Below are positions 1 to 53,364 of a stretch of DNA of 53,364 nucleotides, in pieces. A model generated the notes under the pieces. That model was not told where the DNA came from and did no database searches. It was given only the letters and a program-made list of their open reading frames with translations. Location of the stretch: contig JAFGHC010000004.1 of NCBI GenBank assembly GCA_016939335.1, forward strand, positions 1 to 53,364, in the 5' to 3' direction. The stretch comes from Candidatus Saganbacteria bacterium. Lineage in GTDB: Bacteria > Margulisbacteria > WOR-1 > O2-12-FULL-45-9 > XYB2-FULL-48-7. How positions within the stretch are numbered: position 1 is the stretch's first letter; each line of letters opens with the position of its first letter. Made by a program: the position numbers and the translations under genes.

Positions 1-912
<912 letters not shown>

Positions 913-1232
913 AAATTTAAAGACGCTTGGCAGTTTATTCCGCAAACGGGTGAAAATCCCGTCCTGGCCGGCCCAATTAACCAGGTAGCTGTAAGCAGGA
1001 CATTTTCCGCGAGGAGGTGTCTGAAGGGCTGAAGGCAAATGCCAGCCTGACATTAAAAGAAGCTGAACGACTCTTTCGGTGTGTCAAGAGGAAGTTCAAC
1101 CACTGCGCTTCGTCAGGATGGCAGAAATGGTGGAATAGATGATCCAAGGAGATCTCACTTTGATGGGGATCAGAGCAGAGTGAGAAGTCAGCAGATCCAT
1201 AGTAGCCGATTCGTCGGCAAAGGGAGAAACCT

Positions 1233-1706
1233 ATGCAAGATGAAAGTTACACGCTTGCACCTGATTTTATTTCAGGGTTCGTATCAGGAGAGGGTTGCTT
1301 TTACATAGAAAGCGGTTTTGACAGCAAATATAAGCTTAAACACCGTATTCGACCCGCTTTTTGCATTGAACTTCGGTCTGATGATCGGGAAGTGCTGGAG
1401 GCGATCAGAAAACAGTTAAATTGCGGAAATATCTACAATTTAGACTTTGGTCGATATCAGGGTTATGAGGCTAAAGGCTGGCAACCGCATGTAAAATATC
1501 GTGTTGGTAATCTGCACGATATCGCTGATAAAATTGTTCCGTTCTTTAAGCGTTATCCGCTTCATGGTAAAAAGAAAAAAGTTTTTGACATTTACTGTGA
1601 AATAGTAACTGCGATAAAGAACGGCCAACATCTTTCAGCGGCGACGTTGCCTCTAATCAAGGAAAAAGTTGATCTCTTGAAATCACTGAATAAAAAAGGC
1701 ATGTAG
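1233..1706 (+). CDS. LAGLIDADG homing endonuclease inside the 16S intron
   Basis: A 157-residue protein whose N-terminus carries the single LAGLIDADG-type motif FISGFVSGEGCFY (about residues 12-24), followed by the usual alpha-beta saddle fold. The size and single motif match I-CreI-type enzymes that act as homodimers. The ATG follows a GGGAG ribosome site. The gene lies late in the intron, where group II domain IV is expected, and ends three bases before the domain V-like hairpin. The likely role is cutting intron-free 16S genes so the intron copies in; a maturase (splicing helper) role is possible. It is more AT-rich than its surroundings, consistent with transfer. Confidence 0.9.
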   Translation: MQDESYTLAPDFISGFVSGEGCFYIESGFDSKYKLKHRIRPAFCIELRSDDREVLEAIRKQLNCGNIYNLDFGRYQGYEAKGWQPHVKYRVGNLHDIADKIVPFFKRYPLHGKKKKVFDIYCEIVTAIKNGQHLSAATLPLIKEKVDLLKSLNKKGM

Positions 1707-1708
1707 GG

Positions 1709-1772
1709 CTCGCTGGATGCGGGAAAGCCGCTCGTCCAGTGGGAACCCGGAACAGTCCCAAGTTACCGAAAT
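1709..1772 (+). other. Group II domain V/VI-like hairpins at the intron 3' end
   Basis: Domain V candidate 1709-1743: CTCGCTGGAT pairs with GTCCAGTGGG, a TC bulge follows on the 3' side, and GCGG-CCGC closes a GAAAG loop. The third to fifth bases, CGC, sit where the catalytic AGC/CGC triad belongs. Domain VI candidate 1748-1768: CGGAAC pairs with GTT-A-CCG, leaving A1765 bulged as a branch point. The upper stem is one pair shorter than usual, so this reading is structural inference. Confidence 0.6.
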
Positions 1773-1904
<132 letters not shown>

Positions 1905-1974
1905 CTAAGGAGTAACTGTCACTTAAATGGGACATTATTCCAGGTCGGTCTCGCATCGTCTCCTTATCTAATTA

Positions 1975-2059
1975 TCCCGACGACTTATATAATTATATAT
2001 ATTATGTAATGTCGGGATCCCGATGTCTCATAATTATTTTGTAATTATGACCATCGGGA
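1975..2059. repeat. Two-hairpin GGGATCCC element, copy A
   Basis: 85-bp element starting TCCCG and ending CGGGA. It forms two adjacent hairpins, TCCCGAC...GTCGGGA and TCCCGATG...CATCGGGA, meeting at a central GGGATCCC. Both loops are very AT-rich and the second contains an inner TCATAATTA/TAATTATGA stem. It has no coding capacity. It lies in the 16S 3' trailer, 70 bp past the mature end. Copies B and C are inside tRNA-Asp remnants. Confidence 0.85.
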
Positions 2060-2070
2060 CAAAACGATTA

Positions 2071-2095
2071 AGCCCTGCTTCGGCAGGGCTTTTTT
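2071..2095 (+). terminator. Rho-independent terminator of the 16S transcript
   Basis: AGCCCTGC pairs with GCAGGGCT around a TTCG tetraloop, followed by a T run. It closes the 16S transcription unit. The rest of the 1905-2211 gap holds repeat copy A and the -10 box of the next gene. Confidence 0.9.
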
Positions 2096-2199
2096 GTTGG
2101 CTTTTTTTGAGAACTTTGATCCCCTGGGGGGCTTAGAGGTCAATCCCGCTTCCGGAATTACCACAAAGGCGCAAAGAACGCTAGGGGCTCAAAGAGTGA

Positions 2200-2205
2200 T
2201 ATAAT
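2200..2205 (+). promoter_or_regulatory. -10 box TATAAT, leaderless start of the M23 gene
   Basis: TATAAT lies six bases before the ATG at 2212, so transcription would begin at or next to the start codon. No ribosome-binding site is visible and no clear -35 is seen. Confidence 0.65.
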
Positions 2206-2211
2206 TTATTC

Positions 2212-3057
2212 ATGAAGCGGCTTACATTATATATTTGCTTTTTACTGTTTTTGGCCAGCGAATGTCTTGCGCTCCCCCGGATTGTGATCGAGCGCCAGCT
2301 GGCTAAACAGGGGCGCTGTTTCACCGTCACGCTGGTATCGCCTGAAGGGATCTCTGCCGCCACGGCCGGCTTCCTGGGCAAAAAGGTCAAGTTCTTCCGG
2401 GCGGGTGATGATCTCCGGGCGATCATCGGGGTCCCGCTGGCGCAGCGGCCGGGCTACTATCCGTTGTCGCTCAACTTTGTCAACGACAGGGGCGAGACAG
2501 AGCAATTCGTTAAATCGGTCAAAGTCCTTCCTTGCAAATTCCCCCACGTTTCTTTCTGGCTTAAACCGGAAAAGCACCGCTTGCTCTCGACCCCGGCGGT
2601 GGTCAATGAATGGGAATTGATCGCCCAGCCGCTCCGTCTTGAGGGGGAGGAACAGGCCTGGCAGCGCAAGTTTATTTTACCGGTCAAGGGACGGATCTCA
2701 ATGCCTTTTGGGGTGATCGAAAAGGTCAACGGCAAAAAGCAGGGGCGGCACCGCGGCTGCGACATTGCCGTTCCCGTCGGCTCGCAGGTCCGCGCGGCCA
2801 ATAGCGGCACCGTGGTCTTTGCGCAAAAGCTGACGGTTTACGGCGGCACAATGGTCGTCGATCACGGGCAGGGCATACATACGATCTATCTTCATCTGTC
2901 AAAATTCCTGGCCAAGGAGGGGCAGAGAGTCGCCAAAGGCGAGGTGATCGCGCTCTCCGGCAACACCGGCTATTCGTCCGGCCCGCATCTTCACTGGGGG
3001 ATGTCGGTGCATGACTTGCGCGTCGATCCGCTGCAGTGGACTAAGGTGGCGTTTTAA
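2212..3057 (+). CDS. Secreted M23-family peptidoglycan endopeptidase
   Basis: 281 residues. A signal peptide (about 1-20) is followed by a beta-rich region of unknown role. The C-terminal LytM/M23 domain (about 155-275) has its zinc ligands visible: H180 and D184 (HRGCD), H228 (YLHLS) and the HLH at 259-261. The predicted job is cutting peptide cross-links in peptidoglycan in the periplasm. The active site is complete, so it should be an enzyme rather than an inactive regulator such as EnvC. It is monocistronic with a leaderless-type start. The next gene, thiE, lies downstream of a hairpin repeat. Confidence 0.9.
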   Translation: MKRLTLYICFLLFLASECLALPRIVIERQLAKQGRCFTVTLVSPEGISAATAGFLGKKVKFFRAGDDLRAIIGVPLAQRPGYYPLSLNFVNDRGETEQFVKSVKVLPCKFPHVSFWLKPEKHRLLSTPAVVNEWELIAQPLRLEGEEQAWQRKFILPVKGRISMPFGVIEKVNGKKQGRHRGCDIAVPVGSQVRAANSGTVVFAQKLTVYGGTMVVDHGQGIHTIYLHLSKFLAKEGQRVAKGEVIALSGNTGYSSGPHLHWGMSVHDLRVDPLQWTKVAF

Positions 3058-3090
3058 ATGAGGAGCATGAGGGTAAGAGTATGGTTGGGG

Positions 3091-3144
3091 AACCACACAT
3101 TGAAATGTGTGGAATTATTCCCCACAATTTATTGTGGGGTTTCC
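3091..3144. repeat. Paired CCCCACA-type hairpins before thiE
   Basis: Two adjacent palindromes: CCACACAT-tgaa-ATGTGTGG (3093-3112) and CCCCACAAT-TT-ATTGTGGGG (3120-3139). Related hairpins lie at 7621-7646 and 38904-38975. The thiE reading frame stays open through this element, giving a spurious N-terminal extension if a start upstream of it is used. Confidence 0.75.
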
Positions 3145-3161
3145 ACTCGCCCAGTGAAATT

Positions 3162-4151
3162 ATGAAAATTAAAGTAATGAGAATTATAGATGTAAACCTC
3201 AACCGGGCAACCGAAGGATTGCGCGTGGTCGAGGAGATCTGCCGGTTCATTCTGGAGGACGCGAAGCTGACGCTGGCGGTGAAGCAGCTCCGCGGGCGGC
3301 TCTCGCAAGTGATGAAACATGAACTCGCCAGCCGCGATGCGGCCGGCGACGTCGGCCGTGAGCCTTATACGAAGAACGAAAAGGCGAGAAATGGCATTGC
3401 GGGCGTTTTTCTGGCAAACATTAAGCGGGCGCAAGAAGCGGCAAGGTGTTTGGAGGAATTTTCCAAGTTGTTAAAGCCGGTTTACGGCAAATCTTTCAAG
3501 GTCATTCGTTTTGAAGTATACCAGCTGGAGAAGAAGATCGCCCCCAAACTTTCTAAAGCGCTCAAGCTTGATTTCGACCTCTATGTCGTCACTCACGACC
3601 CGCGGGCCGCCCGGCGGGCGATCGCCAGGGGGGTGAAGATCATTCAGTACCGCGATAAGCGGGCTGACAAAAAAAGCTATCTGAAAACCGCCAGGAAACT
3701 GGCCGCCTTGGCCGGGGAGAATGACGTCGCTTTTATCCTGAACGACCACTGGGAGCTGGTCGGGGCGGCTGGCGCTGATGGGGTTAACGTCGGTCAGGAA
3801 GATTTAAAGAGAACCTCGTTTTGTTCGATCAGAAAGAAGCTTGGCGCAGACGCGATCATCGGCGTTTCGGTCGCCAGCCTGGCGCAGGCGCGGCGGGCGC
3901 AAAAGCTCGGCGCCGATTACGTCGGGGTCGGCCCGGTCTTTTCTACGCCGGTGAAAAAAGAGGCCAAAGCCGTAGGCTTAAAGGAATTAAGGAGAATTGT
4001 CGGGAAGATTAAAATCCCGGTCGTGGCGATCGGCGGCGTTAATAAAGCTAATGTCAGGAAAGTTCTGGGTACCGGTTGTTCCCGCGTGGCGGCGATCAGG
4101 GCGGCCGGGGAATTAGCCCGTAGCCGCCAGCGGATCTGGCGCGGCGCTTAA
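3162..4151 (+). CDS. thiE: ThiD2-ThiE fusion: thiamine phosphate synthase
   Basis: 329 residues from the ATG at 3162; an in-frame ATG at 3177 is also possible. The open frame extends upstream to 3081, but only through the hairpin repeat. N-terminal ThiD2-type domain (about 1-130; RIIDVNLNRATEGLRVVEE), thought to be linked to hydroxymethylpyrimidine phosphate metabolism, as in cyanobacterial ThiE. The C-terminal TIM barrel is ThiE: IIQYRDK, FILNDHWELVGAAGADGVN, VGVGPVFSTP and AIGGV bind HMP-PP and the thiazole phosphate. It joins the two halves into thiamine phosphate in the cytoplasm; thiC and thiL lie 8-12 kb downstream. Its 3' end overlaps the convergent gene at 4113. Confidence 0.92.
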   Translation: MKIKVMRIIDVNLNRATEGLRVVEEICRFILEDAKLTLAVKQLRGRLSQVMKHELASRDAAGDVGREPYTKNEKARNGIAGVFLANIKRAQEAARCLEEFSKLLKPVYGKSFKVIRFEVYQLEKKIAPKLSKALKLDFDLYVVTHDPRAARRAIARGVKIIQYRDKRADKKSYLKTARKLAALAGENDVAFILNDHWELVGAAGADGVNVGQEDLKRTSFCSIRKKLGADAIIGVSVASLAQARRAQKLGADYVGVGPVFSTPVKKEAKAVGLKELRRIVGKIKIPVVAIGGVNKANVRKVLGTGCSRVAAIRAAGELARSRQRIWRGA

Positions 4152-6467
4152 TCTTTTTACCGCCTGGCTTAATATGGCCTGATCGTACGGCCAGCTCATC
4201 AGCCGGAGCGGACGATAGGCGTTTTCTTTTTCGCGGGCGATCACTTCCGCGTTGCGCAGCAATTGACTGACGTAGAAAGCGGCGGCTTCCGGCACTTGCC
4301 GCTTGAGCGCAGCGGTCAGCTCTTGCCAGAGCGGCGTTTCTGCCTTGAGCGCGGCAAGCACCCGGTTGGCCTTGCCCTGGTCCGCGCCGACCTGCCGCAA
4401 CACAACTCCCTGAAGCAAGATCTCTTCCGCCGGGCCGTGCGGATTTTCCGCCAGCAGGGCGGTGATCTCCGGCCGCTGTTCGGCGGGAGTTCTTTCCATC
4501 AGGCCGGCGTAGACGCAGCCGATGAGCGCAGGAGCGCAGGAAAGTTTATAACCGGTCCGGGCGGCCTCGGCCAGCAGGCGGTTAAGTTCGGCCCGGGCTT
4601 CCGCCAACCGGCCTTGGGCGGACAAGCCTTTGACCGTAACTTGGCTTAAGGCCAGAGAGAGCAGGGTGCGGCGATGGTTGATCAGCCGTTCGTCAATCAG
4701 CACGCCGCTAAGAGGGTTGTCCGCGGCCAACTGCTGCAGTTCGGCCTGGAAATTCTTGCCCCAGCCGGGAATGGCATTGGCCGCGGCCTGGTCTTCGATC
4801 ACCGCGCACAGCAAATTACTTATTAGTTTATTTGACGGGGAGGTCTCGTTTCTCCTTGCTGTGCGGGCAAGGGGAATGATATCGGGGTGCTTGTTTTTTG
4901 GACGGGGCTCCGGCCGCGCGGCGTAGCGCCCGGTTACGGCCAGCAAGGCGGTGATCAGTTCCGGGCGAAGGGGGAGGCTGGCAATCCTGTTGATAACGGC
5001 AAACATGGCCGGCTCTTTTTCCGCCGAAGCAAGCCGCGGCTCCAACTGCCCGTAAGCCGCGATCAGCGCCTGAACGATCCCCGGCCCCGCGGTTTTCACT
5101 GCTTCGTCGACCACCCGGTGTTTATTAGCGTCTTCCAGTTCGTCCGGCAGATATTGGTCGAGGGCATGCCGCTCAAAACCATAGCGGATCAGGGCGGCCA
5201 GGCAAGCGCTTCCCCGGCCGGCGTTTCTCACAAAATAACCGAAACGGCCGGCGGCCAGCAGCGTCTCAGGGGAAAAAGCGGCGTTGAACAGTTCTTTTCT
5301 GCCGTCATTGATCAGCATACGGGCGCCGTCGGCGACCAGTATTCTGGCCCGGTCGTTTTCCAGCAACTTTAACGACTCATTTATTGATTCGTAAGGCTTG
5401 GTGAAAGAGGAGAGAAAATTCCCCAGCACGAACTTGAGCTTTTCATTGGCCGCCTCGGACAGCCAGGGAAGACGCCGGTTCCAGCGGAAGGCGACCGCGA
5501 AGAAAGCGGCACGTTCCGGCTCGTCCAGCGATAAGGCGTCGTTGATGATCGTCCCCGGGGTGAACAGGGCGAGCAGGCCGTCGGTCACGCAAGCGACAAA
5601 ATCGGCGCCGGCCCCGAGCTCGGTTTCAAGACCGGCAGAGGCCGCCAGCACGCCGCGCCCCAGTGCGATCCAGCCGTCAGCGTCCAGCCGCTCGGCCGCC
5701 TGCCACAAAAACGCCCGCTGCTCGATCTTTTTCCTTTCGGCCAGTTTCTTTGTTGCAACGTCGCGCTCCAGGCTCTCTTTGCGCGCGGCTTCGTCGAGCC
5801 GCTCCAGCTGCTTGTCATGCAGGCGGCTGACCAATTCCACTGCCGCCAGGAACGCCTCGACGTTTTCCGTTGCGGCTAACCGGTCGATGACCGCGCCAAG
5901 TTCTTCGTCTTTCTCCTGGCGGGTTAACAAGTAAGTAGTCAGCAGCCGCTCGGCTGATGGGTAGAGATGGTTGAGGCGATCCGCTATTACGCCGAGCCGG
6001 TAAGCCTGCGCCAGCGCTTCGGGCGCGGGAACCGGGCCGCTTTTTTCAGACGGCTGCAAACTGCCGAGCAATTGAGCCGCGGTCAAAGCCGCCGGCTGTA
6101 GGGATAACTGGGCAAGGACGGCAAGACCATCGGCCGTGCGGCGGTAAAAAGTTTCCGGGGTCAGACCGGGTTCGTTCCGCTGCAGTTCGTGATAGGCCCG
6201 ACTGACGAGAGCACCGTTTTTGGCGCGGAAGGCATTCAGCCGGGAGACCATCTCCGCCGGTTTACGCTCGCGCCGCGCTTTGCCGGCGGCGGTTTTTTCT
6301 TCCAGAAATTCAATTTTCAGTTCCGCTCTGGTCCGTTCCGCCGCGGTGGGCAGGCGGTGAGGCGAGCGAAGTTCATGCCCCTGAAAGGGCGGATGCGGTT
6401 TGCCCGCCCGACCGGCCGGGTGTCCGACCTTGATCTTTTCCGGTGGTCTGATTTCGTTGGCTGACAT
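4113..6467 (-). CDS. Large alpha-helical protein of unknown function
   Basis: 784 residues, Ala/Leu/Glu-rich and mostly helical, with no signal peptide, transmembrane segment or motif I recognise. A basic, Pro-rich N-terminus (about 1-75) leads into long helical repeat-like stretches, which suggests an alpha-solenoid. A GGAAAGGAA ribosome site precedes the ATG. The 3' end overlaps thiE convergently by 39 bp. It is transcribed divergently from leuB across an 88-bp gap. Third-position GC matches its neighbours, so it looks like a resident coding gene. Confidence 0.8.
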   Translation of the reverse strand: MSANEIRPPEKIKVGHPAGRAGKPHPPFQGHELRSPHRLPTAAERTRAELKIEFLEEKTAAGKARRERKPAEMVSRLNAFRAKNGALVSRAYHELQRNEPGLTPETFYRRTADGLAVLAQLSLQPAALTAAQLLGSLQPSEKSGPVPAPEALAQAYRLGVIADRLNHLYPSAERLLTTYLLTRQEKDEELGAVIDRLAATENVEAFLAAVELVSRLHDKQLERLDEAARKESLERDVATKKLAERKKIEQRAFLWQAAERLDADGWIALGRGVLAASAGLETELGAGADFVACVTDGLLALFTPGTIINDALSLDEPERAAFFAVAFRWNRRLPWLSEAANEKLKFVLGNFLSSFTKPYESINESLKLLENDRARILVADGARMLINDGRKELFNAAFSPETLLAAGRFGYFVRNAGRGSACLAALIRYGFERHALDQYLPDELEDANKHRVVDEAVKTAGPGIVQALIAAYGQLEPRLASAEKEPAMFAVINRIASLPLRPELITALLAVTGRYAARPEPRPKNKHPDIIPLARTARRNETSPSNKLISNLLCAVIEDQAAANAIPGWGKNFQAELQQLAADNPLSGVLIDERLINHRRTLLSLALSQVTVKGLSAQGRLAEARAELNRLLAEAARTGYKLSCAPALIGCVYAGLMERTPAEQRPEITALLAENPHGPAEEILLQGVVLRQVGADQGKANRVLAALKAETPLWQELTAALKRQVPEAAAFYVSQLLRNAEVIAREKENAYRPLRLMSWPYDQAILSQAVKRLSAAPDPLAATG

Positions 6468-6503
6468 GGTAATTCCTTTCCCTACATATTATCGTCAAGT
6501 TTC

Positions 6504-6532
6504 TTGCGAAATTTCGCTGATTTTGATATAAT
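6504..6532 (+). promoter_or_regulatory. leuB promoter
   Basis: TTGCGA, 17-bp spacer, TATAAT. A normal leader with a GAAAGGG ribosome site follows before the ATG at 6556. Confidence 0.7.
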
Positions 6533-6555
6533 TTTAAAAAAGAAAGGGTAAGATC

Positions 6556-7614
6556 ATGGCAAAGAAACACAGGATCGCGGTAATCGGCGGGGACGGGACC
6601 GGCCCGGAGGTCGTGGCGGAGGGGTTAAAAGTCCTCAAAGCCATCGCCAAAAAGCATAACTTTGAGTACGAGCTCAAGGAATTTGACTTCACCGGCCAGC
6701 GCTACCTCAAGACCGGCAAGCTGGTCTCCGACCAGGACGTCGAAGAGTTAAAAACATTTGAAGCCATTTACCTCGGCGCGGTCGGCGACCCGGACGTCAA
6801 GCCGGGGATCATCGAGCACGGCGTGCTTCTCAAGCTGCGGTTCGCGCTCGACCAGTACATCAACCTCCGTCCGGTCATCCTGTACCCGAACGTCTGGACG
6901 CCGGTCAAGGACAAAGGGCCGGACGAGATCGATTTTGTCGTCGTCCGCGAGAATACCGAGGGGTTGTACGTCGGCACCGGCGGCTATCTGAAGAAAGGTT
7001 CGCCGGACGAGGTCGCCACCCAGGTCTCCGTCAACACCCGCAAGGGCGTTGAGCGCTGCCTCCGCTACGCTTTCGACTACACCCGGAAGCGGAATAAACG
7101 GAAGCAATTGACGCTGGTCGGCAAGACGAACGTGCTGACCTACGCCTGGGACCTCTGGGAACGGGCTTTCCACGAGATCGGCCGGAAGGATTATCCCGAG
7201 ATCAAACGGGAATATTCGCACGTTGACGCGACCTGCATGTGGTTCGTCAAGAACCCGGAGTGGTTCGACGTCATCGTCACCGACAACATGTTCGGCGACA
7301 TCATCACCGACCTGGGGGCGATGATCCAGGGGGGGATGGGGATCGCGGCCGGCGGCAACATCAATCCGCAGGGCGTTTCCATGTTCGAGCCGATCGGCGG
7401 CTCGGCCCCCAAGTACACCGGCCAGAACGTCATCAACCCGCTGGCGGCGATCGGCGCCCTGCAGATGCTCCTCGAGAATATCGGGGAGGAGAAAGCGGCG
7501 GCCGACGTCGAAAAAGGGATCCGCTACGCCTGCACGCAGATGAAGTCGATGTCCGCCGGCAAAATGGGGATGTCGACGACCGAGGTCGGGGACACGGTCG
7601 CTGGAAATATCTAA
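6556..7614 (+). CDS. leuB: 3-isopropylmalate dehydrogenase (isocitrate/isopropylmalate family)
   Basis: 352-residue beta-decarboxylating dehydrogenase. It shows the N-terminal nucleotide region (IAVIGGDGTGPEV), the substrate arginine region (LRPVILYP), VVVRENTEGLYVG, the catalytic KTNVL lysine, the metal-binding DNMFGDIITDLGA and FEPIGGSAPKYTG. The isocitrate/tartrate dehydrogenase group is close, but convergent leuC and leuD next door make leucine synthesis the likely role: NAD-linked oxidation of 3-isopropylmalate. It has its own promoter. The stop is 6 bp before a perfect palindrome that separates it from leuD. Confidence 0.88.
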   Translation: MAKKHRIAVIGGDGTGPEVVAEGLKVLKAIAKKHNFEYELKEFDFTGQRYLKTGKLVSDQDVEELKTFEAIYLGAVGDPDVKPGIIEHGVLLKLRFALDQYINLRPVILYPNVWTPVKDKGPDEIDFVVVRENTEGLYVGTGGYLKKGSPDEVATQVSVNTRKGVERCLRYAFDYTRKRNKRKQLTLVGKTNVLTYAWDLWERAFHEIGRKDYPEIKREYSHVDATCMWFVKNPEWFDVIVTDNMFGDIITDLGAMIQGGMGIAAGGNINPQGVSMFEPIGGSAPKYTGQNVINPLAAIGALQMLLENIGEEKAAADVEKGIRYACTQMKSMSAGKMGMSTTEVGDTVAGNI

Positions 7615-7620
7615 GTGACG

Positions 7621-7646
7621 ATTCCCCACATTTAAATGTGGGGAAT
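7621..7646. repeat. Perfect 26-bp CCCCACA palindrome between leuB and leuD
   Basis: ATTCCCCACATTT followed by its exact complement. It lies between two convergent genes, touches the leuD stop codon and is followed by a T-rich run, so it may act as a two-way terminator. It belongs to the same hairpin family as 3091-3144 and 38904-38975. Confidence 0.75.
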
Positions 7647-8128
7647 TAATTATTTCTTTTTAGATAATTGATCAGCCCGCCCGCGTCGATGATCTTCTGC
7701 ATGAACGCCGGAAAGGGCTGGGCCCGGTAAGCTTTGCCGGTGGTCAGGTCTTTTATCTCTCCTGCCGCTAAGTCGACCTCAACCTCATCGCCTTCCTTGA
7801 TCTCTTCCGCCGCCTGCGGCGCTTCGAGGATCGGCAGGCCGATATTGATCGAATTCCGGTAGAAGATCCTGGCGAATGATTTGGCGATAATTGCCGAGAC
7901 ACCGGCCGCTTTGAGGGCGATGGGGGCGTGTTCGCGGGACGAGCCGCAGCCGAAATTGTCCCCGGCCACGATAAAGTCGCCCTTGCTCATTTTATCGACC
8001 CATTCCGAGTCGGCGTCCATCATGGCGTACTGCGCCAGCTCGGCCGGGTCGGAGGTGTTGAGATACCGGGCCGGGATGATCAGGTCGGTATCGATGTTAT
8101 TGCCGAATTTCCAGGCGTGGCCTCTCAT
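7646..8128 (-). CDS. leuD: 3-isopropylmalate dehydratase small subunit
   Basis: 160 residues, usual length for prokaryotic LeuD of the homoaconitase-like group. The swivel-domain motif [14 protein letters not shown] and the N-terminal [16 protein letters not shown] are clear. With LeuC it isomerises 2- to 3-isopropylmalate. It follows leuC with a 4-bp ATGA overlap, so the two are translationally coupled. Confidence 0.95.
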
Positions 8129-9408
8129 TTTAAGTCCTCCGGGCTGCCGATAAAGCCTAAGACTGCGCTGGCCGCCGCCACCGCTACGTTGGAGAGATAG
8201 ACCTCCGATTTCGGATGGCCCATCCGGCCGACGAAATTACGGTTAGTGGTCGCAATTGACCGTTCGCCTTCGGCTAAAATCCCCATGTGGCCGCCGAGGC
8301 ACGGCCCGCAGGTCGGCGTGGAGACGGCCGCGCCCGCTTTGATGAATATTTCCATCAACCCCTCTTTGATCATCCGCAGTTCGACCTGCTGGGTGGCCGG
8401 CAGGATTATCAGACGGACGTCGGGATGGACTTTTTTCCCTTTCAATATCTTGGCCGCGACACGCATATCTTCGATCCGGCCGTTGGTGCAGGAGCCGATG
8501 ACCGACTGGTCGAGCTTGATGTGGCGGTTTTTGCTGACCGGATGGACATTGCTCGGCAGGTGCGGGTAGGCGACCTGCGGCTCAAGCTCCGAAACGTCCC
8601 AATCGTAGATCTTGGCATACTCTGCGTCGGGGTCCGATCTCAATGCCGAATTACGAATTACGAATGACGAATTAAGGTTTTTTATCCGGCTTTTTAAATA
8701 CTGAAAAACCTTGATGTCCGGTTCGAAGATCCCGTTCTTGCCGCCGGCCTCGATCGCCATGTTGGCCATCGTCAGGCGGCCTTCGACCGAGAGCTTGCTG
8801 ATGACCGGGCCGGTGAATTCCAGCGACATGTAGCGGGCGCCGTCGACCCCGATCTGCCCGATGGTGTAAAGGATCAGGTCCTTGGCCTCGACCCATTTTG
8901 GCAGTTTGCCACGATAGACGAATTTGAGCTGTTCCGGCACTTTGAACCAGACCTCGCCGGTCGCCATGGCGGCGGCCATATCGGTCGAGCCGACGCCGGT
9001 CGAGAAGGCGCCGAGCGCGCCGTAAGTGCAGGTATGGGAGTCGGCGCCGATGATGAGGTCTCCGGCTTTGATCGCGCCCATTTCCGGGAGCAGGGCGTGT
9101 TCCACGCCCATACAGCCGATCTCAAAGAAGTTGACGATGCCGTATTTGTGCGCGAACTTGCGCATCACCTTCACCTGCTCGGCCGACTTGATGTCTTTGG
9201 CCGGGGTGAAATGGTCGGGCACCAGATAGATCTTCTTTTTGTCAAAGACCCTGCTGACGCCGATCTTTTCGAACTCTTTGATGGCGGGCGGCGCGGTGAT
9301 ATCGTTGCCGAGGACAAGGTCAACCTTACAATTAATTAATTGCCCCGGCTCGACGCTTTTGGCGCCGGCGTGTTTGGCGAGTATTTTTTGTGAGATCGTT
9401 TGCGGCAT
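8125..9408 (-). CDS. leuC: 3-isopropylmalate dehydratase large subunit, with in-frame repeat insertion
   Basis: 427 residues. The [4Fe-4S] ligands are visible: C307 in GSCTNG, and C367 and C370 in [23 protein letters not shown] is also present. Residues 244-258 ([15 protein letters not shown]) come from a TACGAAT/GACGAAT repeat and do not look like family sequence; they fall in a loop between conserved blocks, so the enzyme is probably intact. Six bases before the ATG is TAAAAT on the minus strand, a leaderless-type promoter. leuD overlaps its 3' end. Confidence 0.95.
8644..8676. repeat. GACGAAT-type repeat inserted in leuC
   Basis: Four imperfect copies of (T)TACGAAT or GACGAAT in tandem. 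It adds about 15 codons in frame and matches the arrays in hemW (36784-36818) and dprA (52297-52332). Confidence 0.75.
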
Positions 9409-9414
9409 GGATAT

Positions 9415-9420
9415 ATTTTA
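9415..9420 (-). promoter_or_regulatory. -10 box TAAAAT of leuC, leaderless type
   Basis: On the minus strand TAAAAT is followed by six bases and then the leuC ATG. No ribosome site is present. Confidence 0.6.
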
Positions 9421-9487
9421 GCATAAACCTGGGCGGGCGGCCAATGACGGGTGAAATTTGCGGCCGGAACGGGCGAGAAAATATTAT

Positions 9488-10348
9488 ATGTATCTCCATC
9501 GTATCCTGACCGTTTCAGTGCGCGGGCAAGTGCCGAAATTCCTGCAGACCGATATCAAGCGGCACGGCGTCCCGGCTTTCCCCGCTAAATATTTTAAGCG
9601 GCCGGAATGCGGCTTGCGCATCAGGGCCTTGCTTTCGGACAGTTTCCACGATGAGCCGTTAGTGCTGGCGCTGGCGACCGGCCGGGTCGAGAGGGTCAGA
9701 TTGTCCTTGGCGATCGCCGCCCGCCGGACCGACGGAATGCGCGATTTGGGGCTGGCTTATATTCTCCTGGAACCGACCGGCAAGAATGATCCGGTGGTCA
9801 CCCGGATAAACAAGGTCGAGATCGAGAAGATCATTCCATTGGGAGAACAGGTCAGTTATGAGCCGTTCATCGATCCTCCGGCTGAACCGACCGCCCCGCC
9901 GCTACTGCCGGCGAACAGGCCAACAGTTATCCGAGCACCGAAAAAACGGGTTGAGATCGATGATGGTTTTCTGACATTTGTCTATCGTAATTTGATCAGG
10001 GACCATCCGGGACGAAATTGGGATTATGCTTCTTTTGTCACTGCGCACCCGGGAATCGTGGGCCGTTTCCGGGCTGGTAACTTGACCAAAACCGAACTTG
10101 AGACCGCTTTAAGTCAGTCGTTTGGTTGGCCGGTAGAACCGAAAAAGCCGACCGGGCCCGAACCAACAGGTGAAGGCTCTGCGCCAATCAGCGCTCACAC
10201 GGCAGAAGTCTACAAGATGATGGATAGATACGATGTCGGATATCAGGCGGCGCAAACCTTAGTTGTGAAATTCCCGGATCTGACGGCGCGCGATCAAGCC
10301 GCTAGGATACAACATGGCTGGGGAGTAACTGCCCGCAAGCCGCGCTGA
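9488..10348 (+). CDS. Conserved-looking protein of unknown function
   Basis: 286 residues from the ATG at 9488; a TTG at 9458 would add ten. The N-terminal half (about 1-130) alternates beta and basic segments. A Pro-rich linker (about 130-155) leads to a more helical C-terminal half. No signal peptide or known motif is seen. The 3' end overlaps the convergent rlmN by 47 bp. Codon use resembles its neighbours. I do not recognise it. Confidence 0.6.
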   Translation: MYLHRILTVSVRGQVPKFLQTDIKRHGVPAFPAKYFKRPECGLRIRALLSDSFHDEPLVLALATGRVERVRLSLAIAARRTDGMRDLGLAYILLEPTGKNDPVVTRINKVEIEKIIPLGEQVSYEPFIDPPAEPTAPPLLPANRPTVIRAPKKRVEIDDGFLTFVYRNLIRDHPGRNWDYASFVTAHPGIVGRFRAGNLTKTELETALSQSFGWPVEPKKPTGPEPTGEGSAPISAHTAEVYKMMDRYDVGYQAAQTLVVKFPDLTARDQAARIQHGWGVTARKPR

Positions 10349-11234
10349 TCTCTTTGCCTAAACTTCTCCGGATCGTCACGTTCGCTTTAAGTTTCTTCAA
10401 ATAGGTCCGCGCCGCGTCAACATCTCCGGCCGTAAATTCTTTCCCGGTTGGATTATATTCGATCAGGTTGATATGGCTGTCGATTTTCCGAGAGATTTCG
10501 AACAGCTTTTCCAGCTCTTTTGCCGAATCGTTGACGCCTTTAAGCAGGACGTATTCGATCGTGATCCTTTGTTTTGACCTCTTTTGATAACCTATAATTG
10601 CGGCAATGGTTTCGTCGATCGTTGGTAAGGCGGAATAGGGGATCAAGCTCCGGCGGAGTTTTTCTTCCGGCGCGGCCAGCGACCAGGCGAGCTTCAGCGC
10701 CCGTAGCTCACGGCCGAACTTTTCGAGGCCGGTGACGATTCCGACCGTGGAAATAACGATCTTGCGCAGCGCGATATTCTGCCCGAGTTCGCTGTTAAGT
10801 AATCGTACCGCTTTCGTCACCCGGTCATAATTCAGGAACGGTTCGCCCATCCCCATAAAGACCAGATTGGTGATCTTTTCGGTCTTGGCAAAATGATAAA
10901 CCTGGGCAATGATCTCGCCGGCCGTCAGGTTGCGTTTGAGCCCCATCCGCCCGGTGGCGCAGAACCGGCAGCCGACCGGACAGCCGGCCTGGGAAGAGAC
11001 GCAGACGAACTTTTTCTCTTTCCCCCAGTCCATGAAGACCGCTTCGATCGCCAGGCCGTCGGGCAGCCGAAAATCGGTTTTGATCACGCCCGGAGCCCGT
11101 TCGTTTTTAACCGCGGTAAGAGGCGAGGGGAATTCCAGCCCTTGATGAAAGGAGCGGAAGAGCGCTTTGGCTTGCGCCGGCGACAACCCGGTTGCCGCTA
11201 ATTCTGGCAAAGTGAGTTCGTGGGGTTCGGCCAT
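10302..11234 (-). CDS. rlmN: 23S rRNA/tRNA adenine-C2 methyltransferase
   Basis: 310 residues from the ATG at 11234. This start is chosen because TATAAT lies exactly six bases upstream on the minus strand. The radical-SAM motif CPVGCRFCATG binds the 4Fe-4S cluster, NLVFMGMGEPFLN binds SAM, and the C-terminal cysteine (SAACGQL) resolves the methylation intermediate. It methylates C2 of A2503 in 23S rRNA and A37 in some tRNAs. It is slightly shorter than typical RlmN at the N-terminal accessory domain. It converges on the unknown gene at 9488. Confidence 0.94.
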   Translation of the reverse strand: MAEPHELTLPELAATGLSPAQAKALFRSFHQGLEFPSPLTAVKNERAPGVIKTDFRLPDGLAIEAVFMDWGKEKKFVCVSSQAGCPVGCRFCATGRMGLKRNLTAGEIIAQVYHFAKTEKITNLVFMGMGEPFLNYDRVTKAVRLLNSELGQNIALRKIVISTVGIVTGLEKFGRELRALKLAWSLAAPEEKLRRSLIPYSALPTIDETIAAIIGYQKRSKQRITIEYVLLKGVNDSAKELEKLFEISRKIDSHINLIEYNPTGKEFTAGDVDAARTYLKKLKANVTIRRSLGKEISAACGQLLPSHVVS

Positions 11235-11240
11235 GGGATA

Positions 11241-11246
11241 ATTATA
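11241..11246 (-). promoter_or_regulatory. -10 box TATAAT of rlmN, leaderless type
   Basis: Minus-strand TATAAT, then TATCCC, then the ATG. It supports the internal start chosen for rlmN. Confidence 0.65.
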
Positions 11247-11253
11247 CACTTAC

Positions 11254-11371
11254 AGCCCTCATCCGCTGACTTTTAACCCGCCTCCTTCTCCCAAAGGGAG
11301 AAGGTAAAATACAATGTCCATACCCTCTCCCCTTGGGAGAGGGGGACGGTTTGTGCCAGCGGGTGAGGGCT
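11254..11371. repeat. Inverted pair of ~53-bp palindromic units with 15-bp terminal inverted repeats
   Basis: It begins AGCCCTCATCCGCTG and ends CAGCGGGTGAGGGCT, which are reverse complements with one mismatch. Each half carries a hairpin (CTTCTCCC-aaa-GGGAGAAG and CCCTCTCCCC-TTGGGAGAGGG). The two halves are the same unit in opposite orientation. Single units of this kind lie inside hemW. It sits between rlmN and the LOG-like gene. Confidence 0.8.
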
Positions 11372-11386
11372 CTATGAGAATTGTGT

Positions 11387-11392
11387 TATAAT
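11387..11392 (+). promoter_or_regulatory. -10 box TATAAT, leaderless start of the LOG-like gene
   Basis: TATAAT, six bases, then the ATG at 11399. The -35 region falls inside the end of the neighbouring palindromic element. Confidence 0.65.
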
Positions 11393-11398
11393 CTAACC

Positions 11399-11914
11399 AT
11401 GGACAAAAAAATCATGATCGCGGTGGTCGGCGAGAGCCACGCTTCGCCGGAGATCGCGAAACTGGCCGAAGCGGTCGGAGCGGAGGTCGGGAGAGCGGGC
11501 GCCGTGCTGGTCTGCGGCGGGCTCAAGGGGGTCATGGAAGCGGCGGCCAGGGGGGCGAAGAGCGCGGGCGGCACGACGATCGGCATCCTGCCGAGCAGCA
11601 AAAGGGAAGACGCCAATCCTTATGTCGATTACCCGATCATCACCGGGATCGGCTACGCGCGCAACAAGCTGGTGGTCAAAACGGGCCAGGCGGTCATTGC
11701 CGTCGGCGGCTCTTACGGCACGCTCTCGGAGATCGCCTTCGCGCTCGGCTACAAGATCCCGGTCGTCGGCCTCAACACCTGGCAGCTGATCCATCACGAC
11801 GGGCAGATGGACAGGGAAATCCACCGCGTCAACACCCCGAAAGAAGCGGTCGCGCTCGCCCTCAAGCTGGCGCGCGAGGCCAGGCCCGAAGAACCGACGG
11901 AATTCCGGAAGTAA
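11399..11914 (+). CDS. LOG/SLOG-family Rossmann protein (TIGR00725-like)
   Basis: 171 residues. Glycine-rich nucleotide-binding motifs: AVVGESHAS at the start, LVCGGLKGVMEAAARGAK, and the GGSYGTLSEIAFAL loop matching the LOG family PGGxGTxxE signature. Relatives hydrolyse or bind nucleotide-like ligands, but the substrate of this subgroup is unsettled. The start at 11399 is six bases after TATAAT. Its stop overlaps the thiC start (TAATG), so it is co-transcribed with a thiamine gene; a part in nucleotide or thiamine metabolism is inference. Confidence 0.8.
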   Translation: MDKKIMIAVVGESHASPEIAKLAEAVGAEVGRAGAVLVCGGLKGVMEAAARGAKSAGGTTIGILPSSKREDANPYVDYPIITGIGYARNKLVVKTGQAVIAVGGSYGTLSEIAFALGYKIPVVGLNTWQLIHHDGQMDREIHRVNTPKEAVALALKLAREARPEEPTEFRK

Positions 11915-13206
11915 TGCCCACGCAGCGCCAGTCCGCGTTAAAAGGTGTGCTTACGCCGCAGATGAGGGCGGTCGCCAAGGATGAGCATATTTCTCCCCTT
12001 GAACTGCTCAAGGCGATTGCCAAAGGAACGATCGCGATCCCGTTCAATCCGCTCCATAAAAATTGCCGTCCGACCGGGATCGGGCGGGGATTACGGACCA
12101 AGGTTAACGCCAATATCGGCACCTCGGTTGACTACCCCGGCCCGAAGGAAGAGCTCAAAAAACTGCGGGCGGCGCTGGGAGCGGGAGCCGATGCGTTGAT
12201 GGACCTTTCGACCGGCGGCGATCTAAAAGCGATAAGAAAGGCGATCATGCGGGCTTGTCCCGTGCCGGTCGGCACGGTGCCGATCTACCAGGCGGTCGTG
12301 GAAAAGAAAATGACGGCGGCCGGCCTGTTCTCCGTGGTCGAGGCACAGGCCAAAGAAGGTGTCGATTTCATGACGGTCCACTGCGGCGTGACCCGCGCTT
12401 CGGTCGCTGAACTGAAAAAACACCCGCGTTTAATGGACGTTGTCTCCCGCGGCGGCGCCCTGATGATGAAATGGATGCTTGATAATGATGAGGAAAACCC
12501 TTTTTATGAGGGCTATAACAGATTGCTCGAGATCGCCGCGCAGTACGACGTCACGCTTTCCCTGGGCGACGGAATGCGGCCGGGGTCGATCGTTGACGCC
12601 GGCGACGCGGCACAGGTCAAAGAGCTGAAAATTCTCGGCGAGCTGACCAAGCGCGCCTGGCGTGCCGGGGTCCAGGTCATCATTGAAGGGCCGGGGCATG
12701 TTCCTTTTGCCCAGATCGTCAAACAGATGAAACTGCAGAAAAAATATTGTTACAGCGCTCCCTTTTATGTCCTCGGCCCGCTGCCGACCGACGTTGCTCC
12801 CGGCTACGATCACATCACGGCGGCGATCGGCGGGGCGCTGGCGGCGGCCTCCGGCGCCGATTTTCTCTGCTATGTCACTCCGGCCGAACACCTTGGCCTG
12901 CCGGAGCCGGCCGACGTCAAGGACGGGGTGATCGCCTCGCGGATCGCTGCCCACTGCGCCGATATTGCCAAGGGGCTTCCCGGGGCGCTGGCATGGGACA
13001 GGGGGATGTCGAAGGCGCGCAAGGAGCTAAACTGGGGCAAGCAGATCCGCCTGGCGATCGATCCCGTTAAAGCCAAGCAAATCCATGACAAGCGGACTCG
13101 TGACCCGCGACTCGCGACCGGAGACACCTGCACCATGTGCGGCGAATTCTGCGCGATGAAAGTTTCCAGCGAGGCGCTTAGACCGAAGCCAGGACGTAGT
13201 ATTTGA
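11914..13206 (+). CDS. thiC: Phosphomethylpyrimidine synthase ThiC
   Basis: 430-residue radical-SAM enzyme converting aminoimidazole ribotide to HMP-P. Typical blocks: NPLHKNCRPTGIGRGL, DLSTGGDL, VPIYQA, FMTVHCGVT, LSLGDGMRPGSI, EGPGHVPF, YVLGPLPTDVAPGYDHI and YVTPAEHLGLP. The C-terminal cluster motif is CTMCGEFC (C406, C409, C413), spaced CX2CX3C. The short form resembles anaerobe-type ThiC; the paralogue BzaF is an alternative, but thiE and thiL nearby favour ThiC. Residues about 394-403 (RTRDPRLATG) come from an inserted repeat. The last 15 residues run into the 3' end of the opposing 3D gene, and a copy of the original 3' end lies at 13672. Confidence 0.92.
   Translation: MPTQRQSALKGVLTPQMRAVAKDEHISPLELLKAIAKGTIAIPFNPLHKNCRPTGIGRGLRTKVNANIGTSVDYPGPKEELKKLRAALGAGADALMDLSTGGDLKAIRKAIMRACPVPVGTVPIYQAVVEKKMTAAGLFSVVEAQAKEGVDFMTVHCGVTRASVAELKKHPRLMDVVSRGGALMMKWMLDNDEENPFYEGYNRLLEIAAQYDVTLSLGDGMRPGSIVDAGDAAQVKELKILGELTKRAWRAGVQVIIEGPGHVPFAQIVKQMKLQKKYCYSAPFYVLGPLPTDVAPGYDHITAAIGGALAAASGADFLCYVTPAEHLGLPEPADVKDGVIASRIAAHCADIAKGLPGALAWDRGMSKARKELNWGKQIRLAIDPVKAKQIHDKRTRDPRLATGDTCTMCGEFCAMKVSSEALRPKPGRSI
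13092..13122. repeat. GACTCG(C/T)GAC repeat inserted in thiC
   Basis: Tandem GACTCGTGAC, CCGCGACTCG, CGACC, adding about ten codons just before the Fe-S cysteines. The same family occurs at 36083-36148 and 37065-37097 in hemW. Confidence 0.7.
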
Positions 13207-13597
13207 CCTTGCGGACGCCGAACTGGCGGGCGTCGTCGTAATCGCGGAACCAGATATCGATCCGTTTGTGATAACGGCTGTTCATCCGGTCTTCCACGGT
13301 AAAAACCCGCCCTTTATAACCTTCGATCGCCAGCTTGGTGCCGATCGGGAAATGGTTGGAAGCGATCACCCCTTCGCGGCAGCGTGTCCCCGAGGCGGTG
13401 ATCCAGGGGCTGTCATCGGTCTGGTTTGGCAGGGAATTGTAAGCCGTAGCCACGATGACGCCGCTGTGCGCCATCCGGTAGCCCAAGGGGATCGTCCTTG
13501 GCCAAACGAGCATGCCAAGTAAAAATAGGCATAAGATAAGCAAAAATGACATTACGGCCCTCTGTTTTGACGGTAACGACTTGACCGATTTCCTCAT
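13178..13597 (-). CDS. 3D-domain protein, probably cell-wall hydrolase
   Basis: 139 residues from the ATG at 13597; the frame is open further upstream. An N-terminal transmembrane or signal segment (about 15-35) is followed by a 3D domain (about 50-139): VIVATAYNS, ASGTRCREGVIASN, GTKLAIEGYKGRVFTVEDR and RIDIWF, with the catalytic-type aspartates in DRMNSRYHKRIDIW. This fold is shared with MltA, lytic transglycosylases that cut peptidoglycan. The gene overlaps the thiC 3' end by 29 bp and sits between two copies of that end, so it probably arrived by insertion. Confidence 0.85.
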   Translation of the reverse strand: MRKSVKSLPSKQRAVMSFLLILCLFLLGMLVWPRTIPLGYRMAHSGVIVATAYNSLPNQTDDSPWITASGTRCREGVIASNHFPIGTKLAIEGYKGRVFTVEDRMNSRYHKRIDIWFRDYDDARQFGVRKVKYYVLASV

Positions 13598-13671
13598 ACA
13601 TATATATCGTAATAACTGGGCTAAAGATTGCGGAAAATCAGGCAAAAATCCATAAGGTAACATACCCCAGA

Positions 13672-13722
13672 TGCGGCGAATTCTGTGCGATGAAGGTTTC
13701 CACCGAGGCATTGAAATTTTAA
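13672..13722 (+). pseudogene. Duplicated 3' end of thiC
   Basis: TGCGGCGAATTCTGTGCGAT onward matches thiC 13138-13180 at nearly every base. It encodes CGEFCAMKVSTEALKF and then a stop. The copies are 534 bp apart and enclose the 3D gene. This copy probably keeps the original C-terminus, and the live thiC now ends in inserted DNA. Confidence 0.85.
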
Positions 13723-13745
13723 CCTTTTAATGTCGATAAATATGG

Positions 13746-15221
13746 GTGAGAGCGTTAAAGGTACATTTTAATCCATATCCCTCTTGTTACCGTTTGCCGG
13801 GAGATCAAACTCCTGGTAGAAAGCAATTGCCTCAAATTGAAGGCTTAGTCCGGCGCAATATTGTCCACGCTTTGACTTTTCATGAAATTCCGCCCCAAAT
13901 CGATAAGAAGCTTGCTCAACTCCCCCCCGAAGACCAGTTATTAAATCTTAATGGAGGGCAAAAAGCATATCTTTCGTTCACGGTCTATAGCCTAAAGCAG
14001 ATGGTTGCTGTTGGGACGATCTCTGCGGAAACCGCCTGGACGCTCTTCGATCAGGAATTCAGGAAAACTGCGACGATCAATGAAATTAATTTTCAGCGGG
14101 GGCGCGAGGAACTTTTTAGGCAAGTTAAATCGATCAGGGGCGAGGGCCAAATGTCTTTGCTTGAATTTGAGTTTTGTGCCCGGGCGGGGCGGGCCGGGTT
14201 GGATCAATATCAAGGATTTCAACTGTGGGCGTCCAGTTTGAGATTTCTCAACCTACTGGACGAACCGCTAAAAGATGAATATCGCAAAGCGCTTTGGCTG
14301 GAGATGAGATTGATTGAACGGCGGGTGGGGATAAGGAGCTTAAACAGCGATATTACTGATTTTGGCTGTTTGTCCGGTAGAGGTGATTATTCTGACTATG
14401 AGAAAATAGTTCTGTGCGCGATCGACCTCTACGACACTGCCGGAAACTCTGTTACCATGCCGATAGATTCTTTTATCAAAGCTGAAATTGGGCATTGGAT
14501 GTTCGGTCCCCTGGGCCTCAGCTACAATGGCATTGTTCACGAGGAAGGGAGCAAGGTAGTAGCTGAATTGATGCATAAAATGAACGATGTCGGTTTTACT
14601 CCCAGGATCGCGCAATCGCTCAAGGCCGGCCCGGATGTGGAGCCCCCGCCGGAAGCGGCAGTTTTTAGCCAAGGTTTTTCTTCACAGGTCCTTGGGCTGT
14701 TTGATTTTCAGGCTGAAGAAATGGGGATGGGCGTGTTTTCGGCCTTTCCTTGCCGGTATGATGCTTGTGGCCAGGGGATCAACCGGCTCCGGGCCGTTGA
14801 TTTTATTGTATCGGACCTCCTGAAATCTTACGCGGAAGCCGAATATCTGGAAACCCAGATCCGTCAAACTATTCTGGGAGAATTTCGAGCCGGCCGGATC
14901 AGGGCGGAAGATGTCTTCCGGTTATATAGGAGGCTCGGACTTCATCTGGCCATCGCGCAGGTCGAAGGCTTCCTGTTTGACGAATTGAAAACGGTCGCCT
15001 GTTCGGGTGACGTAAAAGCAACGGAAGAATATTATGCCGATTTTCAAAACAGAACGATCAGGGCGCTGCGCTCTTCTCTGGGGGCCTCAAGGTCGGAGGG
15101 GCAATTGACCGAGGTCCAGCGAGCCCATTTAGGGCAGGCGCCAGAAATCGTTGGGCAGGCGCGATATATCGATCGAAAAAAAATAAAAGTGAACGGCGAA
15201 GCCTTGCGAAATGAACAGTGA
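13746..15221 (+). CDS. Protein of unknown function (491 residues)
   Basis: GTG start giving 491 residues; the first ATG alternatives are much further in. No signal peptide, transmembrane segment or known motif is seen. Composition is mixed alpha-beta with a Cys in a YDACGQGINRLRAVDFI segment and a helical C-terminal third. Local GC is lower than in the neighbouring housekeeping genes. The following 144-residue gene, 34 bp downstream, also opens with a short basic and hydrophobic stretch (VHFNPYPS here, VRLNLGAF there), so the two may be related in role. Confidence 0.65.
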   Translation: MRALKVHFNPYPSCYRLPGDQTPGRKQLPQIEGLVRRNIVHALTFHEIPPQIDKKLAQLPPEDQLLNLNGGQKAYLSFTVYSLKQMVAVGTISAETAWTLFDQEFRKTATINEINFQRGREELFRQVKSIRGEGQMSLLEFEFCARAGRAGLDQYQGFQLWASSLRFLNLLDEPLKDEYRKALWLEMRLIERRVGIRSLNSDITDFGCLSGRGDYSDYEKIVLCAIDLYDTAGNSVTMPIDSFIKAEIGHWMFGPLGLSYNGIVHEEGSKVVAELMHKMNDVGFTPRIAQSLKAGPDVEPPPEAAVFSQGFSSQVLGLFDFQAEEMGMGVFSAFPCRYDACGQGINRLRAVDFIVSDLLKSYAEAEYLETQIRQTILGEFRAGRIRAEDVFRLYRRLGLHLAIAQVEGFLFDELKTVACSGDVKATEEYYADFQNRTIRALRSSLGASRSEGQLTEVQRAHLGQAPEIVGQARYIDRKKIKVNGEALRNEQ

Positions 15222-15255
15222 AATTTATTCGAGTTGTCGCAGATAGAATCTTGGA

Positions 15256-15690
15256 ATGAAAATGCAACGAGTGAGATTAAATCTTGGAGCTTTTAATGCG
15301 CATACCCGCCCGGAAACAAGGGCCGTTCATCTGCCGCTCTCCGAAAATGTTCTGCGTGCTTCTTTTGCAGAAGTTTCTCCGGAACTTTACGGGTGTCTTT
15401 CTGCCCGGATGCGTGAGCGTAATGAGACTATAAGCACACTGGCACAGAAGACAAGGCTAAACAATAAGCAAACACGAGAAATTGTTTTTGGGCAGAAGCC
15501 GCCTATTGATGTCGATGGTAATTGGACGAACGAAGTGCTCTGGATATCGGAAGCCTTGTTAACCGAACCTGAATTCTTATTCGGCCAGGTCCGCGACGTG
15601 ATCGTTGCCCGGATGACGGAGCAGCCGAATGAGCGTTTGCCTCAGGAACCGGCCGAAGAGATCAGGCACTATTTCCCCCAACATATTTAA
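15256..15690 (+). CDS. Small protein of unknown function with helix-turn-helix-like segment
   Basis: 144 residues. The middle (about 50-80, SARMRERNETISTLAQKTRL) reads like a helix-turn-helix in which a short helix selects a condition-bearing second helix, but the match is weak. It follows the unknown gene at 13746 in the same direction and precedes thiL, which has its own promoter. Function unknown. Confidence 0.55.
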   Translation: MKMQRVRLNLGAFNAHTRPETRAVHLPLSENVLRASFAEVSPELYGCLSARMRERNETISTLAQKTRLNNKQTREIVFGQKPPIDVDGNWTNEVLWISEALLTEPEFLFGQVRDVIVARMTEQPNERLPQEPAEEIRHYFPQHI

Positions 15691-15704
15691 TCACCGCCCC
15701 GTGT

Positions 15705-15710
15705 TATAAT
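15705..15710 (+). promoter_or_regulatory. -10 box TATAAT, leaderless start of thiL
   Basis: TATAAT, six bases, then the ATG at 15717. No ribosome site. It probably heads the thiL-to-folC gene run. Confidence 0.65.
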
Positions 15711-15716
15711 TCTTTC

Positions 15717-16661
15717 ATGAAACTCTCGCAGCTCGGCGAGTTCGGGCTGATCGAACTTATTGCCAGGCGTGAATCTAAACGCAGGGGGACCGTTGTCGGG
15801 ATAGGGGACGATGCCGCTGTACTGCAACTTCCAACTTCCAACCTCCAACCTCAAAATAAGAACAAAAGCCAATACCAATTAATAACAACCGATGCTTTGA
15901 TAGAAGGGGTGCACTTTAAGAGAAAGGGGCTTTCTTTTTTCGCCCTGGGGGGAAAGGCGCTGGCGGCGAATATCTCTGACATCGCGGCGATGGGCGGGCT
16001 TCCCAAACACGCGCTGGTGACGCTCGGCTTGCCGAAGAACCTGCCGGTCAAGGCGGTCGGCGAATTTTATCGCGGCCTCAACCGGCTGGCCAGGAAATAT
16101 AATATCGATGTGATCGGCGGCGATACCGCGGCTTCCCCCCGGGCGATCATTGTTTCCCTCACTTTGCTCGGCCGGGTGGAAAAGAAGAACATTCTTCTCC
16201 GTTCGACCGCGCGGCCCGGCGACCTGATCTGCGTCACGGGACGGTTCGGCGGGCCGGCATCACGAAAATTCGAAATTCGAAATTCGAAATTCGAGATCAG
16301 GCTGGAAGAAGCGCGGGCCATCGCCCGATCCGGCCTGGCGACGGCGATGATCGACAGCTCGGACGGGCTGGCCCGCTCGGTCATTGAGCTTTGCCGGGCG
16401 AGCCGGACCGGCGCCCGGCTCTGGGAGATCGAGGTCCCGGTCGCGCCCGGGGCGACGGTCGAACAGGCGCTGGGCGGCGGCGAAGAGTATGAGCTGGTCT
16501 TTACGGCCGGAAAAAACAAGATCGAAAAACTTCATCGCGGCGGCCTGAAGTTCAGGGTGGTCGGCGAGATCGTGGCGCCGCAGTTCGGGCTCAAGCTGTT
16601 CGACCGGCGTGGTAGAATCAGAGAGTTGAAAACCGGAGGCTACGAGCATTTCGTAAAATGA
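15717..16661 (+). CDS. thiL: Thiamine-monophosphate kinase, with two in-frame repeat insertions
   Basis: 314 residues; phosphorylates thiamine phosphate to the pyrophosphate cofactor. AIR synthase-like fold: GIGDDAAVL, ITTDALIEGVHF, KALAANISDIAAMGG, VIGGDTAAS, VTGRFG, MIDSSDGLA and GGEEYELVF. Residues 37-52 (LPTSNLQPQNKNKSQ region) derive from a CTTCCAAC tandem repeat, and residues 183-195 (RKFEIRNSKFEIR) from an ATTCGAA tandem repeat; both fall between conserved blocks. The stop overlaps the next start by ATGA. Confidence 0.94.
   Translation: MKLSQLGEFGLIELIARRESKRRGTVVGIGDDAAVLQLPTSNLQPQNKNKSQYQLITTDALIEGVHFKRKGLSFFALGGKALAANISDIAAMGGLPKHALVTLGLPKNLPVKAVGEFYRGLNRLARKYNIDVIGGDTAASPRAIIVSLTLLGRVEKKNILLRSTARPGDLICVTGRFGGPASRKFEIRNSKFEIRLEEARAIARSGLATAMIDSSDGLARSVIELCRASRTGARLWEIEVPVAPGATVEQALGGGEEYELVFTAGKNKIEKLHRGGLKFRVVGEIVAPQFGLKLFDRRGRIRELKTGGYEHFVK
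15825..15855. repeat. CTTCCAAC-type repeat inserted in thiL
   Basis: Tandem ACTTCCA, ACTTCCA, ACCTCCA, ACCTC, read in frame next to the DDAAVL motif. Confidence 0.7.
16261..16297. repeat. ATTCGAA tandem repeat inserted in thiL
   Basis: About four tandem copies of AATTCGAA, read as KFEIRNSKFEIR. The same motif fills the gap upstream of trpS and recurs downstream of tRNA-Asp. Confidence 0.75.
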
Positions 16662-17791
16662 TAAACCAGCGGCGCCTGATCAAGACCTTCAAACAACTGG
16701 TGCGGATCGACAGCCTTTCGCTGCGGGAGGGGAAGATCAACCGGTCCCTGCGGCAGCAGCTGCGCGCCCTCGGCCTGCGCGCCGTCGAGGCCGGCCGGGT
16801 GAGGGGGGGCGAGGCGGGGAGCCTGATCGTGACCGTGCCGGGACGGGGCGCGAGCCGGCCGCGTCTGCTTTTGAACGCGCACACCGACACCGTTTCGCCG
16901 GGCCGGGGGATCAAACCGGTCGAAAAGGACGGGGTCATCCGTTCCGACGGCAAAACGATCCTGGGCGCCGACAATAAAGCCGGAGTGGCCGCTCTTTTGG
17001 AGATCCTCCGGACGATCAAAGAGCGGGAATTGCCGCACCCGCCGCTCCGGGTCATCTTTACCGTCGCCGAAGAGATCGGCCTTAACGGCGCCAAGGCCCT
17101 GCCCGGCAAATACCTGAAAGCCGATTTCGGCCTGGCGATCGACGGCGGGGAGATCGGGACAGTGGTTAACCGGGCGCCGACCCAGTACAATTTGACCGCG
17201 ACGATCGTCGGACGCGCGGCCCACGCCGGCCTCCGCCCGGAGGAGGGGATCAATGCGATCAAGGTCGCCGGCGAGGCGATCGCCCGGATGAAGCTCGGCC
17301 GGATCGACCGCGAAACGACCGCCAACCTCGGGCTGATCAAAGGTGGAGTGGCGACCAATGTCGTGCCGGCCGAGGTTGAACTGCGGGGTGAGGCGCGCAG
17401 CCACAACGCCGCCAAGCTTGAACGTCAGGTCGAGCACATGGAACGGACGCTGTTCAAGGCCTGCCGCCGGCACCGCGCCCGCCTGAAATTGAAGGTCGAA
17501 CGGGCGTACAGATCGTTCACCGTAAAAGAGACGGATAAATTCCTGGCTTTTGTCACGGCGACTTTGCGGCGCGCCGGTCTCCAGCCGGTCGTGCGGCGGA
17601 CCGGCGGCGGCTCGGACGCCAATATCTTCAACGAGCGGGGCATCCCCTCGATCATCCTGGGAGTGGGGGCTGACCGGGTGCACACCCTCCGGGAAAATAT
17701 CCGGACCGCCGACCTGATCAAAGGGACGGAAAACATCCTGGCGGTCATTCTGGGAGTGGCGGCGTGGACCAGCCCGAAGAACAAACGATAA
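16658..17791 (+). CDS. M20-family metallopeptidase (PepT-like)
   Basis: 377 residues. The di-zinc site is readable: NAHTDTV (H, D), LGADNKAGVA (bridging D), FTVAEEIGLNGA (catalytic EE), AIDGGE, and H in GVGADRVHTLRE. The dimerisation domain includes GRAAHAG. It most resembles PepT/YgeY-type aminopeptidases that clip small peptides in the cytosol. Translation is coupled to thiL (4-bp overlap), and the Nudix gene starts 28 bp before its stop. Confidence 0.88.
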   Translation: MINQRRLIKTFKQLVRIDSLSLREGKINRSLRQQLRALGLRAVEAGRVRGGEAGSLIVTVPGRGASRPRLLLNAHTDTVSPGRGIKPVEKDGVIRSDGKTILGADNKAGVAALLEILRTIKERELPHPPLRVIFTVAEEIGLNGAKALPGKYLKADFGLAIDGGEIGTVVNRAPTQYNLTATIVGRAAHAGLRPEEGINAIKVAGEAIARMKLGRIDRETTANLGLIKGGVATNVVPAEVELRGEARSHNAAKLERQVEHMERTLFKACRRHRARLKLKVERAYRSFTVKETDKFLAFVTATLRRAGLQPVVRRTGGGSDANIFNERGIPSIILGVGADRVHTLRENIRTADLIKGTENILAVILGVAAWTSPKNKR

Positions 17792-18303
17792 GCTCGCGGA
17801 CGCTCTTTACCGGGCGTCTGCTCAAGGTCAGGCGCGACACCGTCCGCCTGCCGAACGGCGTCGAGACGACGCGCGAAGTGGTGGAGCACCCCGGGGCGGT
17901 CGCCGTGATCGCCCTGACCGGCGCCAACGAACTGGTGCTGGTCCGGCAGTACCGCCGGCCGGCCGGGCGGGCCTTGCTCGAAGTGCCGGCCGGCGTGCCG
18001 CGGCCGGGTGAGGACTGGGCGGCGGCGGCCCGGCGCGAACTGGCGGAAGAGACCGGCTATCGCGCCGGTTCAGTCGAAAAACTCTGGGCCGGCTACGCTT
18101 CGCCCGGCTATTCCAACGAGGTGATCAGCTTCTTTGTCGCCCGCGGCCTGACCGCCGGCCCGGCGCGGACCGATGAGGACGAGCTGATCGAAGTCGTCCG
18201 CCTGCCGCTTGACGAATGCCGGCGGCGACTGGCGGCCGGCGAGATCGACGACAACAAGACGATGATCGCGATCATGGCCGCCGAACTTTATTTAAAGAGA
18301 TGA
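17764..18303 (+). CDS. nudF: Nudix hydrolase, ADP-ribose pyrophosphatase type
   Basis: 179 residues. The full Nudix box begins at GVPRPGEDWAAAARRELAEE and continues TGY, binding Mg and cutting the diphosphate of ADP-ribose-like substrates. The upstream ELVLVRQYRRPAGRALLEVPAG is typical of the ADPRase subgroup. Translation is coupled at both ends: it overlaps the M20 gene by 28 bp and the recombinase by 4 bp. Confidence 0.9.
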   Translation: MDQPEEQTISSRTLFTGRLLKVRRDTVRLPNGVETTREVVEHPGAVAVIALTGANELVLVRQYRRPAGRALLEVPAGVPRPGEDWAAAARRELAEETGYRAGSVEKLWAGYASPGYSNEVISFFVARGLTAGPARTDEDELIEVVRLPLDECRRRLAAGEIDDNKTMIAIMAAELYLKR

Positions 18304-19184
18304 TTGCCATGCGGGCGGAGATAAAAGACTTTATTGATTATTTACGGATCGAGCGCGGTTATTCGCCCAATACCACCGCCGCTTACGAACGAGACCTCAC
18401 GCAATTCTTTAAATACGCCGGCGGCAAACCGGCGGAGCGGATCGGGCGCGAAACGGTCAAAAGCTATCTCGATTATTTGAACAGCGAAGGGAATTCGGTC
18501 GCTTCCCTCGAGCGCAAGCTCGCCTGCCTGAAATCATTTTACAAGTATCTGGCCGGCGAGGGGAAGGCGGCGGAGAATCCGACGGCCGATTTCCGGCTGC
18601 CGAAGAAGGCCAAACGTCTGCCCAAGGCGCTTAATATGAACGAAACGGTCCATCTGCTCAACGCCGCGCGGGGGAGCACCCCGCTGGCGCTGCGCGACGC
18701 CGCGCTGCTCGAACTGCTGTACGCGACCGGCCTGCGCGCCTCCGAAGCGATCGGCTTGAACCTCTCCGATATCAATTTTGACGTTTCCTTCATACGCTGT
18801 TTCGGCAAAGGCGCGAAAGAGCGGGTCGTGCCGGTCGGCAAAGCGGCGCTCGCGGCGCTCAAAAATTATTTGGAGCAAGGGCGGCCGCGCTTGCCGCAGA
18901 AGGACAGGGAGGCGTTATTCCTCGATAAGAACGGCGCGCGGCTGACGCGCGAGGGGCTCTGGCAGACGATCAAGCGCTACGTCAAAAAGGCGGGGCTGAA
19001 GGCCAAGACCTCGCCGCACACGCTGCGCCACTCGTTCGCCACGCACCTGCTGGAAAAAGGGGCCGATCTGCGCTCGGTCCAGGAGATGCTCGGCCACGCC
19101 GACATCGCCACGACGCAGATCTACACGTCGGTCTCGCGGGAGCGGCTGAAGAAAATGTACGCGAAGGCGCATCCGCGGGCTTAG
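18300..19184 (+). CDS. xerD: Tyrosine recombinase XerC/XerD
   Basis: 294 residues from the ATG overlapping the Nudix stop (ATGA). The N-terminal SAM-like DNA-clamp domain (about 5-90) is followed by the catalytic domain with R146 (ATGLRASE), K170, H240 and R243 (HTLRHSF), H266 (LGHADI) and the nucleophile Y275. It resolves chromosome dimers at dif with FtsK. Its setting among housekeeping genes fits a host Xer rather than a phage integrase. XerC and XerD cannot be separated by eye. Confidence 0.92.
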   Translation: MIAMRAEIKDFIDYLRIERGYSPNTTAAYERDLTQFFKYAGGKPAERIGRETVKSYLDYLNSEGNSVASLERKLACLKSFYKYLAGEGKAAENPTADFRLPKKAKRLPKALNMNETVHLLNAARGSTPLALRDAALLELLYATGLRASEAIGLNLSDINFDVSFIRCFGKGAKERVVPVGKAALAALKNYLEQGRPRLPQKDREALFLDKNGARLTREGLWQTIKRYVKKAGLKAKTSPHTLRHSFATHLLEKGADLRSVQEMLGHADIATTQIYTSVSRERLKKMYAKAHPRA

Positions 19185-19193
19185 GAGGGGGAA

Positions 19194-19778
19194 ATGTTTG
19201 ACCTTTCGTTCTTTGTTTTAACTTTGCCGATCCTGCTGGTGGTTATCACGGTGCACGAGTTTTCGCACGCGCTGGTCGCCGACAGGTTAGGGGACCCGAC
19301 GCCAAGGCTGGCGGGACGGTTAACCTTAAATCCGATCCCCCACATCGACCCGATTGGGTTATTAATGCTGATCATCGTCCGCTTCGGCTGGGCCAAGCCG
19401 GTGCCGATCAATCCTTACAATTTCCGGGACCCGCGCAGCGGGGCGCTCCTGGTCAGCATCGCCGGCCCGGTCTCTAATTTCCTCTTTGCCTGGATCGTCG
19501 CCGTTTTTTACCGGACACTGCCGCTTGATTACGCCGGCCTGCCGGCCGCGGTCATGAGCTATACGATCTTCATCAATTTGGCGCTCGGCGTTTTTAACCT
19601 GATCCCGATCCCTCCGCTGGACGGGTCGCACGTGCTGGAATTCTTCCTGCCGCCGCACCGCTATGAGATCATGCAGCAGCTGGAGCAATACGGCTTTATG
19701 CTGCTCATTGCGATCATTTTCTTCGGCCAGCCGATACTGTTCGCGGTCATTGACTTTTTGTACAGACTGCTGGTGTAG
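19194..19778 (+). CDS. M50-family site-2-type membrane protease
   Basis: 194 residues, about five membrane segments. The zinc site HEFSH (residues 21-25) lies in the first helix, and the second metal motif is NLIPIPPLDGSH. This is the short, PDZ-less M50B group related to SpoIVFB and sll0862. It cuts membrane substrates within the bilayer. An AGGAGGGGG ribosome site precedes the ATG, and folC starts 7 bp after the stop. Confidence 0.9.
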   Translation: MFDLSFFVLTLPILLVVITVHEFSHALVADRLGDPTPRLAGRLTLNPIPHIDPIGLLMLIIVRFGWAKPVPINPYNFRDPRSGALLVSIAGPVSNFLFAWIVAVFYRTLPLDYAGLPAAVMSYTIFINLALGVFNLIPIPPLDGSHVLEFFLPPHRYEIMQQLEQYGFMLLIAIIFFGQPILFAVIDFLYRLLV

Positions 19779-19785
19779 CCGTCCC

Positions 19786-20955
19786 ATGAACTATCCCGCG
19801 GCCATCAAATATTTGAGATCGCTCGAGAAATTCGGCATCAACCTTGGCCTCGAAAGGGTGGCACGGCTGCTTGACGGGCTTGGCGGCCCCCAGCGAAAAA
19901 TAAAAACCCTGCACGTGGCCGGCACCAACGGCAAGGGCTCGACCTGCGCCATGATCGCGTCGATCCTCAAAGAGGCTGGCTATAAAGTCGGCCTTTATAC
20001 TTCACCGCACCTCTTGTCTTTTAACGAACGGATCAAGATCAACGGCCGGGACATCTCGGATGATGATTTCTCGCAAGGAGTGGCAAGGATTGTCAGGGAG
20101 GAGAAGGGATTGGCAGGGAAAGAAAAGCCGACGGTGTTTGAAGTTTTGACGGCGTTGGCGTTCTGGTATTTTGCCAAGGAGAAAGTTGACTACGCTGTCG
20201 TGGAAGTGGGAATGGGCGGGCGCCTCGACGCGACCAACGTGATCACGCCGCTGGTTTCGGTCATTACCAATGTCGATCTTGAGCACACGGCGGTTTTGGG
20301 GAAGACACTGGCCAAGATCGCGGCGGAAAAGTCGGCGATCATCAAACCGGGCGTGCCGGTCGTCACCGCCGAGACCAAGCCCGAAGCTTTGCGGGTGATG
20401 AAATACCAGGCCGAAAAAAATCACAGCCTGCTGGTCCAGGTGGGCAGCCTGGGTGAGGGGTTCAAGACCAGCTTGCCGGGAGAACACCAGAAGCTCAACG
20501 CGGCCTGCGCCGTGGCGGCGGTGCGGCTGGCGGGCATTCAAGCGGGCAAAGCTTCGGTCCTGTCGGGATTGAAAAAAGTTAAATGGCCCGGTCGCTTTCA
20601 GGTCGTGAACAAACGCCCTTTGACAATTCTCGACGGCGCGCATAATCCGGCGGGCGCCAAAGTCCTGGTGGAAACTCTTGAGCAAAGATACCCCGGCAGG
20701 AAATTTGTTTTTGTCTTCGGCGTGCAAAAAGACAAGGACGCGCCGCCGATGCTCGCGCAGTTCGGCAAGATCGCGGAAGAAATAATCATAACCCGCTCGA
20801 CCAACAAAGCCGCCTCGGGGGCCGTGGACGGGAAAAAGGCGGTCCGCCTTTCAACGGCCCTCGAACTTTCGGCCGGCCGGGACCGCGTGATCACCGGCTC
20901 TTTGTACCTGCTGGCCGACGCGCTTAAATGCCTTGACGGCGCTCCCGCCCCATAG
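19786..20955 (+). CDS. folC: Folylpolyglutamate/dihydrofolate synthase
   Basis: 389 residues from the ATG at 19786, chosen because the protein then begins MNYPAAIKYLRSLEKFG as in the family; the open frame upstream runs inside the M50 gene. P-loop HVAGTNGKGSTCAM, folate site TSPHLLSFNERI, VEVGMGGRLDATNVI and the C-terminal ligase domain motif ILDGAHNPAG. It adds glutamates to folates in an ATP-dependent reaction. It is the last gene of the thiL run. Confidence 0.94.
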   Translation: MNYPAAIKYLRSLEKFGINLGLERVARLLDGLGGPQRKIKTLHVAGTNGKGSTCAMIASILKEAGYKVGLYTSPHLLSFNERIKINGRDISDDDFSQGVARIVREEKGLAGKEKPTVFEVLTALAFWYFAKEKVDYAVVEVGMGGRLDATNVITPLVSVITNVDLEHTAVLGKTLAKIAAEKSAIIKPGVPVVTAETKPEALRVMKYQAEKNHSLLVQVGSLGEGFKTSLPGEHQKLNAACAVAAVRLAGIQAGKASVLSGLKKVKWPGRFQVVNKRPLTILDGAHNPAGAKVLVETLEQRYPGRKFVFVFGVQKDKDAPPMLAQFGKIAEEIIITRSTNKAASGAVDGKKAVRLSTALELSAGRDRVITGSLYLLADALKCLDGAPAP

Positions 20956-20961
20956 TAGAAT
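20933..20961 (+). promoter_or_regulatory. Promoter of the SPOR gene and mre cluster
   Basis: TTGACG, 17-bp spacer, TAGAAT, then seven bases to the ATG at 20969. The promoter lies within the folC 3' end and implies a near-leaderless mRNA. Confidence 0.7.
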
Positions 20962-20968
20962 TGGCCTG

Positions 20969-21583
20969 ATGATTGACGACTATCCGAGCAAACTCCCCCC
21001 CGGGGATCTCCCAGAGAGTGATTTAGGCCGGCAGGTCGGGGCGCGCCGGGAAAGTCGCCTGATCGCTTTCTCGAAAAACGTTCTGATCTTCTGCTTGCTG
21101 GTCGGCGTGGTGGTCGCCAGTTTCTGGGTCAGCTTCCAGCTGGGCAAAAAGATCCTGCTGCCGACGAGGAAGTTGCCGGAACGGATTTCCGTGACGATCC
21201 CCGAACCGCCGCCCGCGATCAAGTCGCTGCAAAAACTGCAGGCGATGATGTCGGCCGAAGCGGAGGGCGAGCGGACCGATAAGCCAAGCAGCAAGGCCGC
21301 CCGGTCGAAAAAAAAGAAAGCGAAAAAACGGCTGGCGGCCCAGCCCGGCCAGCGCGCTTACGGCCAGCATTACTATAAGGTCCAGGCCGGCCTCTTTGTC
21401 AGCAGGGCGGAGGCCCAGGCGCTGGCCGACAAACTGACGGCGGACGGCGTGGCCGTCTTCATCAGGAAAGTCGGCGGCCGCTGGCGGGTGCAGGCCGGTG
21501 CCTACCGGACGCGGGGGGCGGCGGCGGCGATGGGTTCGAGCTTGATACAAAAGGGCTATCAGTCCGAGGTCATTTACGAATAG
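20969..21583 (+). CDS. SPOR-domain membrane protein
   Basis: 204 residues: a short cytoplasmic N-terminus, one transmembrane helix (about 33-55), a Lys/Ala-rich periplasmic linker including a KKKKAKK run, and a C-terminal SPOR domain (about 130-204; YYKVQAGLFVSRAEAQALAD, RWRVQAGAY). SPOR domains bind glycan strands lacking stem peptides at division sites. It lies 16 bp upstream of mreB and is probably co-transcribed, linking it to wall synthesis. Confidence 0.88.
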   Translation: MIDDYPSKLPPGDLPESDLGRQVGARRESRLIAFSKNVLIFCLLVGVVVASFWVSFQLGKKILLPTRKLPERISVTIPEPPPAIKSLQKLQAMMSAEAEGERTDKPSSKAARSKKKKAKKRLAAQPGQRAYGQHYYKVQAGLFVSRAEAQALADKLTADGVAVFIRKVGGRWRVQAGAYRTRGAAAAMGSSLIQKGYQSEVIYE

Positions 21584-21599
21584 TTAGGAGGGCAGTCGA

Positions 21600-22639
<1,040 letters not shown>

Positions 22640-22643
<4 letters not shown>

Positions 22644-23452
22644 CGAAGCATCCTTCTTTTAGAAAAAAAAGGTCATACACTTTACCCGTCGTCATTATCG
22701 GTCTGGCACTGCTCGCCTCGTTTGTCGTCCCGGTCCGTCTTTCGCTGCTGCGCGGCGCGGCGACCGCCGCCCTGTACCCTTTCCAGTTCGCGGCCGCCGT
22801 TTTCTGGCGCGGGGCGGTAACGCTGCCGGTCAACATCGTGAACATCAGGAACCTGGGCCGGGCGAACAGCGAGCTGAAGGCCAGGCTGGCCGAAGTGGAG
22901 CCGAAACTGGCGCGGTTCGACGAGTTAAGTTCGGAGAACGACCGTTTGAGGGAAGCGCTCGGTTTCCGGGGCGGCAACCGTTACCGGCTGGCGCTTTTGC
23001 CGGCGCAGGTGATCGGCCGGGCCGCCGGCACCTGGAACTCTATTATTGTGATCGGCCGGGGCGCAGCCGCGCGGGTGCGGGTTAACCGGCCGGTAGTCGT
23101 GAAAGATGGCCTGGTCGGCAAAGTGATCGAAGTCTCAGCCTTCAGCGCGAAGGTGCTGCTGCTGACCGACCCGCAGAGCTCGGTCGCCGCCACCGACCAG
23201 CGCAGCCGCGCCGGCGGGGTGGCCGAAGGCTACAGTCCCAACAAACTGAGAATGAAATATGTCGGGGTGACGTCCGACGTGGCGACCGGCGACGCGGTCG
23301 TGACCTCGACCGCGTCCGGCCTTTTCCCGGCCGGGATACCGGTCGGCACCGTCGCCAAAGCGGAGAAAAAGGAATCCGACCTGTTCTACGAGATCGAACT
23401 CAAGCCGGCGGCCGATCTCTCGCGCCTGGAAACCGTCTTTGTGGTCGAGTAA
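22640..23452 (+). CDS. mreC: Rod-shape-determining protein MreC
   Basis: 270 residues with a GTG start overlapping the mreB stop. One N-terminal membrane helix (about 17-35), then a coiled coil (about 70-105) and the beta-barrel pair typical of MreC ([41 protein letters not shown]). It bridges MreB/MreD to PBP2 in the periplasm. Confidence 0.94.
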
Positions 23453-23453
23453 A

Positions 23454-23930
23454 ATGCGTTCCCTCAAATTCGGCCTTTACCTGCTGGCGCTCTTCGTCCT
23501 GCAGACCGTGGTTTTTCCCCGGCTCAATCTTTTCGGCGTGGCGCCCGACCTGGTCCTGATCTTTGTCGTCGGCTGCGCGGTCACGGCCGAACCGCTGCCG
23601 GCGAACCTCCTGGCCGCCGGCTGCGGTTTATTCCAGGATCTGCTCTCGGCCGGGCCTTATCTCAATTTGCTGCTCAAAGTGGTGATCGTCAACGCCGGCA
23701 GCGCCATCAAGGAAGGTTTTGCCGGCGATGAACTGTCGCTTTCGGCCTGGCTGATCGCGCTTTTTACGCCGCTGCACCTGATAATCGAGGCCCTGGTCGT
23801 TTACTTTTTTTTCGAGCGGCAGTTCAGCCCGTTCTATCTGGCCGGCCGGGTGGCGCTGGCGACGCTTTATAATCTGCTCCTGCTGCCGCTCCTCTTCCCG
23901 CTGGTCAAGGCGTTAAACGATGCCGGATAG
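23454..23930 (+). CDS. mreD: Rod-shape-determining protein MreD
   Basis: 158 residues from the ATG directly after the mreC stop. Five or six hydrophobic segments; MreD-type FPRLNLFGVAPDLVLIFVVG and a conserved GLFQDLLSAGPYL loop. It is an inner-membrane partner of MreC and PBP2. It overlaps the next gene by 11 bp. Confidence 0.9.
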   Translation: MRSLKFGLYLLALFVLQTVVFPRLNLFGVAPDLVLIFVVGCAVTAEPLPANLLAAGCGLFQDLLSAGPYLNLLLKVVIVNAGSAIKEGFAGDELSLSAWLIALFTPLHLIIEALVVYFFFERQFSPFYLAGRVALATLYNLLLLPLLFPLVKALNDAG

Positions 23931-25689
23931 AAAAAACAATGTCCTGGCGCTGGTTGCCGGGCTGGCATTTTTTATCCTGCTGCTGCGGCTGGCGCAGCTG
24001 CAGTTAATTGAAGGGCGCAAATACCGGAAGCTGGCCGGTGACAACGCCGCCAAGACGGTGGTCGCGCCGGCGCCGCGCGGCATTATTTACGACCGCAACG
24101 GCCAGGTGCTGGTCGCCAACCGGCCGGTCTTTTCGGTCCAGGTCCTGCCCGAATTGCTCTCGTCGTCCGACACCGCCAAGCGGGACGGGGTCCTGGCGCG
24201 GCTGGGCGGGTTGCTGGGCGAGCCGATCGAGGTCAAAGTTTCCCCCGGCCGGCCGATCATCGTTAAGAACAATATTCCGCCGGCGGTCGCCGCCCGGATC
24301 GAGGAGCAGCGGGACGGGCTGGAAGGGGTGGTGGTCAGTGTTCAGCCGGTCCGCTATTATCCCTACGGCAGCGTTGCTTCGCATCTCCTCGGCTATGTTG
24401 GCGAGATCGAGTCGGACGAACTGCAGCGGCTGAAAGCCGAGGGTTACCGTCTGGGCGACAGCGTCGGCAAGGACGGCGTGGAAAAACTTTACGACCGGCT
24501 GATCCGGGGCGTTGACGGCGGCAAAAAGATCGAAGTCGACGCCTTCGGCACGCCGACCCGCCTGCTTGAATCGCGCGAACCGCTCCCGGGCGCCGACGTC
24601 AAGTTGACGCTCGACCTCGACCTTCAGCGGGCGGCCGAGCAGGCGCTCGCGGGCAAGGAGGGAGCGGTGGTGATCCTTGACCCCAGGACCGGCGAGCTTC
24701 TGGCGATGGTCAGCCGGCCCAATTACGATCCCAATCTGTTTATCGACCCGCTCGACAAGTCCAAGTGGTGGGCGCTGACCCAGAAGAGCCATCCTTTCAT
24801 GAACCGGGCGCTGGCGGTCTATCCCCCCGGTTCGATCTTCAAAGTCGTGACGATGAGCGCGGCGCTGAGCGAAGGGGTGACCAAGCCCGACGAGATCTTT
24901 AACTGCCCCGGTTATTACCGCGTCAACAACCGCTATGCCGCCTGCTGGAAAACGGGCGGCCACGGCCGGCTGGCGATGGCCGAGGGGCTGACCCAGTCGT
25001 GCGACGTCGTTTTTTATGAACTGGGCAAGCGGCTCGGCCCGGACCGGCTGGCGCCTTATGCCGTCAAATACGGGCTGGGCGAGAAGACCGGCATCGACCT
25101 GCCGCAGGAAAAGAAAGGGCTGGTGCCGACAGGCGACTGGAAAAAAAGGGTCTATGGCGAGCCGTGGTATGACGGCGATTCGATCAATTACGGGATCGGG
25201 CAGGGGTTTGTTCAGGTCACGCCGCTCCAGATGGCGTGCGTCTACGGCACGCTGGCCGTCGGCCGCCGGATGAAACCCTATGTCGTGGCGGAGATCAAGG
25301 ACCGCGCCGGCGAGGTCCTTTATCGGGGCAAGGAGGCGACGGCGGCCGCGGCGCCGGTCGGCGAAAATATCCTCTCGGTCATCGGCCACGCTTTGCGGGA
25401 AGCGGTGATGCGGGGGACCGGCATTGCCGCGCGGATCGAAGGCCTGCCGGCGGCCGGCAAGACCGGCACCGCCGAGAATCCCGGCCTGCCGCACGCCTGG
25501 TTCCTCTGTTTTGCCCCGGCTGACGACCCGCGGATCGTGATCGCCGTTTTTGTCGCCCACGGCGAGCACGGCGACAAGACCTCGGCCTACGTCGCCCGGG
25601 ACATTTTGACCTGGTACCGCGACCACCGGCTGGCCGCGGCCGGCGGGGGCGGCGCGGCGGGGACGCAAGAAGCTTTTGACAGCCAGTGA
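23920..25689 (+). CDS. mrdA: Penicillin-binding protein 2, elongasome transpeptidase
   Basis: 589 residues: N-terminal membrane anchor (about 8-28), dimerisation/pedestal domain (GIIYDRNGQVLVAN; YYPYGSVASHLLGYVGEI) and transpeptidase domain with the nucleophile S305 and K308 (GSIFK), the second motif S360-C-D and K514-T-G. It cross-links peptidoglycan during elongation. It closes the mreBCD-PBP2 cluster; no rodA follows here. Confidence 0.96.
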   Translation: MPDRKNNVLALVAGLAFFILLLRLAQLQLIEGRKYRKLAGDNAAKTVVAPAPRGIIYDRNGQVLVANRPVFSVQVLPELLSSSDTAKRDGVLARLGGLLGEPIEVKVSPGRPIIVKNNIPPAVAARIEEQRDGLEGVVVSVQPVRYYPYGSVASHLLGYVGEIESDELQRLKAEGYRLGDSVGKDGVEKLYDRLIRGVDGGKKIEVDAFGTPTRLLESREPLPGADVKLTLDLDLQRAAEQALAGKEGAVVILDPRTGELLAMVSRPNYDPNLFIDPLDKSKWWALTQKSHPFMNRALAVYPPGSIFKVVTMSAALSEGVTKPDEIFNCPGYYRVNNRYAACWKTGGHGRLAMAEGLTQSCDVVFYELGKRLGPDRLAPYAVKYGLGEKTGIDLPQEKKGLVPTGDWKKRVYGEPWYDGDSINYGIGQGFVQVTPLQMACVYGTLAVGRRMKPYVVAEIKDRAGEVLYRGKEATAAAAPVGENILSVIGHALREAVMRGTGIAARIEGLPAAGKTGTAENPGLPHAWFLCFAPADDPRIVIAVFVAHGEHGDKTSAYVARDILTWYRDHRLAAAGGGGAAGTQEAFDSQ

Positions 25690-25704
25690 CAAATTTGCTA
25701 AAAT
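25676..25704 (+). promoter_or_regulatory. Promoter of rplY
   Basis: Consensus TTGACA, 17-bp spacer, TAAAAT, overlapping the PBP2 stop. The -10 ends nine bases before the ATG at 25714, so the leader is at most two or three bases. Confidence 0.8.
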
Positions 25705-25713
25705 AATAGCGTC

Positions 25714-26463
25714 ATGGAAAAGATCGAATTAGAAGCTAAGACCAGGGAAGAATTTGGCAAAAAGCTCGGCCGGGTGAGGAAACTCGGCTTAATTCCCGCC
25801 GTGGTCTACGGCAAAAAGATGAAACCGCTCTCCGTGGCGGTCGACCGCAAGCTTTTTGTCAAGAAGATCTTGAGCTCCGACCTGGGGCGGAACGCGATCG
25901 TTTCGCTCAAACTGGAGGGCAAGGCCAAAGAGATACAGGTCTTGACCCATGAAGTGCAGCGGAACAACCTGACCGACGAGATCCTGCACATCGATTTCCT
26001 CCATATCCTGATGGATGAAGCGATCAAGACCAGGGTTCCGGTCGAGCTGACCGGCCTGCCGGTCGGCGTCAAAGAGAGCGGCGGCGTGCTGGTCCACGGC
26101 TTGCGCGAGGTCGAGGTTGAATGCTTGCCGGGCAACATTCCGGAAAAGTTCCAGCTCGACGTTTCGCCGCTCAAGATCAACGATTCTTTCCACGTCAGCG
26201 ACCTGCCGAAGATCGCCAAGGTTAAAGTCCTGTCCGGTTTGACCGAAATGATCGCCACCTGTTCGCCGCCGACCAAGGAAGAAGAGGTGGCCGCGCCTGT
26301 GCCGACGCCGGGTGAAGTGCCTTCGGAAGTCAAGGCTGAGGAGACAGCGGTCGCCGAAGAAAAAGTTAAAGAAAAAGCTGCCCCGGGAGCGGCACCGGGT
26401 AAACCTGCGGCTGCTGCAGCCGGCAAACCGGAAGCTGCTGCCGCCAAGCCTGAAAAAAAATAA
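25714..26463 (+). CDS. rplY: Ribosomal protein bL25 (CTC form) with low-complexity tail
   Basis: 249 residues. The L25 5S rRNA-binding domain (about 1-90; REEFGKKLGRVRKLGLIPAV, FLHILMDEAIKTRVPVELTG) and the TL5/CTC beta domain (about 95-185) are complete. The last 55-60 residues are an Ala/Lys/Glu/Pro tail, longer than in many homologues. It binds 5S rRNA in the large subunit. Confidence 0.95.
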   Translation: MEKIELEAKTREEFGKKLGRVRKLGLIPAVVYGKKMKPLSVAVDRKLFVKKILSSDLGRNAIVSLKLEGKAKEIQVLTHEVQRNNLTDEILHIDFLHILMDEAIKTRVPVELTGLPVGVKESGGVLVHGLREVEVECLPGNIPEKFQLDVSPLKINDSFHVSDLPKIAKVKVLSGLTEMIATCSPPTKEEEVAAPVPTPGEVPSEVKAEETAVAEEKVKEKAAPGAAPGKPAAAAAGKPEAAAAKPEKK

Positions 26464-26490
26464 CCGCAAGTTTTTCCCTTTTTAGCACGA

Positions 26491-26496
26491 TAAAAT
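26491..26496 (+). promoter_or_regulatory. -10 box TAAAAT, leaderless start of the FliK-like gene
   Basis: TAAAAT, six bases, then the ATG at 26503; no ribosome site. Confidence 0.6.
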
Positions 26497-26502
26497 TAAT
26501 AT

Positions 26503-27786
26503 ATGGGAGAATTTACCACCGAAGGCGGGGGCGTTCATCCAGGTAAGCCGATTATCTGGCCGACCGGCAAGGCGAGCAGCACGCCGGTCAGCAGCTCCTC
26601 GGAAGCGCAGACGGCCGGCGGGGTGCGCGGTGTTCCGACGCAATCACCGGCCAAACCGAGTGAGGTCAGCGCGCCGGCCACGCCCGCGCAGCCAAGCGCG
26701 CCGGTCGCCGCTCCAAAACCGGCCCAGCAAGTCGCCCGGCCGCTCACCGTCGAGGATATCCGTTCCCATCTTCTTGCGCTTCAGGTCGAGCCCAACGAGC
26801 TCAACACCAAATTAGCTTCGCTCATGCTGCGCAACGGGCTGGAGGTCTCGCGCGGCAACCTGGTTCAGCTGCTGACAATGCTGCAGGGGACCGACAAGTC
26901 CTCGGCCATGCAGGAAGCCTCGGTGCTACTATTAATGAAAGGGATCAATTCGCCCGAAGCGGTCAAGGTGCTGGGCCAGTTCTTTTCCGAAAACCCGGCG
27001 CAGGCCGCCCAGATGATGGCGCTGCAGCAGGGTCTGGGGAACCTGGCCTCGGCGCTGGGAATGGGGAAAGGCTTGCTTGATCCCTCCCTGATCGCCCAGA
27101 TGACCTCGATGCTGGCCGCTTTCGATTCGACCCTCGAAGAACTGACTTCCCAGTTTGCCAGCAAGGGGAAAGCGTTCAACCGCGGCGCCGCGGTGAGCGA
27201 CCTGCGGGCGCTCAAAGCGCTGCTGCAGGGCGTTCATAACAAAGCGCCCTCGTCGGACAGCGCGCCGGCCCAGGCGCTGTCGCAGGCGCTGATCGAGGCG
27301 CAGGGGAAACTCGACGGCCTGATGCAGAACATGGTCGCGCAGGCGATCCTGTCGCAGAGCGGACGCTCGGAGGTCAATTACCACTACCAGCAGATCCCCA
27401 ACGCCATGACCAACCCGCCCAAGGATTTTGAGATCGTCATCAAGCGCGAAGGCGAGGGGAAAGAGGCGCTGATCAACCCGCGCAACACGCAGGTGGTCAT
27501 GTCGATGGAAACGGAGAACCTGGGGAAAATGGTCGTCTCAATGCTCGTCAAGGACAACAAGGTCTACGTCATCTTTGTTTTTGACGAAAAAGACTACGGC
27601 GAAGAGGGGCGCTCGCTGATCGCCAAGGATTTCGGCGCTTTCCAGCAAAAACTGGCTGACAAGAACTTTCTCATCACCGGCTACCAGGTCAAGGTCGACC
27701 CGGCGATGGCCAATATCAAGCCTTACCTGATCCCAATGCTCCCGCGCCTGGAAGACCTGCTTAGACGGATCGATTTAGAGGCATAA
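26503..27786 (+). CDS. FliK C-terminal-domain-like protein (YlqG-like)
   Basis: 427 residues. The N-terminus (about 1-85) is a Pro/Ala/Ser-rich disordered stretch, the middle is helical, and the C-terminal ~110 residues fit the Flg_hook fold of FliK: VVMSMETENLGKMVVSMLV then VYVIFVFDEKDYG and a final amphipathic helix. In FliK this domain contacts the FlhB cytoplasmic domain. The next gene, 2 bp downstream, is a FlhB C-domain homologue, the same pairing as Bacillus ylqG-ylqH. No flagellar gene is in the window. The FliK link is by pattern and context. Confidence 0.65.
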   Translation: MGEFTTEGGGVHPGKPIIWPTGKASSTPVSSSSEAQTAGGVRGVPTQSPAKPSEVSAPATPAQPSAPVAAPKPAQQVARPLTVEDIRSHLLALQVEPNELNTKLASLMLRNGLEVSRGNLVQLLTMLQGTDKSSAMQEASVLLLMKGINSPEAVKVLGQFFSENPAQAAQMMALQQGLGNLASALGMGKGLLDPSLIAQMTSMLAAFDSTLEELTSQFASKGKAFNRGAAVSDLRALKALLQGVHNKAPSSDSAPAQALSQALIEAQGKLDGLMQNMVAQAILSQSGRSEVNYHYQQIPNAMTNPPKDFEIVIKREGEGKEALINPRNTQVVMSMETENLGKMVVSMLVKDNKVYVIFVFDEKDYGEEGRSLIAKDFGAFQQKLADKNFLITGYQVKVDPAMANIKPYLIPMLPRLEDLLRRIDLEA

Positions 27787-27788
27787 TT

Positions 27789-28172
27789 ATGGCAGAAGAA
27801 AAGATCAAAGGGCCCGGCGAAGAGCTCGACGGAATCAAGGATAAGCCGGCGCCGGGCGAGCGCAAGACGGCGGTGGCGCTGCGTTATGACATTGACCGCG
27901 ACAAGGCGCCGCTCGTGCTGGCTTCGGGGCGCGGGCCGGTGGCCGACGAGATCTTGCGCATCGCCGAGGACAACAAGATCCCGCTCTACGAAGACCCGGA
28001 ACTCTCCAAGCTGCTGGCCAAGCTGGAGCTTGATTCCGAGATCCCGCCCGAGCTCTACACGCTGGTGGCGGAAGTCCTGTTCTTTATTTATAAACTTGAC
28101 AAAATGGCGGAAAAGCGCGAGCGCATGATCACCCGCATCAAAGAAGAGGAAAAAGAGAAAAAACGGCCGTAA
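27789..28172 (+). CDS. FlhB cytoplasmic-domain homologue (YlqH/FhlX-like)
   Basis: 127 residues. TAVALRYDIDRDKAPLVLAS followed by GRGPVADEILRIAEDNKIP matches the FlhB/YscU C-terminal domain after the NPTH site, but no membrane part and no NPTH motif are present. The C-terminus is a Lys/Glu-rich helix. Stand-alone FlhB-C proteins are known in flagellate and non-flagellate bacteria without a settled role. Translation is coupled to the FliK-like gene upstream. Confidence 0.85.
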   Translation: MAEEKIKGPGEELDGIKDKPAPGERKTAVALRYDIDRDKAPLVLASGRGPVADEILRIAEDNKIPLYEDPELSKLLAKLELDSEIPPELYTLVAEVLFFIYKLDKMAEKRERMITRIKEEEKEKKRP

Positions 28173-28216
28173 CCGCCGGCCAGCCGCTCCCCGGCCGCTC
28201 CTCCGACAAATCAGCA

Positions 28217-28244
28217 TTGAAAAAAACATTTAAGGTGTTAAAAT
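28217..28244 (+). promoter_or_regulatory. Promoter of the nitroreductase gene
   Basis: TTGAAA, 16-bp spacer, TAAAAT, then seven bases to the ATG at 28252; leaderless type. Confidence 0.7.
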
Positions 28245-28251
28245 ACTCCCG

Positions 28252-28800
28252 ATGGTCGAATCCAAAATCCTGGAAATCATTAGGCGCCGGCACAGCGTCC
28301 GCAGCTACCTCGAGCGGCCGATCGAGGAGGAAAAACTCCTCGCCATCCTTGAGGCGGCCCGCCTGGCCCCTTCCGCTTCCAATTCCCAGCCCTGGCATTT
28401 TTACGTCGTGCGCGACAAGGACAAGATCGACGCGCTGGCCGGCAAGATGCCGCTCGGCTCCCAGCTGATCGCCAACTCGTTCATCGCCCAGGCGCCGGTC
28501 GTGGTCGTGGCCACCGCCGGGCCGCTCAGCTTCCTGACCCGCATCGCCTCGTTTGTCGTCAATAAAAAGTGGTATTACCTCGACCTCGGCATCGCCCTGG
28601 AGCACATGGCGCTGGCCGCCTGCGAGCTGGGGCTCGGCTCGTGCTGGATCGGCTGGTTCGACCAGGAAAAGGTCAGGCGGCTGCTGGCGCTCCCCGCCGG
28701 CGAAGAGGTGATCGCTTTCCTGACCCTCGGCTACCCGAGCGACCCGGCGGTCCCGCCCAAGCAACGCAAAGAGCTGAAAGCGGTCGTTAAATATGTTTAA
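28252..28800 (+). CDS. Nitroreductase-family FMN oxidoreductase
   Basis: 182 residues. FMN-binding RRRHSVRSYLERPIEEEKLL, RLAPSASNSQPWHFYVV, and the C-terminal LGYPSDPAVPPKQRKEL. It has the hydrophobic insertion of the family (HMALAACELGLGSCWIGWF). Expected to use NAD(P)H and FMN; the physiological substrate cannot be read. The next gene starts 8 bp before its stop, so they are coupled. Confidence 0.92.
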   Translation: MVESKILEIIRRRHSVRSYLERPIEEEKLLAILEAARLAPSASNSQPWHFYVVRDKDKIDALAGKMPLGSQLIANSFIAQAPVVVVATAGPLSFLTRIASFVVNKKWYYLDLGIALEHMALAACELGLGSCWIGWFDQEKVRRLLALPAGEEVIAFLTLGYPSDPAVPPKQRKELKAVVKYV

Positions 28801-29875
28801 GAAAATAGCGCTTGCTTTGTGCGCCGCGGCGCTGCTGGCCGGCCTGGCTGCGGCGCAGGAGTACACGCCGCAGCAGATAAAAAAAGCCAAAGCCGACCTG
28901 GTGGCGGTGCAAAACGAGATCACCCGGCTGAGCGGCATCTTGCGGACGACGGTGGTCAGCGCGCAGCGGGCCGATATCGTTGCCAAGATCAAAGTCGCCC
29001 AGTTCAAGGCCGCCGGGCTGCAAAAGATCATTAATTCCGGAGCGCCGGCCGCCGCGGCCAAACCGCCCGTCCGGAAGACCGTGCCGCTCGAAAAGAAGGC
29101 CGCCGCGGCCAAGCCGGCGGCGTACGGGGGCCTGACGCTGCCGGAGGTCAGAAAATATAAAGCGGAGATAGTCAAGCTGCAGAAAGACGTTGCCCGCTTG
29201 ACTAAAAAATTGAAGTTCATACGGTCGAAAAAACAGAAGGACGAGATCCAGGTGAGGATCAAGTGGGAGAAGGCGAAGATCGCGCAGCTCAAAGAAATAC
29301 TTTATCCCAAAGCGCCGCCGCGGCCCGCGCCGAAGCGGGTCTTCCCGCCCTCAACGGTGGAAGCGATCGCCACGGTCGAGTCGTTCCCGGAAGAAATGGT
29401 TTCGGCCGAAGTGCGCAAGCCGGAACGGCGCCGGCTGATCGGCATTCAGCCCGAGGTCGGCTGCCTGGGCGGCGTGTTCGCGGGGGCGGGCGGTTTTTTT
29501 GCCGAGGGCCGGCTGCCGCTCAAGCGCTCGTTCGGCCCGGCCACGACGGCGCTGCGCCTCTCGGCCGGCTACGTGCAGACCAATTCCGCCGACCGGCGCT
29601 ACGTGCCGGTCAACCTTGACCTGATCCTCAATTTCCCTCCCGGCTGGTTCAGCGGGGTGGAGAACTATCTTGGGGGCGGCCTCAATTATGTCGCGCTGAC
29701 TTCCGGGCGGACGCAAGGGACGGTGGGGGGCGAGTTGTTCTACGGCATCCAGAGCGACGGCTTCGGCGGCATTGTGTTCGGCGAGATCGGTTACGCGCTG
29801 CTCCGCACCGGTTTTTCGCCGTCCAGCAAGGGCCTGACCGTGGCGGTCGGCTTCCGGGAGCCGTTGTGGTTCTAA
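28793..29875 (+). CDS. Secreted coiled-coil plus outer-membrane-barrel protein
   Basis: 360 residues. Signal peptide (about 1-21, cleaved at AAA-QEY), two helical coiled-coil segments (about 25-85 and 115-170) separated by an Ala/Pro/Lys linker, then a C-terminal beta-rich domain (about 215-360) with alternating Gly/aromatic strands ending in F, typical of outer-membrane barrels. The downstream gene at 29960 has the same plan. The helical part could cross the periplasm or touch peptidoglycan; that is inference. Confidence 0.75.
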   Translation: MFKKIALALCAAALLAGLAAAQEYTPQQIKKAKADLVAVQNEITRLSGILRTTVVSAQRADIVAKIKVAQFKAAGLQKIINSGAPAAAAKPPVRKTVPLEKKAAAAKPAAYGGLTLPEVRKYKAEIVKLQKDVARLTKKLKFIRSKKQKDEIQVRIKWEKAKIAQLKEILYPKAPPRPAPKRVFPPSTVEAIATVESFPEEMVSAEVRKPERRRLIGIQPEVGCLGGVFAGAGGFFAEGRLPLKRSFGPATTALRLSAGYVQTNSADRRYVPVNLDLILNFPPGWFSGVENYLGGGLNYVALTSGRTQGTVGGELFYGIQSDGFGGIVFGEIGYALLRTGFSPSSKGLTVAVGFREPLWF

Positions 29876-29908
29876 GGGGGAGTCCCTCGTTGATTTTTAT
29901 ATAACCGC

Positions 29909-29936
29909 TTGACAAGAATAGGTTGTTTGTTATAAT
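29909..29936 (+). promoter_or_regulatory. Strong promoter of the 29960 gene
   Basis: TTGACA, 16-bp spacer, TATAAT, both consensus. AGAAGGAGGTG follows eight bases before the ATG, so unlike many neighbours this gene has a strong leader and should be highly expressed. Confidence 0.85.
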
Positions 29937-29959
29937 CAGCCCAGAAGGAGGTGAAAAAC

Positions 29960-30790
29960 ATGAAGAAAGCGTTAGTGGTTATTACGATCGCGGCGTTTGT
30001 GGCTACTCTGGCGGGGAGTATCGTTTTCGCCCGGACCCTCGAAGAGGAACGGGATGCGGTACGCGCTTACCTGAAGGTGGTTGATGCTAAGATCATCAAG
30101 TACCGGACGGCGGGCGATAAAGTCAAGATGGTCAAATTGCAGAAGGAAAAGCAAGGGACCTTGGCCCGCTGGAACAAGCTGAAAGCGCAGATGGCAGCTC
30201 CGGCTACCGTAGCGCCAGCGCCACCGCCACCGCCCGTTGCTCCAGTTCCGCCACCCGCTCCGGTTGCCGTGAAAGCGGCTCCCACCGGTGCGTTGTTCGG
30301 CTGGGGCCTGGAAACTGCCTGGACCGGCACATATTTAATGACCGGAAAGGGCAAGATCAACGGCGGTTTGGGTGCCAAAGCTGAAGTCGTCCTCGACGAC
30401 ATGTTCGGCCTCGGCAGCATGGTTGGTCTCACAGCCAACTCTGTCAAGTGGAAAGTCGGTCTGGGCGGTCACTACGGCGTTGATATCAACGGGACCCGCA
30501 TCAAAGCGATCCCGATCAATTTAGACGCTATGGTGATGCTGCCGGCCGAATGGATCGGTGGTATGGCGACCTATGTCGGTGGTGGGTTAAACTACACCAT
30601 CTACGGGTCGGGGCAGAAAGCCGGTTCCTACGGCGCGGAAGTCTACGTCGGGATGCTGACGGACCTCGGCCTGGGACTGGGCAAAACTGGCATCGAACTC
30701 GGTTGGGCGGCTATCCGCGCCAACGGTTCCTCGCCGGCTCTGTCTGCCAAAGGCTTGACCTTGTCGGTCAGCCAGATGGTGACCCTATAA
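29960..30790 (+). CDS. Secreted coiled-coil plus barrel protein, paralogue of the upstream gene
   Basis: 276 residues from the ATG at 29960, set by the AAGGAGGTG site; an in-frame GTG at 29951 would overlap that site. Signal peptide (about 1-25, FAR-TLEEER), one coiled coil (about 28-75), a Pro/Ala-rich linker, and a C-terminal barrel domain (about 105-276) with MLPAEWIGGMATYVGGGLNY matching the sister's FPPGWFSGVENYLGGGLNY. It is shorter than the sister by one coiled coil. Consensus promoter and a terminator suggest an abundant envelope protein. Confidence 0.78.
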   Translation: MKKALVVITIAAFVATLAGSIVFARTLEEERDAVRAYLKVVDAKIIKYRTAGDKVKMVKLQKEKQGTLARWNKLKAQMAAPATVAPAPPPPPVAPVPPPAPVAVKAAPTGALFGWGLETAWTGTYLMTGKGKINGGLGAKAEVVLDDMFGLGSMVGLTANSVKWKVGLGGHYGVDINGTRIKAIPINLDAMVMLPAEWIGGMATYVGGGLNYTIYGSGQKAGSYGAEVYVGMLTDLGLGLGKTGIELGWAAIRANGSSPALSAKGLTLSVSQMVTL

Positions 30791-30794
30791 AGAT

Positions 30795-30859
30795 AACGGG
30801 GACCTGATCCTTTTAAAGAGAACTTGGATACTTTAAAACGGGTTGGTCCCCGTTTCTTT
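30795..30859 (+). terminator. Terminator of the barrel gene
   Basis: AACGGGGACC at 30795 pairs with GGTCCCCGTT ending at 30854, followed by TCTTTC. The long loop is AT-rich. It separates the gene from the convergent rsmE. Confidence 0.75.
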
Positions 30860-30882
30860 CCCCTTAATTCTTCTCCTTCGCC

Positions 30883-31590
30883 TTATTCTAACTCGTACAT
30901 AATCGCGGCCAGCGCGGCTAACCCGGCAGTCTCGGTCCTCAAGATCCTCCTGCCTAAGCTCACGGGAACGAAGCCCGCGTCTTTGGCAAGCTTGACCTCG
31001 GCGGCGGAAAAGCCGCCTTCGGGGCCGATGACGATCAGAATATTCGAATATCCGGTTATCCGGTTATCCGTGAAAATTTTTTTCAGCGAACGGTCCTGTT
31101 CCAGTTCCCAGGGGATCAGGGCCAGATCAAATTGATCTTTCAGCTTTAAGATCTCTTGGAACTTCATGGTTTTTTCAATTTGAGGAACAATTGCCCGTTT
31201 CGCCTGCTCGGCGGCTTCTTTGGCGATCTTTTGCCAGCGCTCCTGTTTGGCTTCTTTGGCCACGCTTCGTTCGGTCAGCATGGGGATGATTCCGTTAACG
31301 CCCAGTTCCACGCATTTCTCAATGATCAGGTCCATCTTCCTTGCCTTAGGCAGACCCTGGGCCAGCGTGATCTTGACTTTCGGCTCGCTGGCCGCGGCCC
31401 GCGAAGCAATGATCTCGCAAGCAACGCGTCCCCGGGTGAGAGCGGCGATCTTTGCTTCGTGGACCTGTCCGTCGCCGGTGAGTAACTCGAGCCGGTCGCC
31501 CGGCTTCATCCGGAGGACGTCTTTGATCTGGCGGGCATCCGCGCCGATCACCGAAGGGAATTGTTCCGGGGGGACGAAGAACCTATGCAT
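30883..31590 (-). CDS. rsmE: 16S rRNA m3U1498 methyltransferase
   Basis: 235 residues. N-terminal PUA-like domain ([14 protein letters not shown]-type [15 protein letters not shown]) and SPOUT domain with the knot motifs [26 protein letters not shown] and [16 protein letters not shown]-dependent methylation of U1498. The segment [13 protein letters not shown] before the IGPEGG motif is coded by a TTATCCGG repeat. It overlaps dnaJ by 8 bp and ends the hrcA operon. Confidence 0.94.
31041..31070. repeat. TTATCCGG repeat inserted in rsmE
   Basis: ATATCCGG, TTATCCGG, TTATCCG in tandem, read in frame on the minus strand as part of ITGYSNIL. Confidence 0.55.
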
Positions 31591-32647
31591 GGGGGAATTT
31601 GCGGAGCAATTCTTCCTGCTCTCTGGTCAGCCTGTCCGGGATCCTGACTTCGACGAGGACGTAGAGATCGCCCTTGTCGCGCCGGCCGAGATGCGGCAGC
31701 CCTTTCTCCTTTAATTTAAAATTGGTGTTGGGCTGGGTGCCCGGCGGGACCTTCAGTACAGCTTCGCCTTCAAGCGTCGGGACTTTAATTTCGCCGCCCA
31801 GGATCGCCTGCAGGAACGAGACGCTCGTCCGGTAATAGAGACTGGCCCCGTCGCGGTTGAAGAGCGGGTGCGGCTCGACGGAAATGAAAACATAAAGATC
31901 GCCCGGCGGCCCGCCCTGGCTGCCGGCGTTGCCGGCGCCCGGCACGCGCAGGCGATGGCCGCTCTCGATCCCGGCGGGGACTTTTATTTTGACCCTGTGC
32001 TTTTTCTTTTCGCGGCCCGAACCGTGGCAGGCGGGGCAGGGGTTCTGGATGGTTGTTCCGGCGCCGTGACAGGCGGGGCAGGCGACGACTTGAGTGATGC
32101 TGCCGAAGATCGTCCGCTGGTTCTGCCTGACCTGGCCCTGGCCGCCGCAGGCCGCGCATTTGGCCGGCTGCGTCCCCGGCTTGGCGCCGCTCCCTTTGCA
32201 GGCCGCGCAGGCGGTAAAGTGGGCGACGGTCAGCTCTTTTTCCGCTCCCCTGGCCACTTCTTCGAGCGAGACGCGCAGGTCGTAGCGCAGGTCGTCGCCG
32301 CGCGCCGGGCCGGCGCGCCGGCCGCCGCGCTGGCCGCCGAAAAAGGCGTCAAAAAGGTCGCCGAACTCGCCGAAGCCTTCAAAGCCGCGGAAGCCTTCGC
32401 CGAAGTCGAAGCCGCCGAAACCGCCGCCCTGGGGCCCGGCCTGGCCGTAATAATCGTACTGTGACCGCTTATTGGGATCGGAGAGGACCTGGTACGCCTC
32501 GTTGATCGCCTTGAACTTCTCGGTGGCGCCGCTCTCTTTATTGACGTCGGGGTGGTACTTGCGGGCGAGGTTGCGGTAAGCGCGCTTGATCTCGTCCTGC
32601 GAGGCCCCTCTGGCGACGCCGAGCGTTTCGTAGTAGTCGCGCGCCAT
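31583..32647 (-). CDS. dnaJ: Chaperone DnaJ
   Basis: 354 residues. J domain with HPD (RKYHPDVNK, about residues 30-38), Gly/Phe-rich region (75-110) and four CxxCxGxG-type zinc repeats ([32 protein letters not shown]), then the substrate-binding C-terminal domains. It delivers clients to DnaK and stimulates its ATPase. It lies 3 bp after dnaK in the CIRCE operon. Confidence 0.97.
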
Positions 32648-32650
32648 TGC

Positions 32651-34546
<1,896 letters not shown>

Positions 34547-34560
34547 TTTTCTTTTTCCTC

Positions 34561-35067
34561 CTATTTCTTCTTGCTGACTATGACCATCGACGGCCTAATC
34601 ACGCGGCCATGTAAGGTGTACCCTTTTTGCATCTCTTCGATGATCATGTTTTCTGGCCCGCTGTGCTCTTTTTGAAGAATAGCTTCGTGGAGATTGGCAT
34701 CGTAGGGCTTGCCCAGCGCCTCGATCTCCATGACGCCGTGCTTCCTAAGCACATCTTCTAGTTGCTTCTTGATCAGCGCCAGTCCCTTGGTCATCTCGGC
34801 GCCGGCCTTGTGCTTGAGCGCCCGGTCGAAACCGTCGAGGATCGGGAGCAGGGCGGTGATCAGCCCTGCGTTGGCGAACTGGACGAACTGGTCGCGCTCG
34901 AGCGCCGCCCGCTTCTTGTAGTTGTCAAAATCGGCCAGGGCGCGCAGGAGCCGGTTCTTGGTCTCTTCCAGTTGTTCTTTTAGCTTATCGACTTCGGACA
35001 TTGCCTCGACTTCGGACGTCTCGGACGGGGGAAGCCCCTTCTTGACCTGTTCGATCTCTTCGCTCAT
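34561..35067 (-). CDS. grpE: Nucleotide exchange factor GrpE
   Basis: 168 residues from the ATG at 35067, which has a GAGGAG site nine bases upstream; a TTG at 35085 would add six residues and overlap that site. Acidic N-terminus, long coiled coil (about 30-75) and the C-terminal beta domain ([36 protein letters not shown]). It releases ADP from DnaK. The hrcA stop lies 7 bp upstream. Confidence 0.95.
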
Positions 35068-35074
35068 TGGCTGT

Positions 35075-35821
35075 TTACTCCTCAAAAAGATTATCTAACC
35101 GGCGGGAAATGCTCTCCAGGATACCGGCGACGCGGGCGTAGCCCATGCGGGTGGGGCCGATCACGCCGAAGCCGCCGCTGGTTTTGTTCTTCATATCGTA
35201 TGAACTCATCACCACACTGCAGTGCTTGACCTCTTTGAACTTGTTCTCGCCGCCGATCCTGATCGTTACCCCTTTTTCGGTGGTGTATTCCCTGACCAGC
35301 TCGGCCATCAGGTCTTCTTCTTCGACGACTTCCATCAGCTGGCGGGTGTAGTTGAGGTCGGCGAATTCCGGCTGTTTGAGCATGTGCGAAAAGCCGGAAG
35401 AATAGACCCGCGTTTTGTTGTCGAGCGTGGCGACGACCGACGCGTATTCCAGCAGGTGGGAGAGGGTCTTGAGCGTCTGGTGGAGCGCCTCATCGACGTC
35501 CTGGCGGATGGAGCGGAAGCCCTCATTGATGACCTCTTCCTCTTTGGCGGTCAGCTGGCGGGCTTTCATTAAATGATCGACGTAATAGCGGTAGCCGAGG
35601 TCGGTCGGCACGCGGCCGGCCGAGGTGTGCGGCTGGACGATCAGCCCCATGGCTTCCAGGTCGGCCATTTCGTTCCTGATGGTGGCGGGGGAGAGGTCGG
35701 GCATGTAGCTGCGCCAGATCGTGCGCGAGCCGACCGGCTCCGCCGTGTGCAGGTAGTCACGGGTGATCGCTTCGAGGATCCGTTTTTTGCGCTCGTCAAG
35801 CTCAATGATCTTTGTTGTCAT
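35075..35821 (-). CDS. hrcA: Heat-inducible transcription repressor HrcA
   Basis: 248 residues, shorter than the usual ~340 in the central region. N-terminal winged helix (RILEAITRDYLHTAEPVGSR) with LSPATIRNEMADLEAMGLI, then the GAF-like part (TSAGRVPTDLGYRYYVD) and the C-terminal VIGPTRMGYARVAGILE motif. It represses its own operon through the CIRCE site 1 bp upstream of its ATG; GroEL normally tunes this. Confidence 0.95.
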   Translation of the reverse strand: MTTKIIELDERKKRILEAITRDYLHTAEPVGSRTIWRSYMPDLSPATIRNEMADLEAMGLIVQPHTSAGRVPTDLGYRYYVDHLMKARQLTAKEEEVINEGFRSIRQDVDEALHQTLKTLSHLLEYASVVATLDNKTRVYSSGFSHMLKQPEFADLNYTRQLMEVVEEEDLMAELVREYTTEKGVTIRIGGENKFKEVKHCSVVMSSYDMKNKTSGGFGVIGPTRMGYARVAGILESISRRLDNLFEE

Positions 35822-35822
35822 G

Positions 35823-35849
35823 TTAGCACTCTATCTCCTTGAGTGCTAA
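35823..35849. promoter_or_regulatory. CIRCE operator of the hrcA operon
   Basis: Exact consensus TTAGCACTC-N9-GAGTGCTAA. It abuts the hrcA ATG and the -10 box, so bound HrcA would cover the transcription start. It predicts heat-inducible control of hrcA-grpE-dnaK-dnaJ-rsmE. Confidence 0.97.
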
Positions 35850-35878
35850 TTATAGCAAGGTTTGCGAGGGGGTGTCAA
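35849..35878 (-). promoter_or_regulatory. hrcA operon promoter
   Basis: On the minus strand TTGACA, 18-bp spacer, TATAAT (35849-35854), a sigma-70-type promoter overlapping CIRCE. Confidence 0.85.
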
Positions 35879-35906
35879 GGGAGGGTGTGGGGTACGGGGG
35901 ACGGGA

Positions 35907-37100
35907 TCAGACAAATTTTTCAAAAACAAGATTACCCAGCATCAGCCCGCGGCGGGTCAGTTTGTAATTGCCGTTTTTTTCTTCCAGCAAGCCGTCTTTA
36001 ATCAGTTCGTCCACTTCTTTTTCGAAGCCTGTGAAGTGCTTGGTTGGGATGCCGTCCAGCAAGCGGAGGCCGAGGAAAATTGTCTCGGGTCGCGGATCGC
36101 GAGTCTCTGGCCCGACGACCGGCGACTCGTGACTCGCGACTCGCGACATATACGCTTCGATACAGTTCGGATTACTCCATCGCCGGCCCTCAAGATGCGA
36201 ATGCGCCCCCGCGCCAACGCCGAGATAGTTCCCGTTCCGCCAGTAGTTTATATTATGTAAGCACTCTTTGCCCGGTTGAGCGAAGTTGGAGATCTCGTAA
36301 TGGTGATAGCCGGCGGCGGTGAGGGTATTTATCGCGTATTCATACATGTCAGCCTCAACGTCTTCGCTGGGAAGCTCATGAATTACCCTCTCCCTCTGGG
36401 AGAGGGGGGTGGGTTTAAGGTTAGCGGGTGAGGGCTGCGTGAACCTCTCCCAAAACGGCGTTCCCTCCTCGATCTTTAAGTTGTAAACCGACAGATGTTC
36501 CGGGTTGAGTTCGAGAGCTTTTTGCAAGTCGGCTTTCCAATCGTCCAGAGTCTGGCCCGGCAGGGCGAACATCAGGTCGAGGTTGATATTGTCGAAACCG
36601 GCGGCGCGGGCGTCGTGATAGAATTTTATTGCCTGTTTCGCACCGTGTATCCGGCCGAGAGTTTTCAGGTGAGTATCATTGAACGATTGCGCGCCGATCG
36701 AGAGGCGGTTGATGCCGAGTCGGCGCAGCGCTTGAAGTTTGGTTTTGTCCGCGGTGCCGGGGTTGGCTTCAGCGGAAACCTCAGAATGACGAATGACGAA
36801 TGACGAATGACGAATTAATGTCGAGATTATTTTATCAAAATGCTTTGGACCGAGTAAGGTTGGGGTCCCGCCTCCGAAAAAGATCGTGTTTTTACCCTCT
36901 CCCTCTGGGAGAGGGGGGGCGGTTAAGCGCCAGCGGGTGAGGGCCGCGATCTCCCGGCAAACAGCCTCAACGTATTTATCGATCAGGCCTTCTTTCCCGG
37001 CATAAGACACAAAGTCGCAGTAATCGCATTTCCGTTTGCAGAAAGGGATGTGAATATATAAGGAAGGGCCCGCGACCCGTGACTCGTGACTCGCAGACAT
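35907..37100 (-). CDS. hemW: Heme chaperone HemW (HemN-like radical SAM) with five repeat insertions
   Basis: 397 residues from the ATG that overlaps the lepA stop. Radical-SAM motif CKRKCDYC (C21, C25, C28) after SLYIHIPF, FFGGGTPTLL, EANPG, INRLSIGAQSFND, INLDLMFALPGQT and the HemN C-domain motif INYWRNGNYLGVGAGAHS. The missing fourth cysteine of HemN points to HemW, which hands heme to membrane enzymes. Five segments do not look native: residues 1-11, about 54-70, 95-107, 221-240 and 299-320. Each is coded by one of three short repeat families and all keep the frame, lying between conserved blocks. Confidence 0.9.
   Translation of the reverse strand: MSASHESRVAGPSLYIHIPFCKRKCDYCDFVSYAGKEGLIDKYVEAVCREIAALTRWRLTAPPLPEGEGKNTIFFGGGTPTLLGPKHFDKIISTLIRHSSFVIRHSEVSAEANPGTADKTKLQALRRLGINRLSIGAQSFNDTHLKTLGRIHGAKQAIKFYHDARAAGFDNINLDLMFALPGQTLDDWKADLQKALELNPEHLSVYNLKIEEGTPFWERFTQPSPANLKPTPLSQRERVIHELPSEDVEADMYEYAINTLTAAGYHHYEISNFAQPGKECLHNINYWRNGNYLGVGAGAHSHLEGRRWSNPNCIEAYMSRVASHESPVVGPETRDPRPETIFLGLRLLDGIPTKHFTGFEKEVDELIKDGLLEEKNGNYKLTRRGLMLGNLVFEKFV
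36083..36148. repeat. GACTCGCGAC-type repeat in hemW
   Basis: About 66 bp of CGACTCGTGACTCGCGACTC-like tandem and inverted motifs, giving the SRVASHESPVVG and ETRDPRPET segments of HemW. Same family as 37065-37097 and 13092-13122. Confidence 0.75.
36384..36436. repeat. 53-bp palindromic unit in hemW, first copy
   Basis: TACCCTCTCCC-tct-GGGAGAGGG, then GGTGGG... and AGCGGGTGAGGGCT. It matches the right half of the inverted pair at 11254-11371. In frame it codes the SPANLKPTPLSQRERVI region. Confidence 0.8.
36784..36818. repeat. GACGAATGACGAAT array in hemW
   Basis: Four tandem GACGAAT(T) units, read on the minus strand as RHSSFVIRHS just before the EVSAEANPG motif. Confidence 0.8.
36893..36945. 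repeat. 53-bp palindromic unit in hemW, second copy
   Basis: TACCCTCTCCC-tct-GGGAGAGGG ... CAGCGGGTGAGGGCC. In frame it codes TRWRLTAPPLPEGEGK before the FFGGGTP motif. Confidence 0.8.
37065..37097. repeat. GACTCGTGAC repeat at the hemW N-terminus
   Basis: GGGCCCGCGACCC GTGACTCGTGACTCGC, directly after the hemW start codon, coding ASHESRVAGP. Confidence 0.7.
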
Positions 37101-38881
37101 CACTGCCCGATACGCAGGACCGCGAGGAACGCTTCCTGGGGAATTTCCACCCGGCCGATCAGCTTCATTTTCTTCTTGCCTTCTTTTTGTTTTTCCAAGA
37201 GCTTGCGCTTGCGCGTGATATCGCCGCCGTAGCATTTGGCCAGCACGTCTTTCCGTTTCGCCTTGATCGTCTCGCGGGCGATGACCTTGCCGCCGATCGC
37301 CGCCTGCACCGGCACGGAGAACATGTGCTGGGGGATCTCTTCGACCAGCCGCTCGCACAATTTCTTGCCGTAATAATAAGCGCGGTCGCGGTGGACGATG
37401 AAAGCGAGGGCGTCGACGGTCTCATGGTTGATCAGGATGTCGAGCCGGACCAGGTCGGAGACGCGGTAGCCGATCTGCTCGTAGTCCATCGAAGCGTAAC
37501 CGCGGGTGACCGACTTCAGGAGATCGTGGAACTCGATGATCACTTCGGCCAGCGGCAGTTCGTAGGTGACGATCGCTCGTTTCGGGTCGAGATATTCGAG
37601 ATTGATGAACGCGCCGCGCTTGTCGTTGGCCAGCGTCATTACGGCGCCGACGTACTCGGCCGGGGTGAAAATTCTGACTTTTAGATAGGGTTCTTCGATC
37701 GACTCGGCCTCCGACTGGTCGGGAAGCCTGGTCGGGTTATCGATCAGGAGCGTCTTTTTGTTCTTCAGGTTGACCTTGTAAACGACGTTCGGCGTAGTGG
37801 CGATCAGGCCAAGGTTGAATTCACGGGTCAGCCGCTGCTGGGTGATCTCCAGATGGAGGAGGCCGAGAAAGCCGCAGCGATAGCCGAAACCGAGCGCCGC
37901 CGACGTTTCCGGTTCATAGAAAAGCGCCGCGTCGTTGAGCTGGAGCTTTTCGATCGATTCCTTGAGCAGCGCGTAATCCTCGCCGTTGATCGGATAGAAG
38001 CCGCAGAAGACCATCGGCTTGATCGGCTGGTAGCCGTGGAGGGGCGAAGCGGCCGGCACATTCGAATTGGTGACGGTGTCGCCGACGCGGGCGTCGGCGA
38101 TGTTCTTGATGTTGCCGATCAGGTAGCCGACCTCGCCGGCTGACAGCTCGCCGCGGGGGATCAGGTCGAGCCGGAGCGTTCCGATCTCCAGCGCCTCGAA
38201 TTCCTTGCCGGTCCCCATCAGAAGAATCTTGTCGCCTTTACGCAGAGTGCCGTTGACGATCCGGAGATAGACGATCACGCCGCGGTAGGAGTCGTAGTGC
38301 GAATCGAAGATCAGCGCCTGGAGCGGGGCGCCCGTGTCGCCCTGCGGCGGGGGGACACGGGCGGTGACCGCGTCAATGATCTCGGCGATGCCGCGCCCTT
38401 CCTTGGCGGAGGCGAGCAGGATCTCGTCCGCGCGGAAGCCGAGCGTGTGGACCAGTTCGTTCTTTGTCATCTCCACCTCCGCGCCGGGGAGGTCGATCTT
38501 GTTGATGACCGGGATGACCGTTAAATTGTTGTGCAAGGCCAGGTGGTAATTGGCCAGGGTCTGCGCTTCGATCCCCTGCGTGGCGTCGACGAGCAGCAGC
38601 GCCCCCTCGCAGGCGGCCAGGGAGCGGGAAACTTCGTAGGAAAAATCGACGTGGCCGGGCGTGTCGATCAGATTAAGGACGTAGCCCTGGTATTCCATGC
38701 GGATCGCCTGGGCCTTGATGGTGATGCCGCGCTCCCGCTCGAGGTCCATCGTGTCGAGCACCTGGTCGCGCATCTCCCGCTGGGCGACCGTGCCGGTGAA
38801 CTCGAGCAGGCGGTCGGCCAGCGTCGATTTGCCGTGGTCGATGTGGGCGATAATGGAAAAATTCCTGATCTTGGAAAGCAT
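37100..38881 (-). CDS. lepA: Elongation factor 4 (LepA)
   Basis: 593 residues from the ATG at 38881. GTPase motifs [28 protein letters not shown] and [11 protein letters not shown], with [11 protein letters not shown] in switch I. The C-terminal EF4 domain ends [20 protein letters not shown]. Ribosome-bound GTPase that affects initiation and translocation. The frame stays open far upstream on this strand, but only opposite the SLH gene. Its stop overlaps the hemW start by one base, so the two form an operon. Repeat hairpins precede it. Confidence 0.97.
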
Positions 38882-38903
38882 ATTTATTTTTTTCTTAGGT
38901 TTC

Positions 38904-38975
38904 GGATCCCCGCACCGAAGTGTGGGGAATAATATCGGATTAGTAATTCCCCATACTTTAGTATGGGGATTCCCG
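38904..38975. repeat. Paired CCCCACA-type hairpins upstream of lepA
   Basis: CCCCGCAC-cgaa-GTGTGGGG (38908-38927), then a 26-bp near-perfect palindrome ATTCCCCATAC-TTTA-GTATGGGGATT (38946-38971). Next to it GTAACACCGG occurs twice (38977 and 38999). Related to 3091-3144 and 7621-7646. Confidence 0.75.
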
Positions 38976-39035
38976 GTAACACCGGTCTGGAGATCCCTCG
39001 TAACACCGGGCGTTAGCCATTCTAACACAATTGAA

Positions 39036-39064
39036 TTGACATTAAAATTATGATGAGGGATAAT
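39036..39064 (+). promoter_or_regulatory. Promoter of the SLH barrel gene
   Basis: TTGACA, 17-bp spacer, GATAAT; the ATG follows 12 bases later, leaving a leader of about five bases. Confidence 0.75.
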
Positions 39065-39076
39065 AGCTTCAATTAA

Positions 39077-40828
39077 ATGAGGAATTTTTTGGGATTCGCT
39101 GATAGACTGACGCGTCAAGCGAAATTGCTTTTGCTCTGTTTGTCCTGCCTGCTGTTTTCCCTGCCCGCCGCGCAAGCCGCGCTCGACCTGTCCGAGATCG
39201 GCGTGGGGGCCAGGCCGCTCGGCCTGGGCAAGGCCTACACCGCCGTGGCCGACGACGCCAGCGCGCTCTTCACCAACCCGGCGGGCCTTGCCCTGAGCAA
39301 CAGCCTGGACATTATCAGCATGAGCGGCGCCATGCTGGGTGACGTCAATTATTTCCTGCTCGGCGCCGCCGATATCACGCCGGTCGGCCGCTTCGGCTTC
39401 GGTTACGTCAACGCTTCGGTCGGCAGCATCCCGCTCACTTCGCTGGTCGGCTCCGGCCCGAGCCTGGAGGCGGTCCAGTATTCGTCTTCCGATTACGGCT
39501 CCAGCCAGTTCATCTTTTCCTACGGTTCCCGTTTGAGCCGCTTCCTCAAGAACGGCGCGGCCGACAACATCGGTCTTGGCGTCAGCCTGAAGCTGTTCTC
39601 GCAGGGCTTCACGGGCGGCGCGGCTCCGCCGACCGGCGGCGCCAACCCGTTGAACGACGCCAGCGGGAGCGGGATGGACGCTGACTTCGGCCTGCTGTGG
39701 CAGTACAACGACTGGACGAGTTTTGGCCTGGTCTGCCAGAATTTCCTGCCGGAGAGCTTTGGCGGGCGGTTTAACTGGCAAAAAAACGCCGTGAGCGAAC
39801 CGATCCCGATGATCGCCCGCCTCGGCGGCAAGTTCCATCTGCTCGGGCCGGCCGCTTATTACAAGAACAACGACCGGACGCTTGACGTCTCGCTCGACTA
39901 TGAGAACAATTCCTCGGCCAATTACCCGGCGGCCTGGCACCTGGGGCTTGAATTCCAGCCGCGCGCCGGTTTTTTCCTCCGCGGCGGCCTCGACCAGCAG
40001 GCAAAAGCGGCGGAAGCGGGGATTGGCGTCGATAATAACTTGAGCTTGGGGGTCGGTTTGCTTTTGGCCGGCTTCAGCTTCGATTACGCCTACCACCAGT
40101 TCGGCGAGCTGTCGGACAACGCCACTCATTTCTTTTCCCTCGGTTACTGCGGCGAGGAGGAGCGGCGGGTGCGGCCGCGGCCGGCCCTGTCGGACAAGAA
40201 AAAGCCGGCCGTGCCGCTGCCGGAAGTGGTCGGCAAGCCGGCCATGGCCGGCTTCAGCGACGTGCCGGCCAATTACTGGGCGCAGAAGCCGATCCAGTAC
40301 CTGGCCACGCTTGGGTTGATGAGCGGTTTCCCCGACGGCACTTTCCGGCCGACCGCCGAAGTGACGCGGCGGGAGATGGCGGTCATGCTGGTCAAGGCCA
40401 AGGGCTTCTCGGTGACCAAAGAGATCAAGAACGGCTTTTTTGACGTGCCGGCCAATGATCCGGCGGCGCCGTTCATCAGCCTGGCGGTGGAAAGGAACTA
40501 CCTGACCGGCCATGCCGACGGCAGCTTCCAGCCCGGCCAGGTCCTGACGCGGGCCGAGGCGGCCGTGATCATGGCCAAGTTCGCCGGGCTTTACGTTAAA
40601 GAGAAGGTCCAGCAGAAACCTTTTGCCGATGTCTCGGTCGACCACTGGGCGGCGCCGGCGATCGCCGCCGACAAAGGGGCCGGCCTGTTCGCCTACCTGG
40701 CCGGACAGGGCTTTGGGCCGGCTTTGCCCCTGACGCGGGCCGAGGTCGCCGAGATGATCTCCAAGACCCCGTTTGCCAAAACACAGATCGAGAAGCTGAT
40801 CTCGGGCGGGGACAATAAACCGCATTAG
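39077..40828 (+). CDS. Outer-membrane barrel protein with C-terminal SLH domains
   Basis: 583 residues. Signal peptide (about 1-34, AAQA-ALDL), then a PorV/UPF0164-like barrel domain (about 36-375) opening [32 protein letters not shown] charged linker leads to SLH repeats (about 395-440, 455-500 and 515-560; [38 protein letters not shown]). SLH repeats bind secondary wall polymers or peptidoglycan and would tether the outer membrane. Most SLH porins carry the repeats at the N-terminus; here they are C-terminal. The stop abuts tRNA-Ser. Confidence 0.88.
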
Positions 40829-40917
40829 GAGAGGTGGCCGAGTGGTTTAAGGCGGTAGTCTTGAAAACTACTGTGCCCGCAAGGGTACCGGGGGTTCAAA
40901 TCCCTCCCTCTCCGCCA
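40828..40917 (+). tRNA. tRNA-Ser(UGA)
   Basis: 90 nt. Acceptor GGAGAGG/CCTCTCC, discriminator G, encoded CCA, long class II variable arm (TGCCCGCAAGGGTA), anticodon loop CTTGAAA with TGA. It starts on the last base of the SLH gene stop. Confidence 0.97.
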
Positions 40918-41018
40918 GTTTTTGAGGTGAACCTTCCGTCGAGAAGAAAGGGAAATATTGCCCACACTAATTGTAGACGCGAACCCTACACACGGTTGGC
41001 AGATGAGAAAATAGGAAT

Positions 41019-41816
41019 ATGAAATTTAAATTCGCGCTGGTAAATGGAGACAAGACGGAAGCTCAGCCGGGGCTACGGGGTGCTTGCGCATATTGCCAAA
41101 GCGAAATGATCGCTAAATGTGGGCAAGTAAGAATTCCACATTGGGCGCACAAAAGCAACGCATCATGTGATCCTTGGTGGGAAAATGAAACTGAGTGGCA
41201 CAGAACATGGAAAAATCATTTTCCTACGGGATGGCAGGAAATAACTCATAAAGATTCCACAACCGGAGAAAGACATATTGCAGACATAAAAACGGATAAG
41301 GAATTCGTAATAGAATTTCAGCATTCTGCAATTAAATCCGAAGAGATAAAGAGCCGCGAAGAATTCTATAAAAATATGGTATGGGTTGTTGATGGTTCGT
41401 GCCGAAAGAATGACTACTCACGTTTTTGTAAAGGATATAGCGGCCTCAGATTTCTCTCAGAGAATCACTCTTTTCTTTCGACTTCTCCTGAAACATGTTT
41501 TCCTGCAGGCTGGCTTACGAGTTCAGTCCCAGTATATTTTGATTTTCAAGGCATTTTCCAGGCTAATCAGACAGATGTTGACTTATGGTGCCTCTTCCCG
41601 GAACGCGTAGATGGATATGCTATAATTGCGTGTGTTTCGCGAAAACAATTTGTTGAACTCTCCTCGAATGCTCCTAGTTTGCTTCGAGCTCAAAAGCTAA
41701 TTTCTGATACAACACGGCTTATTCTAAGACATAAAATTGCAGCCCAAAGAGTTGATCCGTTAATTACCATTTTGCATCACGCAAGAGCGCCAAGGCGTGG
41801 TAGGCGAAGTTATTAA
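41019..41816 (+). CDS. CoiA-like competence/nuclease-domain protein
   Basis: 265 residues. A zinc-finger-like CAYCQSEMIAKCG region, HWAH, then the CoiA nuclease core: WHRTWKNHFP, ERHIADIKTDKEFVIEFQHS (D and E plus QHS) and EFYKNMVWVVDG. CoiA proteins act in natural transformation and related nuclease families occur in mobile DNA. The gene is clearly more AT-rich than its neighbours and fills the space between two tRNA-Ser genes, which suggests an acquired islet. The 100 bp before it hold no feature I can name. Confidence 0.78.
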   Translation: MKFKFALVNGDKTEAQPGLRGACAYCQSEMIAKCGQVRIPHWAHKSNASCDPWWENETEWHRTWKNHFPTGWQEITHKDSTTGERHIADIKTDKEFVIEFQHSAIKSEEIKSREEFYKNMVWVVDGSCRKNDYSRFCKGYSGLRFLSENHSFLSTSPETCFPAGWLTSSVPVYFDFQGIFQANQTDVDLWCLFPERVDGYAIIACVSRKQFVELSSNAPSLLRAQKLISDTTRLILRHKIAAQRVDPLITILHHARAPRRGRRSY

Positions 41817-41833
41817 TAAAACCTTTCTTAGCT

Positions 41834-41862
41834 TTGCCATCTGGTGAAGATTTCGGTATAAT
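41834..41862 (+). promoter_or_regulatory. Promoter of tRNA-Ser(GCU)
   Basis: TTGCCA, 17-bp spacer, TATAAT, 41 bp before the tRNA. Confidence 0.75.
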
Positions 41863-41903
41863 CAAGACGCGTTTGGCTGCCGCATAACGCACGACGCTCC
41901 CAA

Positions 41904-41989
41904 GGAGGGGTACCCAAGTGGCTCAAGGGGACGGTTTGCTAAACCGTTAGTACCGCAAGGTAGCGGGAGTTCGAATCTCCCCCCCTCCG
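41904..41989 (+). tRNA. tRNA-Ser(GCU)
   Basis: 86 nt, class II. Acceptor GGAGGGG/CCCCTCC, discriminator G, no encoded CCA, variable arm TAGTACCGCAAGGTAGCG, anticodon loop TTGCTAA with GCT. Confidence 0.96.
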
Positions 41990-42047
41990 TTTTGTTCCCC
42001 GCCCGCTCTTTCTTAATTTTCAATAATATAGTAAAATAACATTGGTT

Positions 42048-42545
42048 ATGAAAAAGAAGGTCCTGGTCCTGAACGCCACTCATCTGCCCATCAACATCAC
42101 CAGCTGGGAGCGCGCCATGCTCCTGCTGTACAAGGGGAAAGCGGCGGGCGTCAAGTACAACGGCCATCTGATCAACGGCCGTTACCGCCTGCCGGAGATC
42201 ATCCGCCTGGTGAACTATGTGCCGGTGCCGTACCATGAGGTCGTGCTGTCGCGCAAGAACATCTTTTTGCGCGATAACCACACCTGCCAGTATTGTGGCC
42301 GCACCAATACCGAGCTGACGCTCGATCACGTCGTGCCGAAAAGCCGCGGCGGCGAGGAGAGCTGGAGCAACCTGGTGGTCTGCTGCCCGCGCTGCAACAG
42401 CAAGAAAGGGGACAGGACGCTCGAAGAGGCCGGCCTGAAACTGATCGGCACGCCTTACCGGCCGCCTTCGGCCCTCTACCTGCAGCTGACGCGGATGAAC
42501 GGCGTGCCGGCCAGCTGGCACGAGCAGTTTTTCGGCCAGAATTAG
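42048..42545 (+). CDS. HNH endonuclease
   Basis: 165 residues from the ATG at 42048. The N-terminal segment KVLVLNATHLPINITSWERA is shared by a widespread single-domain HNH group. The HNH core has CQYCGRT, LTLDHVVPKSRGGEESWSNL and CCPRCNSKKGDRT, so both zinc CxxC pairs and the catalytic DH are present. Relatives are common in Cyanobacteria and Chloroflexi as chromosomal genes of unknown role. A -10-like TAAAAT lies ten bases before the ATG. Confidence 0.9.
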   Translation: MKKKVLVLNATHLPINITSWERAMLLLYKGKAAGVKYNGHLINGRYRLPEIIRLVNYVPVPYHEVVLSRKNIFLRDNHTCQYCGRTNTELTLDHVVPKSRGGEESWSNLVVCCPRCNSKKGDRTLEEAGLKLIGTPYRPPSALYLQLTRMNGVPASWHEQFFGQN

Positions 42546-42551
42546 ATCCGC

Positions 42552-42580
42552 TTTCCAACATTCTTCAAAACTGTTATAAT
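42552..42580 (+). promoter_or_regulatory. Promoter of the broken tRNA-Asp copy
   Basis: TTTCCA, 17-bp spacer, TATAAT. It duplicates the promoter of the intact tRNA-Asp at 43019, so the duplication includes the promoter. Confidence 0.7.
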
Positions 42581-42594
42581 TATTTTTTCAACGC

Positions 42595-42720
42595 GGGCCC
42601 GTAGTGTAGCCTGGTTTTCCCGTCGGTCATAATTAATTATTAATAAATAGTGGAACCGACGGGATCCCGACGATTTCATTATAATTTATTTTAATGTCCG
42701 TCGGGAAACACGCCTGCCTG
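42595..42720 (+). pseudogene. tRNA-Asp 5' remnant split by two-hairpin element B
   Basis: GGGCCCGTAGTGTAGCCTGG plus TTT matches the intact tRNA-Asp, then copy B (42618-42706) interrupts the D-loop. AACACGCCTGCCTG resumes and breaks in the anticodon loop after G34. A small CCCGCC-ttt-GGCGGG hairpin (42721-42735) marks the junction, and a GIY-YIG gene follows. It cannot give a tRNA. Confidence 0.88.
42618..42706. repeat. Two-hairpin GGGATCCC element, copy B (in tRNA-Asp D-loop)
   Basis: 89 bp: TCCCGTCGG...CCGACGGGA and TCCCGACG...CGTCGGGA with AT-rich loops. Removing it restores GGTTT-AACACG exactly as in the intact tRNA, with no target duplication. Confidence 0.88.
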
Positions 42721-42741
42721 CCCGCCTTTGGCGGGCCTGTC

Positions 42742-43035
42742 ATGTTTTATCTTTATGTCTTGAAAAATAGCAAGAATGATAAATATTATATCGGTTCTAC
42801 GCGTGATTTAGAGGGCCGGTTGAAGGCGCATAATTCCGGCAAGGTAAGAAGCACGAAGGGTTTGGCGCCGCTGGAAATCGCTTATGCTGAAAGCTACGCG
42901 ACGAATGCCGAGGCCAGAAAACGGGAAATCTATTTAAAGAAAAGAAAAAGCCGAAAATATATTGACGCTTTGATCGGTTTGAGGAAGAACGCGTCTAAAA
43001 AGCCGGTTTTTATTCGTCTTTCCAATATTTCTTAA
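42742..43035 (+). CDS. GIY-YIG endonuclease inserted at tRNA-Asp
   Basis: 97 residues. The domain is complete: FYLYVLKNSKNDKYYIGSTR (GIY-YIG strands), R in DLEGRLKAHNSG, and the catalytic Glu region AEARKREIYLKKRKSRKYI. It has no extra DNA-binding domain and resembles the URI-type single-domain family. It sits between a 5' remnant of tRNA-Asp and an intact copy, within a 379-bp unit bounded by direct CCTGCCTG copies. Its stop codon falls in the duplicated tRNA promoter. A role as a homing enzyme cutting tRNA-Asp is inference. Confidence 0.88.
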   Translation: MFYLYVLKNSKNDKYYIGSTRDLEGRLKAHNSGKVRSTKGLAPLEIAYAESYATNAEARKREIYLKKRKSRKYIDALIGLRKNASKKPVFIRLSNIS

Positions 43036-43047
43036 AACTGATATAAT
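43019..43047 (+). promoter_or_regulatory. Promoter of the intact tRNA-Asp
   Basis: TTTCCA, 17-bp spacer, TATAAT, overlapping the stop of the GIY-YIG gene. Confidence 0.7.
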
Positions 43048-43062
43048 TCGAAAAGGTTTTGC

Positions 43063-43138
43063 GGGCCCGTAGTGTAGCCTGGTTTAACACGCCTGCCTGT
43101 CACGCAGGAGATCACCGGTTCAAATCCGGCCGGGCCCG
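43063..43138 (+). tRNA. tRNA-Asp(GUC)
   Basis: 76 nt, no encoded CCA. Acceptor GGGCCCG/CGGGCCC, discriminator G, anticodon stem CCTGC/GCAGG, loop CTGTCAC with GTC, T-arm CCGGTTCAAATCCGG. The only complete copy in a locus with two 5' ends and three 3' ends. Confidence 0.96.
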
Positions 43139-43160
43139 ATTTAAAGTTCGATAAGGAATG

Positions 43161-43274
43161 TTGCGCAGGAGATCACCGGTTCTCCCGCACACATTATTAA
43201 TTTTGGAATATGCGGGATCCCGCGTACCATTATTATAAATATTGTTGTTCGCGGGAAAATCCGGCCGGGCCCGC
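43161..43274 (+). pseudogene. tRNA-Asp 3' remnant split by two-hairpin element C
   Basis: GCGCAGGAGATCACCGGTTC, then copy C, then AAATCCGGCCGGGCCCG. This is the 3' half of tRNA-Asp from the anticodon stem on, interrupted in the T-loop between C56 and A57. It lies 22 bp past the intact gene. Confidence 0.85.
43183..43256. repeat. Two-hairpin GGGATCCC element, copy C (in tRNA-Asp T-loop)
   Basis: 74 bp: TCCCGC...GCGGGA and TCCCGCG...CGCGGGA around GGGATCCC, AT-rich loops. Removing it restores GGTTC-AAATCC exactly, again without target duplication. Confidence 0.88.
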
Positions 43275-43367
43275 CATTTTTGCGAAGCAAAAATGGCAGA
43301 GAATCGAAAATCGAGATTCGAGATTGATTATCCGGATTTTCGATTCGAAAAATCCGGCCGGGCCCGT
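43273..43367. repeat. Hairpin, TCGA-rich repeat and a third tRNA-Asp 3' end
   Basis: GCCATTTTTGC-gaa-GCAAAAATGGC hairpin, then AATCGAAAATCGAGATTCGA-type repeats and TCCGGATTTTCGATTCG, then a further AAATCCGGCCGGGCCCG (43351-43367), the tRNA-Asp 3' end again. Confidence 0.7.
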
Positions 43368-43404
43368 CGTTATTATCTCGGTATGATATAATGTTTGTGC
43401 TTAT

Positions 43405-43477
43405 GACCCGCTAGCTCATCGGGTAGAGCACCTGCCTTTTAAGCAGGTGGTGGTGCGTTCGAGTCGCACGCGGGTCA
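43405..43477 (+). tRNA. tRNA-Lys(UUU)
   Basis: 73 nt. Acceptor GACCCGC/GCGGGTC, discriminator A, anticodon loop CTTTTAA with TTT. A TATAAT box lies at 43387-43392. Confidence 0.96.
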
Positions 43478-43489
43478 AATTCGAGATTA

Positions 43490-43562
43490 GGCGCGGTAGC
43501 TCAGATGGTAGAGCGCTGCCCTGAAAAGGCAGGCGTCGCCGGTTCGATTCCGGCCTGCGCCA
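43490..43562 (+). tRNA. tRNA-Phe(GAA)
   Basis: 73 nt. Acceptor GGCGCGG/CTGCGCC with one G-T pair, discriminator A, anticodon loop CTGAAAA with GAA. Probably co-transcribed with tRNA-Lys. Confidence 0.95.
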
Positions 43563-43590
43563 TCTCGATTTCCCTGAAAGGAGTTAATCG

Positions 43591-44166
43591 ATGACGCCAT
43601 CATTGTCGGAGGTTTTGGCGCGGGGCGGCGCGGTTGCCGTTTCCTCGCCTGCCGCTGCTTCCGTCAACCCGGCTTACCTGTTGGCCGGCCTGGCCTTCAT
43701 TTTCCTGGCTGCTTTTTCCATCGTCAAAGGGGTGGCTGTTTTTCGCCGCGGCCGCCTGATGCCGGAAATCCTGCTTGAGACCGCTCCGCCGCTGGCCGAG
43801 CTCAAGGCAAGGGAAAAGAGCGAAAAGACCGCCTTTCTGGCTGAGGCGCTGAAGGAAGAAAAGAAGCGCTTGGTCAGCCATAATGCCGAATTGCAGGGCA
43901 AAATCGAAGAATTGAACGGGGCGTTGAGTAACGTCAGGCAGACCCGGAACACGCTGGAGCGGAGCAACCTGGCGCTCCTGAAAGAGAGCGAACGTCTGAA
44001 GGCGGAAAAGGAGAAGCTCGTGCTCAAGGCCTCGGTGCCGCTGCTGGCGGTCGCTCCCGCCCCGAGCACTGACAGGGGTTTGAAGAACGGAAGAGCTGAA
44101 ATAAATAAAAAGGAGGGACGAGAACCGGACCAGCCCCGGCGGAAACGAGGGCCGCGAGTTTCATAA
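43591..44166 (+). CDS. Membrane-anchored coiled-coil protein of unknown function
   Basis: 191 residues. One transmembrane helix (about 28-50), then a long coiled coil (about 68-145, Lys/Glu/Leu heptads) and a basic, Pro-rich C-terminal tail. An AAAGGAG site precedes the ATG. It heads a run with the secreted protein at 44176 and the TPR lipoprotein at 44858, so an envelope role is likely; the exact function is unknown. Confidence 0.75.
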   Translation: MTPSLSEVLARGGAVAVSSPAAASVNPAYLLAGLAFIFLAAFSIVKGVAVFRRGRLMPEILLETAPPLAELKAREKSEKTAFLAEALKEEKKRLVSHNAELQGKIEELNGALSNVRQTRNTLERSNLALLKESERLKAEKEKLVLKASVPLLAVAPAPSTDRGLKNGRAEINKKEGREPDQPRRKRGPRVS

Positions 44167-44175
44167 AAAAGAAAA

Positions 44176-44829
44176 ATGAAAAATTCTGTTTGGCGGTTGA
44201 GCCTGGCGGTGTTCGGCGTTTGTTGCTTGCTTTCAGCGGTCAAAGCCGAGTTCTCCTTTTTCCTGATCGACAATTTCGAAAGCGGTAAAGCCGACAAGTG
44301 GTACCATTTCGGCAATATCATTACCAGCGTGGAACGCAATCCTTCGCTGGAGGCCGGCGTCCAGGATACGATCGCCGATTCGTGCGGCGATTATTCCTTT
44401 AAACTGGCCGGCCGGGCCGGTCACTGGTACGCGGGCGGCGCCGGCGCCGATCTGTACGCCGAGGCCAGCCAGTTTTCGCGTTTCCAGATGGACCTTTACG
44501 GCGGCCAGACGGGGGGAAAGATCAGGGTCGAGTTATTTGACGACGACAACGCTAATTATTCGCTGGAACAGGACCCCGGGCGGAACTGGCTGGCGACCAA
44601 AGACGATAAGTGGGTGGCGGAGATATCGATCTTGCAGAAGGGGTTCACCCGGATCTCGATCCCTTTTTCCGCCTTCAAGCTGGAAAACCCTGGTTGCGGT
44701 GACGGGGCCTGGAACCCGGACCACAAGAACGGTTCGGGCGGCTTATTGAAAGCGCAGTTCGTACTGCTGACCGATAAGGAAACTGGCGAAGTGACGGCGA
44801 ATATCGACAATATCCTGCTGACCTATTGA
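44176..44829 (+). CDS. Secreted beta-sandwich protein, CIA30/carbohydrate-binding-like
   Basis: 217 residues with a signal peptide (about 1-24, VKA-EF). The mature part opens LIDNFESGKADKWYHFGN and has the strand pattern FSRFQMDLYGGQTGGKIRVE, then NIDNILL near the end, like galactose-binding/CIA30-type jelly rolls. It could bind glycans; no catalytic motif is visible. It starts 9 bp after the coiled-coil gene and ends 28 bp before the lipoprotein gene. Confidence 0.7.
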   Translation: MKNSVWRLSLAVFGVCCLLSAVKAEFSFFLIDNFESGKADKWYHFGNIITSVERNPSLEAGVQDTIADSCGDYSFKLAGRAGHWYAGGAGADLYAEASQFSRFQMDLYGGQTGGKIRVELFDDDNANYSLEQDPGRNWLATKDDKWVAEISILQKGFTRISIPFSAFKLENPGCGDGAWNPDHKNGSGGLLKAQFVLLTDKETGEVTANIDNILLTY

Positions 44830-44857
44830 GCCGGGCATGATAGAAGGAGGAAGCGGC

Positions 44858-46288
44858 ATGAAAAAAGCGAGTTTGTGGTTTGTGTTGGTCCTGTTGCTGA
44901 CCGGTTGCGTTTGGGGGATGGAGAACGTGGTCGATCAGAATAACCTGAGCCTGAAGGCCGGGCCGACGGAGCCCGGAGAAAGATTGTCGCTGGCCTGGGT
45001 CGAATCGTTCGTTTATCCCAAACAGGTCGGCGATGACAGGACGATCTCGCTTGGCGTCATGACCGCTTCGCCGGTCAAAGAGGTGAAGGCCACTTTTGAT
45101 TTCAGCCGCGTGCCGATCAGCTTGAAAAGCAGTGACGGCCTCTCCTGGAGCGCCAGCTACAAGTTTTCCCCGCGGGTCCCTCCCGGGGCCCATGTTGTTC
45201 GTTATAAGATCGCTGACCGCCGGGGGAGCATCCAGCGGACCGTCGAATTTTTCACCGGCAAACAGGACCAGCCGGCCGCCGGCCCGGCGCGGCCCGTTGT
45301 CCAGGCTTCGAATTGGCCGCTGACGGTGAAAGTGAACTGCAACGCTTATGTTGATAATTCGGTCAGACCGCTGGCGGCGGGTCAGACCCTGACCAGTCTT
45401 TCCAAAGTGCCCTGGTACAAGGTCAGGCTTGATGACGGCAGGGAAGGCTGGATCGCTTCGACCTTTGTCAAGGAGCCGACCGAGGATTATTACCGGCAGG
45501 GCTCGGCTGCCTACGCGGCCAAGAATTACTCGGACGCCGCCAAGTTGTTCCAGGACGTGGTCACGATCGATCCGGCTTACGCTCAAGGCTACCTGTGGCT
45601 GGCCAAGAGCCATCTGGCCCAGGGCGAGCTGGACCAGGCGTCGGTGGCGATCCGTCAGGCGCGCCAGCTTGATAACCGCGATCGGGACACCCGGCTGGCG
45701 GCCGACACGCTGGCGCGGAGGTATTATGCGATCGCTCGCGGCAGAATGGACCGGGGACGCTGGCGTGAAGCGGTCTTTCTTTATCGTAAAGCGGTTGAGC
45801 TGAAGGGCGATCTGGCCGCCGCCTGGCTGGAGATGGGCCGGAGTTTTCAGCGCCTGGGCCTGCTGGCTGAAGCCCGCGAGGCCTGGCTGTCCGGCCTGAA
45901 AGCCGAGCCCGGCAACCAGCAGTTGCGGGCCTTGCTTGGCCCGGAGGCGGTCGCCGCTTCAACTGCGATGGCGCCGGGCATAGCCAGAAGCAATGTGGCG
46001 CCGCTGGTCGCCGATGAATCGATCCAGCTGATCAAAAAAGAAAAGACCAGTAAGGGAACGCAGATCGAAACGGCCATCAAATCGGTGATCAACCTCACTA
46101 AATCGCTGGGGACGCCGATCGCGGAAAAAGGCTGGCAGATCAAGCGGCGCGGCGCCAAGTTCCTGGTCAGCTACCTTTGCGAGCAGGGCGGCGGCGCGCT
46201 GGAATCTTTTGACTGGCTGGTCGACATCGACACGCGCCAGATCAGCCCGCGTAACGAGAACGCCCGGGTGCTGATGAGCCGCTGGTAA
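44858..46288 (+). CDS. TPR and SH3-domain lipoprotein
   Basis: 476 residues from the ATG at 44858, which follows GAAGGAGG; the open frame upstream lacks a site. Lipoprotein signal with lipobox LLTGC (C17). A beta domain (about 40-135), an SH3b-like domain (about 150-205; WYKVRLDDGREGWIAS) and three or four TPR-type repeats (about 210-345). The C-terminal ~90 residues form a small alpha-beta domain. Likely an envelope scaffold for protein or peptidoglycan contacts. Confidence 0.78.
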   Translation: MKKASLWFVLVLLLTGCVWGMENVVDQNNLSLKAGPTEPGERLSLAWVESFVYPKQVGDDRTISLGVMTASPVKEVKATFDFSRVPISLKSSDGLSWSASYKFSPRVPPGAHVVRYKIADRRGSIQRTVEFFTGKQDQPAAGPARPVVQASNWPLTVKVNCNAYVDNSVRPLAAGQTLTSLSKVPWYKVRLDDGREGWIASTFVKEPTEDYYRQGSAAYAAKNYSDAAKLFQDVVTIDPAYAQGYLWLAKSHLAQGELDQASVAIRQARQLDNRDRDTRLAADTLARRYYAIARGRMDRGRWREAVFLYRKAVELKGDLAAAWLEMGRSFQRLGLLAEAREAWLSGLKAEPGNQQLRALLGPEAVAASTAMAPGIARSNVAPLVADESIQLIKKEKTSKGTQIETAIKSVINLTKSLGTPIAEKGWQIKRRGAKFLVSYLCEQGGGALESFDWLVDIDTRQISPRNENARVLMSRW

Positions 46289-46304
46289 GATATCTTGCTC
46301 TGAT

Positions 46305-46377
46305 GCCGGGATAGCTCAGTTGGTAGAGCAGCGCATTCGTAATGCGCGGGTCGTGGGTTCGACTCCCTCTCCCGGCT
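46305..46377 (+). tRNA. tRNA-Thr(CGU)
   Basis: 73 nt. Acceptor GCCGGGA/TCCCGGC, discriminator T, anticodon loop TTCGTAA with CGT. It starts 17 bp after the lipoprotein stop. Confidence 0.95.
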
Positions 46378-46400
46378 TTGATACGATTTGAAAAGAGAAC

Positions 46401-46473
46401 GCCGGCGTAGCTCAGTTGGCAGAGCAGGGGTTTTGTAAACCTCAGGTCGTGGGTTCGACTCCCTCCGCCGGCT
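46401..46473 (+). tRNA. tRNA-Thr(UGU)
   Basis: 73 nt. Acceptor GCCGGCG/CGCCGGC, discriminator T, anticodon loop TTTGTAA with TGT. A sister of the preceding tRNA-Thr with an identical T-arm. Confidence 0.95.
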
Positions 46474-46491
46474 TTTATCATTTATTATAAA

Positions 46492-46498
46492 ATGAATA
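46492..46498 (+). other. holA start region
   Basis: The ATG sits 19 bp after tRNA-Thr(UGU) with TATTATAAA just before it and no ribosome site; either read-through from the tRNA or a leaderless start is possible. Confidence 0.35.
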
Positions 46499-47445
46499 AA
46501 GCAAAGTTGCCCGTCTATTACTTTTTCGGCGCGGAAGATTTTTTGATCGACGAAGCGATCGAGAAGTTCAAACGCCAGGTGAACGAGCCCTCCCTCAACC
46601 TCGAGCAGCTGGACGGCCGGGCGCTGACCCTGGCGCAGCTGTCGGCCGCCCTGCGCACCCAGCCGCTGCTCGGCGGCGACAAACTGGTCGTCATCAAAGA
46701 TTTTGAGCTGGCGGCCGAGATCCAGGACGAATTGATCTCGTTCCTGCGGGCGCTCCCGCCCGGGCTCAAGGTCGTTTTCTCCGCCGCCAGCTTAGACAAA
46801 CGGTCAAAATTATATAAATTTCTCGATCAGGAGGCCGAAGTGGCCGAGTTCAAGACCTTTGCTCCCTGGGAACAGGCGGAGCTGGCCGGCTGGGTCAGGC
46901 AGCGGGCGCAGCAGGAGGGGAAGCGGATCGCGGACGGGGCGGCGCGCCTCCTGACGGAGATCACCGGCGGCAACCTGCGGCTGCTGGCCGGCGAACTGAA
47001 CAAGCTGGCGACTTTTGCCGGCGGGCGGACCGAGATCACCGAGGCCGATGTCCTGGCTTTGGCGGCGGCGGGCGAGACCAGCGCTTTTTCCCTGCTGGAC
47101 GCTTTGCGCGCGAAAAACCTGAAACAGGCGCTGACCCTTTCCCAGGCGCTTTTGAAGAATAAGGAAGACGTTTTTTCGCTGCTGGCGCTGATCGCTGCGC
47201 AGTGCCGCCTGATGCTTCAGCTGAAATCGCTGGCCGGCCGGGAAGCCGACGTTAACCGGCTCGCCCGGCTGACCGGCGGCAGTCCTTATTTCATAAAAAA
47301 GTGTTCTCCTGCGCTTGGCCGCTTCACGCTGGCCGAACTGCGCTCCGGCTTGACCGATTTGCTCGAGACCGGCCTGAAATTGAAAAGCGGCGCCGAGCCG
47401 ACGGCAACGTTTGATCTGCTGCTGGCCGGCCTCTGCGGGGATTGA
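46492..47445 (+). CDS. holA: DNA polymerase III delta subunit
   Basis: 317 residues. PVYYFFGAEDFLIDEAIEKF is the degenerate nucleotide fold of HolA; TQPLLGGDKLVVIKDFE and GGNLRLLAGELNKLATFAGG follow, and the C-terminal collar domain is helical. It opens the sliding clamp within the loader. It is followed 2 bp later by the FtsI-type PBP gene. Confidence 0.92.
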   Translation: MNKAKLPVYYFFGAEDFLIDEAIEKFKRQVNEPSLNLEQLDGRALTLAQLSAALRTQPLLGGDKLVVIKDFELAAEIQDELISFLRALPPGLKVVFSAASLDKRSKLYKFLDQEAEVAEFKTFAPWEQAELAGWVRQRAQQEGKRIADGAARLLTEITGGNLRLLAGELNKLATFAGGRTEITEADVLALAAAGETSAFSLLDALRAKNLKQALTLSQALLKNKEDVFSLLALIAAQCRLMLQLKSLAGREADVNRLARLTGGSPYFIKKCSPALGRFTLAELRSGLTDLLETGLKLKSGAEPTATFDLLLAGLCGD

Positions 47446-47447
47446 CG

Positions 47448-49034
47448 ATGGACAAGCGGATACGCTGGCTGTTCATCATTTTCCTGGTTTGTTTTGCGGC
47501 CGTGGTGCTGCGCCTCTTCGTGCTGCAGGTCGTCCAGCATGTCTTCTTTCAGGGAAAATCAGCCGAGCAGCGGACGCGGATCATCGACCTCTCGGCCAAC
47601 CGCGGCGATATCCTTGATTGCAACGGCGAGATCCTGGCGACCTCGATCGACACTTATTCGGTCTTCAGCCAGGACGGCGGTTTCGCCTGGGTGGCGCGCC
47701 GGCTGCCGCGCGCCGAGGCGGAAGAGATCAGGTCGGCCGACCCGCAAAGGTATTTTCTGCTCAGGGAGAAAAAGCGGCTTTATCCCAGGGGCCGGACTGC
47801 CGCTCAGGTGATCGGTTTCGTCGGCGCGGACAATCAGGGGCTCTCGGGCGTGGAGATCTCGTTCGACAAGTACCTCAAGGGGAAAACCGGCCGGGTGGTG
47901 ACCGAGGGCGACCCCCAGGGACGCGAGCTTTACGGGGCGGTGCGCGAGATCGATCCGAGCGCGGACGGCATGAACATCACGCTGACGATCGACAAGAACA
48001 TCCAGTACGTGGCGGAAAAATTCCTGGCCGCCCAACTCAAGGCTTCGCATGCCGCCGCCGGCCAGCTTTTCGTCATGAGGGCCAAAACCGGCGAGCTGCT
48101 CGCCGTGGCGAGCAAACCGGACTTTGACCCGAGCGATTATAAAAAATCACCGCCGGCCCTCTGGCATCCGCGCTGCCTTGATCCCTATGAGCCGGGCTCG
48201 ACCTTCAAGCTGATCACCACCGCGGCCGGGCTGGAGGACGGGGCGGTGACACCGGGCACAAAACTGAAGGCGCTTGACCGGATCGAGATCGGCGGCAAGG
48301 TGATCGAGAATTCCCATCAGATCAGCTGGCCGGGCGCCTCGGTCTCGCTTTCGTTCATGCTGGAAAAATCGATCAACACAGCCGCCGCCCAGGTCGGCCT
48401 GCTGCTCGGCCCGGAAAAATTCTATGGCCGGATCAGGCGCTTCGGCTTCGGCGCGGCGACCGGCTTCGGCCTCGACGGCGAATCGGCCGGCATTCTCCGC
48501 CCCTGGCGGCGCTGGTACAAACCCGATATCGGCATGATCACTTTCGGACAGGGGATCGCCGTGACCCCGCTGCAGCTTTTGCGTGCGGTCTCCGCTTTTG
48601 CCAACGGCGGCCGGCTGGTCGAGCCGCTCCTGATCAAGCGGATCGAAAGCAGCGACGGGAAATTCGTCAAACTCAGCGAGGCCGAATTCGCCGGCCGGGC
48701 GGTCTCCGAGCAAACGGCCGAAGTGATGAAAACGCTGATGCGCAATGTTTGCCTGCGCGGCTCGGGCAGCAAGGCGCAGATCGGGCGTTTTGCGGTCGGC
48801 GGCAAGACCGGCACGGCGCAGAAGAGCGCCCGCGGCGGGCGCGGCTATCTCAAAGGGCGCTACATCGCCTCATTCATCGGGATCGCGCCCCTGGGCGATC
48901 CCGAGATCATCGCCCTGGTCATCGTCGATGATCCGCAGGGCTCGATCTGGGGCGAAACGGTCTGCGGGCCGGTCTTTAAGAACGTGGTCGAATACACTTT
49001 GCGTTATTTGAACGTCAAGCCCGACATGATATAA
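47448..49034 (+). CDS. FtsI/PBP-type peptidoglycan transpeptidase
   Basis: 528 residues from the ATG at 47448. Membrane anchor (about 7-28), pedestal domain (ANRGDILDCNGEILATSIDTY), and transpeptidase domain with S251 and K254 (GSTFK), S308-I-N310 and K453-T-G. The second monofunctional class B PBP here after mrdA, it fits the septal FtsI or a SpoVD-like role. No PASTA domain is visible. Its context (holA, trpS) is not a division cluster. Confidence 0.92.
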   Translation: MDKRIRWLFIIFLVCFAAVVLRLFVLQVVQHVFFQGKSAEQRTRIIDLSANRGDILDCNGEILATSIDTYSVFSQDGGFAWVARRLPRAEAEEIRSADPQRYFLLREKKRLYPRGRTAAQVIGFVGADNQGLSGVEISFDKYLKGKTGRVVTEGDPQGRELYGAVREIDPSADGMNITLTIDKNIQYVAEKFLAAQLKASHAAAGQLFVMRAKTGELLAVASKPDFDPSDYKKSPPALWHPRCLDPYEPGSTFKLITTAAGLEDGAVTPGTKLKALDRIEIGGKVIENSHQISWPGASVSLSFMLEKSINTAAAQVGLLLGPEKFYGRIRRFGFGAATGFGLDGESAGILRPWRRWYKPDIGMITFGQGIAVTPLQLLRAVSAFANGGRLVEPLLIKRIESSDGKFVKLSEAEFAGRAVSEQTAEVMKTLMRNVCLRGSGSKAQIGRFAVGGKTGTAQKSARGGRGYLKGRYIASFIGIAPLGDPEIIALVIVDDPQGSIWGETVCGPVFKNVVEYTLRYLNVKPDMI

Positions 49035-49035
49035 T

Positions 49036-49125
49036 GAAAATCCGAAATTCGAATCACGAAATTCGAAAGTTTTCTTGTTCGGATTTCGGATTTGCTTCGG
49101 ATTTCGAGATTAGGATTTCGAATTT
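49036..49125. repeat. ATTCGAAA/TTTCGGAT repeat block upstream of trpS
   Basis: Several CGAAATTCGAA and TTCGGATTTCGGATT units on both strands fill the whole gap between the PBP gene and trpS. A TAGGAT that may act as a -10 lies nine bases before the ATG, so the repeat may carry the promoter. Confidence 0.7.
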
Positions 49126-50103
49126 ATGAAAAGAGTATTATCTGGCATTCAGCCGACCGGGCGGCTGCATTTGGGCAACCTGATCGGGGCGGTCGAGAAC
49201 TGGGTCAATCTGCAGCAGGGCCACGAATGTTATTTTTTTATCGCTGATTATCACGCCCTCTCCACCGCTTATGCGGAAACCGGCGACCTGAAAGACAACG
49301 TCAAGCAGGTGGCCATTGATCTGCTCTCGGCCGGCCTGACGCCTGAAAAAGCGGTGATCTTTAAGCAGTCCGACGTGCCCGAACACGCCGAGCTCCATCT
49401 TTTATTTTCCATGATCACGCCGCTCCCCTGGCTGGAGCGGGTGCCGACCTACAAGAGCAAGATCGAGGAGTTAAAGGAAAAAGACCTGGGGACGTACGGG
49501 TTCCTCGGTTATCCGGTGCTGCAGGCGGCGGACATCCTCATTTACAGGGCCGACCTGGTGCCGGTCGGCGAGGACCAGCTGCCGCACCTCGAATTGACGC
49601 GGGAGATCGCCCGGCGCTTTAATTATCTCTACCAGCCTGTTTTTCCCGAACCGAAAAGCGCGCTGACCAGGTTCCCCGTTCTCCCCGGCACCGACGGCCG
49701 CAAGATGAGCAAATCTTACCAGAACACCATCGCCATCTCCGACTCGCCGGAGGTTATCAGGAAAAAGGTCGGGATCATGGTGACCGACCCGGCGCGCGTC
49801 AAACGGGGCGACGCGGGCCATCCCGAAGTCTGCCCGGCCTATCAATATTACAAGGTTTTCGCCAAGGAGCGCGCCGACATTGTCGCCAAAGAATGCCGCA
49901 CGGCGGCCCGGGGCTGCGTCGCATGCAAAAAAGAGCTGGCGCAGCTTTTGATCGATTACCTGGCGCCGGTCCACCGGGCCAGGAAAGAGCTGGAAAAAGA
50001 CCATAAGATCCTGGACCGGGTCCTGCAGGACGGGGCGGAGCGGGCGCGGCGGGCGGCGGCGGCGACCCTGCTCGACGCGAAGCGGGCGATCGGCCTGTCA
50101 TGA
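49126..50103 (+). CDS. trpS: Tryptophanyl-tRNA synthetase
   Basis: 325 residues, normal length. Class I motifs GIQPTGRLHLGN (HIGH-type) and DGRKMSKSYQN (KMSKS); LGYPVLQAADILIY and VPVGEDQLPHLELTREIARRF bind tryptophan and the adenylate. It charges tRNA-Trp. scpA starts inside its stop codon (ATGA). Confidence 0.97.
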   Translation: MKRVLSGIQPTGRLHLGNLIGAVENWVNLQQGHECYFFIADYHALSTAYAETGDLKDNVKQVAIDLLSAGLTPEKAVIFKQSDVPEHAELHLLFSMITPLPWLERVPTYKSKIEELKEKDLGTYGFLGYPVLQAADILIYRADLVPVGEDQLPHLELTREIARRFNYLYQPVFPEPKSALTRFPVLPGTDGRKMSKSYQNTIAISDSPEVIRKKVGIMVTDPARVKRGDAGHPEVCPAYQYYKVFAKERADIVAKECRTAARGCVACKKELAQLLIDYLAPVHRARKELEKDHKILDRVLQDGAERARRAAAATLLDAKRAIGLS

Positions 50104-50852
50104 CGGAGCAAGCCTACCAGGTCAAGCTTGACGTTTTCGAAGGGCCGTTCGAGCTCTTGCTGCAGGCGATCGATGAAGGCGGGCTGGATGTTCACCAGGT
50201 CTCGCTCGCGCGGATCGTCAGTTCCTATTTTGATTACTGGCAGGCGGCCGAGCGCAACCTGCTGGCCGCCGCCGATTTTGTTTACATGGCCGCCTATCTG
50301 ATCGAGCTGAAATCGCGGGGTTTGCTGCCGGCGCGCGAAGAACCGGCCGCCGCAGACGAACTGGCGGGGATCGAAGAATCGCTTGTCTCCCACCTCCAGG
50401 AATACGCCGTTTACAAACAGGTGGCGCTTGAGCTGAAACAGCGCAAGGAAAGGTTCGACCGCATTTACAGCCGGCATGAAGGGGAAAAGATCGAGAGCGA
50501 ACTCAAACTGAAGGATGTGTCGCTGCGCGACCTGGTGCTGGCTTTCCAGAAAGTTTATCACGAAGCCGCCGCGCGCGAAAAGGTTGTGGCGATCGAAAGC
50601 GAGGAGATCACGCTCGAAATACGCCTCACCGAGATCAGAGGCCTGCTCGCCGGCCGCCGTGACGGCCTGCCGTTCGAGGGGCTGTTCCTCCGCCGGACCA
50701 GGCTGGAAGTGGTGGTCACTTTTTTGGCGATACTTGAGCTGGCCAGGCAGCAGGCGATCAGCATCCGCCAGGGAGAACGCTTCGGTTCGATCCTCATTTT
50801 TAACGAAGGGAGCGGCCCGCCGGCGGGCGGGGCGGAAAATGGAAACCAATAA
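50100..50852 (+). CDS. scpA: Segregation and condensation protein A
   Basis: 250 residues. VKLDVFEGPFELLLQAIDEGG at the N-terminus (SMC neck-binding), FVYMAAYLIELKSRGLLP, and the C-terminal winged helix (VVVTFLAILELARQQAI). Kleisin bridging the SMC heads for chromosome compaction. Overlaps trpS by 4 bp and scpB by 14 bp. Confidence 0.95.
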   Translation: MTEQAYQVKLDVFEGPFELLLQAIDEGGLDVHQVSLARIVSSYFDYWQAAERNLLAAADFVYMAAYLIELKSRGLLPAREEPAAADELAGIEESLVSHLQEYAVYKQVALELKQRKERFDRIYSRHEGEKIESELKLKDVSLRDLVLAFQKVYHEAAAREKVVAIESEEITLEIRLTEIRGLLAGRRDGLPFEGLFLRRTRLEVVVTFLAILELARQQAISIRQGERFGSILIFNEGSGPPAGGAENGNQ

Positions 50853-51399
50853 AGTTAAAAGCATCCTGGAATCAATGCTGTTCGTGGCGCGCAAGCCGCT
50901 GCGGCTGGAGGAGTTCATCGACGCGACGGAACTGCCGGCCGACGTTCTAACGCCGGTGCTGGAAGCGCTGGCGGCCGAATCGGAGGGACACGGCCTCAAT
51001 GTCGTCAAAGTGGCCGGCGGCTACCTGATGGGGACAAATCCGGAGAACGCCGGCTTTGTCGAGAAAATACTTCACCCGAAAGAAGAAGCGCGGCTTTCGC
51101 CGCAGGCGCTGGAAACGCTGGCGATCATCGCCTACAAACAGCCGGTGACCCGCGTGGAGATCGAGCGGCTGCGCGGCGTCGATTCCGGCTGGGTGATCGA
51201 CAGCCTGATCGCCAAAAAACTGGTGCGCGAGGTCGGGCGCAGCGACGCGGTCGGGCGGCCTTATCTTTACGCGACGACCGAACAGTTCCTCCGGCACTTT
51301 GGCATCGAGGCGCTGCACGCCCTGCCGCCGCTGCCGGTTTCGGAAGCCGAGCAGGAGACCGTCTTCAAGTCGGCGCTGCAGGAATCGCCCCCCTCATAG
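50839..51399 (+). CDS. scpB: Segregation and condensation protein B
   Basis: 186 residues from the ATG at 50839, inside the scpA 3' end. ILESMLFVARKPLRLEEFID and the second winged helix LSPQALETLAIIAYKQPVTR with RGVDSGWVIDSLIAKKLV are typical. It dimerises on ScpA in the SMC complex. Confidence 0.96.
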   Translation: METNKVKSILESMLFVARKPLRLEEFIDATELPADVLTPVLEALAAESEGHGLNVVKVAGGYLMGTNPENAGFVEKILHPKEEARLSPQALETLAIIAYKQPVTRVEIERLRGVDSGWVIDSLIAKKLVREVGRSDAVGRPYLYATTEQFLRHFGIEALHALPPLPVSEAEQETVFKSALQESPPS

Positions 51400-51419
51400 T
51401 TTCTTTCTCCACTTAGTAT

Positions 51420-52520
51420 ATGAAAGAGAATGTAAAATATTGGTTGGCGATTAACAAAATTCTCGGTGTTGGGCCGGTAACGATCAAAAAGCTCTATGAT
51501 CATTTCGGTTCAATCGAGGTTGCCTGGTCGGCCGGGGAAAATGAGATCTATGGGATTGACGGGATCAGTAAGCCTGCTGCCAGATGTTTTTTGGATAACA
51601 GGGGGAGAGTCGATCTTGATGAGGAGTTAGGTCTTGTTAATGACCGCAAAATCGGGATTATTACCCTGGCTGATGACCGGTATCCTGCCAATTTAAAAAA
51701 TATTTACGATCCGCCGCCGGTGCTTTATGTTAAGGGGGATTTATCGCCGGCTGATAACAGGGCGCTGGCCATTGTCGGCACGCGGCGTGCTTCGCGCTAC
51801 GGACTGGAAACAGCAAAAAAACTGGCTCAACAGTTGTCGGCCGTCGGCATTACGATCGTTTCTGGCCTGGCGTCCGGGATCGATACGGCTGCCCATCAGG
51901 GGGCGCTGGCCGCCGGCGGCAGGACGCTGGCGGTTTTCGGTTGCGGAGTAGATGTGATTTTTCCGCCCGAAAACAGGGGGCTCGCCGGCGAGATCGAGCG
52001 TTCCGGCGCCTTGCTTTCCGAATTCCCGCTGGGGCAGAAGGGGGAGAAAGGGACCTTTCCGCGCCGCAACCGGATCATCTCGGGCCTGTCGCTCGGCGTG
52101 ATCGTCGTCGAAGGGCATTACGACAGCGGCGCGCTGATCACCGCCAAAGAGGCGCTGGAGCAGGGGCGGGAGGTCTTTGCCGTGCCGGGCAGCGTCGAGC
52201 TCGAACAGTCGAAAGGCCCGCACTGGCTGATCAAGCAGGGGGCCAAATTAGTGGAAAGCGTTGAAGACGTGCTGGAAGAATTTAGCTGGGCTGGCAAAAT
52301 GACGAATTCCGAATGTCGAATGACGAATGAAGGTAAATATCCGGAATTGAATGATGAGGAAAAGAAAATTTACCAAACATTGTCTTTTGAACCGAAACAT
52401 ATCGATAATATCGCGCGGGAAGCGGGATTTTCTTCCGGCCAGGCCGCCGGCCTGCTGATGGTGCTCGAGGTAAAGAAAGCCGTCAGGCAGCTCCCCGGCA
52501 AAATGTTCGTTACCGCATAA
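51420..52520 (+). CDS. dprA: DNA-processing protein DprA, with in-frame repeat insertion
   Basis: 366 residues. SAM-like N-domain, Rossmann core with AIVGTRRASRYG, IVSGLASGIDTAAHQGAL, FPPENRGLAGEI and FPRRNRIISGLSLG, then a C-terminal winged helix (about 310-366). It loads RecA on incoming single-stranded DNA. Residues 293-304 (KMTNSECRMTNE) come from a GACGAAT repeat in the linker to the winged helix. A CoiA-like gene is also in the window, but the two are far apart. Confidence 0.95.
   Translation: MKENVKYWLAINKILGVGPVTIKKLYDHFGSIEVAWSAGENEIYGIDGISKPAARCFLDNRGRVDLDEELGLVNDRKIGIITLADDRYPANLKNIYDPPPVLYVKGDLSPADNRALAIVGTRRASRYGLETAKKLAQQLSAVGITIVSGLASGIDTAAHQGALAAGGRTLAVFGCGVDVIFPPENRGLAGEIERSGALLSEFPLGQKGEKGTFPRRNRIISGLSLGVIVVEGHYDSGALITAKEALEQGREVFAVPGSVELEQSKGPHWLIKQGAKLVESVEDVLEEFSWAGKMTNSECRMTNEGKYPELNDEEKKIYQTLSFEPKHIDNIAREAGFSSGQAAGLLMVLEVKKAVRQLPGKMFVTA
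52297..52332. repeat. GACGAAT-type repeat inserted in dprA
   Basis: ATGACGAATTCCGAATGTCG then AATGACGAATG: four imperfect units, in frame, in the linker before the DprA winged helix. Confidence 0.75.
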
Positions 52521-52563
52521 TTTTTTTGCTTTTTACTTTTGACTTTTGAATTTTATTGATGGG

Positions 52564-52592
52564 TTGTCATCTCCATTTTATCGGGTTAGAAT
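52564..52592 (+). promoter_or_regulatory. Promoter of the MgtE_N gene
   Basis: TTGTCA, 17-bp spacer, TAGAAT, then nine bases to the ATG at 52602. Confidence 0.7.
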
Positions 52593-52601
52593 AGCCTTAT
52601 C

Positions 52602-53364
52602 ATGGTGCTTTTTTCCGAAATGTTCGCGTCGGAACTGATCGGCGATCCGGTCGTCGACCGGGTCCAGGAAAACATCGGGCGGGTCAAGGATATCATTGTG
52701 ACGCTGGGCGAGACCTTTCCCCGCGTCACCGGATTGCTGATCGAACTGCCCGACGGCGGGAAAGAGAAAAAGGTGCTCCTGATCGGCGAGATCGACCTGG
52801 TCGGCAAAAAATTCGTCTCCACCCGCACGACGCGCGACCGCGTGCCGCTGACTTCACCGCGCGAGGGCGAGGTGCTGCTGGTGCGCGACGTGATGGACCA
52901 GCAGGTCGTCGACCTGGAAGGGGCGCGCGTCATCAGGGTCAACGACCTGAAACTGGCGAAAGTCGATCAGGACGTCCGGCTGATCGCCGCCGACGTCGGT
53001 CTGGCCGGCATGCTGCGCCGGCTGGGGCTGGAAAGCTTCGGCAGCTGGCTGGTCGGCCGGTTCGGCAAAAAACTGCCCGAACAGCTGATCGGCTGGGACC
53101 ATGTCCAGGACCTCTCCGGCGGCAGGATCGCGATCCCGACCCAGGCGATCACCGACCTGCACCCCGCCGATGTCGCCCAGATCATTTCACAGGTCCAGAG
53201 CGAACAGAAGGCGGCGATCTTTTCGGCCCTCTCCGACAAGACGGCGGCCGAGGCGCTGCATGAACTGGAACCGATGTTAGGCGCGGTGCTGATCGCCGCG
53301 CTCGATACCAAGAAAGCGCTCGGCGTGCTGGAAAAGATGCCGCTCGACGAGGCGGCCGACATCA
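52602..53364 (+). CDS. PRC-barrel and MgtE N-terminal domain protein (3' end outside window)
   Basis: 254 residues are visible and the frame is open at the window edge. Two PRC-barrel-like beta domains (about 1-75 and 80-140; VLLVRDVMDQQVVDLEGARV) are followed by an MgtE N-terminal superhelix starting LHPADVAQIISQVQ with the HEL repeat pattern. In MgtE this domain senses Mg. PRC-MgtE_N proteins often precede an Nramp-type transporter, which would lie beyond the window. Metal-transport regulation is the likely role. Confidence 0.82.
   Translation, partial: MVLFSEMFASELIGDPVVDRVQENIGRVKDIIVTLGETFPRVTGLLIELPDGGKEKKVLLIGEIDLVGKKFVSTRTTRDRVPLTSPREGEVLLVRDVMDQQVVDLEGARVIRVNDLKLAKVDQDVRLIAADVGLAGMLRRLGLESFGSWLVGRFGKKLPEQLIGWDHVQDLSGGRIAIPTQAITDLHPADVAQIISQVQSEQKAAIFSALSDKTAAEALHELEPMLGAVLIAALDTKKALGVLEKMPLDEAADI

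Follow-up and report, generated by a model that had tools for sequence, protein, structure and literature searches.

Double-hairpin elements (DHEs) of fungal mitochondria and the repetitive hairpin-forming elements of sponge mitochondrial DNA consist, like the elements described here, of two adjacent short hairpins with compensatory changes and no coding capacity, and they too are inserted cleanly in intergenic and structural-RNA regions. To our knowledge, no mechanism of movement has been established for the mitochondrial elements. Rickettsia palindromic elements are inserted in RNA genes too. They are likewise palindromic repeats residing within genes (intragenic copies are noted in PMC3733652), but are inserted in reading frames, unlike the present elements. 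REP dimers and REPINs are also paired small palindromes, occurring as dimers and as hairpin heterodimers (PMC3733652). SegB, a GIY-YIG homing endonuclease of phage T6, cuts inside tRNA genes with a preference for RAWTSGAAC and drives the tandem amplification of a tRNA segment, according to the available text of PMC13096335. Finally, integrase attachment sites leave a short repeat of a tRNA 3' end near an intact tRNA, as is the case here, and some integrases recombine in the T-loop, as the available text on Ms6 indicates (PMC1762012).

The window, that is, the whole 53,364-nucleotide stretch of a Candidatus Saganbacteria (WOR-1) contig that was analysed, contains three elements with no strand assigned: copy A (1975-2059, hairpins 1975-2017 and 2018-2059), copy B (42618-42706, hairpins 42618-42664 and 42665-42706) and copy C (43183-43256, hairpins 43183-43217 and 43218-43256). 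An earlier note, made from the letters alone, had described three TCCCG...CGGGA copies at these positions, and a search of the whole window confirmed that all of them match the pattern TCCCGN{15,45}CGGGATCCCGN{15,45}CGGGA. The window has three matches to the full double-hairpin pattern, and 100 dinucleotide shuffles of it have none. Comparison with shuffled sequences further revealed a more stable folding of copies A, B and C (z of -6.2, -4.7 and -3.8, respectively), copy C having an alternative fold as one long hairpin through its palindromic centre. Chance palindromes were ruled out by the shuffles and by reversed-pattern controls, which remained at 0.

Copies B and C interrupt two remnants of tRNA-Asp that flank the intact tRNA-Asp(gtc) gene (43062-43139, on the forward strand like the partial tRNA-Asp copies and the GIY-YIG gene beside it). 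The 5' remnant consists of a left part (42594-42617, ARAGORN gene positions 1-24; locus L006, 1435-1458) upstream of copy B and of a right part, AACACGCCTGCCTG (42707-42720, R'=14), which stops near the anticodon; copy B lies in the D-loop, at GGTTT^AACAC. In the 3' remnant, the variable loop and the 5' strand of the T-arm (43164-43182; L006, 2005-2023) are separated by copy C from the segment running from position 57 to the tRNA 3' end (43257-43273, R'=17; L006, 2098-2114), the junction being GGTTC^AAATCC in the T-loop, between C56 and A57. With the intact gene as reference, removal of TCCCG..CGGGA from either copy restores the tRNA-Asp sequence exactly and leaves no target duplication, as the earlier note had proposed. 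The tRNA-Asp 3' end is present once more, at 43350-43366 (L006, 2191-2207), in a third copy that carries no TCCCG..CGGGA double hairpin. Between the remnant bearing copy B and the intact tRNA-Asp lies a small GIY-YIG nuclease gene of 97 aa (42742-43035; PF01541, E 6.7e-16). An HNH nuclease gene of 165 aa (42048-42545) is located directly upstream of the cluster; the HNH part of its product is similar to that of IscB.

Copy A lies in the 16S rRNA trailer, about 70 nt beyond the 16S 3' end and ahead of a terminator-like hairpin, which appears to lie about 170 nt after that end (window 1897-2100) and suggests that the rRNA operon is unlinked. An insert of about 0.8 kb (968-1760) separates GTACACA from CCGCCCGTCAC in the 16S rRNA gene itself; it encodes a LAGLIDADG endonuclease (1233-1703, PF00961) and has an Rfam group-II-D1D4-1 match at 1154-1225.

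These copies belong to a family of double-hairpin elements that are short (about 57-95 bp), non-autonomous and defined by their structure, and that WOR-1 (Margulisbacteria) and Omnitrophota have in common. Each hairpin begins with TCCCG and ends with CGGGA, and the second follows the first directly in head-to-tail order, so that the joint reads CGGGATCCCG. Analysis of 150 half-elements from related WOR-1 genomes confirmed the compensating changes first noticed in the outer stems of the window copies: stem pair 6 is Watson-Crick in 136 of them and stem pair 7 in 123, versus the 90 and 61.5 that column composition predicts for independent sides. This pairing fails when one hairpin is matched with the other hairpin of the same WOR-1 elements (44/75 for pair 6, 23/75 for pair 7). 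Since pairs 6 to 8 are variable (ATG, ACG, TCG, CAC and others), there is no fixed tag beyond TCCCG. In 269 element pairs, not all of them independent, one half was at least 80% and the other less than 65% identical, compared with 31 pairs in which both halves reached at least 80%; the single hairpin, and not the whole element, is the evolving unit and the unit of exchange. Orthologous copies in the Ile(gat) tRNA of G002 and G007, read by eye, differ among other positions by two compensating loop changes.

The host genome holds 15 CGGGATCCCG sites, about a dozen of which are these elements and two of which are chance sites in reading frames. Canonical copies were found in 17 of the 31 genomes of the host class, mostly in two families, the reversed-pattern control giving 0 everywhere. 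Omnitrophota surfaced among the matches listed in the collection scan, so that the family is present in at least these two phyla: 12 Omnitrophota genomes, one of them the complete genome of Velamenicoccus archaeovorus, carry one to nine copies each (control 0), with lineage-specific loops that differ from those of WOR-1, and a T-loop-anchored pattern occurs in 29 of 384 Omnitrophota genomes, again with a control of 0. Most of the matches listed for Streptomyces, Sphingomonas and similar genera are GC-rich and without tRNA context, and were judged to be chance. T-loop-anchored copies were looked for in viral contigs and none was found. An assembly artefact is unlikely, because copies are present in the complete genomes G002 and G062 and at orthologous positions. 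A search for an identical copy recently dispersed between unlinked loci caught none; identical copies in G165, considered as a possible case, proved to lie in tandem at a single locus.

To characterize the insertion points, matches to tRNA or tmRNA across the junction were scored, with a threshold of at least 15 for both sites and random positions. Such a match was found at 48 of 73 WOR-1 sites versus 0 of 276 positions picked at random from these loci, in agreement with the preference for stable RNAs suggested by the three window copies; an even spread with target duplications, or stems lacking compensating changes, is not what was found. The 48 sites comprise 32 in the T-loop, 13 in the D-arm and 3 in the anticodon arm. 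T-loop sites read TTC^RA almost without exception (C56^R57), and in the D-arm and anticodon arm most sites read AG^C. The idea that the element enters tRNA loops was borne out for the T-loop class, but several D-arm and anticodon-arm sites lie inside stems (between positions 10/11, 24/25 and 39/40), so that loops account for only some of the targets, and the host is in fact a duplicated fragment. The WOR-1 flanks share no single fixed tetranucleotide. At the 25 sites without a tRNA match, no clear preference for hairpin loops was detected, a stem of at least 5 pairs being present in 24% versus 14% in the null (n=25). Many non-tRNA sites of family f2 share AAATTT^CA(C/G)TTT; those at L062, L063, L083, L085, L090 and L092 are apparently inside another repeat, an uninterrupted-looking copy of which lies nearby at L063, L085 and L092. 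In a comparison of sister genomes, the Arg(tcg) and Val(gac) sites proved to be empty in G002 but filled in the congeneric G007; the Ile(gat) site was filled in each of the two.

The interrupted tRNA sequence is in nearly every case not a working tRNA, but a partial duplicate beside an intact one, a point missed by the earlier note, as was the GIY-YIG gene at some loci. At 40 of 92 sites, but at none of 402 random positions, the joined flanks recur without interruption no more than 700 nt away and invariably on the same strand; in Omnitrophota the corresponding figures are 22/56 and 1/290. The short side of the remnant typically measures 5-19 nt and the other side reaches about the tRNA end (R' about 17-20); remnant and intact tRNA are typically 1-35 nt apart, except where a gene separates them. 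A tRNA-by-tRNA survey of G002 (complete, 46 tRNA/tmRNA genes) and G004 (44 genes), leaving weak short matches near the score limit out of the clear fragments, found clear tRNA fragments essentially only with a hairpin insert. Together with the nearby flank copies, this links insertion to a short local duplication that spares one intact tRNA. Tandem copies of the whole remnant-plus-element unit are present in Omnitrophota (L447, L451 and L452). In the Omnitrophota genome G165 (L446, L450), the spacer between the intact tRNA-Arg and the remnant holds an inverted copy of the 3' half of the T-arm, and the resulting stem encloses the double hairpin. In the remnants at L080, L455 and L460, a single GC-rich hairpin (e.g. 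CCCCGCCATCGGCGGGG) takes the place of the anticodon arm, and the T-loop bears the double hairpin.

GIY-YIG genes occupy the interval between the remnant-plus-element and the intact tRNA at six WOR-1 loci (L006, that of the window, L046, L060, L072, L076 and L081) and at three Omnitrophota loci (L373, L388 and L389), and one is adjacent at L384; beside most element-bearing loci the gene is absent. Among the 51 tRNA regions of G002 and G004, 10 carry the element, 7 the GIY-YIG gene and 4 both (hypergeometric p about 0.02, calculated by hand). Class genomes without canonical elements (G029, G030) have GIY-YIG genes just as numerous, and the order remnant, GIY-YIG, intact tRNA also occurs without the element at L273 (Pro), L278 (Ser), L279 (Leu) and L281 (Met). 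As the gene is thus present in element-free loci and genomes, its link with the element is suggestive only. Read on the opposite strand, the motif preferred by SegB becomes the T-loop motif GTTCSAWTY; the AG^C sites of the D-arm and anticodon arm do not fit it. Because the GIY-YIG protein of the window consists of this one domain, with UPF0213 proteins nearest in the PDB and no visible DNA-binding module, the role of SegB-like tRNA-gene cutter that we infer for it by analogy stays putative.

Based on these sequence comparisons, we tentatively favor, at a probability somewhat short of even, an entry of the element at the DNA level, at breaks in tRNA genes, with GIY-YIG as the best candidate cutter. 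Double-strand breaks would be made in tRNA genes, possibly by a GIY-YIG nuclease that targets such genes, like those whose genes separate remnant from intact tRNA at several loci, and the element would enter there. Repair would re-copy one end of the tRNA, leaving an intact gene, and would paste the hairpin element into the broken copy, thereby destroying the cut site as well. The hairpin could be supplied as a template-switch copy of another element, or be moved by some further enzyme. A more specific proposal, that breaks made by small GIY-YIG nucleases in tRNA genes are regularly closed by the conserved double hairpin while the adjacent intact tRNA is regenerated, amounting to a break-driven, transposase-free spread in two phyla, is possible but doubtful.

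Alternatively, the remnants may have come first, for example through GIY-YIG homing elements carrying a replacement end, and have later served as a tolerated target for an unrelated recombinase recognizing conserved tRNA motifs. The insertion points are such motifs, and at the four element-free loci named above remnant, GIY-YIG gene and intact tRNA do occur together. We nevertheless regard this order of events as unlikely, given that G002 and G004 are nearly devoid of remnants without a hairpin insert and that most remnants are too short and too near the intact gene for ordinary duplicates.

The hairpins could also be made and copied by replication accidents, through quasi-palindrome template switching at tRNA genes via short homologies between tRNA remnants, a route that would need no enzyme of its own. 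The C56^R57 point is indeed also occupied by hairpin inserts whose ends are different, in L012 (Tyr), L387 (Thr) and L342 (Val, G004). At L012 (1545-1640), the interrupted tRNA-Tyr has another double hairpin, of different sequence (TGCGCC..GGCGCA|TCCGCC..GGCGGA), at the TTC^AAA point of its T-loop. The swapping of halves between elements and the inverted T-arm copy in some Omnitrophota spacers (L446, L450) would fit as well. However, two phyla with different loops have kept both the TCCCG..CGGGA ends and the head-to-tail pairing, and pure accident does not predict the exact insertion point, which makes this explanation distinctly unlikely.

We consider improbable a REPIN-like, single-strand transposition, in which an HUH (Y1/RAYT) transposase would recognize the hairpins and insert them in exposed single-stranded loops, although the paired hairpins with unpaired bases, the lack of target duplication and the loop targets do resemble REP/REPIN and IS200/IS605 systems. 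Y1_Tnp genes, present in 21 of the 31 class genomes, are absent from the element carriers G004 (91% complete, with 9 canonical elements), G005, G013 and G018, and the two Y1 genes of the host genome are flanked by different repeats, not by TCCCG..CGGGA hairpins. A RAYT/Y1 partner was ruled out on these grounds, and the HUH/REP-like route to which the earlier note had pointed was not upheld; the lack of a clear hairpin-loop preference at the non-tRNA sites and of a single fixed flanking tetranucleotide also speaks against it. At L225 (about 1370-1500), one Y1 transposase gene in the host genome has REP-like hairpins of its own (ACAGAGAG..CTCTCTGT) ahead of it. Lastly, insertion of hairpins into tRNA/tmRNA transcripts followed by return to DNA through reverse transcription would agree with stable RNAs as targets and with a duplicated piece usually ending at or within a few nt of the tRNA 3' end, but is highly improbable in view of D-arm remnants lying upstream with promoter-like DNA, of the existence of non-tRNA sites, and of no splicing signal or partner having been identified.

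Compared with the described systems, the TCCCG..CGGGA elements are closest to mitochondrial DHEs in architecture. Two features of DHEs were found in the WOR-1 elements, namely two adjacent hairpins with covarying stems and clean insertion with no target duplication at the junction, including at the empty/filled sites. Unlike DHEs, the WOR-1 and Omnitrophota elements reside in bacterial chromosomes, have conserved ends and fixed insertion points in tRNA genes, and are linked to a partial tRNA duplication. Unlike REPINs, the WOR-1 element is joined head to tail with zero spacer, has no linked RAYT and is hosted by tRNA remnants, and the GTAG or CGTC tag at the foot of REP hairpins is not conserved. 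With free-standing SegB-type GIY-YIG enzymes, as the available text of PMC13096335 describes them, our loci share a GIY-YIG gene beside a tRNA at several of them, a tandem duplication of a tRNA segment and a motif that corresponds to the T-loop sequence; hairpin inserts are not mentioned in that text, and the WOR-1 protein is a short UPF0213-type domain. In contrast to integrase attachment scars, neither an integrated element nor remnants of one lie between the tRNA copies, which are separated at most loci by gaps of 1-35 nt and otherwise often by a GIY-YIG gene, D-arm and anticodon-arm cases exist, and the hairpin insert is inside the repeat. No published report of the element in bacteria was found in the literature searched, mostly outside subscription journals.

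The exact insertion points, the empty and filled sister sites, the orthologous copies and a candidate nuclease make the mechanism testable. The elements also show that tRNA loci of candidate phyla are repeatedly remodelled, and the tRNA-like fragments left by this process may mislead gene callers.
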